From positions 1 to 44,342 of the forward strand of contig JAAYVZ010000134.1 of assembly GCA_012516935.1 (NCBI GenBank): a stretch of 44,342 bases of DNA, written 5' to 3'. Positions 1 through 44,342 of this stretch are shown piece after piece. Numbering within the stretch: the stretch's first letter is position 1; each line of letters starts with the position of its first letter. The notes under the pieces were generated by a model, which saw only the letters and a program-made list of their open reading frames with translations, was not told the origin of the DNA and made no database searches. Made by a program: the position numbers and the translations under genes. The DNA comes from Holophagae bacterium (lineage in GTDB: Bacteria > Acidobacteriota > Thermoanaerobaculia > Thermoanaerobaculales > Thermoanaerobaculaceae).

Positions 1-104
1 AGGAACTCGACCTCGACCCGCTCGTTTCCGAGAATCAGGTCAGACTGCAACTAGGAGCCTAGATGTTTGGCGCATTCCCGAAGCCACACACGCTGGGATG
101 GTGG

Positions 105-353
105 CTAATACCCGTCGCCCACCGTGCACTGTGCGCCAGGGAACACGTTGTTTCCGCTATGGCATACGTTAGCGCTGGGGAAATCACCCCCGGAACAATT
201 CCCACCAGTCGGATAGGAGCCGCCACCACATGAGCCTTGCCCGGGGTTGCCGGCAAAGGACCCGAAACGACAGACGCCGTGCAACGAGTCCTGGCCAGTT
301 GCCGTGCTTACCTGGTAGTTTCTGATTTCCGGCTTCACGAACTTCCGCTTCAT
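105..353 (-). CDS. Cys/Gly-rich RiPP precursor peptide (82 aa)
   Basis: Small gene at the 3' end of the radical SAM operon. The ATG at 353 has a strong AGGGGGA site 8 bases upstream, which rules out the longer in-frame ORF. The N-terminal 27 residues are Cys-free and begin MKRKFVKPEIRNY, a charged leader with an aromatic-x-x-Pro pattern like those bound by PqqD-type recognition domains. The rest is a Gly/Ser/Asn-rich core with five Cys (28, 42, 53, 64, 76) spaced 14, 11, 11 and 12 apart. The units are imperfect repeats such as CGGGSYPTGGN and CSGGDFPSANV. Every Cys is followed four residues later by Ser, Asp or Asn (C-x3-S/D/N). In known radical SAM peptides (CX3D ranthipeptides of the freyrasin type) such Cys form thioether links to the residue at +4. 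That the same chemistry happens here is inference. The peptide ends GDGY. Confidence 0.82.
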   Translation of the reverse strand: MKRKFVKPEIRNYQVSTATGQDSLHGVCRFGSFAGNPGQGSCGGGSYPTGGNCSGGDFPSANVCHSGNNVFPGAQCTVGDGY

Positions 354-435
354 GGCACGATCCCCCTTTTCTGCGGCTACGCTACACCGACCGTTGCAGG
401 GTGTCAATACCCCTGCATCGGTCGAGGTGCTCCGC

Positions 436-702
436 TCACGCCGGCATGGCCATCGAGCGTGAGAGCAAGCCCTCGATGAACTGCGCGGCATCGGCGCGGG
501 CAGCGGCGGGGTCTTCGACCTCGAACTCCTCCAGGACCTCGGCGACGATCTCCTCGGCGGAGCGGGTACCGTCCAAAAGAGTGCAGATGAAGGCGGCAGT
601 TTCGTTCAATACCTGAACATCGCCGGTGGCGGGGTCGAAGATGAGGCCGCCGTCGTTGTCCTCTCGGAAGACCAGGTCGGGGTTCAGCTTGAGCTTGCTC
701 AT
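436..702 (-). CDS. PqqD-like RiPP recognition protein (88 aa)
   Basis: Stand-alone PqqD-family protein, the type that grips a precursor leader and presents it to a radical SAM enzyme. The fold's hallmarks are visible: a short N-terminal strand (LKLNPDLVFRE), then FDPATGDVQVLNETAAFICTL, then the helical EEIVAEVLEEFEV and a last helix to residue 80. The length (88) is normal for the family. I chose the ATG at 702 because GGAGG lies six bases upstream; an ATG 18 bases further out has no such site. It sits 40 bases after the second radical SAM gene and 82 bases before the precursor gene, in one operon. A second PqqD-like domain is fused to the first radical SAM protein, so the cluster has two leader-binding modules. 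Confidence 0.88.
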   Translation of the reverse strand: MSKLKLNPDLVFREDNDGGLIFDPATGDVQVLNETAAFICTLLDGTRSAEEIVAEVLEEFEVEDPAAARADAAQFIEGLLSRSMAMPA

Positions 703-742
703 GACGCCTCCGGGGCGCATCGTAGCATGATGGTTAGCGCTC

Positions 743-1828
743 TCACGCGACCACGTTGTGGTGCTCGACGATGTACTTTTCGGGGAACAACCCCAGTTCC
801 TCAGCCTCAGCGCAGGTGCTGAAGGCACCGTACAGCTTGCCGATGGCGTGGAAGGTGTTGGCCACGCACTTGCCGAGGCAGGCGTTGCGGAAGATGCAGC
901 GGCCGCAGATGCCCCCGAGGCCCGCCGGCAGCTTCTCGCGCAGCGTGACCAGGGTGGGGTGAGTCTCCCAGACCTGCTTGATGCTGACCTGGCGAAGGTC
1001 GCCGAAGTCGAGCTCCGGCAGGTGCTCGCCGATGCCGCACAGGCCGGCGTGGCCGTTGTGGAGAACTCCCAGAATGCCGAGAATCCCACACGTCCCCACA
1101 CCGTTCCGCACGATGTCGCGCAGCGGAAGGAGCGCGGGCGGGAGGTCGAAGTAGAGCTTGAACCCGTTCTCGGACTCAGGCATGCGGGAGCGCACCTCGA
1201 GCACCTCGGGGAGCGAGAGCAGCTCGCCGTGCACACGCATCTCGTCCGAGCGGCCCATGCTGGCGATGACGTTGACCTTGAGGCTAGAGGCCCCGAGGCC
1301 CTGAACAAACGCCGGCATACCGGGCAGCAGCTCGGCGTTGCGCCGGTACAAGCTGCAGATGGTCTGGAAACGCAGCCCCTCGGCGCGGCATGCCGCCATC
1401 CCCTTGAGGGTTTTCTCGAACGAGCCGGGGACGTTGCGCAGGTCGTCGTGGATCTCGGGCGTGGGGCCGTCGAGGGAGATCGAGAAGTTTGCGTTGGCGG
1501 CTTTCAACGCCTTGGCCTCGCGCTCGCCGATCAGGGTGCCGTTGGTTTCCATGCGGACGCCCAGCCCCATTGCTGGCAGGTCGGCCAGGATCTCGAGGAT
1601 GTCGGGGTGGAGGAACGGCTCGCCGCCGGTGAGCTTGACGCAGCGCAGGCCGAGTTCTTTGGCCTGCTCGAAGACCGGCTTGAGCGCGCGCCAGGGCAGG
1701 TGCAGAGTCGAGCGCTGGCTCTCGGTGACGGGGTCGATCCAGCAGTGCCGGCAGCGCAGGTTGCAGCTCCCGGTCACGTAGAAGTAGATGGTGTTAAGGG
1801 GTGGGACGCGGCGGGGCTCAGTTGCCAT
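743..1828 (-). CDS. Radical SAM/SPASM peptide maturase (361 aa)
   Basis: Radical SAM enzyme expected to modify the precursor. The SAM-cluster motif C22-x3-C26-x2-C29 sits in GSCNLRCRHCW, and a GGEP-type SAM-binding motif (LTGGEPFLHPDI) follows at about residue 67. The C-terminus has an exact SPASM signature: a Cys pair with an intervening Gly (CGILGILGVLHNGHAGLC region), then C-x2-C-x5-C-x3-C-x17-C (CGRC ... NACLGKC ... STC). It therefore probably carries two auxiliary 4Fe-4S clusters, as in sactipeptide, ranthipeptide and quinohemoprotein peptide maturases. From memory the opening (PPLNTIYFYVTGSCNLRCRHCW) resembles the ScmF type of the SynChlorMet cassette, which also has two PqqD-like domains and two radical SAM proteins; this needs a search. 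The start overlaps the end of the upstream gene by 11 bases, implying coupled translation. Confidence 0.9.
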   Translation of the reverse strand: MATEPRRVPPLNTIYFYVTGSCNLRCRHCWIDPVTESQRSTLHLPWRALKPVFEQAKELGLRCVKLTGGEPFLHPDILEILADLPAMGLGVRMETNGTLIGEREAKALKAANANFSISLDGPTPEIHDDLRNVPGSFEKTLKGMAACRAEGLRFQTICSLYRRNAELLPGMPAFVQGLGASSLKVNVIASMGRSDEMRVHGELLSLPEVLEVRSRMPESENGFKLYFDLPPALLPLRDIVRNGVGTCGILGILGVLHNGHAGLCGIGEHLPELDFGDLRQVSIKQVWETHPTLVTLREKLPAGLGGICGRCIFRNACLGKCVANTFHAIGKLYGAFSTCAEAEELGLFPEKYIVEHHNVVA

Positions 1829-3236
1829 CCTTGGTGGCCTCCAAAAAGCGGCGGTAGCAGTCGGTCAGGTTGGCGCGGTTGACGTCGCCGAACTGCTCGT
1901 AGGCGAGCCCTGGGCAGCTCCCGTTGCAGTAGTCGTGCCACTCGCACCCCTGGCACTCCGGCAGGTCGCGCATGGCGATCGTGTGGCGCGAGCGCATCTT
2001 GGTGAGCACCGGATCCGATCGCCAGAGCTCCGGGATGCTGTCCTTTTCGATGTGGCCGAGCACCACGGTGGCGAGGATGCTGCACGGGGTGATCGTGCCG
2101 TCGTGGTTGACGGCGAGCTTCGAGAAGATGCAGCCACAGGCGGTCAGGTGCCCGGCGCGGTAGCTCGAGATCGCCGTGCCGGTCGCTCGGGCCTGCTCCA
2201 TCTCTCGGTGCATCTTGACCTTGGCCAGCGGGCCAGCGGTGGCGGTGATGCGGCCATCGTAACGGGTGGCCAGCCGCTCGAGCGTGCGCATCGCCTGTAC
2301 CTGCTGCTGCGGTGAGAGCGTGATGTCGCCCTGGTTGGAGCAGCCGGCGCCCATCGGCATGGCGTCGTTGGTCGAGAACGACGGCAGGCCGACGTCTTCC
2401 AGCAGCAGCTTGGCGGCGGCCTCGAGATCGTCGACGTTGTACTTGTTGACGGTGAGGCGGACGGTGAGCGGGAAACCCGCGTCCTTGAGAAGGCGGACGG
2501 CCCGCAGCGCGCGCTCGAACGAGCCCGCGCCACGGCTGGCGTCGTGCACGGCGGCGCACGAGCCGTCGATCGACACCTGGATCGAGCTCAGCCGCCGCCG
2601 CCGCGCTGGTTCGCACAGCTTCGTGATCGTGTCCTCGCGGATCAGCGTGCCGTTCGACAGGATCGAGTAGCGCAGACCGTTGGCCACCACGCAGTCGAGG
2701 AGCTCCCAGAGGTCCTTGCGGACGAACACCTCGCCGCCGGACAGGCAGACCGAGCGGGTGGGGAGCTTGCCGAGGGTCTCGAAAAAGCGCGTCCACTGCT
2801 CGGTCGAGAGGTCGTTGCGGCCGACCATCTCGTTGGCGAAGAAGCAGTACGAGCACGAGAGGTTGCACTTGCCGGTGAGGGCGACGTCCCACTCCCGGGG
2901 CGCGATCCCCGTCTCGCACCCCGGCCACACCGGCCGTATGCGTGTGCCGCGGGAGGGCTGCGCCAGCCCCTCCGACGCCAGCGATCCGGCCAGCTCGACG
3001 ACGTCGGCGAGCGCCTGCTCGGCGGTGCAGCCCTCGAACTCGGAGGCCAGCTCGCGGGCGACCTGCGACAGGCTCTGCTCGCCGTCGAGCAGCTGCCAGA
3101 TGAACGAGGCGGTCTCGTTGAGGTAGCGGGTCACACCGGAGTCGGGAGCGTACAGCTCGAAGCCGCTCTCGCCGATGGTGAAGGTACGAACACTCGGTTC
3201 GCGCATCCAACATGCGCCCGGTTCGATTGCGTTCAC
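1818..3236 (-). CDS. PqqD domain-radical SAM/SPASM fusion maturase (472 aa)
   Basis: First gene of the RiPP operon. Residues about 15-95 form a PqqD-like leader-binding domain (FELYAPDSGVTRYLNETASFIWQLLDG). They are followed by a radical SAM core with C124-x3-C128-x2-C131 in TGKCNLSCSYCF and a LSGGEVF motif. The C-terminal SPASM region has CGC, then PCS, then C-x2-C-x5-C-x3-C-x18-C (CQGC ... YCNGSC ... DC), close to the consensus. The probable function is installing cross-links in the precursor, alone or in sequence with the neighbouring maturase. I start at the GTG at 3236 because GGGAG lies six bases upstream; the first ATG of the open frame (3302) has no such site. A 13-codon ORF (3274-3233) ends on this GTG. 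Without experiments I cannot say which maturase does which step. Confidence 0.88.
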   Translation of the reverse strand: MNAIEPGACWMREPSVRTFTIGESGFELYAPDSGVTRYLNETASFIWQLLDGEQSLSQVARELASEFEGCTAEQALADVVELAGSLASEGLAQPSRGTRIRPVWPGCETGIAPREWDVALTGKCNLSCSYCFFANEMVGRNDLSTEQWTRFFETLGKLPTRSVCLSGGEVFVRKDLWELLDCVVANGLRYSILSNGTLIREDTITKLCEPARRRRLSSIQVSIDGSCAAVHDASRGAGSFERALRAVRLLKDAGFPLTVRLTVNKYNVDDLEAAAKLLLEDVGLPSFSTNDAMPMGAGCSNQGDITLSPQQQVQAMRTLERLATRYDGRITATAGPLAKVKMHREMEQARATGTAISSYRAGHLTACGCIFSKLAVNHDGTITPCSILATVVLGHIEKDSIPELWRSDPVLTKMRSRHTIAMRDLPECQGCEWHDYCNGSCPGLAYEQFGDVNRANLTDCYRRFLEATKDGN

Positions 3237-3274
3237 GGGATCTCCCACGCTCCTTCCGCGAAGCCTGTATTCAT
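3233..3274 (-). CDS. Possible 13-residue upstream ORF in RiPP operon leader
   Basis: Reads MNTGFAEGAWEIP and stops at a TGA that overlaps the GTG start of the radical SAM fusion gene (GTGA). It has a fair ribosome site (AAGGTGG about eight bases before its ATG). It could couple translation of the maturase, or be chance. No homology is claimed. Confidence 0.3.
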   Translation of the reverse strand: MNTGFAEGAWEIP

Positions 3275-3321
3275 TGTGCCACCACCTTGCTCTCGCGAGC
3301 AACCGCTCGGGGGGTGCGGAA

Positions 3322-3349
3322 ATTGTAGCACCATCCGAGCGCCATGCAA
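3322..3349 (-). promoter_or_regulatory. Promoter of the RiPP operon
   Basis: On the minus strand: TTGCAT (3349-3344), 16 bases, then TACAAT (3327-3322) preceded by TGC, an extended -10. Transcription would start near 3315, leaving an untranslated leader of about 80 bases before the GTG at 3236. Confidence 0.6.
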
Positions 3350-3355
3350 CCGAAG

Positions 3356-3383
3356 GTCAAAGGTCGAGAGTCGAGAGTCGAAA
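3356..3383. repeat. Short tandem heptamer repeat
   Basis: Four head-to-tail units of a GTC(A/G)A(A/G)(A/G) heptamer: GTCAAAG, GTCGAGA, GTCGAGA, GTCGAAA. It lies in the intergenic region between the RiPP operon and the divergent ABC gene, just upstream of the operon's -35. The remaining DNA to 3587 is low-complexity (CCACG-rich, then G-rich) and I see no gene in it. The repeat could bind a regulator or be slipped-strand noise. Confidence 0.5.
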
Positions 3384-3587
3384 GCCCACTGCACGGCTGC
3401 GTCCACGCCCACGACGCCGTCGACGACCACGGCCACGTCCACGACCGCCCACACGCGGCCTACGTCCAACCCCAGGTCGAGGGCGGGTGGTGAGGCAGGG
3501 AAGGGAGGTGGTGCGAGGCGGTGACGGGTAGCGGGTGGGCGGAGAGCTGACCGCCGATCACCGAGAGTCGGGTGGGTGGGGGTGGGG

Positions 3588-3593
3588 TAGAAT
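3588..3593 (+). promoter_or_regulatory. -10 box (TAGAAT) of ABC exporter gene, leaderless
   Basis: TAGAAT ends nine bases before a GTG and twelve before the ATG of the ABC gene, with no Shine-Dalgarno site between. No good -35 is visible at the expected distance. Confidence 0.5.
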
Positions 3594-3605
3594 CCCGACC
3601 CGGTG

Positions 3606-5438
<1,833 letters not shown>

Positions 5439-5486
5439 GCTCCGCTCAACGGTCGCCGGTGAGCGGGTTGCCGTGCTGTCCCGAAA

Positions 5487-5507
5487 GATCGAAGTGCGGC
5501 TTCGATC
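5487..5507 (+). terminator. Hairpin after ABC exporter gene
   Basis: Perfect 8-bp stem (GATCGAAG / CTTCGATC) with a 5-base loop, 48 bases after the stop codon. There is no T run, so it is only a possible terminator or RNA-stabilising hairpin. Confidence 0.35.
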
Positions 5508-5667
5508 GCGAGCTGGGCAACCGCCCGCACCGCGAAAAGCATCGGAGCGGAGCGGTTGCGCCCCTGTTGTTGTAGCCGGTTGCGTCCGTTGTGTCGTGTC
5601 AAAAGCGGGCTCGTGGGCCCGGTCGGTTCAGTCCCCGGCCACCCGTGCTCAACCCCAGCCGCACCTA

Positions 5668-5676
5668 TGCTATCGT
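5668..5676 (+). promoter_or_regulatory. Extended -10 (TGC-TATCGT) of DUF1820 gene
   Basis: An extended -10 element 19 bases before the chosen ATG and 7 bases before an in-frame GTG (5684). A start near 5683 gives a very short leader that still contains GGGGAG. Confidence 0.45.
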
Positions 5677-5695
5677 CCGGCAGGTGGGGAGTGGT

Positions 5696-6052
5696 ATGGC
5701 GCGGACGAGGCAGACGACGAGCGTATACAAGGTCATCTTCAGCAACCAAGGGCAGGTCTACGAGGTCTTCGCCCGCCAGGTGAGTCAGGGCGGGCTGTTC
5801 GGCTTCGTGGAGGTCGAGCAGATCGTCTTTGGCGAGCGTTCGCAGCTCATCGCCGACCCCTCTGAGGAGAGGCTCAAGACCGAGTTTGCGGGTGTCAAGC
5901 GAGTCTTCATCCCGCTGCACTCGATTGTCCGCATCGACGAGGTGGAAAAAGAGGGTGCCGGCCGCATCTCCGGGTCCGATGGCTCGCCGTCGACCCCCCG
6001 CGTGCTGCCGATTCCAATGCCGGTGCCCGGCCTCAAGAACGAGCCGCGCTGA
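5696..6052 (+). CDS. DUF1820 family protein (118 aa)
   Basis: Small soluble protein of unknown function. The core (YKVIFSNQGQVYEVFARQVSQGGLFGFVEVEQIVFGE ... FAGVKRVFIPLHSIVRIDEVEKEG) matches the DUF1820 pattern of a short beta-rich domain found in proteobacteria and related groups. The ATG at 5696 is preceded by GGGGAG at good spacing and gives the usual family N-terminus. An in-frame GTG at 5684 is an alternative leaderless start. The C-terminal tail (from about residue 90) is Pro/Ser-rich and likely disordered. It is a single gene between the ABC exporter and a convergent peptidase gene. Confidence 0.8.
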   Translation: MARTRQTTSVYKVIFSNQGQVYEVFARQVSQGGLFGFVEVEQIVFGERSQLIADPSEERLKTEFAGVKRVFIPLHSIVRIDEVEKEGAGRISGSDGSPSTPRVLPIPMPVPGLKNEPR

Positions 6053-6264
6053 GGCGCTTGCCGTCGACCGGGTCCCGAGCCCAGGACGGCGCCCAGCGAG
6101 GACGCATTCGTTGCGGAGCCCCGGCAATCGCTGGAGTACCCCGGGGCGCCGATCGCGAGCTGGAGCTGGACGGATCGGAGTGATCGCCAGAGCCGACCTT
6201 GCCCACCGGGCTACGAGCTCGCGGGTGGTACCGGGGCCGGGCTGTCCGGTTCCGAGCTGTTCGC

Positions 6265-7140
6265 CTATCGCCCGGAGGTGCGGAAGGTGTCGCACTGGCG
6301 GACGTCGCCGCTTTCGAAACCACGCCGGAACCACTCGACGCGCTGGGCCGACGAGCCGTGCGTGAACGTGTCGGGGTTGACGCGCTGGCCGGCCTGACGC
6401 TGGAGGCGGTCATCGCCGATCGCAGCGGCGGCGCCCAGCGCCTGGGCGAGGTCACCGCGTTCGAGAAGGTCGCGGCGAGCCGTCGAGTGCGCCCAGATCC
6501 CGGCAAAGCAGTCGGCTTGCAGCTCCAGCCGCACCGACAGGTCGTTGGCAAGGCTCGGCCGCTGCTGCTGAAGCCGGCGAACCTCGGCGTCGATCCCGAG
6601 GAGGTGTTGCACGTGGTGGCCGATCTCATGTGCGATCACGTATGCCTGCGCCATGTCACCGGAAGCACCGAAACGGTGTCGGAGCTCGTCATAGAACGCC
6701 AGGTCGATGTAGACCTTGCTATCTCCGGGACAGTAGAACGGACCGCTGGCGGACTGGGCGTACCCGCACGCCGAGCCGACGGCATCCGTGAACAGCACCA
6801 GCTTGGTGTTCTGGTACTGCCGCCCGGACGAGGCGAAGTGCTGTGCCCAGACGCGCTGCGCGTCGTTGAGCACGAAGGTCACGAAGTCCACCTTCTCCTC
6901 CTCGGCGGCGGAGCTTCGGTACGGCTGGGTCTGCATGCCGCCCGTTCCCGAGACGTCGGCCACCGGTCCCAGGTCGAGTAGCGTGAAGAGGTTCCTCTTG
7001 AAGAGCAGGCTCAGCACCAGCAGGACCAGGATGCCCCCGCAGCCCAGGCGTACACGCCCTCCGCCCAGCCGGACCCAGGCTGCTCCCTGCCCACGCAGGT
7101 CCTCGATGTCCTGGCGCGATTCCCCTCGTCTCCAGCGCAT
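6265..7140 (-). CDS. Neutral zinc metallopeptidase, YpfJ family (291 aa)
   Basis: Membrane-anchored protein with one N-terminal transmembrane segment (GCGGILVLLVLSLLF, residues about 33-47) and a zinc-peptidase-like domain. The motif HEIGHH (AYVIAHEIGHHVQHLLGI) is in the middle. The later ELQADCFAGIWAHS is the family's second conserved block, whose Glu or Asp is expected to complete the metal site. The end (NPDTFTHGSSAQRVEWFRRGFESGD) is also typical. Overall length and order match YpfJ/neutral zinc metallopeptidases, whose substrate is unknown. The ATG at 7140 has GGGGG six bases upstream, and a TACGAT box (7178-7173) could be its -10. It is a single gene; the ~210 bases between it and DUF1820 (convergent) hold nothing I recognise. 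Confidence 0.88.
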   Translation of the reverse strand: MRWRRGESRQDIEDLRGQGAAWVRLGGGRVRLGCGGILVLLVLSLLFKRNLFTLLDLGPVADVSGTGGMQTQPYRSSAAEEEKVDFVTFVLNDAQRVWAQHFASSGRQYQNTKLVLFTDAVGSACGYAQSASGPFYCPGDSKVYIDLAFYDELRHRFGASGDMAQAYVIAHEIGHHVQHLLGIDAEVRRLQQQRPSLANDLSVRLELQADCFAGIWAHSTARRDLLERGDLAQALGAAAAIGDDRLQRQAGQRVNPDTFTHGSSAQRVEWFRRGFESGDVRQCDTFRTSGR

Positions 7141-7213
7141 GTCGAGCCCCCGCCGATCGTGTCGGCATCGCTATCGTAACGCCGAGCCAATGCTTTCGTA
7201 TGCCCAGAAAGGG

Positions 7214-7672
7214 TCAGTTGGGAAGCAGCGCCTCGAGACGGCGCAGGACGCTGTGATCGACCAAGGCGCTGGCCGCGTCCAAAATCTGCGCGGCGACCGC
7301 CTGCGCTGAGCTGTCGAGGTGCCAGTGCTCGTCGAGCAGCTCGGGGTTGCTGGTTCTTTGAAGCCGATCCACCGCCAGGGCGGCCAGCACGAGATCATCG
7401 CACAGTCCGGGAACGCCGAGAACCGCCTCGGGCACGTAGTCGTGAGGCGCCACGATGTACTTGAGGGTGCTCACGAGCCCACCGCGCTCGGCGGTCGGCA
7501 GTCGAGTGTCGAGCGCCACGGCGACGAGAAACCGGTAGAGCTCCGGCAGGTGGTGGTAGAGCGCCGCGCACGGTACGCCGTGGGCCGCTTCGCTCTCGAG
7601 CCATGCCCGAACGCGTGCCTGCAGCGCCTGATAGAACGAGTCGGAAGCTCCAGACAGAGGTTGACCCGGCAT
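7214..7672 (-). CDS. DUF1232/YkvA-like protein (152 aa)
   Basis: The central stretch STLKYIVAPHDYVPEAVLGVPGLCDDLVLAALAVDRL follows the DUF1232 pattern (YLLSPIDLIPD...GLLDDLVV), with Pro and Asp residues in the right places. Here it is less hydrophobic than usual and the flanking helices look soluble, so membrane insertion is doubtful. The function of the family is unknown. The start at 7672 has GGGAG directly upstream and GGAGAAGG further out. It lies upstream of the metallopeptidase gene on the same strand, 73 bases away, and may be co-transcribed with it. Confidence 0.6.
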   Translation of the reverse strand: MPGQPLSGASDSFYQALQARVRAWLESEAAHGVPCAALYHHLPELYRFLVAVALDTRLPTAERGGLVSTLKYIVAPHDYVPEAVLGVPGLCDDLVLAALAVDRLQRTSNPELLDEHWHLDSSAQAVAAQILDAASALVDHSVLRRLEALLPN

Positions 7673-7843
7673 CTCCCTACCTTCTCCGAGGTAGTTGTAC
7701 GCCCCGGTGACCGAAGGGTTGCATCCTCACCCGTCTGACGGCAGGCTTTGGCTTCCGGTTGCGCCGAGAGGGGTATACGGGTTGGCGACCGCCGCGGTCA
7801 GGTCACCCGTCCATCGAAGGTGGGCTTGACTGCCCAGCTTGTG

Positions 7844-7849
7844 TATACT
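7844..7849 (+). promoter_or_regulatory. Putative -10 (TATACT) of diguanylate cyclase gene
   Basis: TATACT lies about 57 bases before the GTG start. A TTGACT is present at 7826-7831, but the 12-base spacing is too short for a standard -35, so the pairing is uncertain. Confidence 0.35.
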
Positions 7850-7905
7850 CGTGGCGAGGGAAGTGGGGATTGTCTGGACAGCAGCTCATCGCGTGGGGGT
7901 AGGGC

Positions 7906-9141
7906 GTGATTGCCCTGCAGGCGCCGGTCGGTGAGGCCGTTCGCTCGCTGAGGAGCGACCTCTTGGCAGGCCCCGAGCCGTGCCTGCGCGAGGCTGCGTG
8001 GCGCAATGAGGCGGTCGTCGCCCAGGTCCGTCTCGTGGTCCTGGCACTGCTGTGCCTGATGCCGATCGTGCAGCTCGTGACCGAGCCGGGCGAGCTCGAA
8101 ACGGCGTTCGGGCTGGTGAGCGTGCTACTGGCCCTGGCTTTCGGTGTGGTCATCCACGTGTTCGTCCAGCACGGAAAGGGACGTTCGCAGCTCCCGTTCA
8201 TCTCGTCACTGCTCGATGTGACCTTGGTGAGCCTCGGGTTGGGGTTTTTCTTGGCCGTCGACCAACCGCTCGTGGCGACCAACAGCTTCATTGTCTTCCC
8301 GTTCTACTTCCTCGCCATCGCGACCTCGTCGCTGCGGTATGACCCGCGCATCTGCCTTCTGACTGGAGGGGTCGCCTCCGCGGAGTACGCGGTGATCATC
8401 AAGCTGGCACTGATGATCGGTGTGGCCGACCCGGTGCGCATGGGCGAGCAGGTGATGACCCACGGGAGGTTCGACCTGCTCGGCCAGCTCGTGAGGATCT
8501 TCCTCATGCTCGCGGCGGCGGTGATTGCGGCCGTGAGCGTGGTGCGGGCGCGGGATCTGCTCTCCCGGTCGGCGCGGGATCCGCTCACCGCCTTGCTCAA
8601 CCGAGCAGCGTTCGCGGAGATGGCGCGGGTTGAGTTGGCACGTTCCCGCCGTCACGGTGGGACCCTCGCCCTGGTTCTGCTGGATCTCGACTTTTTCAAA
8701 CGTGTCAATGACATACACGGTCATCAGGTCGGTGACAAGGTGCTTGCCTGGTTCGCGAAGCTGTTGCACGACAGCTTTAGGGAGTCCGACGCCGTGGCGC
8801 GGCTGGGCGGTGACGAGTTCGCCGTGCTGCTTTCCGGTCCGTCGCTCGGGAGATCGGCGGCCCGCCTCGAGGAGTTGCGTTCGTGGGTGGAGAACAGGGT
8901 GATCCCGGAGACTCCTTTCGTCAGTATCACGGTTTCAGCCGGAATCGCTTCGCACCCGGATGACGGCGAGTCGATCGAGGCGCTGCTCGAGGTCGCCGAC
9001 GATCGGCTGTACGAGGCCAAGGACTCGGGCCGCAACCGTATCGTCCTGGCGTCGGGACCGCGCACCGCGGTCATCCTCGTCGACGAGCCAAGCGCCGACC
9101 CCGCAGCGAGTCCTCCGGTTCTCGCCATCCCGGAGACATAG
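7906..9141 (+). CDS. Membrane diguanylate cyclase (GGDEF), 411 aa
   Basis: Makes cyclic di-GMP. Five to six hydrophobic segments occupy residues about 40-215 (for example VRLVVLALLCLMPIVQLV and IFLMLAAAVIAAVSVV), so it is an inner-membrane sensor with no recognisable periplasmic ligand domain. The GGDEF domain begins at RDPLTALLNRAAF. It has the substrate and metal site LLDLDFFKRVND, the intact LGGDEF motif and an inhibitory I-site RESD exactly five residues before GGDEF, so product inhibition is expected. The start is a GTG with GGGGGTAGGG upstream. It pairs functionally with the tandem PilZ protein elsewhere in the window. The ~25-residue C-terminal tail after the GGDEF domain is unremarkable. 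Confidence 0.92.
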   Translation: MIALQAPVGEAVRSLRSDLLAGPEPCLREAAWRNEAVVAQVRLVVLALLCLMPIVQLVTEPGELETAFGLVSVLLALAFGVVIHVFVQHGKGRSQLPFISSLLDVTLVSLGLGFFLAVDQPLVATNSFIVFPFYFLAIATSSLRYDPRICLLTGGVASAEYAVIIKLALMIGVADPVRMGEQVMTHGRFDLLGQLVRIFLMLAAAVIAAVSVVRARDLLSRSARDPLTALLNRAAFAEMARVELARSRRHGGTLALVLLDLDFFKRVNDIHGHQVGDKVLAWFAKLLHDSFRESDAVARLGGDEFAVLLSGPSLGRSAARLEELRSWVENRVIPETPFVSITVSAGIASHPDDGESIEALLEVADDRLYEAKDSGRNRIVLASGPRTAVILVDEPSADPAASPPVLAIPET

Positions 9142-9312
9142 TGAAGCTGGACGATGCGCACCACGAGGGTGACTGCAGCCGCGGGCGCCGGAGCGTGGGT
9201 GCAGGTCGTTCATCGTCGATGACCGGAACCGGAGCACCACTGGGTCCGCGTACGGGACGGAGGAAGGTTTCGGACTCGCTATCGGGCTGAGGGTGGAAAG
9301 CGGTCCGGTGGC

Positions 9313-9342
9313 TTGACAGCCGCGGCGGACGTCGATTACGGT
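9313..9342 (+). promoter_or_regulatory. Promoter of the His-attenuated aro-his-trp operon
   Basis: Perfect TTGACA (9313-9318), 18 bases, then TACGGT (9337-9342). Transcription would start at about 9349-9351, so the leader-peptide ATG at 9351 would be at or within a base or two of the 5' end. Confidence 0.65.
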
Positions 9343-9350
9343 CGTGCGCG

Positions 9351-9404
9351 ATGCAAGCGATGGGCACCACCCGCCATCATCACCACGGACCACCCAGGCG
9401 GTAG
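9351..9404 (+). CDS. hisL: Histidine leader peptide (17 aa, four His in a row)
   Basis: Reads MQAMGTTRHHHHGPPRR and then TAG. The four consecutive His codons (CAT CAT CAC CAC, 9375-9386) are the classic sign of a ribosome-stalling leader that senses charged tRNA-His. The ORF starts eight bases after a -10 box, so it is probably translated leaderless. It lies 100 bases before the start of an operon that contains hisD, with an intrinsic terminator between. A pause hairpin can form between 9368-9375 (CACCCGCC) and 9404-9412 (GGCGGGGTG, one bulge), enclosing the His codons. The ORF is too short for ordinary gene finders. Confidence 0.8.
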   Translation: MQAMGTTRHHHHGPPRR

Positions 9405-9439
9405 GCGGGGTGTTGCCTCGTTCGAGCCGTTGGGCATCG

Positions 9440-9479
9440 GACGGGGAGCCGCAGCGTCACGATCCTCAACCTCCCCGTC
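9440..9479 (+). promoter_or_regulatory. Antiterminator pairing, competes with terminator
   Basis: GACGGGGAG (9440-9448) is perfectly complementary over nine bases to CTCCCCGTC (9471-9479), which contains most of the 5' arm of the terminator hairpin. The two structures cannot form together, as in his/trp attenuators. How ribosome stalling selects one needs RNA folding. Confidence 0.6.
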
Positions 9480-9506
9480 GGAACCGGCGGGGAGGTCTGT
9501 TTTTTT
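9469..9506 (+). terminator. Intrinsic terminator/attenuator overlapping the aroDE start
   Basis: Nine-bp perfect stem ACCTCCCCG (9469-9477) / CGGGGAGGT (9488-9496), 10-base loop, then CTG and seven T (9500-9506). The 3' arm contains the only Shine-Dalgarno site (GGGGAGG) of the next gene, and the T run overlaps its TTG start. The hairpin would therefore block both transcription and translation. Confidence 0.8.
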
Positions 9507-11010
9507 GGATATCGTTGCGACGTTCGTCCCAGCGGCCGGCGCTCACTCGACGGCCTTGGCCGCGGAGCTCACCCGCCCACCGGCGGGGGCGACGGTGGTG
9601 GAGCTGCGGGCGGACCTGCTGCCGCCCGATCTGGAGCTCGCGCCGCTGGTCGCGGCCTGTCCGCGACCGGTGGTGCTGACGTTGCGCTCGCGCGCCGAAG
9701 GCGGACGGGCCACCGACGACCCGTCGGTGCGTCGGCGGTTTTTCGAACGCGTGGCAGCCCTGCCGGTGATGGCGTTCGATCTCGAGGCGGCGCGAGACCT
9801 CGACCTCGTCGATCGGCCACTCCCGCGCGACCGCGTCGTTCTCTCGACCCACCCATCCGTGGTGCCCGCCGACCTCGAGGCGCAGGCGAGGGTGCTGCTC
9901 GAGCGTGGCACGCGATTCGTCAAGCTGGCGCCCGCCGTCGATGGTTTGGATGACGTGCTCGAGGTGCTGCGGGTAGCGGGGGCGCTCGGTGGGGAGCCGG
10001 TCAGCCAGCGGCGAGCGGTGGTTCTCGCCACCGGCGAGGCCGGCCGCGCGATCCGGCTTCTCGGCCCGTTGCTGGCGGCACCGCTGGCGTATGCGGCCTG
10101 GAGCCCCGACAGGGTGGCGGCTCCCGGACAGTACACTCCCGAGGAGCTGCTGGCGCTCGTCGGTCACCTCGCAGGCGCGCCTGGGCGCGTGTTCGCCGTG
10201 CTCGGGCGCCCAGCCAGCCGTTCGCTCTCGCCCTGGATGCACAACGCCGCATACCGGGCGCTGGGGCTGCCGGATCTGTTCGTTTCTCTCGAGGTAGCCA
10301 ATTCGGACGAGCTGGGGAAGCTGCTGCAGCCCGCCGGCCTCACGGCGCTGGATCGGGTCGGTCTGCGAGCTGGTGGCTTCGCGGTCACCATGCCTTGGAA
10401 GGAGGTGGCATGGGGATACTGCTCGGTCGTTGCTCCACGGACGGCTCGCCTACGAGCGGTCAACACCGTGCTGCCGCGGCTCGGGAAGGTCGTGGGCGAC
10501 TGCACCGACATCGACGGAATCACCGGCGCGCTTCTCGCCGCCCAGGTGAGGGTCGGGGGCGGGTTGGCGGTGGTGCTCGGCGCGGGCGGGAGCGCCCGAG
10601 CGGCGGTGGTGGCGCTGCAGGAAGCGGGGTGCAAGGTGGCGGTGGCCGGCAGGGATCGTTCGAAGGTCGCGGCCATGGCTGGGGAGCTCGGGGTCGAGGT
10701 AATCGAGCCGGCGGACGCGGGTCGCTGTATCGCGGCTGTCAACGCAACACCGGCCGGTCTCGACGGCACGTCGTCTGACCTGCTCGACTCACTCCGGTTG
10801 GCGCCGTCGGCGGCGGTGGTGGACCTCCCGTACGGCCCCGGCCCGACACGGCTGCAGATGCTGGCAAAGAGAAATGCCTGGAAGTACGTCGGGGGCCGAG
10901 AGGTGCTGCTCTGGCAGGGTGTGGCTCAGCTCGCGGCGATGACCGGAGTAGCGCCATCGGTCCGGGTCATGGCGTCTGCCCTTGGGTTGGTGGTCGAGGA
11001 GGATGCGTAG
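9505..11010 (+). CDS. aroDE: 3-dehydroquinate dehydratase-shikimate dehydrogenase fusion (501 aa)
   Basis: Bifunctional enzyme for steps 3 and 4 of the shikimate pathway. Residues 1-~222 are a type I dehydroquinase: VVELRADLL, LTLRSRAEGG, Schiff-base Lys140 in RFVKLA and general-base His116 in VLSTHPS, closing with AAPGQYTPEEL. Residues ~228-501 are shikimate dehydrogenase: SRSLSPWMHNAAYRALGL, catalytic Lys299 (MPWKE), Asp335 (GDCTDIDG), Rossmann loop VVLGAGGSARA and the C-terminal Gln block (LLWQGVAQLAAMTG). Two conserved Asn are replaced (NVTxP is AVTMP; NTD is CTD), while the Lys/Asp pair is kept. The start is unclear: the TTG at 9505 has GGGGAGG nine bases upstream and fits the family N-terminus, but it lies in the attenuator. 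Such fusions are known in plants and Chlamydiae, and sporadically in other bacteria. Confidence 0.88.
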   Translation: MDIVATFVPAAGAHSTALAAELTRPPAGATVVELRADLLPPDLELAPLVAACPRPVVLTLRSRAEGGRATDDPSVRRRFFERVAALPVMAFDLEAARDLDLVDRPLPRDRVVLSTHPSVVPADLEAQARVLLERGTRFVKLAPAVDGLDDVLEVLRVAGALGGEPVSQRRAVVLATGEAGRAIRLLGPLLAAPLAYAAWSPDRVAAPGQYTPEELLALVGHLAGAPGRVFAVLGRPASRSLSPWMHNAAYRALGLPDLFVSLEVANSDELGKLLQPAGLTALDRVGLRAGGFAVTMPWKEVAWGYCSVVAPRTARLRAVNTVLPRLGKVVGDCTDIDGITGALLAAQVRVGGGLAVVLGAGGSARAAVVALQEAGCKVAVAGRDRSKVAAMAGELGVEVIEPADAGRCIAAVNATPAGLDGTSSDLLDSLRLAPSAAVVDLPYGPGPTRLQMLAKRNAWKYVGGREVLLWQGVAQLAAMTGVAPSVRVMASALGLVVEEDA

Positions 11011-11081
11011 ATACCTCCTGGCCGCTTTCCCCCGGTGGGTCCGTACCGGCGGGCGAGCAGCAGGAACTACGCGTCTCACCG

Positions 11082-11300
11082 ATGCCCTTGGCTGGTTCGG
11101 TGGAGCCAGCGGCTGGGCCAGGGCCTGCCGAGGCAGCCGTGGACCGGCTGGAAACTGGGCGGAGGCTGCGCGAAAATGGGAAGCAGCCTGAGGAAGAGTG
11201 GCTCGCTGTCGCCCCGTACCTGACCGCTGGCTGGGCCGCTCGTTTCTGGAAGGCTGACGAGATGCGCGCGCTTCGGCGGGTGCGTGGAGGACAGCGATGA
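11082..11300 (+). CDS. Small hypothetical protein between aroDE and hisD (72 aa)
   Basis: Unrecognised. It ends at a TGA that overlaps the hisD ATG (ATGA), a coupling arrangement that supports real translation. The second half (RLETGRRLRENGKQPEEEWLAVAPYL ... RFWKADEMRALRRV) is helical and charged with plausible codon use; the first 20 residues are Ala/Pro-rich. The ATG at 11082 has only a weak upstream site, so the true start may differ. A competing ORF in another frame (11003-11191) starts on AGGAGG but with no spacing. Confidence 0.45.
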   Translation: MPLAGSVEPAAGPGPAEAAVDRLETGRRLRENGKQPEEEWLAVAPYLTAGWAARFWKADEMRALRRVRGGQR

Positions 11301-12583
11301 AGATCTGGCGGGCAAGCGAGGACAAAGGCCAGAAGTACCTGCTGCGGCTGGAGGAGCGCCAGCGCCAGGTGTCGTCGTCGGTGGACGACAGGGTGCGCAA
11401 GATCGTAGCTGCTGTCGCCAGGCGTGGCGACCGGGCGCTCGTATCGTTCGTCAGACAGCTCGATCTCAAGGGCTTGCCGATGACCGAGCTCCGCTTGCAG
11501 GGCGAGCTCGCCGGCAACGAGGATGTCGGCGAGGACTTCGCTTCCTCGATCGAGGTGGCGATCACCAACCTGAAGGCGTTTCACGCGCAGCAGGCGCAGC
11601 ACGGGTATACGCTCGAGCAAGAGGGCGCCGAGCTCGGTATCCGGGTGCGGCCGATCGGATCGGTCGGCGTTTACGTGTCGGGCGGGGCGGCGGCGTCCCT
11701 CTCGTCGCTGCTCATGGCAGTGGTACCGGCGCAGTTGGCCGGCGTTCCACGGATCGCCGTGGCGACCCCGCCGCGCGCCTTCCTGTCCTCGCCCTCGCTG
11801 CGCTACGTGCTGGAGCGCTTGGGTATCCACGAGGTCTACCTGATGGGCGGGGTGCACGCGGTGGCCGCGCTCGCGTACGGCACCGAGTCGGTGACCGCGG
11901 TGGACAAGATCGTCGGGTCCGGCGGGCGCTGGGTGGCGGCTGCAAAACGGGCCGTGTTCGGGGTGGTCGATATCGACGGTCTCGGGGGACCGTCGGAGGT
12001 GGTGGTGATCGCCGACGCCCATGCCGAGGCCGAGGTGGTGGCCGCGGACATGCTGGCCCAGGCTGAGCACGACTCGGACGCCACAGCGGTGCTGGTCACG
12101 ACCTCGCGCACGCTGGCCGAGAAGGTGGACCGAGCCGTGACCGGGCGGCTGCGGGGGCTCGGTCGGGAGGTGGTGGCCCGGGAGTCGATCAAACGCTGGG
12201 GCGCCATCCTGCTGGTGGACAGCTTCGAGCAGGCGCTCGAGGTGAGCAACCGCATCGCCCCGGAGCACGTGCAGATCCTGGTAGAGGATCCGCGCCGCCT
12301 GCTGGATGGGCTCGAAAACGCTGGTGCCATCTACCTCGGGCCGTGGTCGTCCACGGTCCTCGGCGACTTTGTCGTGGGGACCAACCACGTGCTGCCGACC
12401 GCTGGTACGGCGCGCTTCGCATCGCCGCTGGGGGTGTGGGACTTCGTGCACCGCACCGCGGTCGTACGCGTGCACGCTCACGGCTTCGCACCCCTGGCAC
12501 GGGCGGCGCGTGCGCTCGCCCTGCAGGAGATGCTGCCGCTTCACGCCGAGGCGCTGCGGGCGGGTCGACGGGGCAAGGTGTAG
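11297..12583 (+). CDS. hisD: Histidinol dehydrogenase, divergent (428 aa)
   Basis: Catalyses the last two oxidations of histidine synthesis (histidinol to histidine, NAD-dependent). The length is normal. Family landmarks are the [16 protein letters not shown] block, [19 protein letters not shown] with zinc ligands Gln255 and His258, the catalytic pair Glu323-His324 in APEHVQI, zinc ligand Asp357 in [13 protein letters not shown] and zinc ligand His416 in LPLHAEAL. All zinc and acid/base residues are therefore kept. Unusual changes: the near-invariant GPGN loop is GSGG (207-210), PGGxAxYPSSVLM is [13 protein letters not shown], and the pre-GPSE loop is LG instead of (M)AG. Activity is likely but not assured. 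It is the third ORF of the operon; its presence fits the upstream His leader. Confidence 0.9.
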
Positions 12584-12757
12584 GCGCGAATGCCCCGGCC
12601 GAAAACGTCCGCCACTCCACAGCAGCCGGGGAGTTGCGGTCTTCGGTTGCCGGACCGGTCGCCCTCCCCGGCTCCGAAGGCGCTTCAGGCTCCGAGAGCT
12701 CTCGAGCCACGCTGTTCGCCGCTACTGACGCGGTGCCCGAAGCCGGGCGGGGCAGGG

Positions 12758-12916
12758 ATGGAGGCGTTGCTGGCGGCGAACGACAGGGATCACGCCAACC
12801 TGGCCTCGGAGGTGTCGGACCGGCTGCCGTCGGTGGCGTCGATCACGATCGCCAGCTACCTGGTGCTGCCGCAGGTGAGCACCGAGCCCTATTGCTGTGC
12901 CGGGGGGCGGTGCTGA
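12758..12916 (+). CDS. Small ORF, possible Lrp-like C-terminal fragment (52 aa)
   Basis: Its TGA overlaps the trpE-like ATG (TGATG) and it has a GGGGCAGGG site before ATG 12758, so it is probably translated and coupled to trpE. An in-frame ATG at 12590 would add 56 residues of poor-looking sequence. The core ANLASEVSDRLPSVASITIASYLVLPQV resembles the last helix and strand of an Lrp/AsnC ligand-binding (RAM) domain. That would make it a half-domain remnant or mini-sensor; this is a pattern-based guess. The preceding 170 bases after hisD hold no other gene I can support. Confidence 0.4.
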   Translation: MEALLAANDRDHANLASEVSDRLPSVASITIASYLVLPQVSTEPYCCAGGRC

Positions 12917-14391
12917 TGCGACCGGCGGCGGCCGAGTTCGCGGTTCTGGCGACGCGGTACGCGCGCATCCCGGTCGTGCGCTCGCTCACGGCCGACGCGC
13001 TCACCCCGACCGGAATGCTGCTGCGGCTGGCCCGGGCTGGGCGCTCGCCGTTCCTGCTCGAGTCGGTGGAAGGACGCGATGCCGTGGCGCGCTGGTCGGT
13101 GGCCGGTGTCAACCCGCGACGGAGTGTGGTCGGGCATGGCGCACGGATCAGCATCGACGGTGTCGACCAGGTCGGGCGGCCGCTGGAGGTGCTGCGGCGC
13201 CTGCTGGTGCCCCAGGAACGGGTGCCTCTGGACGATCTGCCCCCATTTGCGGGAGGCATGGTTGGTTGGCTCGGGTTCGACGTTGCGAGGCTCGCCGAGG
13301 GGCAGACGAGCCGGCTTCCGGATCCCCTCGGGGTTCCGGACATCTGGCTCGGGCAGTATCCCGCCGTGGCGGTGCTCGATCGGGTCGCACAACGTCTGCT
13401 GCTCGTCACCACTGCCGACGTCACGGTCGGAGCCGAGGTGGCGTGGAACCTGGCCAACGAACGTCTCGATGCTCTGGAGAGCGCTCTCGCCGCGCCGAGC
13501 CCCGAGGTGCGCCCGATCACGGTGCCGGCACTCGATGCGGGGCCGCAGCCTGACGGAAGCTGGGAGGTGGCTCCGGATGACGAGCGCTTTCTGGCCGCGG
13601 CCGCGCGGCTGGCGGAGACGGTGGCGGCTGGGGAGTGCTTCGAGGTCGTGCTATCCAGACGGTGGTCGCGGCCCCTCGGGGTGTCGCCTCTCATGCTGTA
13701 TCGGGCCTGCCGGCTGCTTACCCCGCTGCCCTACGTCTTTTACCTCGATTCCGGCGAGGTGCAGGTCATTGGCGCGGCACCGGATTCGATGGCGCGACTG
13801 CGTGGCCGGACCGCGAGCACCGCGCCGGTCGCTGGGAGACGGCGGCGCGGTCGGACCGCGGCGGAGGAGGCCCACCTGGCAGCCGAGCTGACAGCCGATG
13901 AGCGCATCCGGTCGGAGCACTTGCTGCTCGTAGACATGGCCCGCAACGACCTGGGCAAGGTCTGCAGGCCGGGGACCATCGAGGTGACCCGATTCATGGA
14001 GATCGAACGCTTCTCCCACGCTCTTCACCTCGCCTCGGAGGTCCGGGGCGAGGTGGCGCCGGGCAAAGAGGCCCTCGACGTGGCGCTCGCCTGCTTGCCG
14101 TCGCCAAGCCTCGTGGGAGCTCCGAAGCCGCGCGCTCTTGCCCTCATCGACGAGCTGGAGGTTCTCAAGCGCGGTGTGTGGGCCGGAGCCGTGGGCTACT
14201 TCGACGCCGCCGGCGACATGGACCTGTGCCCGGTCAATCGTGCCGCGGTGGTCACCAGGGGGACGGTGCACGTTCAGGCTGGATCGGCGGTTATCTTCGA
14301 CTCGTTGCCCGAAAGCGAGCTGGCGGAGTGTGCCAACAACGCCTTGCGCCCCGCTCTAGCGGTCGTGTTGGCACGGGGGATGCAGCCGTGA
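12916..14391 (+). CDS. trpE: Anthranilate synthase component I-like protein (TrpE), divergent
   Basis: Chorismate-utilising enzyme of 491 residues. The N-terminal domain has FLLESVEG, the LLES element of the tryptophan-binding site, which argues for TrpE over PabB. The C-terminal chorismate-binding domain keeps CFEVVLSRRW, EHLLLVDMARNDLGKV, the active-site His in FSHALHLAS, VGAPKPRAL and the Glu residues near PESELAE. Several near-invariant positions have changed: AGTR is AGRR (Arg308 for Thr), PAGTxSGAPK is PSPSLVGAPK, YAGAVGY is WAGAVGY, QAGAGIV is QAGSAVI, and the Lys of the NKA motif is Asn. Either substrate handling has changed or activity is reduced. It overlaps the trpG-like gene by four bases (GTGA). 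Confidence 0.82.
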   Translation: MRPAAAEFAVLATRYARIPVVRSLTADALTPTGMLLRLARAGRSPFLLESVEGRDAVARWSVAGVNPRRSVVGHGARISIDGVDQVGRPLEVLRRLLVPQERVPLDDLPPFAGGMVGWLGFDVARLAEGQTSRLPDPLGVPDIWLGQYPAVAVLDRVAQRLLLVTTADVTVGAEVAWNLANERLDALESALAAPSPEVRPITVPALDAGPQPDGSWEVAPDDERFLAAAARLAETVAAGECFEVVLSRRWSRPLGVSPLMLYRACRLLTPLPYVFYLDSGEVQVIGAAPDSMARLRGRTASTAPVAGRRRRGRTAAEEAHLAAELTADERIRSEHLLLVDMARNDLGKVCRPGTIEVTRFMEIERFSHALHLASEVRGEVAPGKEALDVALACLPSPSLVGAPKPRALALIDELEVLKRGVWAGAVGYFDAAGDMDLCPVNRAAVVTRGTVHVQAGSAVIFDSLPESELAECANNALRPALAVVLARGMQP

Positions 14392-15005
14392 TCGTGATCA
14401 TCGATAACTCCGACTGCTTCACGTTCAACCTCGTGCAGTACGTGCGCGAGCTGGCGGTGGGCGTCCCCCTGCGGGTGGTGGGGAACACCGAGGTGCCGGC
14501 GATAGAGGTGCTCGGCTGGCAGCCACGTGCCGTTTTTCTCGCCGACGGCCCTGGGCGGCCGGAGCAGGCCGGGATGAGTCTCGAGTTGGTTCGACTGGCG
14601 GGCGAGACGCCGATCCTTGGAGTCGGTCTCGGGTACGAGGCCGTGGCCGTGGCGTACGGTGGCCAGGTGGTGGCTGTCAGCCAAGCGAGGCACTCCCGCT
14701 CCTCGGAGGTTTTTCACAACGGTCTGGGTGTTTTTGCTGGGCTCCCAGACTCGTTCATCGCGGCCCGCTTTCGTTCTTTCGTGGTGAGGCGCGAGTCGCT
14801 GCCCGGCGAGCTCATCGTTACCGCCTGGACGCGCAACGGCCTGATCATGGGCCTGCAGCACCGCGACCGGCCGCACTCAGGAGTCCAGTTCCACCCTGAG
14901 TCATACCTCACACACACGGGCAAGCGGCTCATCGGCAACTTCCTCGCTGCGGCTGGGATTTCTGCGCCGCTATCCTGCTCCCCTGATGGTGCAAGCCACT
15001 CATAA
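14388..15005 (+). CDS. trpG: TrpG/PabA-like glutamine amidotransferase lacking catalytic Cys
   Basis: Class I glutaminase fold of 205 residues: IIDNSDCFTFNLVQYV at the N-terminus, GPG oxyanion region (ADGPGRP), and GVQFHPES with His169 and Glu171 of the triad. The nucleophile elbow, normally GVCLGHQ, reads GVGLGYE, so the Cys is Gly80, the His is Tyr83 and the Gln is Glu84. RYHSL is also RFRSF. Without Cys80 it cannot hydrolyse glutamine by the known mechanism. The partner TrpE would then need free ammonia, or this subunit is structural or regulatory. It starts with GTG overlapping the trpE stop and is the last gene of the operon. The ~30 residues at the C-terminus after the domain are non-conserved. 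Confidence 0.85.
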   Translation: MIVIIDNSDCFTFNLVQYVRELAVGVPLRVVGNTEVPAIEVLGWQPRAVFLADGPGRPEQAGMSLELVRLAGETPILGVGLGYEAVAVAYGGQVVAVSQARHSRSSEVFHNGLGVFAGLPDSFIAARFRSFVVRRESLPGELIVTAWTRNGLIMGLQHRDRPHSGVQFHPESYLTHTGKRLIGNFLAAAGISAPLSCSPDGASHS

Positions 15006-15116
15006 GACAAGATGGCGGCTGAGAGAGTCGTCGTCGTGGCTGTGGGAACGGCGGGGCGAGCGGAGCGAGCCATTAGAAACTGACTAATTGGGGGGCCGCA
15101 ATTCTCATGAACATGC

Positions 15117-16502
15117 TCATACGGCCTGCCCGCCGTTGTCCACTTCTTCTGTGGCCAGCGTTTTCACCATGCCTGCTGTCAGCGGGAGCGCCAGAACGAA
15201 GGTCAGCACATCGGCAACAGCTTGGCTCAATTGGACTCCAAAAAGTCCAAATAGACTGGAAAAAACGAGAAGTACGGGTATGAAGACCAGTCCCTGCCTC
15301 GCCAGAGCCAGAATGCTGGCCCGCACAGGCTTGCCAATGTATTGAAACATCATATTTGAGATCACGATGTATGGTGAGAGTGGAAGAGTCACGCATTGCA
15401 GGCGTAGAGCCAGGCTGCCGATTTGTATGACCTCAATGTCGTTTCTGAAGATGGCAATGATAAACGGAGCAAATACACCGGCCCCCAGAGCACAGAAAAA
15501 TAGCGCTATTGTCCCCACCGCCACGGAGAAGCGGAAGGCCTGATAGACCCGGTGATGGAAACCAGCCGTATAGTTGAATGCCGCTACAGGCTGAAAGCCC
15601 TGACCGAATCCAATGAGCATGGCCATAATGAAGAACATGATCCTGTTCACCACGGTCATGCCGGCGAGGGCCGCGTCGCCAAAAGGCCTGGCTGCCAGAT
15701 TCAGGGTAATGACAGCAATGGTCACGAAGGACTGCCTGAAAAGCGTGGGAAGCCCAGACTTCAGCATCTCCCAGTACATTTCCCATTTCGGACTGAAGTT
15801 TTTGGGATCTATAGCGAGGGTACTGCGCCTGCTCAGGTAATGGGACAGCAATATGCAAAAGGAGACGAACTGGCTCAGTATGGTTGCAGCTGCTGCTCCC
15901 GCAATGCCCATCCGGAATGTGAAAATGAAAAGTGGATCCAAGGCAATATTGAGAATGGCACCGCTTGCCAGTCCGATCATGGAAAGAACTGCACTGCCTT
16001 CTGAGCGTAGGTTGACATTCATTACGAAAGCGGCAGCCATGAAGGGTGCTCCAAAAAGAACCACCCTGGCATAGCCACTGGCGTAGGGGAGGATGCTTTC
16101 TGTCGAACCCAAAAGACGCATGAGCGGTGTAAGAAGAAGCTCTCCACCGACCGTGTAGAGTGCACCTACCGCAAGGGCGGTGAAGAAAGCAGTCGATGTC
16201 GCCCGATTGGCTCTCTTGCTGTCTTTCTGCCCCAGAAGCCTTGCAATGAAGCTGCCCGATCCGACACCCAGCGTTATGCCTATTACCTGAATGGAGGTCA
16301 TGAGCGGAAAGACCACACCAACTGCAGCAGTCGCGCTGGTATTGATCCTTCCGACAAAAAACGTGTCAGCCATATTGTAAAGTGCTGTTACCAGCATGCT
16401 TACAATTGTGGGTATGGCCAGGCTGGCAACCAGACCAGGTATTGGCCTAGTGGTCATCGTGGTATGTCGTTCGTGCAGGCTCCCCCGTTTCACCGTTTGC
16501 AT
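15117..16502 (-). CDS. MATE family multidrug/cation efflux transporter (461 aa)
   Basis: Inner-membrane antiporter of the MATE family, with about 12 hydrophobic segments in two homologous halves. Typical motifs are IPTIVSMLVTALYNMADTFFVGR near the N-terminus, NIALDPLFIF at the end of the first half, and GFGQGFQPVAAFNYTAG in the second half. The sequence type is close to MepA/DinF-like proteins common in Firmicutes and anaerobes. Base composition is strikingly different: the 60 bases from 15901 have only 26 G or C, and codons ending in A/T are frequent, unlike every neighbour. It is therefore a recent horizontal acquisition, next to a broken transposase. ATG 16502 lies 11 bases after TATAAC (a possible -10); an ATG at 16457 is an alternative start. 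Confidence 0.92.
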   Translation of the reverse strand: MQTVKRGSLHERHTTMTTRPIPGLVASLAIPTIVSMLVTALYNMADTFFVGRINTSATAAVGVVFPLMTSIQVIGITLGVGSGSFIARLLGQKDSKRANRATSTAFFTALAVGALYTVGGELLLTPLMRLLGSTESILPYASGYARVVLFGAPFMAAAFVMNVNLRSEGSAVLSMIGLASGAILNIALDPLFIFTFRMGIAGAAAATILSQFVSFCILLSHYLSRRSTLAIDPKNFSPKWEMYWEMLKSGLPTLFRQSFVTIAVITLNLAARPFGDAALAGMTVVNRIMFFIMAMLIGFGQGFQPVAAFNYTAGFHHRVYQAFRFSVAVGTIALFFCALGAGVFAPFIIAIFRNDIEVIQIGSLALRLQCVTLPLSPYIVISNMMFQYIGKPVRASILALARQGLVFIPVLLVFSSLFGLFGVQLSQAVADVLTFVLALPLTAGMVKTLATEEVDNGGQAV

Positions 16503-16539
16503 ACCCGAAAGATGTTATACCTGCCTTCCACAGGAGGGG

Positions 16540-16883
16540 TCATACGCGACCGGGCGACAAGGTACCCAGCACGAAGCGGGTGCGGCCTTCGCCCTCGCCG
16601 ACTACGATTCCCTTGCCCTCGAGGTTGTCTCGCACCTACAGGTAAAGCCCGGCCTGAGACACCACTTCCTTGACCACCGGGGTGCCGGCCCACAGCCGCT
16701 CACCCGCAATGGAGTGGTGCCTCCCCGGCGCAGTTCCCGGAGGTTGTCCGCTGCGACCATGTCGCGGTCCACTACCCCCACTACCCGCTCGGACCGCCAC
16801 CTGGCGAGGCTGCACTTCACCTCGGTCACCTGCGTGGCGTGGTTGGCGTTGCTCGTCCACGTCGAGCAATGGAGCGCCAGGGT
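16540..16883 (-). pseudogene. Decayed IS1634-like (IS4 superfamily) transposase fragment
   Basis: Reading the minus strand, three pieces in two or more frames line up as one damaged protein. First LARWRSERVVGVVDRDMVAADNLREL (DRGM..NL block of DDE transposases), then GERLWAGTPVVKEVVSQAGLYL, then after an in-frame stop VRDNLEGKGIVVGEGEGR TRFVLGTL. Order and motifs fit the middle of an IS1634-type transposase (VaDRGMvs..NL..L...YIvGeR ... Y..V.DNL.vK.v). The N- and C-terminal parts are missing and no terminal repeats are visible. It lies exactly at the edge of the AT-rich MATE segment, suggesting a role in its arrival. Confidence 0.55.
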
Positions 16884-16910
16884 TGACAGGGGATGCGAGT
16901 GCGGTAAGGT
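16883..16910 (+). promoter_or_regulatory. Promoter of tetraheme cytochrome gene
   Basis: TTGACA (16883-16888), 16-base spacer, TAAGGT (16905-16910). The leader of about 40 bases contains GGAGG seven bases before the ATG. Confidence 0.6.
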
Positions 16911-16958
16911 AGGGCGGGGGGCAGCAACGGTGGAGCCCGACTGGAATGGAGGCCAGAG

Positions 16959-17411
16959 ATGAAACGAACGTTGGTTGTCGCCGTGGTGATGATGGGGCTG
17001 GTGCTCGCGGGAGCGTTGGTGGGGACTGCCGCGCCGACCTATATCGGAGCGGTCAAGTGCAAGATGTGCCACAAGGTGGAGTACGACTCCTGGTTGGCGA
17101 ACGGCACCCATTCGAAAGCGCTGGAGCAAGCCAGGGCCTCGACCGACCCGAAGTGGGACGCGTCGTGCTTGAGCTGCCACGCCACCAACAGCAGCGAGAC
17201 CTCAAAGGGCGTCGAGTGCGAAGCGTGTCATGGCCCGGGCTCCGACTACAAGGCGATGTCGGTCATGAAGGATCAGGCCAAGTCGGTGGCTGCTGGCCTG
17301 ATACTCCAGGACCAGAAGCAGTGCAACCGTTGCCACGACGGCAAAGACCACCACAAGAAGGTGGACTTCGCCACCGGCAAGGACAAGGTGCACGATAAGA
17401 AGGCCAAGTAG
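16959..17411 (+). CDS. Periplasmic tetraheme c-type cytochrome, c554-like (150 aa)
   Basis: Secreted electron carrier. A Sec signal peptide (MKRTLVVAVVMMGLVLAGALVG, cleavage near TAAP) is followed by four c-heme motifs: CKMCH, CLSCH, CEACH and CNRCH. The region YIGAVKCKMCHKVEYDSWLANGTHSKALE and GVECEACHGPGSDY match the cytochrome c554/multiheme family found with nitrate, sulfur or metal respiration. Extra His residues (for example in GTHSKAL and DHHKKV) could give bis-His ligation. The Lys-rich C-terminus implies a basic surface. It sits convergent to the ccm operon, whose products would attach its hemes. It is a single gene with its own promoter and a strong terminator. Confidence 0.9.
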   Translation: MKRTLVVAVVMMGLVLAGALVGTAAPTYIGAVKCKMCHKVEYDSWLANGTHSKALEQARASTDPKWDASCLSCHATNSSETSKGVECEACHGPGSDYKAMSVMKDQAKSVAAGLILQDQKQCNRCHDGKDHHKKVDFATGKDKVHDKKAK

Positions 17412-17466
17412 GACTACGAGCCGCGGCCGAGAATTCCGGCTCGAGTTGCAGCCGCCAACCCAGCGG

Positions 17467-17494
17467 AAAGAACCACCCGACCGGGTGGTTCTTT
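17467..17494. terminator. Bidirectional terminator between cytochrome and ccm operon
   Basis: Perfect 12-bp stem AAAGAACCACCC / GGGTGGTTCTTT with loop GACC. The stem ends in A/T runs on both sides and serves the two convergent units. Confidence 0.85.
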
Positions 17495-17512
17495 CGTCGT
17501 CGGGCAGCGGTG

Positions 17513-19756
17513 TCAGGTTGCCGTCGGGTGCGGGGTTTGGGGGCCGGCATCGCGCGCCCGGCGAAGAAGGGCGGCGGTTCCGCCGACGAGAAGCACGACG
17601 AGGCCGATCCACACCAGGCTGATCGCCGGCTTGATCGTGATCTCGGCGATGAACACGGGCGGCACACCGGGATCGGCGGCCACTTCGCCGACCCCGCCCA
17701 AGACGAGGCGCACCCGGCCCTGATCGGCGTTGATGCCGGCGACCTCGACCCATCCACCGGCCAGGCCCGGAAGCTCGACACGCGAGGAGGTCATGCCGTT
17801 AGGGCCCATGGTCAGTTGCGGGACGAGTGTTTGCTCCCCGTCCTGCCGCACCAGCGTGAGGCGCACTCCGATCGAGAACGTGGCCTCGCCGCCATGTGTT
17901 CCCTCACGAACGAACTGGTCGAACCGCAGCTCCCCACCAGCGACTCTCGTAGCTTCGCTCTTGCCGAGCTCGACGGTGTTGGCCGGTGCCGCGGCCCGTC
18001 CCGGCCTCCACTCGATCGGAGCGACGTAAAGGTCGTGCGAAAGCAGAACGTGCAAATCCGGATTCGCGACCATCTGACCCGACTTCGGGTTGGTCCACAT
18101 CCGCGGCCGCGCAGTCCAAATGGCACCGGAAGCGTCCTTGACCTCGACCAGCATCAGTTGTTTGCCGGGCACCGTGGTGGTGTCGACGCCGCGAAAAACC
18201 AGCGTCCGTCCGAGCGCCCGCACCTCCTGCCCCTCTGGTAGGTTCAGCTTCACGGCCCGGTCGAAGGCGGAGGAGATGACGATGCCGGCGAGCATGAGTG
18301 CGAGCCCGAGATGGGCGAGGTGGCCCCCGGCCCTGAGCAGCGAGCGGGCCCGTAGTGCTTCCACGAGGCGCCAGAGGTTCGAGCCCGCGGCGAAGCTCGC
18401 GGCGGTGAGGAGCGACAGATAGAGCGCTCCCCGGGCGCCGAGCGCGATCGCGAGCGCCGTCCCGGCCAAAGCGGCGACACCGGCCGTCAGCAACCGGCCG
18501 AGCAGCTTTTCGCCCGGCTGCTTCCAGCCGAGGTGAGGGACGAACGCCACCAGCAACGCGATGACGATGCCGATCGGCAGCGTCACCTGGTTGTAGAACG
18601 CAGGACCGACCTGGGATGGCTTCTCGGCCATGCGGGTGAGCAGCGGTGCCGAGGTGCCGAGCAGGACCATACTTGCCGCACCCAGCAGCACCCCGATACC
18701 GACGACCGTGAGCACGCTCCGCGTCCAGAACGGCTCGTCGCCGCGCTCGGAGGGTATTTCTCGCCAACGCCAGGCCAAAAACGCCGCACCGATGAGGAGG
18801 AAGGTGAGGAGATAGGCAACCAACCAACCTGTGATGCCGAGGTCGACGAACGAGTGCACGGAGAAGTCGGAAAGCACACCGGAACGGGTCAGGAACGTCG
18901 CGTAGACGACCAACACGAAGGTGAGGATCGCGAGCGAGAAGTTGAGGCGCCGGAACCTACCTCCGACGCGTTGCAAGAGCAAACCGTGCACCAACGCAGC
19001 CGAGGTGATCCAGGGTACGAGCGAGGCGTTCTCGACCGGGTCCCACCCCCAGTAGCCACCCCAGCCGAGCGTGACGTATGCCCAGTACCCGCCCAGCATG
19101 ATGGCGCAACCGAGCGTGACCAGCGAGACGATCGACCACGGAAGCGCGCGACGTAGCCACTGGTTGTACTGGCGTCGCCACAGCGCGGCCACGGCGAGGG
19201 CGAACGGCACGGCGGTGGCGGCGTAGCCAACGAACATGATCGGCGGGTGAATTACCATCCAGGGGTTTTGCAGCAGTGGGTTGAGCCCCTGCCCGTCGGT
19301 CGGCATCTGGCCCGGGGGCAGTCCCTGAAGGAAGCGGAACGGCGACTGTCTGATCAGGATCAGCACCAATGAAAGCTGCACCAGATTGTAAGGGATCAGG
19401 GTGTGGGCTTCGTCGTCGTCGGAGGAGCGAATGAGCGGAAGCCCGATGAGCAGGCCGGACAACAGCCAGAGCAGGAAGCTTCCCTCTTGGCCTGCCCACA
19501 GGGTCGAGAACAGGTAGACCGGTGGTAACGAGGTGTCCGAGTACGAGTACACGTAGTGGACACGAAAGTCATGCGTCATGATGAGGTAGCTCAGGGCGGC
19601 GGTCGCCAGCCCGACGGCGAAGGCGCTCAGTGTGTAGGCTTGGCGGGCACGGTCGAGCGCCGCCTTCTCTCCTCGAAGGGCGCGCGTGTAAAAGTAGGTC
19701 GACGCAACGAGGGCGACCAGGGCGACCCAGAGGGTCACAGCGCCGGGAACGAACAT
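17513..19756 (-). CDS. ccmF: CcmF, heme lyase component of cytochrome c maturation (747 aa)
   Basis: Large polytopic membrane protein that transfers heme from CcmE to apocytochrome. About 13-15 membrane segments are present. The tryptophan-rich heme-handling motif is WGGYWGWDPVENASLVPW (near residue 235), and LLQNPWMVIHPPIMFVGYA supplies conserved His residues. A further conserved block is YATFLTRSGVLSDFSVHSF. The long periplasmic C-terminal part (about residues 500-700) is a beta-rich domain, followed by a last membrane helix (ISLVWIGLVVLLVGGTAALL). Length is in the upper range of the family. SD GGAGGA precedes ATG 19756, 14 bases after ccmE. No ccmG, ccmH or ccmI follows: the operon ends here at the terminator. 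Confidence 0.95.
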   Translation of the reverse strand: MFVPGAVTLWVALVALVASTYFYTRALRGEKAALDRARQAYTLSAFAVGLATAALSYLIMTHDFRVHYVYSYSDTSLPPVYLFSTLWAGQEGSFLLWLLSGLLIGLPLIRSSDDDEAHTLIPYNLVQLSLVLILIRQSPFRFLQGLPPGQMPTDGQGLNPLLQNPWMVIHPPIMFVGYAATAVPFALAVAALWRRQYNQWLRRALPWSIVSLVTLGCAIMLGGYWAYVTLGWGGYWGWDPVENASLVPWITSAALVHGLLLQRVGGRFRRLNFSLAILTFVLVVYATFLTRSGVLSDFSVHSFVDLGITGWLVAYLLTFLLIGAAFLAWRWREIPSERGDEPFWTRSVLTVVGIGVLLGAASMVLLGTSAPLLTRMAEKPSQVGPAFYNQVTLPIGIVIALLVAFVPHLGWKQPGEKLLGRLLTAGVAALAGTALAIALGARGALYLSLLTAASFAAGSNLWRLVEALRARSLLRAGGHLAHLGLALMLAGIVISSAFDRAVKLNLPEGQEVRALGRTLVFRGVDTTTVPGKQLMLVEVKDASGAIWTARPRMWTNPKSGQMVANPDLHVLLSHDLYVAPIEWRPGRAAAPANTVELGKSEATRVAGGELRFDQFVREGTHGGEATFSIGVRLTLVRQDGEQTLVPQLTMGPNGMTSSRVELPGLAGGWVEVAGINADQGRVRLVLGGVGEVAADPGVPPVFIAEITIKPAISLVWIGLVVLLVGGTAALLRRARDAGPQTPHPTAT

Positions 19757-19770
19757 GCTTCCTCCGGAGA

Positions 19771-20184
19771 TCAGGTGGTGGCCTTCGGCACCTCATCGGG
19801 GTGCCGAGAGCCCTGCTGCTCGTATTTGGACGGACACTTGGTAAGGATACCCTCGGCCTGCAGCAGCCTGCCGTCGAAGCGACCGATCGCCACGATCATG
19901 TCGGCTTCCTTGAGGTTGCCCGGGACGGCACCCGCGTAGGCTACGCGCATGGTGTCACCGCTGTTCTCTCGCAGGGTGAATAGGATGCGGGAGGAGTCGG
20001 CATCGAAGGAGTCGGAGCCGGAGACCAGCGTACCGGTGATCTGAACGGTGCCCCGAGCGGTCCGCGCCTCCTCGAAGGTCACGTACGGCGTGAGGTTGGA
20101 CTTGAAGGCGCCGAACCCGAAGGCCAGGAAACCGACGATGGCCACTACGCCCAGCACGGTCCACAAAGTGCGCCGGCTCTTCAT
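19771..20184 (-). CDS. ccmE: CcmE heme chaperone, CxxxY variant (137 aa)
   Basis: Periplasmic heme chaperone with an N-terminal membrane anchor (LWTVLGVVAIVGFLAFGFGAF) and the OB-fold domain (VQITGTLVSGSD ... RILFTLRENSGDTMRVAYAGAVPGNLKEADMIVAIGRFDGRLLQAEGIL). The heme-binding site is normally H-x3-Y; here it is C117-P-S-K-Y121 (ILTKCPSKYE). Cys-type CcmE proteins are established in some Desulfovibrio, other bacteria and archaea, and bind heme covalently through the Cys in the so-called System I*. The ATG overlaps the ccmD stop (ATGA) and has GAGGAGGA upstream. Confidence 0.93.
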   Translation of the reverse strand: MKSRRTLWTVLGVVAIVGFLAFGFGAFKSNLTPYVTFEEARTARGTVQITGTLVSGSDSFDADSSRILFTLRENSGDTMRVAYAGAVPGNLKEADMIVAIGRFDGRLLQAEGILTKCPSKYEQQGSRHPDEVPKATT

Positions 20185-20294
20185 TCCTCCTCCTCGAGGC
20201 GGCGCAGCCGCCGCCCGAGCCCCAGGCAATAGGCAAAAACGCCGGCCCAGATCACTACCATCACAACGGCCAGCCAGACCATGCTCGTCGTCAT
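20181..20294 (-). CDS. ccmD: CcmD, small membrane protein (37 aa)
   Basis: A 37-residue single-span protein too short for ordinary ORF lists: MTTSMVWLAVVMVVIWAG, then FAYCLGLGRRLRRLEEEE. It has one hydrophobic helix followed by a positively then negatively charged tail, as in CcmD, which helps release heme-loaded CcmE from CcmABC. It lies between ccmC and ccmE, its usual position. The stop overlaps the ccmE start, and GGAGG precedes its ATG. Confidence 0.82.
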   Translation of the reverse strand: MTTSMVWLAVVMVVIWAGVFAYCLGLGRRLRRLEEEE

Positions 20295-20297
20295 CGC

Positions 20298-20984
20298 TCA
20301 CGCCTCCTCGCGGCTGTGACGGGCGGCGAGCACCCGCGCCAGACGCACCTCGAACGAGTACAACCACGCGAACAGCCCCGTGAATCCCGCCAGTGCCGAG
20401 AAGAGCACCAGCCGCATCCCCGGGTCCATCTTGAAGCGCACGGCCCCCTGCGTCGCCTCCACCAGGTTGGGGTGCAACGAGGAGTAGACACGAGGGATGA
20501 CGAAGATGAGGAACGGCATGGTCACGAAAGCGAAGATCGCAAAGGCGGCTGCGAGGCTCGCCCGGCGCTCCTCGTCGACGACCGCCTGGCGCAGGGCGAA
20601 GTACGCCGCGTAGATCAGCAACAGGATGACGATCGAGGTCTCCCGGGGGTCCCAGTTCCAGAACATCCCCCACTCGAGCTTGGCGAAGATCGAGCCGGTG
20701 ACGGTGGCCAAAATCGCGAACAGCATCCCCAGCCGTGCCGCGGCAGCGGCTCGGGCGTCGTCGAGGGGAGCTCGCGTGCGCAAATAGCGAATCGAGGCTA
20801 CGAGATTGACGCAAAACGCCAGTACTGCTACCCAGGCTTGCGGTACATGGAAGAACACGATGCGGAAGGAGTCTCCGTGAAACCCCGCGGCAGCCGGCGC
20901 CCACAGCAGCCCGGCGACGGTCACCCCGGCGAGCCAGAGCCCCAGCACCCACGGGAGCACGGCTTTCAGCGCATCTTTAGTCAC
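20298..20984 (-). CDS. ccmC: CcmC, heme transfer to CcmE (228 aa)
   Basis: Six-helix membrane protein that loads heme onto CcmE. The WWD-type motif is WGMFWNWDPRETSIVILLLIYAAYFALR. Conserved His residues occur in FFHVPQAW and in SSLHPNLV. It starts with GTG (20984), overlapping the end of ccmB by eight bases. It is functionally tied to the Cys-type CcmE next door. Confidence 0.95.
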   Translation of the reverse strand: MTKDALKAVLPWVLGLWLAGVTVAGLLWAPAAAGFHGDSFRIVFFHVPQAWVAVLAFCVNLVASIRYLRTRAPLDDARAAAAARLGMLFAILATVTGSIFAKLEWGMFWNWDPRETSIVILLLIYAAYFALRQAVVDEERRASLAAAFAIFAFVTMPFLIFVIPRVYSSLHPNLVEATQGAVRFKMDPGMRLVLFSALAGFTGLFAWLYSFEVRLARVLAARHSREEA

Positions 20985-21666
20985 GCCACACCACCGGGAA
21001 CAGCAGCAGCGCCGTCACCATCGTCACGCCCCCGAGCGAGGAGATCGCCCTCAACGCCGGCAACACCGCCCCGAGCTCGGGGCTTCCCACCGCGGCCCGC
21101 GTGCCGGCGATCGCCGCCACCAGTAGTGGCAGCAACAAGGGTAGCGCGAGAATTGGGAAGAGGGTGTTGGAGCCCGAGGCCCTGGCGATCAGTGCGGCCA
21201 CGAACGTCGCCGAAATCGACAGTGTCGCACCTCCGGCCAACATCACCAGCACGAGGCCCAGTACGCCTTCGATCCGCAACCCCATGAGGCCGCAATAGAG
21301 CGGGACGACGACCACCTCCAGTGCCAGGAGCAGGAGCAAGTTGAAAACCAGCTTGCCGAGCAGGACGGCGTGCGGACGAGCAGCCAGCCGCAGCGTCTTC
21401 GCGGTGTGGGCGTCCTCCTCCTTGACGAATACGCGGGCAAGCCCGGCCATGGAGGCGAAGAAGAGGATGATCCAAAGCAGCGCCGAGAGCAGGAACGGGC
21501 GGTCGTTCTCCGCCAGGCTGTACGGCCCAATCTGGTAGGCGACGGCGATCAGGGTGGTGATTGCGAACAAGCCGATAGCGGAGAGGGCAACCCGCTGCCG
21601 CAGCTCCGACGCAAGCTCCTTGCACACAATCGCCAGGCTCTCAGCCAGCAAGCTCGATCTTCGCAT
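20977..21666 (-). CDS. ccmB: CcmB, ABC transporter permease for cytochrome c maturation
   Basis: About 229 residues with six hydrophobic segments (for example LLWIILFFASMAGLARVF and LVFNLLLLLALEVVVVPLY). The block ENDRPFLLSALLWIILFFASMAGLARVFVKEEDAHTAKTLRLAARP is characteristic of CcmB. It works with CcmA in ATP-driven release of holo-CcmE. The start is ATG 21666 (a GTG three bases upstream is also possible) and lies inside the end of ccmA by 26 bases, so the two are translationally coupled. Confidence 0.93.
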   Translation of the reverse strand: MRRSSLLAESLAIVCKELASELRQRVALSAIGLFAITTLIAVAYQIGPYSLAENDRPFLLSALLWIILFFASMAGLARVFVKEEDAHTAKTLRLAARPHAVLLGKLVFNLLLLLALEVVVVPLYCGLMGLRIEGVLGLVLVMLAGGATLSISATFVAALIARASGSNTLFPILALPLLLPLLVAAIAGTRAAVGSPELGAVLPALRAISSLGGVTMVTALLLFPVVWRD

Positions 21667-22261
21667 CACCCCAGGCTATCTCCCGTGGATCGTTGGTGGC
21701 CACCGCTATCGCAGTCGTGGGTTTGAGCCGCTCGACCAGCGTCCCGAGCCGCAGGTGCCCGTCCGCATCGAGATTGGCGGAGGGCTCATCGAGCAGCAGG
21801 ACTTCTGGGAGGTGCAGCGTCGCCTGGGCCAGCTTCACCCGCTGCCGCATCCCCGAGGAGAACGCCGCGATGAGCCGGTCGTGATGTGCGGCGGCGAGCC
21901 CCAGCTCCTCGAGCAGCGTGCCGAGTGGCCCGTCGCCGTTGTAGCACCCGCGCAAGCGGGCGAACAGGCGCAGGTTCGCGAGCGCTGACAGCTCCTCGTA
22001 CGGTGCCATGTCCGGTGCCGCCATGCCGAGCCGGGGGTACCAGTCGTCGCGAGGCAGAGGCACGTCGCCGTCCAGATAGCGGACCTCTCCGTACGAGGGG
22101 CGCAGAAGCCCGGCCAGGATGTTGAGCAGCGTCGACTTGCCCGAGCCGTTCGGCCCGGCGACGACGAGCAGGTGGCCGGGACGCACCTCCCCGCCGACCC
22201 CGGCCAGCACCCGCTGCCGCCCGAACCGCTTGGTCACGCCGTCGAACCGCACCGTCACCAC
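21641..22261 (-). CDS. ccmA: CcmA, ATPase of cytochrome c maturation
   Basis: ABC ATPase of 206 residues: Walker A AGPNGSGKST, signature FSSGMRQRVKLAQA, Walker B VLLLDEPSANLD and a C-terminal AVATNDP switch region. It powers the CcmABCD complex. I choose GTG 22261: the protein then begins VVTVRFDGVTKRFG as CcmA usually does, and a TTAAAT box ends six bases upstream. The open frame extends to an ATG at 22303 without reason to use it. It is the first gene of the ccmABCDEF operon. Confidence 0.92.
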   Translation of the reverse strand: MVTVRFDGVTKRFGRQRVLAGVGGEVRPGHLLVVAGPNGSGKSTLLNILAGLLRPSYGEVRYLDGDVPLPRDDWYPRLGMAAPDMAPYEELSALANLRLFARLRGCYNGDGPLGTLLEELGLAAAHHDRLIAAFSSGMRQRVKLAQATLHLPEVLLLDEPSANLDADGHLRLGTLVERLKPTTAIAVATNDPREIAWGDAKIELAG

Positions 22262-22267
22262 GCCGGC

Positions 22268-22273
22268 ATTTAA
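22268..22273 (-). promoter_or_regulatory. -10-like box (TTAAAT) of ccm operon, leaderless start
   Basis: On the minus strand TTAAAT is followed by six bases and then GTG, with no ribosome site at proper distance. The match to TATAAT is four of six. Confidence 0.4.
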
Positions 22274-22382
22274 AACGATAACCTCCCGGATGACAACGCC
22301 CAAGAAGCACCTTCCAACGACCCCGGTGGCGCTCCGACGGACGCAGCTTCGTCCGAGTCGGGCTCGGACAGGGGTGAGCGAA

Positions 22383-22391
22383 TGCTATCCT
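22383..22391 (+). promoter_or_regulatory. Extended -10 (TGC-TATCCT) of GT39-like gene, leaderless
   Basis: TATCCT ends six bases before the GTG start. CGGACA at 22365-22370 could be a weak -35 (15-base spacing). Confidence 0.5.
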
Positions 22392-22397
22392 CCGCGT

Positions 22398-24617
22398 GTG
22401 CTGGCAGCGGTTTTCGGGGGACGGAAGCTGTGGAAACGGGTGCTGCCGTGGCCGCTAGTCCCCTCCTCGCGGCGAGAGGTTTCGGTGCTCGCGAGTCTGG
22501 CGGCACTGGTGGGCGTGCTGTTGTCGCGGCTGATGCTGCTCGCGGACGGGCCGTGGGAGCAGGACGAGGCACTGTTGGCGGCTGGGGTCGTCGACTTCGA
22601 TCCCGCCAGGCATATGCCGCTGCCGCCGGGCTTTCCGCTGTGGATTCTGCTCGGGAGGTTGGTGAGGCTGTGTGGCGCCGACGACCCGGTGTTGGCGCTG
22701 CAGATCGCGAGCAGCGTGCTGTCGGTGGTGGGGCTCTGGGCGTTGGTTGGTCTCTGGGACAGGGTGGCCGGCCGGACGGTGGCCCTGGGTGGTGCCCTCG
22801 TGGCGGCTTTCTTGCCCGGAGTCTGGGCGCACGCCGGCAGAGCGTTTTCGGAGACCCCGGCGACCGCGCTCGCTCTCGTCGCCTTCGGGCTCTGGCTGCA
22901 CGGCGGGCGGCTCGCCTTCGTCCCGGGCGTTCTCGCAATGACCGCCGCCGCGCTCGTCCGCCCCCCGCTCGCTCCGCTGTTCATCGTGGCCGTGGCTCTG
23001 GCGGCCTGGCGGGTGCGCGACGATATGCCTCGCCTGCTGACCGCGGGCGCCGCCGCCTCGGCGCTCGTGCTGCTGGTTGTGCTGCCACTCGTGGGCGAGG
23101 CGGGGGGCTGGCGGATGTACTGGGAGGCGGGGCGGGCTCATGCCGGGGAGCACTTCGTCGGGCTCGCCGATATGTCACGCTCGATCGACGGCCTGGGGTG
23201 GGTGCGCGGGCTTGGAAACGCGCCGGTATCCGTCGCTTTCACGGCCCTCGCCGGGCTCGGTTGGTGGCGCTGGCGGCGCGCTCTCGGGCCGCTGTGGTGG
23301 CCGGGCTCCCTCGCCGGTGGTTGGCTGGCGTACTTGCTGCTTTTCGTACACAACCCCACCTACCCGCGGTACTTCGTCCTCGCCTGGGTGCTGGCGGCCA
23401 CTCCGGCGTTGGCAGCGGCATCGTGGCTGCTGCGTCGCCCGCGGCTGGCGCCGGCGCTGGTGGGGCTGGCAGTGGCCGCCAGCGTATGGTGGGTGTGGCC
23501 CGCACTGCGATACATGCACGCACACCCGCTGCCCGTCATCGGCGCCCTGCGCCAGGTGGCGGACGAGGGCAGGGGGGTGCTGGTATTCGAGGACTCGCTT
23601 TTCTCTTTCCGGGAGGTGACATACCGCACCGGAGAGCTGCGCCTGCGCTCGTTGCGCGTGAGCGAGATCCCGCCACGCCGGCTCAACCTCGGAGGCCAGC
23701 CGATCTGGTTTCTCACCGAGTCGGCAGGACAAGACCTCTCCAGCCCGATATCCCGGGTCGTCGAGTCCAAAGTCGACGAGCCGCGGGTTGTGCGCCTGTC
23801 CCAGGAGCGTTTCCTGCATGTCCGTTTGGTCCGCAATCCGGTCTTGGCGTGGCGCGGTGCATCGGTCCCGGAGCTCGAGGGGAGCGATCGCTTCATCTGG
23901 TTCGGCAAGCGCTCGCAAATCCTCGTGCCGCCGGTCAGCGGGGCGGGAGCGCTGGCGCTGGCGATCGAGGTCCACCCCGACTTGCCGGACCTGCCTGTGC
24001 ACGCAACGGTAGCCGGTACACCGACCCTCGAGACGGTGCTCCGCCCGGGCCGCCAGATCGTGCGCGTTCCGCTGCCACCACACCCCGAGCGCAACCGGAT
24101 GGCGCAGATCATGCCGGTGACCATCGAGACCGGGCGCGAGCTCCGGATTCACGGTGACTACCGCTCGCTCGCCTTTCGCGTGTTCCGTGTCTCGGTCGAG
24201 GCACCGCCGTTCCGCGCTGCCCCGTCGGCGTTCTTCCCCGAGGAAGCCTCGCTGTTCGGGGCGGTTGCCCAGGCAGAGGGCTTTTACGGGCCGGAGCTCA
24301 TGGGTCAGCCGGCCCGTCCGGCGGTATGGGCGGGGCCTGTGGCGCGGGTGCGCCTGCCGGCCAGCGCCGGCCTGATCGGGGTGGAGATGCTGGCGCCGCG
24401 ACCCGAGCCGGCGGACGTCGAGCTGCGCCTCGGCGAGGTGCGGACGCAGGTGCGGGTCGGCCCGGAGGGGTGCCAGGTGGCGTTGCCGGTGCCCGGCGAG
24501 CGAGCATCGAGCCAGATGGTCGAGCTCGAGCTGCGGTCGACCGTCTTCGTCCCGGGGGGCGGAGACGAGAGGAAGCTCGGGGTCGCAGTCAGTCGAATCT
24601 GGTTCGTACCTCAGTAG
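22398..24617 (+). CDS. GT39/GT83-like membrane glycosyltransferase (739 aa)
   Basis: The N-terminal half is polytopic (about ten hydrophobic segments to residue ~390) and resembles lipid-linked-sugar glycosyltransferases of the PMT/ArnT type. Just after the first membrane helix comes DGPWEQDEALLAAGVVDFDP, an acidic E-x-D-type loop in the place of the catalytic Asp of that clan, followed by PPGFPLW. The C-terminal ~350 residues are periplasmic and beta-rich (two probable jelly-roll/Ig-like parts, for example ALALAIEVHPDLPDLPVHATVAG). The acceptor and the sugar are unknown. It starts at GTG 22398, six bases after its -10; the open frame upstream runs into the divergent ccm promoter region and is not coding. 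Confidence 0.7.
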   Translation: MLAAVFGGRKLWKRVLPWPLVPSSRREVSVLASLAALVGVLLSRLMLLADGPWEQDEALLAAGVVDFDPARHMPLPPGFPLWILLGRLVRLCGADDPVLALQIASSVLSVVGLWALVGLWDRVAGRTVALGGALVAAFLPGVWAHAGRAFSETPATALALVAFGLWLHGGRLAFVPGVLAMTAAALVRPPLAPLFIVAVALAAWRVRDDMPRLLTAGAAASALVLLVVLPLVGEAGGWRMYWEAGRAHAGEHFVGLADMSRSIDGLGWVRGLGNAPVSVAFTALAGLGWWRWRRALGPLWWPGSLAGGWLAYLLLFVHNPTYPRYFVLAWVLAATPALAAASWLLRRPRLAPALVGLAVAASVWWVWPALRYMHAHPLPVIGALRQVADEGRGVLVFEDSLFSFREVTYRTGELRLRSLRVSEIPPRRLNLGGQPIWFLTESAGQDLSSPISRVVESKVDEPRVVRLSQERFLHVRLVRNPVLAWRGASVPELEGSDRFIWFGKRSQILVPPVSGAGALALAIEVHPDLPDLPVHATVAGTPTLETVLRPGRQIVRVPLPPHPERNRMAQIMPVTIETGRELRIHGDYRSLAFRVFRVSVEAPPFRAAPSAFFPEEASLFGAVAQAEGFYGPELMGQPARPAVWAGPVARVRLPASAGLIGVEMLAPRPEPADVELRLGEVRTQVRVGPEGCQVALPVPGERASSQMVELELRSTVFVPGGGDERKLGVAVSRIWFVPQ

Positions 24618-24678
24618 CCGGTACCACTCGCAGCTTCGGCCCGCCGTGCGCGGCCCGGACGCACCGCCAGTTGCGGGC

Positions 24679-24684
24679 TACAAT
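24679..24684 (+). promoter_or_regulatory. -10 box (TACAAT) of Lrp gene, leaderless
   Basis: TACAAT ends six bases before the ATG at 24691 and no Shine-Dalgarno site exists between them, so the mRNA would begin at the start codon. Confidence 0.55.
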
Positions 24685-24690
24685 TGCTTC

Positions 24691-25197
24691 ATGAGCCTGG
24701 ATATCATCGACACCTGCATTCTCTCCTCGCTGCAAGAGAACGGTCGGATGCCCCTATCGGAGATCGCGCGGCGCGCCGGAGTGGCGCCCGCGATCGTCCA
24801 CGAGCGCCTGGCCAAGCTGCGCAAGAGCGGAATCGTCCGGGGGTTTTGCGTGCGCCTCGATCCGCGGCTGCTGGGCTACACCGTGACCGCACTGATTCAC
24901 CTGCGCACCGGGTTGGCGGCCGAGGTGGGCAAGACCATCGAGGGTCTTTCCGCTATCCCGGAGGTGGAGGAAGTGCACGTCGTGACCGGGGAGTACGACC
25001 TCGTGATCAAGGTGCGGGCGTGCGACACCGAGCACCTCCAGCAGCTCTTGGTCAGGCGTATCCACAAAGTGACCGGCATCGCTCGCTCGGCCACCGAGGT
25101 CTGCATGACGTCGCCGTTGGAGCGCCTCGGCCCTCTCGTGTCGCCTCCCGTTCCCGTGCCCCCGGCAGACCAGGCCCGCGGGCGTGACGCCTGGTAG
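24691..25197 (+). CDS. Lrp/AsnC family transcriptional regulator (168 aa)
   Basis: N-terminal winged helix-turn-helix (IIDTCILSSLQENGRMPLSEIARRAGVAPAIVHERLAKLRKSGIVRGF) followed by the RAM/AsnC ligand-binding domain (ALIHLRTGLAAEVGKTIEGLSAIPEVEEVHVVTGEYDLVIKVRACDTEHLQQLL). GEYDLV is the usual effector-loop motif. It probably senses an amino acid or related metabolite. The C-terminal 25 residues are Pro-rich and extra. It is a single gene, convergent with the secreted M4-like protein. The ~220 bases after it hold no gene and no clear terminator. Confidence 0.92.
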   Translation: MSLDIIDTCILSSLQENGRMPLSEIARRAGVAPAIVHERLAKLRKSGIVRGFCVRLDPRLLGYTVTALIHLRTGLAAEVGKTIEGLSAIPEVEEVHVVTGEYDLVIKVRACDTEHLQQLLVRRIHKVTGIARSATEVCMTSPLERLGPLVSPPVPVPPADQARGRDAW

Positions 25198-25419
25198 GTC
25201 CGTCCCACCCGCCAGCCCGTTTGGTCGGGAGTCGGCTGGTGAGGGCTGCTCCCCGCTCCATCCACTCGGAACGGCCGCCCCTGTCTCCTCCGGACTCCGC
25301 GTCGTGGCCATCGACGCGGCCGCTGGCCCTCCTCGCGTAGCGTCGGGACACGGGCCACAGAAAGGCAGGGTCCCGCTGCGTGGCGAGGCCTTCTACTCGG
25401 GGCAGGCAGAGGAGGTTCG

Positions 25420-27723
25420 CTACCAGGTGAACTTGATCGTGTAGGTCAGGGTCGGGGAGTACGCACCGTTGTGGCCGAAGCACTTGATGTAGACCGTCAT
25501 CGTGGAGCTGGAGCTGTTCTTGAACGTCACCGTTTCTTTGCAACCGGCGCCCTCGGTGCCGCTCGCCAGCTTCGTACCGGAGGGGTTGTAAAACGCGACG
25601 TCGTAGTCGGTGGTCGACGGTGGCCACATCTCGCAGGTGAGGGTCTGGCCCGCCGGCAGCGAGACCTCGAAGAAATCGATGTCGGTCGGGCTGGCGATGC
25701 AGCCGCCCAGCTGGACCCCCGAGGTCGAGATCTTGTTGGCTGTAGAGGTTGTGTTGTTGGGCTCGATCTCGGTTCCACCGCTGTCGGCGATGGTCAGCGC
25801 CACCGTGGCGGTCTTGGTGAGCCCGCCACCGGTCGCGCTGACGGCAACGGTGTAGGCCCCTGTCACTGCAGCTCCGGTATTGATTGTCATGGTCGAGGTG
25901 CCCGAGCCCGGCACCGGGATCCAGATCGGATCGAACGTTGCCGTCGCCCCCGAGGGGACGGCCAAAGCGGAGAGGGAGACCGTGCTGCTGAAGCCTCCGT
26001 CCACCGTCGTGGTCACGGTTAGACAGCCGGAAGAGCCTTTGACGATGCGCAGCGTCGTCGGCGACACATCGAGAGCGAAGCTGGGTGTCAACCCGGTGTA
26101 GGTGGCCTGTAAGGACATTGCGGAGAACGCCGAGTAGCCGTAGAGGCCGATGAACCAGTCGCCCGAGACCGGGTTGCTCACTGTGACCGTCTCGTTGTTA
26201 CCCGAGAGGTACGGGCGGAAGTCGTGGCTCGAAAAGGTCGGGATAGCGCCGTGCTTGACGTACAGGTCGCAGTCGCCGGTACCGTTGAAGATCTTGATGG
26301 CGAGCTGGGTTTGGCTTGCGGGTACGGCGATCTTGAAGTAGGCCCAGGAGCCGGAGGCGCCAGAGAGGTTGGAAACGATCTGACCTTCGGGAAGCACGGT
26401 CACCGCCATCGCGCCGCCGGGCACGCCGACGGCGTCCCAGCACTTGTGGACGGCGTCCACCTCGGTGGCGGTGAAGAGGTCGGTGGCAGCCTGTGCGGTG
26501 GCGTTGCGGGCGTCTTGAAAACTGCTCAGAGAGGTCATGTACCCACAGGTAAGGGCGCGGTAGAAGATCTTCTGGGCTTTGGCGATGCCGATCGCCGGCA
26601 CGTTGACCGTCGTTTTGCCGCGGGGGTGAGTGCCACCGGACACCAGTAGGTAGTAGGCTAGGTTGGCGATGCCGCTGTTGGTGTGGACGCCGCAGTAGTC
26701 GTTGCTGTTCGATGGCGTGCATCCCGAGGGATAGTCGCGTTCCGGATAGAAGTCCTTCGAGGAGCCGTCCAGGGTTGGGTTATCCATGGAGCGGAGAGCG
26801 GCGTCCGACGTACCAGGGGTCCAGCACGTCTCGCCGATCCTCCAGGGGTTGGCCGAGAACGCGGCCGAGCCGTTGAACGAGGCGCGGCCCTGCCTGGCGC
26901 TTGGGTGGGCGTGCGGGGTGCCCGCAAGGTTGTACGCACCCATGGCGTCGAGGTCGCTCGACGAACCGCCCGCCCAGAGCATGAGGGCGCCCGGTAGCGT
27001 CAGGGTGTGATTGGCGTTGTGGATCCTGCGGGAGAGGGCGACAGCGCGGGCGGCGATCAACCCGCTGCCCATCGCATCGGCATAAACCTGGTCGACGATC
27101 GGCATATCGCCGGCCACGTGCTCGATCTCGGCCGTCCACGCGAGGTAGACCTTGGCATTTTGCACCACGTAGGTCAGGTGGGGGTGATCGAACCTCTGGC
27201 TTGCGAGGATTCCGGCCTCGATCGCGGCGTCGGTCAGCGCCTCCTCGGCCCCGACCCAGGGCTCGCGCGGCAGGCCGTTGGTCGGGAAGAAGCGACCGTT
27301 GAGGGCATGGATCACCCCGCTTTTCTCATCGGCGTGGATGCAGATCTCCGCTCCCTCGACCTCGAGGCCGAAATGATGCTGCTGCAGCTTCACGTGCACT
27401 TGGCCCAGCTCGTCCCTGATCGTGCGTACCGCCACCAGCTCCTCGCTGCCGTCGGCGTGATACAGGGGACCCACCCGACGGGCGAACCCGATGGCCGCGC
27501 TTTCGACGCTGCCCCGGCCGAGGTAGCCGAGCGTTCCGGTGACGAAGGTGGGCGTGCCGTCACTGTCGACAGCGACCGCGCCAACGGAAGGCAGCGAGGC
27601 CAGCACCTGCAGTTGCTCGTCGCCCGAAAGCTGTGTGGAGGGCTTTCCGGTTCCAGCCGCGAGCGCAAACCAGCCGATCAGCGCCAGCACCGCTGTCATC
27701 ACCGAGCCCGCGACCCACTTCAT
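25420..27723 (-). CDS. Secreted M4 (thermolysin)-like protein lacking catalytic motifs
   Basis: A 767-residue exported protein. The signal peptide (MKWVAGSVMTAVLALIGWFALAAG) is chosen by the GGAGGGAC site before ATG 27723. An FTP/PepSY-like propeptide region follows (to about residue 210). The C-terminal half of an M4 peptidase is recognisable: NPWRIGETCWTPGTSDAALRSMDNP (292-316) and DYCGVHTNSGIANLAYYLLVSGG (~342-364). The part before it (DLDAMGAYNLAG) matches the start of the M4 catalytic domain. The ~100 residues that should lie between, with HExxH and the zinc-binding Glu, are absent, and no HExxH occurs anywhere. The C-terminus has two PPC (pre-peptidase C-terminal) domains flanking an Ig-like domain. 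It may be a binding protein or a broken enzyme. Confidence 0.82.
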   Translation of the reverse strand: MKWVAGSVMTAVLALIGWFALAAGTGKPSTQLSGDEQLQVLASLPSVGAVAVDSDGTPTFVTGTLGYLGRGSVESAAIGFARRVGPLYHADGSEELVAVRTIRDELGQVHVKLQQHHFGLEVEGAEICIHADEKSGVIHALNGRFFPTNGLPREPWVGAEEALTDAAIEAGILASQRFDHPHLTYVVQNAKVYLAWTAEIEHVAGDMPIVDQVYADAMGSGLIAARAVALSRRIHNANHTLTLPGALMLWAGGSSSDLDAMGAYNLAGTPHAHPSARQGRASFNGSAAFSANPWRIGETCWTPGTSDAALRSMDNPTLDGSSKDFYPERDYPSGCTPSNSNDYCGVHTNSGIANLAYYLLVSGGTHPRGKTTVNVPAIGIAKAQKIFYRALTCGYMTSLSSFQDARNATAQAATDLFTATEVDAVHKCWDAVGVPGGAMAVTVLPEGQIVSNLSGASGSWAYFKIAVPASQTQLAIKIFNGTGDCDLYVKHGAIPTFSSHDFRPYLSGNNETVTVSNPVSGDWFIGLYGYSAFSAMSLQATYTGLTPSFALDVSPTTLRIVKGSSGCLTVTTTVDGGFSSTVSLSALAVPSGATATFDPIWIPVPGSGTSTMTINTGAAVTGAYTVAVSATGGGLTKTATVALTIADSGGTEIEPNNTTSTANKISTSGVQLGGCIASPTDIDFFEVSLPAGQTLTCEMWPPSTTDYDVAFYNPSGTKLASGTEGAGCKETVTFKNSSSSTMTVYIKCFGHNGAYSPTLTYTIKFTW

Positions 27724-27783
27724 CCGTCCCTCCCACCCGGCCGGGTGGTCCCGGTTCGGGTCCGAAGCCATGCCTTCCCTGCG

Positions 27784-27812
27784 ACTGTAGATACGCCTTT
27801 GAGATCCGTCAA
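27784..27812 (-). promoter_or_regulatory. Promoter of M4-like gene
   Basis: Minus strand TTGACG (27812-27807), 17-base spacer, TACAGT (27789-27784). The leader of about 55 bases contains GGAGGGAC before the ATG. Confidence 0.6.
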
Positions 27813-28273
27813 GCAATTGGGAATTTGACGCTGATATCTAAACGATCGTCACAATTCCCGGTGGGAACTGGAAATGATTCGGTACCATCCCCGTAAACGC
27901 ACGAAGCAGGTCGCTTTCGGCTACCTCAATAATCGCTCCCCGCCGGTGAGCTTCGGTAGGTGTTCGTTCACACGGTGCTCGCTGGCTGGCTTCGGAAAGG
28001 CCCGGGCCAGCAGGTGAAGTCGAGGGCGGATCCAGGAATGGGGGCACAGGGGAGCCACGCCGATGCTGGCTTCCGGATTGGGCTTCGAGCTCCTGGGAAA
28101 GCGCTGGTCGTCGCTCGAACGGGTTCCTCCATGCGTGGGTCTGCTGACGAGGTTTCTGTGGTCTCGACGGCCGCAAGGTCCCCCGAGCGCGAGACAACGA
28201 CTGTCGTGAGAGAATGCGCACCTCCTGCCGGCGTTAGCCGAGGTGTGGGGAACGGCAATGGAGGCCATAGCAC
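27813..28273. other. Intergenic stretch without a supported gene
   Basis: About 460 bases between divergent genes. Open frames exist on both strands (up to 127 codons) but have Arg/Pro/Ser-rich products, no ribosome sites and no family resemblance. I see no tRNA, repeat or riboswitch. It must contain the promoter of the thioredoxin-like gene, which I cannot place. Confidence 0.5.
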
Positions 28274-28708
28274 ATGAGGCTGAGGAGCGTGGTCGGTTCG
28301 GTCGTGACGATGGCGGTCGTGAACCTGGCTTGCGGCAGCGGGCCGGAAGCTGCGCCCAGCGAGACACGGATTGCGTGGGCCGACTCGCTCCAGAGCGCGC
28401 AGGCCAAGGCTGCGAGCGAGCGCAAGCTCGTCATGATCGAGTTCTACGCGTCGTGGTGTGGTTGGTGCAAGAAGCTCGAGAGCCGGACGTTGGCCGACGA
28501 ACGGGTGGTCCGTGCCCTGGCTGCCGTCGTACCGGTGCGTCTCGACGCCGAGCGGGGGGGTCGGGGAGACGCCGACCGGATGCGCGTTCGTGGTTTCCCG
28601 GTGATCGTCTTTCTCACCGCGGACGGCCGGGAGGTGGGCCGGATCTCTGGCTACCTCGACGCCGAGCATTTCCTGAACGAGCTGTCGAGCATTCTCGGCC
28701 GGCAGTAG
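28274..28708 (+). CDS. Thioredoxin-like lipoprotein (144 aa)
   Basis: Exported thiol-disulfide protein. The signal sequence ends in a lipobox-like VVNLAC (Cys20), so it is probably a lipoprotein. The thioredoxin fold has FYASWCGWCKKLE (CGWC active site) and the cis-Pro in RGFPVIVFLTADGREVGRISGY. The CGWCKKLE motif and the following TLADERVV resemble DsbD C-terminal/thioredoxin_7-type domains more than thioredoxin itself. It could reduce apocytochrome cysteines, a role missing from the ccm operon (no CcmG), but that is inference. SD GGAGG lies nine to ten bases before the ATG. Confidence 0.87.
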   Translation: MRLRSVVGSVVTMAVVNLACGSGPEAAPSETRIAWADSLQSAQAKAASERKLVMIEFYASWCGWCKKLESRTLADERVVRALAAVVPVRLDAERGGRGDADRMRVRGFPVIVFLTADGREVGRISGYLDAEHFLNELSSILGRQ

Positions 28709-28724
28709 CGCGCCCTGGGAGCAC

Positions 28725-28769
28725 GATGCTGGAGTGGTCACGCCTGTGGGGCGTCGTGCCCCCAGCATC
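28725..28769. terminator. Hairpin between convergent thioredoxin and PBP genes
   Basis: Outer stem GATGCTGG (28725-28732) / CCAGCATC (28762-28769) and inner stem ACGCC (28740-28744) / GGCGT (28750-28754). No T run. It overlaps the PBP stop codon by two bases. Confidence 0.45.
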
Positions 28770-31158
28770 AGTCCTCGCCGAGAACCTTCGCCTTCGCCGC
28801 GGCGATTGCGGTGTCCGTCGTCGGTGGCTCGCCGGGCTTGTACGTGTAGAACCGAAGCTGGGAGAGCCACCCCATCGCCACGATCTCGTGCCAGTGGCCG
28901 GAGCACTCTCCGGGCTCCCTGCCCTCCGGTACCGACTCGAGAATGGCGTTCTCGCCGCAGCCTGTCGTCGCTCGCAGCCCGGTCGTGCGATCGACCGGGA
29001 GCATGGTCACGCCGGTCGGAGGCAAGAACTCCTCCTGCCGTACCGACTCGGGTTGGCCCGCCAACCACTCGCGCATGAAGGCGATCCAGGTCGGGAGCGC
29101 TGCCTCGGCGCCGGTCATCCGGTTGCCGATCGGCTGCTTCATGTCGCGCCCGACCCAGACCGCACAGGTGACGCGCGGGTGGGAACCGATGAACCAGGCG
29201 TCGGTGTACTTGTCGGTGGTGCCGGTCTTGCCGGCGAGGTGAGCTCCCAGCTCGGCCGCTTTGACCCCTGTGCCGCGTTGGATGACGCCCTCCATCACGT
29301 GGGTGAGGAGGTACGCCACATCCTCACGTAGGGCTTGGCGAACCTGGGGCTTGGCCTCGAAGACCACCTTGCCCTCGGCGTCCTTGACGCGGGAGATCAA
29401 AAAAGGAGTGGGTACCTGGCCGTGGTTGACGATCCCGGCGTACGCCGCCGCCAACTCGCGCACTGACAGCTCGAACGTCCCGAGGGCCATCGTCGGGTAG
29501 TTTGCCAAGCGGTCGCTGATCCCGAGCCGGCGAGCGGTGTCGATCACGGCTTCGCCCGTCACCATTTGCTGAAGCTTGACAGCAGAGGCGTTGAGAGAGT
29601 GCTCGAGCGCGTAGCGGAGGGTGACGATTCCCTCGTAGCGACGGTAGTAGTTGATGGGGCAGTAGGTGTACTCGCCCTTCTCGTCGGGTAGGAGCACCGG
29701 ACCATCGTAGATGGTATCGGCCGGTGAGAAGCCGCGCTCGAAGGCGGCCGCGAAGACGAACGGTTTGAACGCTGATCCGCACTGCCGCTTGGCTTGCCAC
29801 GCTCGGTTCCACTCGGAACGGTTGAAGTCGAACCCTCCAACCATGGCGAACACCGCCCCGCTGCGGTTGTCGAGCGCCAACAGGGCGCCTTCGATACGGG
29901 GCTCCGGCTCGAGCGTCACCCGCAGGGTACCCGACTCCTGTGCGGCGTCCGGCCCCAGCCGCACGAGAATGACATCGCCCTGCTTCATGAGGCGCGTCAT
30001 GCTCGTCCGCCCGGTCCACTTGACGCCCGCGAGGTCGAGGATCGCCTCGCGCCCGGCGATCCGCAGATCGGCGTGCTCGGCCTCGACCCTCGTGACCAGT
30101 GCGTACACCAGCTCGTTCGTCGCCCAGCGCACAAACGGCCAGCTTTCGTCGTGCCAGCTCACGAGCTCGGTCGGGTCGTCGCTGAGGACGTTGCGGCGGG
30201 CGCCCGGCCAGCCCTGCCGGCGCTGCAGTGCTACCACGCCCTCCCGGAGCTGACGCTCGGCGACGGCCTGCATCGCCGGGTCGAGTGTCGTCTCGACGGT
30301 CAGACCTCCTTCCAGCATCCGCCTGCTGCCGAACTGGGATTCGACCGCGCGGCGGACCTCCTCGACGAAGTAAGCGGTGGCCGGCACGTGATCGAAGTGC
30401 GGCGCGGCGCCGAGCGGGGCCTTGCGGGCCGCTTCCCAGGCGCCCCGATCGATCTTCTTTTCCTCGAGCATGCGGTCGAGGACGTGGTTGCGCCGGGTCA
30501 GCGCCCGCTCCGGGTTGTCGAGTGGCGAGAGCCGGCTGGGCTGCTGGGGCAGCCCGGCGAGCAGCGCCGCCTCGGGTAGCGTCAGCCGGGTCGCGGGCTT
30601 GCCGAAAAAGAACCGCGAGGCCGCCTCGATGCCGTAGTTGCCGTGTCCGAAGTTCACCTGGTTGGCGTAGAGTGCGAAGATCTGGTCCTTGGAGAGCCGC
30701 TGCTCGATCTCGATCGCCAGTAGCATCTCCTTGATCTTGCGGACGACCTTCTTCTCACGGCTGAGGATGCCCACCGAGCGGGTGAGCTGCTGGGTAATGG
30801 TGGAGGCACCTTGCGACCAGCGGCGATTGATCAAGTTCCTGATCGTGGCACGGGCGATGCCGCGCGGGTCGACGCCCGTGTGCCGGTAGAAGTTGGCGTC
30901 CTCGACCGAGATCACCGCGTCGCGGAAGACCTGCGGAATCTGATCGGCGGCCAGGGGAATGCGGCGCTCAGCCGCGAACGTCCCGAGCAGCGTCCCGTCT
31001 TTGGCGCGTACCTGGGTCGCCGAGATCGGCCGGAAGGTGGTCAGCGTCTCCACCGCTGGCAGCTCCACGTAGCGGGAGAGCACGAGGCCGGCGATGGCGC
31101 CCAGGCCGAGACCGACGAAGATCCCCATGAGAAGGCCGCGCAGCACGGTGCGTCCCAT
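28768..31158 (-). CDS. PBP1A-type bifunctional peptidoglycan synthase (796 aa)
   Basis: Class A penicillin-binding protein that polymerises and cross-links peptidoglycan. Order: one N-terminal membrane helix (LLMGIFVGLGLGAIAGLVLS), glycosyltransferase domain with EDANFYRHTGVDPRGIARA (catalytic Glu) and GASTITQQLTRS, a linker/OB-like domain, then the transpeptidase with SxxK in GSAFKPFVFA, SxN in SLNASAVKL and KTGTT. All active residues are kept. ATG 31158 is preceded by TACCCT and seven bases, with no ribosome site, so the mRNA is probably leaderless. The longer open frame to 31392 is not supported. Confidence 0.94.
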   Translation of the reverse strand: MGRTVLRGLLMGIFVGLGLGAIAGLVLSRYVELPAVETLTTFRPISATQVRAKDGTLLGTFAAERRIPLAADQIPQVFRDAVISVEDANFYRHTGVDPRGIARATIRNLINRRWSQGASTITQQLTRSVGILSREKKVVRKIKEMLLAIEIEQRLSKDQIFALYANQVNFGHGNYGIEAASRFFFGKPATRLTLPEAALLAGLPQQPSRLSPLDNPERALTRRNHVLDRMLEEKKIDRGAWEAARKAPLGAAPHFDHVPATAYFVEEVRRAVESQFGSRRMLEGGLTVETTLDPAMQAVAERQLREGVVALQRRQGWPGARRNVLSDDPTELVSWHDESWPFVRWATNELVYALVTRVEAEHADLRIAGREAILDLAGVKWTGRTSMTRLMKQGDVILVRLGPDAAQESGTLRVTLEPEPRIEGALLALDNRSGAVFAMVGGFDFNRSEWNRAWQAKRQCGSAFKPFVFAAAFERGFSPADTIYDGPVLLPDEKGEYTYCPINYYRRYEGIVTLRYALEHSLNASAVKLQQMVTGEAVIDTARRLGISDRLANYPTMALGTFELSVRELAAAYAGIVNHGQVPTPFLISRVKDAEGKVVFEAKPQVRQALREDVAYLLTHVMEGVIQRGTGVKAAELGAHLAGKTGTTDKYTDAWFIGSHPRVTCAVWVGRDMKQPIGNRMTGAEAALPTWIAFMREWLAGQPESVRQEEFLPPTGVTMLPVDRTTGLRATTGCGENAILESVPEGREPGECSGHWHEIVAMGWLSQLRFYTYKPGEPPTTDTAIAAAKAKVLGED

Positions 31159-31165
31159 AGTCGGC

Positions 31166-31171
31166 AGGGTA
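31166..31171 (-). promoter_or_regulatory. -10 box (TACCCT) of PBP1A gene, leaderless
   Basis: On the minus strand, TACCCT is followed by seven bases and the ATG. Confidence 0.45.
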
Positions 31172-31316
31172 GCGCCGCCCAGCGAGCCTCGCAACCGGGA
31201 GGGGGAGTTGGCCGGCGGTACGAGGCAGAAGACGGATGGAACGTGAGACGGCAGCACTCGGACAAGGTCCCTGGGCCCTGCTCCCTGGTGTCGGCTGCCG
31301 GTGCTTGCCTGGAGCG

Positions 31317-31325
31317 TGCTAGCGT
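31317..31325 (+). promoter_or_regulatory. Extended -10 (TGC-TAGCGT) of small gene and uvrB, leaderless
   Basis: TAGCGT ends six bases before the GTG at 31332; there is no ribosome site between. It would drive the two-gene unit with uvrB. Confidence 0.5.
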
Positions 31326-31331
31326 GGCGGG

Positions 31332-31736
31332 GTGGAAGCTTCGCAGCACTTGCGGCGGGAAGCACCAGTGGCCCCCACGTGGCTGCGGCCATTGGCGTGG
31401 GGGTGTGCAGGCCTCGTCGTGATGCTCACGCTCGGTCTGGTGTGGAGTACCTGCTCGCTGCGCCGGGTGGTGGCGACCAGCCTCGAGCGGCTGTCCGGTC
31501 AGGTGCTGGGCGCTCTGCCACCGGGCACGCCGGCGTCCACCCGCGAGGCGCTGCACGCGAAGCTGCGGTGTGCGGTGGACGCTGCTGCACAGCGCCGAGT
31601 CGGAGAATGGGCGGTAGGCGAGCTGGCTCGAGCCTGTCGGGAAGCGCTCGCCGACTCGCGGGTGAGCGACCAAGAGATGGCCGCCATCTTCGCGGCTGCG
31701 GAACGGGTGTGTCCGCGGACGGAGGGTGGGCCATGA
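31332..31736 (+). CDS. Single-span membrane protein of unknown function (134 aa)
   Basis: Not recognised. A short N-terminal tail is followed by one transmembrane helix ([19 protein letters not shown], about residues 20-38). A ~90-residue helical domain follows with Cys at 41, 79, 103 and 127 and an acidic EF-loop-like stretch [19 protein letters not shown]. Its TGA overlaps the uvrB ATG (ATGA), so it is co-translated with uvrB. The GTG start is set by the -10 six bases upstream. Nothing in the sequence links it to DNA repair. Confidence 0.65.
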
Positions 31737-33736
31737 GCCATCGCTTCGAGCTCGCGGCCCCGTTCCAGCCAGCCGGAGACCAGGCGCAGGCCTGCGAGAA
31801 GATCGTCAAAGGTTTCCGCGACGGCCTCTTCGCCCAGACGCTGCTCGGAGTGACCGGCTCCGGTAAGACGTTCACGGTCGCGCGGGCGATCGCCGAGCTG
31901 GGACGGCCGACGCTCGTGCTCTCCCACAACAAGACGCTCGCTGCGCAGCTCTACCAGGAGTTCAAAGGATTCTTCCCGCGCAATGGCGTGGAGTACTTCG
32001 TCTCGTACTACGATTACTACCAGCCGGAGGCCTACGTTCCCGCCTCGGACACCTACATCGAAAAGGAGACGACGATCAACGAGGAGATCGACCGCCTGCG
32101 GCTGGCGGCAACCCGGGCCCTGTTCGAGCGTCGGGACGTGGTGATCATCGCGTCGGTCTCCTGCATCTACGGTCTCGGTGACCCGGCGGCGTACTACGGG
32201 ATGCTGCTGCTCCTCGAACCCGGAACCGAGCCCGGTCTGGATGCGGTGCTGCGCCAACTGGTTGCGATGCAGTACGAGCGCACACAGCTCGATCTTGCGC
32301 CGGGAGCGTTCAGGGTGCGCGGCGACGTGCTGGAGATCTATCCGCCGTACGACGACCACGCTCTGCGCATCGAGTTCTGGGACCACTCGGTGGAGCGCAT
32401 CAGCCGCATCGACCCGCTGCGCGGCACCGTGCTCGAGAGAGTCGAGCAGCGGGTGCCTGTCTACCCGGCATCACACTACGTCGTGACCCGGAAAATCCTC
32501 GAGACGGCGTTGGGCGGAATCCGGGCCGAGCTCGACACCCGCACGGCCGAGCTCCACGCTGCGGGCAGGCTGCTCGAGGCGCAGCGCCTGTCGCAGCGCA
32601 CGCTGTTCGACCTCGACATGCTCGCCGAGCTTGGCTACTGCTCGGGGATCGAGAACTACTCCCGACACCTGACCGGTCGGCAACCTGGGGAGCCTCCGCC
32701 GACGCTGCTCGATTACTTCCCGAAGGACTGGCTGTTGGTCGTGGACGAGTCCCACGTCACCATCCCGCAGGTGCGAGGGATGTTCTTCGGTGATCGTTCA
32801 CGCAAGCAGACGCTCGTCGAGTACGGGTTCCGGCTGCCATCGGCGCTCGACAACCGGCCGCTCACGTTCGACGAGTTCACGCAACGGCTGCATCAGGTGT
32901 TGTTCGTGTCGGCGACCCCGGCCGCCTACGAGGTGGAGCTGTGCGGTGGCGAAGTGGTCGAGCAGCTCGTGCGCCCGACCGGGTTGCTCGATCCAGCCGT
33001 CGAGGTCCGTCCGGCCCAAGGCCAAGTGGACGATCTCGTGGCGCGTATTCGCGAGCGGGTGGCGGCCGGTGAGCGGGTCCTGGTCACGGTCCTGACCAAA
33101 CGTATGGCCGAGGACTTGACTCAGTACCTCGCCGAGCTCGGGGTGCGCGTGCGTTACCTGCACTCGGAGATCGACACGCTCGAGCGGACGGTTATCCTCG
33201 CGGACTTGCGGCGCGGCGTGTTCGACGTGCTGGTGGGGATCAACCTGCTGCGCGAGGGGCTCGACCTACCGGAGGTCTCGCTGGTGGCGATCCTCGACGC
33301 TGACAAGGAGGGCTACCTGCGGTCGACCACGTCGCTCATCCAAACGATCGGGCGGGCAGCCCGGCATATCAACGGCACGGCAATCCTCTACGCCGATACC
33401 GAAACCGACTCCCTCAGACGAGCGGTGGACGAGACCCGGCGGCGGCGGGCAGTGCAGGAGGCATACAATCGCGAGTGGGGGATCGAGCCGCGCTCGATCC
33501 TCAAGGACGTCGCCAACCCGTTGCTACAGCTCTCCAACCTCGACTACCACGAGAGGTTGTATGCGGTCCCGAGCCTGGGTGAGCTCGACACCTCCGACCC
33601 ACAGTCGCTGGCCAAGGCGATCGCCGAGCTCGAGAAGGAGATGCGGGCAGCCGCCAAGCGGTTGGAGTTCGAGCAGGCGGCGGCGCTGCGTGAGCGCATC
33701 AAGGAGCTGCGCTCACAGCAGATCTTGAGAGCCTAG
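31733..33736 (+). CDS. uvrB: UvrB, excinuclease ABC subunit B (667 aa)
   Basis: DNA-damage recognition subunit of nucleotide excision repair. Walker A is [10 protein letters not shown]; the DNA-separating beta-hairpin has [20 protein letters not shown]. Helicase motifs include [48 protein letters not shown] and QTIGRAARH. The C-terminal UVR domain ([28 protein letters not shown]) contacts UvrC/UvrA. Length and all motifs are normal. The start is ATG 31733, coupled to the preceding small gene. Confidence 0.98.
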
Positions 33737-33751
33737 CTCGCGGTTGCGAGC
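33736..33751 (+). terminator. Hairpin at the end of uvrB
   Basis: GCTCGC-GGTT-GCGAGC, perfect 6-bp stem overlapping the last base of the uvrB stop codon. No T run; a possible terminator. Confidence 0.35.
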
Positions 33752-33895
33752 CCACGGTCAGAGCCAAGACACGGGCAGAAGACAGGAGTCGGGAGATGGC
33801 ACCGCGAGCATCACCCCGTGCGACTGGTCGATTCCCGCCGGTCTTCGGCCAGCCTGGCCGTACCCCTGGCTCGGAGTGACCGACGTCCCCTGCGG

Positions 33896-34564
33896 TCAGA
33901 CGATCTGCCGGCCGATGAAATCCGTGAGCAGGGCTCGGTCGGGCTCGCTCATCTCGGTGAACTCGACGCCTAACTCCACAGCGGCGCCAGTTTGACGGGT
34001 CGAGGTGGGTCGAACGTAAACGACCCGGCTCCTGGCGCGGAGCAGGCCGTCGTCGAGTTGGACCTCCATATCGAATGCGGAGCCCTGTTCGGCCACCAGG
34101 TCGGTCACGATGAGCATCCCGGAACGGGACACCTTCCTTACCTCGAACTCATACTCGGTGTTGAGGTTGATGGTCTCGACGAAGCGCGCTCGGAAGCGGC
34201 CGCACACGCGGGTTTGCACGGACACTACGGCGGCTGATTGGAGGAACGCCAGAAGGTCGTGCGCCTTCTCGGAGAGGATGCCCTCGAACTGCAGCCCCGA
34301 CACGTAGGCGATGTGACCTTCCGGTGCGTTCTGAGACTTGGATTGACGGAGCTGGCACCACACCACGGTGCCACTGAGAGGGATCGCCAGCTCGCTCTCG
34401 TGCTGAAGCTTCAGGGAGTAGAGGCGGCCGAGGCGGAGCCGCGACTCGGTTTCCACGGCCATGCCGGTGAGGCTCATGTTGACGATCTTGGCCTCGGTCG
34501 ACAGCAGGAGCATACCCCGCACGTCCTGGACTGCGTAGCGCTGGTTCCGCCGTCGCTCTTCCAT
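33896..34564 (-). CDS. Tandem PilZ-domain protein (222 aa)
   Basis: Predicted c-di-GMP effector. The first PilZ domain has the RxxxR motif (EERRRNQRYAV) and, after it, NMSLTGMAVET fitting (D/N)xSxxG, so it should bind c-di-GMP. A second PilZ-like copy starts at about residue 117 (GRFRARFVETINL ... VRKVSRSGMLIVTD ... GVEFTEMS) with a less regular RxxxR. Between them is VVWCQLRQS ... GLQFEGI, the usual PilZ C-terminal strand pair. The ATG at 34564 has GGAGG five bases upstream; a GTG at 34570 is too close to it. It pairs with the GGDEF enzyme at 7.9-9.1 kb as a possible readout. Confidence 0.85.
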   Translation of the reverse strand: MEERRRNQRYAVQDVRGMLLLSTEAKIVNMSLTGMAVETESRLRLGRLYSLKLQHESELAIPLSGTVVWCQLRQSKSQNAPEGHIAYVSGLQFEGILSEKAHDLLAFLQSAAVVSVQTRVCGRFRARFVETINLNTEYEFEVRKVSRSGMLIVTDLVAEQGSAFDMEVQLDDGLLRARSRVVYVRPTSTRQTGAAVELGVEFTEMSEPDRALLTDFIGRQIV

Positions 34565-34597
34565 GTCCACCTCCCGTACGCTGCCAGCGTCAACACA

Positions 34598-34603
34598 ATT
34601 CTA
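34598..34603 (-). promoter_or_regulatory. -10 box (TAGAAT) of PilZ gene
   Basis: Minus-strand TAGAAT, about 33 bases before the ATG. This gives a normal leader of roughly 27 bases with a Shine-Dalgarno site. The rest of the ~240 bases up to the amidase promoter holds no gene I can support. Confidence 0.4.
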
Positions 34604-34844
34604 GGAGGCAGTCGGAACCAGTGGAAGACCCTGCCGATGCTTTCGACAGCTTGCCTGGGATGCAGGGGTGATAGGGTAACGCCGCCCAGCCTGACAGCCC
34701 ACGCTGGGGGCGAGAACGAGCGCCAGCACCCAGTCCCCATGGCCGGCCAATCCGTCTCTTTGGCCCTCTTCCGCGCCTTCGAGTGGTCGCCCCCGGCTGC
34801 TCGTCGCCTTCATCTCCGAAAAGGGCGTCGACCCCGGAGCAGGC

Positions 34845-34853
34845 TGATACCAT
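34845..34853 (+). promoter_or_regulatory. Extended -10 (TGA-TACCAT) of amidase gene
   Basis: TGATACCAT ends ten bases before ATG 34864. The same nine bases recur before the AMIN-domain gene (36972-36980), suggesting a shared promoter type for this unit. Confidence 0.5.
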
Positions 34854-34863
34854 GGGCGACGCC

Positions 34864-35931
34864 ATGGCGGGCGCCGATCGCATCCGACGTAAGCTCCTTC
34901 GCGAAGCGGTGCATGAGAACCTGGCGATCATGAACGGGCAGCACCCGGCCAGGCGTAGGATGCGGCGCGAGCAGGTGAAGCGGTGGGTGCGACGAGGCCT
35001 GCTCTTGCTGATCCCAGTAGTCTTCGGCGGCACGCTGGTGCTGGTCGGCCGGGCGACCGGCCTTGACCCGTCGTGGGTGTGGGGACCGGGAGGCCGAGAC
35101 AGACCCGCCCCGGGGAAGGCTGAGGTCGTACCCCTCGTCGAGCCGCGCGCCAACGTGGACAGGGCTGACGGGCAGTTGGGAGCAGCGCGGAGGTTCGGGC
35201 CGCCGGCGCGGCTCGCCAGCGCAGCGCTACCCCTGCCGGTGCGCACCGTCATCCTGGATCCTGGGCACGGTGGCCACGACTTCGGGACCATCGGCCCGGG
35301 TAACCTGGCCGAGAAGGAGATCGCCCTCGACATCGCATTCCGCTTGCGCAACTTGCTCATCGACCAGGGCTTCGCGGTGCTGATGACGCGTGAGCGCGAC
35401 GAGGCTGTGCCGCTCGGCCAGCGAGCGGCGTTCGCCAATGCCAACGCCGGGGATCTCTTTATGTCGATTCACGTCAACTGGATCCCCAACCAGCGCACGC
35501 GCGGCATCGAGACCTACTATCTCGGACCCACCGACGACCCCTTCCTGACCCAGCTCGCCGCCGCCGAGAACCGTGAGACGGGGTACTCCTTCTCGGACTT
35601 CAAGCGGTTGTTGGATGGGATCTACACCGACATCCGGCGCGACGAGTCCCGCCGCTTGGCCGAGGCGGTCAACTCCAAGCTGTTCCAGTCGTTAGCTTCT
35701 TCCAACCGGAGACTCGTCGACCGCGGTGTCAAGCAAGCCCCGTTCGTCGTTCTGATCGCGACCGAGATGCCGGCGGTGCTGGCCGAGGTCTCCTGCCTCT
35801 CGCACCAAGACGAGGCGAAGCTACTCGCCGACACCACATACCGACACCTCATTGCCCGTTCGTTGTTTGCCGGTATCATCAGTTATGCACGGACCGAGAA
35901 CGCAGGAAAAGGGAGCCAGCTCAATGACTGA
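34864..35931 (+). CDS. N-acetylmuramoyl-L-alanine amidase, membrane-anchored (355 aa)
   Basis: Zinc amidase (Amidase_3) that cuts the bond between MurNAc and the peptide of peptidoglycan. A basic cytoplasmic N-terminus and one membrane helix (GLLLLIPVVFGGTLVLVGRA, residues about 46-65) are followed by a ~60-residue linker. The catalytic domain runs from VRTVILDPGHGGHDFGTIG (zinc His), through NLAEKEIALDIAFRL (zinc Glu), to FMSIHVNWIPN (zinc His) and MPAVLAEVSCLSHQDE (catalytic Glu). Unlike AmiA/B/C it is tethered by a helix, not freely secreted. An ATG at 34852 overlaps the -10 box, so I use 34864. The gene overlaps the actin-like gene by eight bases: co-translated. Confidence 0.9.
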   Translation: MAGADRIRRKLLREAVHENLAIMNGQHPARRRMRREQVKRWVRRGLLLLIPVVFGGTLVLVGRATGLDPSWVWGPGGRDRPAPGKAEVVPLVEPRANVDRADGQLGAARRFGPPARLASAALPLPVRTVILDPGHGGHDFGTIGPGNLAEKEIALDIAFRLRNLLIDQGFAVLMTRERDEAVPLGQRAAFANANAGDLFMSIHVNWIPNQRTRGIETYYLGPTDDPFLTQLAAAENRETGYSFSDFKRLLDGIYTDIRRDESRRLAEAVNSKLFQSLASSNRRLVDRGVKQAPFVVLIATEMPAVLAEVSCLSHQDEAKLLADTTYRHLIARSLFAGIISYARTENAGKGSQLND

Positions 35932-36955
35932 CAACAACGAAGTTCTTTTTGTGGGAATCGACCTCGGGACCTCGCGCAGCGCCATCTCCGCGTCCAATGG
36001 CCAGCGATGCGCCGTCGACAGCTACGTCGGCTGGCCAGTGGACATGGTCGCCCGGAAGATCCTCAGGCGGTCGGTGCTGGTAGGCAAGGAGGCGCTCGAC
36101 AACCGTTCCATGCTCGATCTCAGGAGGCCGCTCGAGCGCGGCTTGCTGAAAGAAGGCTCCGAACGCGATGCCGATGCGGTACGGCAGCTCCTCAGCCACC
36201 TCCTGGGACTGGTGGGGGTGGGGGAGGAGGGTCGGTCCGGCGTCAAGGTACGAGCGGTTGTGGGGGTGCCGGCCGAGGCGCTGCGGGTCTCCAAGCAGCA
36301 GCTTCGCAACGTCATGAAGGGGTTGGTGGACGGCCTGCTCATCGTTTCCGAGCCGTTTGCGGTCGCCTATGCCGTGGACGCGCTCCTGCATGCGCTGATC
36401 GTCGATATTGGTGCCGGTACGACCGACCTCTGCGTGATGAACGGTCGTTACCCGACCGAGGGCGACCAGCGCACGCTGCTCAATGCCGGGGACTGGGTGG
36501 ACGAGCAGCTCTCGAAGCTCATTCAAGCGCATCACGCCGAGGCCACGATCTCGCCCTTCATGGTGCGCGAGTGGAAGGAGCGGGCGGCGTTCGTCGGCAA
36601 GGCCAAAGGCCCGGTCATCGTGTCGGCGCCGGTCAAGGGCAAGCCGACCCAGCTCGATATCACCGAGGAGATGCGTACGGCCTGCGAGGGGCTCGTTCCG
36701 CCGCTGGCCGAGACGATGATCGACCTCATCGCCAAGGTCGACCCCGAATACCAGGAGAAGGTGCGTAACAACGTCATCCTTGCCGGTGGTTCCACGGGCA
36801 TCGCCGGGATCGACAGAGCGCTGCAAGAAGCGCTCAAAGAGATCGGCGGTGGCCGCGTCCAGATCGTCAAGGATCCTGTGTTCGTCGGCAGCGACGGCAG
36901 TCTGGCCATCGCCACCGATGCCGACGACGTCGACTGGGAAAAGCTCAGCGGCTGA
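35924..36955 (+). CDS. MamK-like bacterial actin (343 aa)
   Basis: Actin/Hsp70-superfamily ATPase. Phosphate loop 1 is FVGIDLGTSRSAISASNG, phosphate loop 2 is LIVDIGAGTTDLCVMNG and the adenosine motif is VILAGGSTGIAGID. Beyond the generic fold, the whole chain follows MamK, the filament that aligns magnetosomes: VVGVPAEALRVSKQQL, LIVSEPFAVAYAVDALLHALIVDIGAGTTDL, EGDQRTLLNAGDWVDEQL and VKDPVFVGSDGSL all have counterparts I recall in MamK. MamK-like proteins also exist outside magnetotactic bacteria, and no magnetosome gene is seen here. It should polymerise. The ATG at 35924 has GGGAG upstream and lies inside the end of the amidase gene. Confidence 0.85.
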   Translation: MTDNNEVLFVGIDLGTSRSAISASNGQRCAVDSYVGWPVDMVARKILRRSVLVGKEALDNRSMLDLRRPLERGLLKEGSERDADAVRQLLSHLLGLVGVGEEGRSGVKVRAVVGVPAEALRVSKQQLRNVMKGLVDGLLIVSEPFAVAYAVDALLHALIVDIGAGTTDLCVMNGRYPTEGDQRTLLNAGDWVDEQLSKLIQAHHAEATISPFMVREWKERAAFVGKAKGPVIVSAPVKGKPTQLDITEEMRTACEGLVPPLAETMIDLIAKVDPEYQEKVRNNVILAGGSTGIAGIDRALQEALKEIGGGRVQIVKDPVFVGSDGSLAIATDADDVDWEKLSG

Positions 36956-36971
36956 GATGACGGGGGGGGCG

Positions 36972-36980
36972 TGATACCAT
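36972..36980 (+). promoter_or_regulatory. Extended -10 (TGA-TACCAT) of AMIN-domain gene, leaderless
   Basis: Ends six bases before GTG 36987; no ribosome site. It lies in the 31-base gap after the actin-like gene. Confidence 0.5.
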
Positions 36981-36986
36981 CCCCGA

Positions 36987-37976
36987 GTGACGCGTCAGGA
37001 CCAGCGTTTCCCTGATCTTCACGAGCCGGCTGAGGGCGGGCTGCCGAAGCCGCCCGCTGGCACCCAGGCCCCGCTTTCGGCCCCTCGTTTCGCCGAGATC
37101 TTCGCGCCGGCGCCCGAGCTCACCGAGGAGGCGACGCCGGCCGTGAGGGCTGAGGAGCAGCCCCAAAGGCCGAAGTCGGCCGGGTCTACGCGGTCGAGTG
37201 AGCCGGCGACGTCGTTCATCGACGACGAGAATCCGCTCGGGCCGGCGAGCGACCGGGTGCGGGGAGTACGCCGCGGTCGCGATGCCGGTGCTTCGTTCGA
37301 GGACCTGGTCGCCGAGATGTTCCCGGCCGAGGAGGCGCCGCTTCCGGCCCTGCTGGTGGAAGAGCCGCGCGGGTCGCGCCGACGCTGGGTCGCGCTGGCG
37401 ATCCTCGTGCTTGCTGTCGGTGCCGGTGCTTACCACTTCCGGGGCCACCTGTTCAGTTTTTTCAGGAGTGGTGGTGAGCCCGGCGGTGCGGTGGGTAGTG
37501 AGGGGTTGGGGAGGCTGCCGGCAGCGACCGCAGCCGTGGTGGAGACCGAGGTTCCAACGGAGGTTCCGCCATCTGCCCCGTCGTCGGCTGTGATCCCCCA
37601 GTCGCCTCCGGCGCCGAAGCCGGTCGATCCGGCGACGCTCGTTCCAGCCACGCGGATCAGCTCTGTCCGATGGGAAACGGTCGGGGAGGGCGGCGTCGTC
37701 GTGCTGCAGGCCGACGGCGGCGTGGTGCCGCGCCGGATCAGGCACCTGCGGCTCGAGGACCCGCCGCGTGAGCTGGTGAGGATCTCGGGCATCCTCGGTC
37801 TGACCGAGCCGGATAGCGTCAACGTCGGCGGAACGCTGGTCTCGCGCATCCGCCTCGGTCACCATCCCGAGCTCTCTCCGCCGGAGCTGTACGTTGTCAT
37901 CGACCTCGCGACCACCAAAGCCCGTGGCGCGACTCCCGAGCCCTCGGGCGACACCGTTCGTATCGCGGTGCGTTAG
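36987..37976 (+). CDS. Membrane protein with C-terminal AMIN-like domain (329 aa)
   Basis: Bitopic protein. The ~130-residue cytoplasmic N-terminus is Pro/Ala/Glu-rich and probably disordered; it contains a short conserved-looking patch ASFEDLVAEMFPAEEA. One membrane helix (RWVALAILVLAVGAGAYHF) follows, then a Pro-rich periplasmic linker (about 160-210). A ~100-residue beta-rich C-terminus (ISSVRWETVGEGGVVVLQADGG ... ELYVVIDLATTKA ... TVRIAVR) has the strand pattern of AMIN domains, which bring amidases or secretins to the wall. It is third in line after the amidase and the actin. A topology with a cytoplasmic tail and a wall-side domain would suit a linker between filament and wall (inference). 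Confidence 0.65.
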   Translation: MTRQDQRFPDLHEPAEGGLPKPPAGTQAPLSAPRFAEIFAPAPELTEEATPAVRAEEQPQRPKSAGSTRSSEPATSFIDDENPLGPASDRVRGVRRGRDAGASFEDLVAEMFPAEEAPLPALLVEEPRGSRRRWVALAILVLAVGAGAYHFRGHLFSFFRSGGEPGGAVGSEGLGRLPAATAAVVETEVPTEVPPSAPSSAVIPQSPPAPKPVDPATLVPATRISSVRWETVGEGGVVVLQADGGVVPRRIRHLRLEDPPRELVRISGILGLTEPDSVNVGGTLVSRIRLGHHPELSPPELYVVIDLATTKARGATPEPSGDTVRIAVR

Positions 37977-38060
37977 AGGGCGGCCAGAAACCCTCTGCAA
38001 GCGGTGCGCGTGAGGCGGCGTCAGCTTGCGTTGGAGCGTCGGATCATGGCGGAGAACCGC

Positions 38061-38090
38061 TTCACGAGGCGATCACGGCTCAGCTAGAAT
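38061..38090 (+). promoter_or_regulatory. Promoter of ptb-buk fusion gene
   Basis: TTCACG (38061-38066), 18-base spacer, TAGAAT (38085-38090). The leader of about 95 bases ends in GGGAGG before the ATG. Confidence 0.45.
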
Positions 38091-38192
38091 GGTCTGCAGC
38101 GAGCGTTCGAGAGCCTGTGCCGGGCGATCGAGGACCACCTTGCCGGCGGGGCCGTTCGGAGGCGCCCTCGCTCCAAGTCCTGGGAGGCGTGA

Positions 38193-40400
38193 ATGTACGA
38201 CATCGAAGGAACTCTCGACCGGCAGATCCTCAAGGTGGCCAGGACCCGCCCGACATGTGTCTTTACGGAGGCGCTGGATCCCCGGGTGATCGAGGCCGCG
38301 TGCTACCTCACGCGCTTCGTCAAGCCGGTCTTCCTGGCGTCGCAGGAGGAGGTTCGGGAGGTGGTCGAGCACGAGCTGCCGGGCCTCGACCGCGACCGGG
38401 TCGAGTACACGATGTCCGAGGTTGCGTTCGTCGAGCCGAAGTCTCGAGTCGACCTCGTCGACCAGTTTGCCCAGGAGTACATCACCTGCGCCCGTAAGGC
38501 CGGTCGTAGTGTCGGGGTCGACGAGGCTCGCAAGTGGGCGATGGAGCCGGGCAAGTTCGGCATCATGGCGGTGCGCCTGGACCACGCCGATATGGTGGTA
38601 GGCGGTGCCACCCATGAGCCGAAGGACTACTTCCGACCGATGATTCGGCTGCTGGCTCACGAGGGTGTGTGCGCCGAGACAGGCGTTTTTGTCCTCCCGG
38701 AGGAGCACCCGGACGAGGTGTATCCCCACAACATCGTGGTGTTCGGGGACGTGGGAGTGAATGCCACCATGACCCCCGACGTGCTCGCGTACATCGCCGT
38801 CGAGACCTGCGCGGTCGCCCGCGACATCATTCCGGAGGAGATCCTTCCGGTGGTGCACGGTGTCATCGTTTCGTACTCGAACCGCGGCTCGGATGAGGGA
38901 CCCTCGCCCGACCTCGTGCGCCGGGCACAGGAGCTGGTGCCGGAGTATCTGGGGGCGCGAATCAAGCAGAACGCCAGGTATGGGTCGATCAGGATCCAAG
39001 GCGAGGTGAAGGTCTCGGTGGCACTCTCGAAGCGCTCAGCGATGTACTACCAGAAGCACAAGAACCTGCCGTGGGAGGGCAGCCCCAACGTCATCATCTG
39101 CCCCAACCTGGACATGGGCAACTTGCTCTACCACCTGTACGCGACGCGCTTCCCGACGGCCAAGAAGTTCCCCGTCATGGCCGGGCTCGCCTCGCGCGGC
39201 GTCGATCTCGCCATGGACTCGCGGCCCGAGGATATCCGCCTGGCGGTCAAGGCGTCGGTACTGCGCCTGCAAGGCGAGGGGCCTCGCCGGCCGCCGAAGG
39301 ACACGTTTTTCAGGCGCTTCATGGTCCTGGCGGTGAACCCCGGTTCCACCTCGACCAAGATCTCGGTTTTCGAGGGCGAGGAGGAGCGGTTCACCAAGGA
39401 GCTGCAGCACACGGCCGAGGAGCTGCTGCCATTCGAGGGCAAGCCGATCACCGAGCAGTTCGCGTTTCGCAAGGAAGTGATCCTTCACACGTTAGCCGAG
39501 AACGGCCTGTCGATGGACGACATCGACGCGGTTGCCGGCCGCGGTGGCGTCCTCCATCCGATCCCGCACGGGACGTTCGCGGTCAGCGACGCCATGTTGG
39601 CCGACCTGCGGGGCGCACGCTACGGCGAACACGCCTCGAACCTCGGCGGCCTCATTGCCCACGAGCTGGTCGTCGGCACCGCCAAGCCCGCGTACATCGT
39701 CGATCCGGTCGTCGTGGACGAGGTCGCCGACCGAGTCAAGATCACCGGTATCAAGGAGATCCGGCGGCGCGTCGTGAGCCATGCCCTGAACCAGATCTCG
39801 ACCGCGCGCCGCTTCGCCGAGGAGAACGAGACGTTTTACGAGAAGATCAACGTGATCGTCTGTCACATGGGTGGCGGGATCACGATCGGTGCGCACAAGC
39901 GCGGCACCTACATCGACGTCAACAACGGCCTCGATGGCGAGGGTCCGTTCACCCCGCAGCGGTCCGGATCGTTGCCGGTGGGTCAGCTCATCGACCTGTG
40001 CTTCTCTGGCAAGTACACCAAGCCCCAGCTCAAGCAGCTCAACAAGGGCCGTGGTGGTCTCATCGACCTACTCGGTACCGCCGACCTTCGCGAGGTCGAA
40101 CGGCGGATTCAGGAAGGGGATGGCGAAGCGGCTGCGGTGTTCGAGGCCATGGCCTACCATATCTCCAAATGGATTTGCTGCCTGCTGCCGGCGTTCGACG
40201 GTCAGGCCGTCGACCGCATCCTGCTCACCGGTGGGATGGCACGCTCGAAGATGCTGGTGGAGGCCATCTCGCACTACGTGGCAGCGGTAGGGTGCGGTGT
40301 CAGTGTGTATCCCGGAGAAAACGAGATGTTCGCCCTCGCCAAGGGCGCCATGCGGGTGCTTTCGGGCCGCGAGGCAGTCGGTGAGTACAAGGCAGAGTAG
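38193..40400 (+). CDS. Phosphate acyltransferase (Ptb/Pta-like)-butyrate kinase fusion (735 aa)
   Basis: Residues 1-~370 are a PTA_PTB-type phosphotransacylase: FGIMAVRLDHADMVVGGATHEPKDYFRPMIRLL, VVFGDVGVNATMTPDVLAYIAVETC and the CoA/phosphate-site block VSYSNRGSDEGPSPDLV. Residues 377-735 are a complete butyrate kinase of the acetokinase clan: VLAVNPGSTSTKISVFEGEEE, AVAGRGGVLHPIPHGTFAV, YGEHASNLGGLIAHEL, VDPVVVDE, HALNQISTARRFA, CHMGGGITIGAHKRG and LTGGMARSKMLVE. Together they would convert acyl-CoA to acyl-phosphate and then to the acid plus ATP. This is the ptb-buk route, normally made by two genes. The butyrate specificity is inferred from the kinase half; branched-chain substrates are possible. 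SD GGGAGG precedes ATG 38193. Confidence 0.92.
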   Translation: MYDIEGTLDRQILKVARTRPTCVFTEALDPRVIEAACYLTRFVKPVFLASQEEVREVVEHELPGLDRDRVEYTMSEVAFVEPKSRVDLVDQFAQEYITCARKAGRSVGVDEARKWAMEPGKFGIMAVRLDHADMVVGGATHEPKDYFRPMIRLLAHEGVCAETGVFVLPEEHPDEVYPHNIVVFGDVGVNATMTPDVLAYIAVETCAVARDIIPEEILPVVHGVIVSYSNRGSDEGPSPDLVRRAQELVPEYLGARIKQNARYGSIRIQGEVKVSVALSKRSAMYYQKHKNLPWEGSPNVIICPNLDMGNLLYHLYATRFPTAKKFPVMAGLASRGVDLAMDSRPEDIRLAVKASVLRLQGEGPRRPPKDTFFRRFMVLAVNPGSTSTKISVFEGEEERFTKELQHTAEELLPFEGKPITEQFAFRKEVILHTLAENGLSMDDIDAVAGRGGVLHPIPHGTFAVSDAMLADLRGARYGEHASNLGGLIAHELVVGTAKPAYIVDPVVVDEVADRVKITGIKEIRRRVVSHALNQISTARRFAEENETFYEKINVIVCHMGGGITIGAHKRGTYIDVNNGLDGEGPFTPQRSGSLPVGQLIDLCFSGKYTKPQLKQLNKGRGGLIDLLGTADLREVERRIQEGDGEAAAVFEAMAYHISKWICCLLPAFDGQAVDRILLTGGMARSKMLVEAISHYVAAVGCGVSVYPGENEMFALAKGAMRVLSGREAVGEYKAE

Positions 40401-40403
40401 GCT

Positions 40404-40979
40404 CTACCCGAGAATCAGCCGCACCGGCTCGACACGTACGTTCTCCTGGCTCGAGGCGCGTCGGTGCATCTCGAGGATCCCCGTCAGTGGGCCGACCGCC
40501 TCTGCCGAGACACGCCACGAAAAGTGGTGGGCGGGCGAGTAAAGCTCGGCACCCCGGCACGACTCGTCGTGCTTCTCGTCCACCGTAACGTCGCGCAGCT
40601 CCACCCCGTCGGGTAGCTCGCCGAGCAGCTCTCTCTGAAGGGTCGCCGCCTCGGCGGGGTTGAAGCTCTCGGCATTGAACGTGAAGCTGGCACCGGCCAC
40701 CTCGGCTTGCTGCTGCACTGTCAGGCCGACGGTGCTGCCTTCGCGCTCGAGGGCGCGCGTGAGCCGGGCCGCGTAGCTCTCGGGTGCCAGCACCACGTTG
40801 AGCGAGCCTGCCGCTACCAGCCGGCGGAGCAGCTTGGTCCGAGGGTCGGGCGCTAGGGGTACGTCGGAGCCGAGCACAGCGCCGATGAAGCGACGCCCTC
40901 CGGCGGCGCGAAAACCAGCCAGGAATCCCCGCAGGACCTGCTCGTTTCCGGTGACCACGATCTTCAGCCACATCGACAT
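40404..40979 (-). CDS. Conserved-looking protein of unknown function (191 aa)
   Basis: Not recognised. Soluble alpha/beta appearance: starts MWLKIVVTGNEQVLRGFLAGFRAAGG with strand-helix alternation. A Gly/Ala-rich middle follows (LNVVLAPESYAARLTRALE), then a beta-rich end (HHFSWRVSAEAVGPL ... VRVEPVRLILG). One Cys and paired His (AELYSPAHHFSW) are present. The ATG at 40979 has AGGAG six bases upstream. It lies eight bases after the antiporter gene on the same strand, so the two are one operon. Its end nearly touches the convergent ptb-buk gene (three bases apart). Confidence 0.7.
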   Translation of the reverse strand: MSMWLKIVVTGNEQVLRGFLAGFRAAGGRRFIGAVLGSDVPLAPDPRTKLLRRLVAAGSLNVVLAPESYAARLTRALEREGSTVGLTVQQQAEVAGASFTFNAESFNPAEAATLQRELLGELPDGVELRDVTVDEKHDESCRGAELYSPAHHFSWRVSAEAVGPLTGILEMHRRASSQENVRVEPVRLILG

Positions 40980-40987
40980 ACGTGCTC

Positions 40988-42418
40988 CTAGAAGAACGTC
41001 AAGGTGGTTGCAGCGAAGATGGGAATGAGGATCGGCAGGGAGTAACGCACCATGTAACCGAAAAACGAAGGCATCCGTACCCCCGCCTCCTCGGCGATCG
41101 ACTTGATCATGAAGTTGGGGGCGTTACCGATGTAGGTGTTGGCGCCCATGAAGACGGCTCCGGTGGACACCGCCTGCAAGAACAGCGGGTGCTCAGCGAT
41201 GAGGCGGGCGATCGCCTCGCGCTCGGGGAGACCAGGGTAAAGCCGGCCGAGCGCGGTCTGCAGGAACGTCAAGTACGTCGGCGCGTTGTCGAGGAACGAC
41301 GACAGGGAACCGCTCGCCCAGAAGAAGCTGGCCGGGCTCTTGACGGCCCTGACGACGACCGCAAGCGCGCCGTGCTCCCCCGCTGCCAGCATCAGCAAGG
41401 TGGGGATCATGGTCGCGAAGATCCCGGCGAAAAGGATCGCGACCTCCTTGATCGGCCCCCACGAGTACTCGTTCTCGTCACGCACGGCCTTCGGTGTGGA
41501 GAGCCACGAGATAGCTCCAAGAGCCAGCAGGACAGCGTCGCGCACCAGGTTCTGGACGCCTTGGTGGACGCCGAGGAGGTTCACCTCACCCGGGTGCCAG
41601 ACACCTGACATCACGACCGCGGCGAGCACGCCGCCAAGCAGAAGAAAGTTGTGCCAGCCCTCGAGGCGCAAGGGTTCGCGAGCCGGCCCAGCGGGCGCGC
41701 GGACCTCGGGTGCCTCGCGCCGCCACGCGGCGATATCGACTCCCAGGAATATCGCGAGCACGCACGCCGCGACGAACAGCATCGGACCCCACAGCCCGAG
41801 CGTCCAGGAAAACGGTACCCCGTGCAGGAACCCCAGAAACAGCGGCGGGTCCCCGAGCGGCGTCAACGCTCCGCCGATGTTGGCGACGAGAAAGATGAAG
41901 AAGATCACGGTGTGGGCCCGGTGCCGCCGCTGACGGTTGGCGCGCAACAGTGGCCGGATCAGCAGCATCGCCGCTCCCGTGGTGCCGACGATCGAGGCCA
42001 TCGCCGTGCCGATGACCATCAGCGTCGCGTTCACCAGCGGGCTGCCTCGGAGCGAGCCACGGACGAAGATGCCGCCGCCGATCGTGAAGAGCGTGCCGAT
42101 CAGGATGATGAACGGCACGTAGTCGACGATCGCCATGTGCGCCATGCTGTGGAGGGCCGGCCCTTGGTACGCCAACGCGAACGGAATGGCCAGCAGCAAC
42201 CCCCAGCCGAGCGCGATCTGCGGGTAGTGGCGGTGCCAGAAGTGTGGCGCCAGCAGCGGGAAGAGCGCGATCGACAGCAGAATGCCGACGAAAGGCAGCG
42301 CGCTCCAGGCCGGCAGCACCAATCCCAAATCGACGGTCGCCTCGCTGGCTGCGGCCAGCTCTGGGAGGAGCCAGGCCACCGCTCCGCATGCCGCGAAAGC
42401 CCACCGTCTGCGCCTCAT
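40988..42418 (-). CDS. Sodium:proton antiporter-like transporter, CitMHS/NhaD type (476 aa)
   Basis: Membrane transporter with about 12 hydrophobic segments. The N-terminal MRRRRWAFAACGAVAWLLPELAAASEA looks like a signal or first helix. Family blocks are FILIGTLFTIGGGIFVRGSLRGSPLVN, IGTTGAAMLLIRPLLRAN, VANIGGALTPLGDPPLFLGFLHGVPF (re-entrant loop), GSLSSFLDNAPTYLTFLQ and FMGANTYIGNAPNFMIKSIAEEAGVRMPSFFGYM. Proteins of this kind are usually called sodium:proton antiporters (NhaD-like), but citrate or arsenite transport cannot be excluded by reading alone. SD GGAGGG precedes the ATG. Confidence 0.85.
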   Translation of the reverse strand: MRRRRWAFAACGAVAWLLPELAAASEATVDLGLVLPAWSALPFVGILLSIALFPLLAPHFWHRHYPQIALGWGLLLAIPFALAYQGPALHSMAHMAIVDYVPFIILIGTLFTIGGGIFVRGSLRGSPLVNATLMVIGTAMASIVGTTGAAMLLIRPLLRANRQRRHRAHTVIFFIFLVANIGGALTPLGDPPLFLGFLHGVPFSWTLGLWGPMLFVAACVLAIFLGVDIAAWRREAPEVRAPAGPAREPLRLEGWHNFLLLGGVLAAVVMSGVWHPGEVNLLGVHQGVQNLVRDAVLLALGAISWLSTPKAVRDENEYSWGPIKEVAILFAGIFATMIPTLLMLAAGEHGALAVVVRAVKSPASFFWASGSLSSFLDNAPTYLTFLQTALGRLYPGLPEREAIARLIAEHPLFLQAVSTGAVFMGANTYIGNAPNFMIKSIAEEAGVRMPSFFGYMVRYSLPILIPIFAATTLTFF

Positions 42419-42623
42419 CGACCCTCCTGCGGGCTGCCAACCGCCGGCGCCCGAGCTGGGAAGCTACCACATTCCCAGGCCAGCGTGCCGCCTCCGGAGC
42501 CCACAGCCTGGCTCGTCCGCTCGAGTGCTGAGAGATGTGAGCCTTCGAGCAGGCCCCTCCCGTGCCTGGACGCAGATTTGGGCTTGAGCCTAGACTTGAG
42601 CCTGGCGGCGTGGGGAGGACCTG

Positions 42624-44162
42624 ATGATTCCGGTGCTCGACAACGAGGGGATGCGCGAGGCCGACCGCATGACGATCCAGGAGCTCGGTCTATCCAGCTT
42701 GGTGCTGATGGAGCAGGCGGCCTCAGCCGTCACCGAGGTGGTGCTCGAGCGCGTGCTCGGGGCAGGACGGGTGGTCGTCGTCTGCGGACCCGGCAACAAC
42801 GGCGGTGATGGCCTCGCCAGTGCGAGGCAGCTCCTCTGTCGTGGCGTCGATGTCGAGGTGTTGGTGCTGGTGGAGGAGGCGGCTCTACGAGGTGATGCCG
42901 GTGTCCAACTCGATCTGGCCCGGCGGTTCGGCCTGCAGCCGGTTCTGCTGCCGGGTGACGATCTGGGAGCGCTCGCAACGGCACTCGGTGAGGCGGACCT
43001 GATTGTCGACGCACTGTTCGGGACCGGGCTCGACCGGCCACTCGCCGGGCGATGGTCTGACGTCGTGCGGAGTCTCAATGCGGCAGCGAAGCCCGTCGTC
43101 GCCGTCGACGTGCCGTCGGGGTTGTCCGGTAGCTCGGGAAACGTATCCGGCGAGGCCGTCGAGGCGGCCGTGACCGTCACCTTCGCCGCCCCCAAGCTGC
43201 CGCACGTGCTCCCTCCGGCATGCTGGCGGTGCGGCAAGGTCGCGGTGGCAGAGATCGGTATCCCGCCGTGGATTCTGGAGGCGCGTGCCGCCATGGGGCT
43301 GGTGGAGCTTGCGGATATCGCCGGGTGGCTGCCAGAACGAGCCCTCGATGCCCACAAGGGGTGGTTCGGGCACCTTCTGGTGGTCGCCGGTCGCCTGGGC
43401 CGGGCTGGCGCCGCCGCACTCGCCGCGCGAGCGGCGGTCGCAGCAGGCACCGGTCTGGTCACCGTGGCGACGGCGGAGAAGGCTGTCGGCCCCGTGCAGG
43501 TGCTGGTGCCGGAGGCGATGGTCGATTCCTTACCGGACGGCCCTGACGGCGCTGCTCGCGGAGACGGCCTGGAGGACAGCCTTGCCAGGGCGAACGCGGT
43601 GGCCGTGGGGCCGGGGATGGGGACCGGCGAGCGTCAGGGAAAGATGCTGCTCTGGCTGCTGGAGCGCTTCGCCGGGCCGATGGTCCTCGATGCCGACGCC
43701 CTCACGTTGCTGGCCGGTCGGGTCGAGGTCTTGCGGGACAGGAGCGCGCCGACCGTGCTGACGCCGCATCCCGGTGAGCTGGGTCGGCTCCTCGGCTGGC
43801 CGACCGAGCGCGTGACGGCCGATCGCCGCGCCGCGGCGCGCGAGCTGGCGGCGCGCTCCGGCGCCGTGGTGCTGGCCAAGGGGGCGCGCTCCCTCGTCGT
43901 GGGTGGCGCCGGGCTCGACCTCGTCAACCCCACCGGCTCGCCGGGCCTGGCTACCGGTGGCTCGGGCGACGTGCTCACGGGGCTGGTCGGGGGCCTGCTC
44001 GCCGAAGGGCTCGGGGCGAAAGACGCGGCCGCGGCCGGAGCGTGGCTGCACGGGCGGGCAGCCGAGCTGGCCGGCGAGACCCACTCTGGGGCGGTGCCCG
44101 CATCCGAGCTGGTGCGCCACCTCTCGGCGGCCGAGGCCGAGGCCCGCGGGGCGCGCGAGTGA
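42624..44162 (+). CDS. nnr: Nnr, bifunctional NAD(P)HX epimerase/dehydratase (512 aa)
   Basis: Repairs hydrated NADH/NADPH. Residues 1-~210 are the epimerase (YjeF N-terminal) domain: EGMREADRMTIQELGLSSLVLMEQA, VVVCGPGNNGGDGLASAR, LIVDALFGTGLDRPL and VAVDVPSGLSG. Residues ~225-512 are the ADP-dependent dehydratase (carbohydrate kinase-like): HLLVVAGRLGRAGAAALAARAAVAAGTGLVTVAT, AVAVGPGMGTGE, PMVLDADAL, VLTPHPGELGRLLG and the nucleotide motif NPTGSPGLATGGSGDVLTG. Length is normal for the fused form. SD GGGGAGG precedes ATG 42624. A short direct repeat (CTTGAGCCT at 42583 and 42595) lies just upstream. It overlaps tsaE by four bases (GTGA). Confidence 0.95.
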   Translation: MIPVLDNEGMREADRMTIQELGLSSLVLMEQAASAVTEVVLERVLGAGRVVVVCGPGNNGGDGLASARQLLCRGVDVEVLVLVEEAALRGDAGVQLDLARRFGLQPVLLPGDDLGALATALGEADLIVDALFGTGLDRPLAGRWSDVVRSLNAAAKPVVAVDVPSGLSGSSGNVSGEAVEAAVTVTFAAPKLPHVLPPACWRCGKVAVAEIGIPPWILEARAAMGLVELADIAGWLPERALDAHKGWFGHLLVVAGRLGRAGAAALAARAAVAAGTGLVTVATAEKAVGPVQVLVPEAMVDSLPDGPDGAARGDGLEDSLARANAVAVGPGMGTGERQGKMLLWLLERFAGPMVLDADALTLLAGRVEVLRDRSAPTVLTPHPGELGRLLGWPTERVTADRRAAARELAARSGAVVLAKGARSLVVGGAGLDLVNPTGSPGLATGGSGDVLTGLVGGLLAEGLGAKDAAAAGAWLHGRAAELAGETHSGAVPASELVRHLSAAEAEARGARE

Positions 44163-44342
44163 GCAGCGTGTCGACCCCGCTGCCAGGCTCGATCGAGCTG
44201 GTCGACACCGCCGCCACCGAGGAGCTCGGCGCGCGGCTGGCCGGAAGCCTCGAGCCCGGCGACCTGCTGCTGCTCGAGGGGCCGCTGGGCGCCGGCAAGA
44301 CGACGCTGGTCCGAGGCCTCGTGCGGGCGCTCGGCGGCGACC
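44159..44342 (+). CDS. tsaE: TsaE, tRNA t6A modification ATPase, 5' part
   Basis: Only the first ~61 residues are in the window. The P-loop GPLGAGKTTLVRGLVRALGGD after an N-terminal IELVDTAATEELGARLAGSLEPGDLLLLEG is typical of TsaE (YjeE), the ATPase of threonylcarbamoyl-adenosine synthesis. The GTG start overlaps the nnr stop; nnr-tsaE is a common gene pair in many bacteria. A second GTG at 44168 is an alternative start. Confidence 0.9.
   Translation, partial: MSSVSTPLPGSIELVDTAATEELGARLAGSLEPGDLLLLEGPLGAGKTTLVRGLVRALGGD

Follow-up and report, generated by a model that had tools for sequence, protein, structure and literature searches.

One end of the window analysed here, a contig of 44,342 bases in full, carries four genes that form a divergent RiPP cassette of the Scm (SynChlorMet) type, and this family assignment is strong. 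The cassette is predicted, with a probability that I put at about 0.52, to make an exported peptide bearing a row of Cys-Gly alpha-thioether rings. For the Cys-Gly bond itself, which is read from a CxxG motif in the precursor sequence, I would give even odds.

The preliminary description had proposed a RiPP operon of four co-directional genes. These encode a PqqD domain fused to a radical SAM/SPASM enzyme, another radical SAM/SPASM enzyme, a stand-alone PqqD protein and, last, a precursor of 82 residues that is rich in Cys. All four parts are real and as described, all lie on the minus strand (Table 1), and the analysis supports the reading as a RiPP operon that encodes two SPASM maturases as well as two PqqD domains. 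The second enzyme bears the reported CX2CX5CX3CX17C signature exactly, and CX18C stands at the end of the first. Ten Fe-S cysteines (three radical SAM and seven SPASM) are invariant in both enzymes, in alignments with 18 relatives each. The gene for the second enzyme starts inside the end of the first, with an overlap of 11 bases, and a good ribosome-binding sequence lies upstream of the GTG start of the first (position 3236). Position 1 is the contig end and the contig stops 104 bases past the precursor, so anything beyond the precursor is missing. The contig's first 130 bases, used to seek the missing operon end, gave no overlap with another contig, and Rfam and tRNA scans across the window returned nothing.

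Table 1. Features of the cassette and its surroundings, in window coordinates.
Feature	Position	Strand	Basis or detail
Precursor peptide, 82 aa	105..353	-	leader about residues 1-20, then core with five CxxG units
CxxG unit 5, CTVG (Cys76-Gly79)	117..128	-	sequence
CxxG unit 4, CHSG (Cys64-Gly67)	153..164	-	sequence
CxxG unit 3, CSGG (Cys53-Gly56)	186..197	-	sequence
CxxG unit 2, CGGG (Cys42-Gly45)	219..230	-	sequence
CxxG unit 1, CRFG (Cys28-Gly31)	261..272	-	sequence
Putative leader	294..353	-	ends A-T-G before Q (small-x-small site)
Stand-alone PqqD/RRE protein, ScmD-like, 88 aa	436..702	-	TIGR04248; Pfam PqqD 1.4e-15
Radical SAM/SPASM enzyme, ScmF-like, 361 aa	743..1828	-	TIGR04251; model pLDDT 90
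PqqD-radical SAM/SPASM fusion, ScmE-like	1818..3236	-	472 aa from GTG 3236 or 462 aa from ATG 3206
PqqD/RRE domain fused to ScmE	2964..3155	-	Pfam PqqD 9.6e-14, residues 18-81
Perfect 16-base palindrome TTGCTCGCGAGAGCAA	3287..3302	.	between putative promoter and ScmE start
Extended -10-like element TGCTACAAT	3322..3330	-	sequence only
ABC exporter (membrane + ATPase)	3606..5438	+	divergent neighbour of operon

A resemblance to SynChlorMet had been suggested for these genes, and the search against RiPP family models bears it out. The best NCBIfam matches are ScmE for the fusion enzyme (TIGR04250, 7.5e-116, 386.9 bits against a cut-off of 400), ScmF for the second enzyme (TIGR04251, 7.9e-94, 314.9 bits, cut-off 400) and ScmD for the PqqD protein (TIGR04248, 1.2e-13, 51 bits, cut-off 100), that is, divergent members lying just below to well below the family cut-offs. 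A tree built from 123 enzymes separates the ScmE from the ScmF group with a support of 100, and the two enzymes of the window fall within the ScmE and the ScmF clade respectively. The window ScmF belongs to a clade of eight (support 99) with members from Chloroflexota, Myxococcota, Fermentibacterota, WOR-3 and Desulfuromonas; as this clade spans several phyla, the subfamily is spread out and is not a trait of the host lineage. A close ScmF was sought in 120 nearby genomes, relatives of the host, and found in none, and the cassette is therefore patchy.

The precursor matches no NCBIfam family, including the ScmA model (TIGR04252, cut-off 35 bits), and in Pfam it gives only a sub-threshold Gly-rich match. 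The ScmA model likewise returned nothing over its cut-off in 23 genomes, though their Scm clusters carry CxxG precursors. Compared with SynChlorMet as defined in NCBIfam (TIGR04248-TIGR04252: ScmA, C, D, E and F), the window is alike in having a CxxG precursor placed equivalently, but differs in that its ScmE, ScmF and ScmD score below cut-off, its precursor is invisible to the ScmA model, its ScmE has a PqqD domain of its own, and no ScmC is present in the assembled stretch. ScmC and a signal-peptidase-like protease may be lost in the window because of the contig end; a search for ScmC elsewhere in the host genome gave weak matches only. Taken broadly, the window carries an Scm cassette, with ScmD, with ScmE and ScmF enzymes that fall in their respective clades, and with a CxxG precursor that has a K.YxxP leader.

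The precursor reads MKRKFVKPEIRNYQVSTATG / QDSLHGVC...VGDGY. Its five Cys were described as spaced 11-14 residues apart, each followed at +4 by Ser, Asp or Asn; the gaps are indeed 14, 11, 11 and 12, with S, S, D, N and D in turn at +4. A further regularity had escaped the preliminary description, since all five Cys are followed at +3 by Gly. In shuffles of the window precursor, Gly at every +3 has a p value of 0.0014, and S/D/N at every +4 a p value of 0.0006. For the window alone, both patterns are thus improbable by chance; only the Gly rule holds in the relatives.

These relatives were collected by scanning genome contigs and by family searches in the host's phylum, an archaeal phylum, a deltaproteobacterial phylum and Omnitrophota, which together gave a set of 65 loci, the window and 64 others. 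Searching for the precursor by sequence in 60 relatives yielded chance-level matches only, and leader and neighbourhood were needed to find it. I therefore ran a leader-only profile of 18 columns on all short ORFs of the 65 loci, and counted the core residues; the profile was seeded with Cys-rich ORFs near ScmF, and a small number of the selected ORFs are spurious. The profile selects 69 ORFs in 54 of the 65 loci, with 355 core Cys. Gly stands at +3 after 303 of these 355, against 74 +/- 7.5 expected from shuffles, counts that are not independent draws because the precursors share descent and because of the way in which the profile was seeded. Another 27 core Cys, without Gly at +3, have it at +4 (CxxxG). 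For comparison, 65 loci that harbour other radical SAM enzymes were counted as controls: there Gly occupies +3 in 14%, and not one ORF attains 80%. Homologous clusters with a conserved Cys spacing, whose absence would have refuted the preliminary description on its own terms, thus exist, the same kind of precursor being present in 54 of the 65 loci with a Cys period of mostly 10-11 residues. Next to the top-scoring ScmF (714 bits, locus L204) lies an ScmA-type peptide of 60 residues in which all three Cys are in CxxG, so that the original Scm cassette likely follows the CxxG rule as well.

The residue after the Gly is far less constant. In the family cores it is Ser in 27%, Gly in 18%, Thr in 15%, Asn in 9% and Asp in 3.6%; Ser and Thr are enriched over their backgrounds of 12% and 9%, as is Asn, whereas Asp is not (background 4.5%). 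The CX3(S/D/N) motif that had been put forward does not survive as a family motif, since +4 varies and is often Gly. With Gly at +3 near-invariant and +4 variable, the pattern argues against a ranthipeptide link from Cys to the +4 residue and points to Gly as the acceptor.

In the pathway that I propose, the precursor would be held through its K.(Y/F)xxP leader by ScmD and by the PqqD domain of ScmE, and ScmE and ScmF, both radical SAM/SPASM enzymes, would then act on the row of CxxG units. Most likely, a thioether would form between each Cys sulfur and the alpha-carbon of a Gly standing three residues on (four in CxxxG), and the chain would carry a series of small, separate rings: five in the window precursor, and as many as nine in relatives. 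The CxxG spacing is compatible with the thioether of sactipeptides, from Cys sulfur to an alpha-carbon, and another sactipeptide trait, a radical SAM/SPASM maturase with an RRE/PqqD domain, is present here.

The closest precedent is streptosactin (StsA/StsB, also GggA/GggB), a sactipeptide in which separate alpha-thioether links join Cys31 to Gly34 and Cys25 to Ser28, i to i+3 (PMC8172795). It is alike in its Cys-x-x-Gly, its +3 acceptor, its un-nested rings and its radical SAM/SPASM maturase, but differs in having one maturase and two rings, and its links are established, where those of the window are predicted from sequence; the StsB model NF045574 scores 127.8 against a cut-off of 625. Thuricin CD is alike in using two radical SAM enzymes in one thioether pathway, and differs in having no CxxG repeats; its rings are nested hairpins with distant acceptors. 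Its TrnC and TrnD act as a complex (PMC12093266), and ScmE and ScmF may work as a pair in the same manner.

Fold searches were tried as a means of telling sactipeptide from ranthipeptide enzymes, and gave no separation. The nearest solved sequence to ScmE is the sactisynthase SkfB (2e-20), and in VIA-align the ScmE model scores Z 27.0 against SkfB, a tie with those for anSME and SuiB; Foldseek with the same model puts CteB first. The fold therefore leaves the choice between an alpha- and a beta-carbon link undecided, and the acceptor statistics carry the argument.

The conserved Gly could also serve in recognition or in a backbone turn, rather than as acceptor. On this alternative, which I consider rather unlikely, CxxG would be a recognition turn only, the enzymes would make some other change (a link outside the unit, an epimerisation or a carbon-carbon link), and the Cys would be free or disulfide-bonded. 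SPASM enzymes do catalyse many reactions, and SuiB, EpeE and TigE are among the fold matches. The bias of the residue after Gly to S, T, G and N also speaks for this alternative, and a pure Cys-Gly model leaves the enrichment of Ser and Thr there unexplained. Against this, Cys and Gly are co-conserved at a fixed distance while other core residues vary widely, which fits a donor and its acceptor best.

Ranthipeptide chemistry, with Cys joined to the beta-carbon of the +4 residue (S/D/N) and perhaps one enzyme acting on Asp and the other on Ser and Asn, was the earlier proposal, and the family data leave it improbable. All five sites of the window do have S, D or N at +4, the enrichment of Ser and Asn in the family agrees with it, and in fold ScmE comes close to CteB, a ranthipeptide synthase. 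However, a +4 Gly, as in 18% of the CxxG sites, has no beta-carbon, Asp stays at background, and in the CxxxG sites the next residue shifts to +5. The ranthipeptide maturase PapB needs a side-chain carboxyl (Asp or Glu) at Cys-X3, for which Asn is no substitute (PMC8172795), and such an acceptor is found in two of the five units of the window precursor. Freyrasin and the PapB ranthipeptides are alike in their tandem Cys units, one nearby acceptor for each, and a SPASM enzyme, but differ by their strict Cys-X3-Asp/Glu acceptor, a rule that is absent here; the PapB model reaches 71 bits against a cut-off of 340. The remaining alternative, a secreted Gly- and Cys-rich peptide whose Cys bind a metal or Fe-S cluster while the radical SAM enzymes act on another substrate, would accommodate the Cys- and Gly-rich composition, the probable export and the extra CxxC-like Cys in L214 and L237, but is very improbable given that a PqqD-binding-type leader is common to all precursors, that the precursor genes lie within enzyme cassettes (54 of 65 loci), and that CxxG is not a known spacing for metal sites.

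Returning to the proposed Cys-Gly thioether pathway, the other genes of the cassettes suggest how its product may be released. The K.(Y/F)xxP-type leader is common to the window precursor and the precursors in 54 loci. At the leader end, small-x-[GA] is present in 60 of 64 precursors (38 by shuffle), and its extension small-x-[GA]-Q in 19, where shuffles give 2.7. A small-x-Gly/Ala end conforms to the -3/-1 rule for signal peptidases, which suggests that a signal-peptidase-like protease cuts the leader at the small-x-small site, ATG/Q in the window. Such a protease is usually encoded in the cassette, a signal-peptidase-I-related protein like those of L030, L038 and L119 being found in 45 of the 65 loci, along with PqqD/ScmD in 61, ScmE in 60, ScmF in 64 and ScmC (HprK-like) in 43; ten loci have more than one precursor. 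The adjoining ABC transporter, in which no C39 peptidase domain was seen, probably exports the peptide; relatives of it occur in 12 further Scm loci at 41-55% identity, and in L028 at 87%. As for ScmC, the HprK-like lasso-peptide kinase PadeK phosphorylates its own precursor peptide, and by analogy it may be speculated that ScmC phosphorylates the Ser and Thr enriched after Gly.

Upstream of the operon, a single extended -10 promoter had been claimed. The element TGCTACAAT is present, but a consensus promoter scan found no full sigma-70 site and missed this element too, and it is not conserved in L028, the 82%-identical relative; the promoter therefore stays putative. The palindrome TTGCTCGCGAGAGCAA is identical in L028, though the surrounding intergenic DNA has diverged, and appears operator-like.

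The Scm cassette is named in NCBIfam, but its chemistry seems to have been worked out by nobody, and no paper was found in the open library on SynChlorMet, on CxxG with radical SAM enzymes, or on Methanocella RiPPs. From the CxxG rule follows a single chemical prediction for this cassette that can be tested, and the rule unites over 50 clusters from Chloroflexota, Myxococcota, Omnitrophota, Fermentibacterota, WOR-3 and archaea of the methanogen group. Should the predicted rings form, the family would rank among the most widely distributed cross-linked peptides outside Firmicutes, and would offer a natural scaffold with many small rings on a single chain. I also advance, tentatively and with some doubt about the whole, a joint reading as a widespread, chemically undescribed RiPP class of bacteria and archaea, with three to nine separate Cys-Gly alpha-thioether rings of four or five residues, an ScmE/ScmF pair, possibly Ser/Thr phosphorylation by ScmC, and release by a dedicated signal-peptidase-like protease.

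Several individual loci deserve mention. The host genome holds a second Scm-type locus (L118, contig C174, 1-5320), with a five-CxxG precursor (2887-3192, minus strand), an ScmF of 437.8 bits, over the NCBIfam cut-off, a PqqD-bearing protein of 245 aa, an HprK-like protein and a signal-peptidase-like match; an ScmE of its own was not found in the host assembly. In L028 (4100-4939), the contig of the nearest relative, GC falls from about 60% to 40% right after ScmD and the precursor is absent. This contig looks chimeric and, like the window, breaks near the expected place of the precursor. The precursors of L119 (10379-10750), L208 (8374-8709) and L220 (91-468) mix CxxG with CxxxG (CTSSG, CSSSG, CTTSG) in one chain, and are a natural test of whether the position of Gly sets ring size. 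Two precursors in L214 (7345-7704 and 8605-9309) have 14 Cys each past the leader, with extra Cys outside CxxG that possibly make additional links or a metal site. Finally, L121 (1-5240) and L122 (1-6933) have extra radical SAM and PqqD genes beside the Scm locus, which perhaps represent a related but different pathway; in L121 a small Cys/Gly-rich ORF (1326-1514) has a K.WxxP leader and few CxxG.
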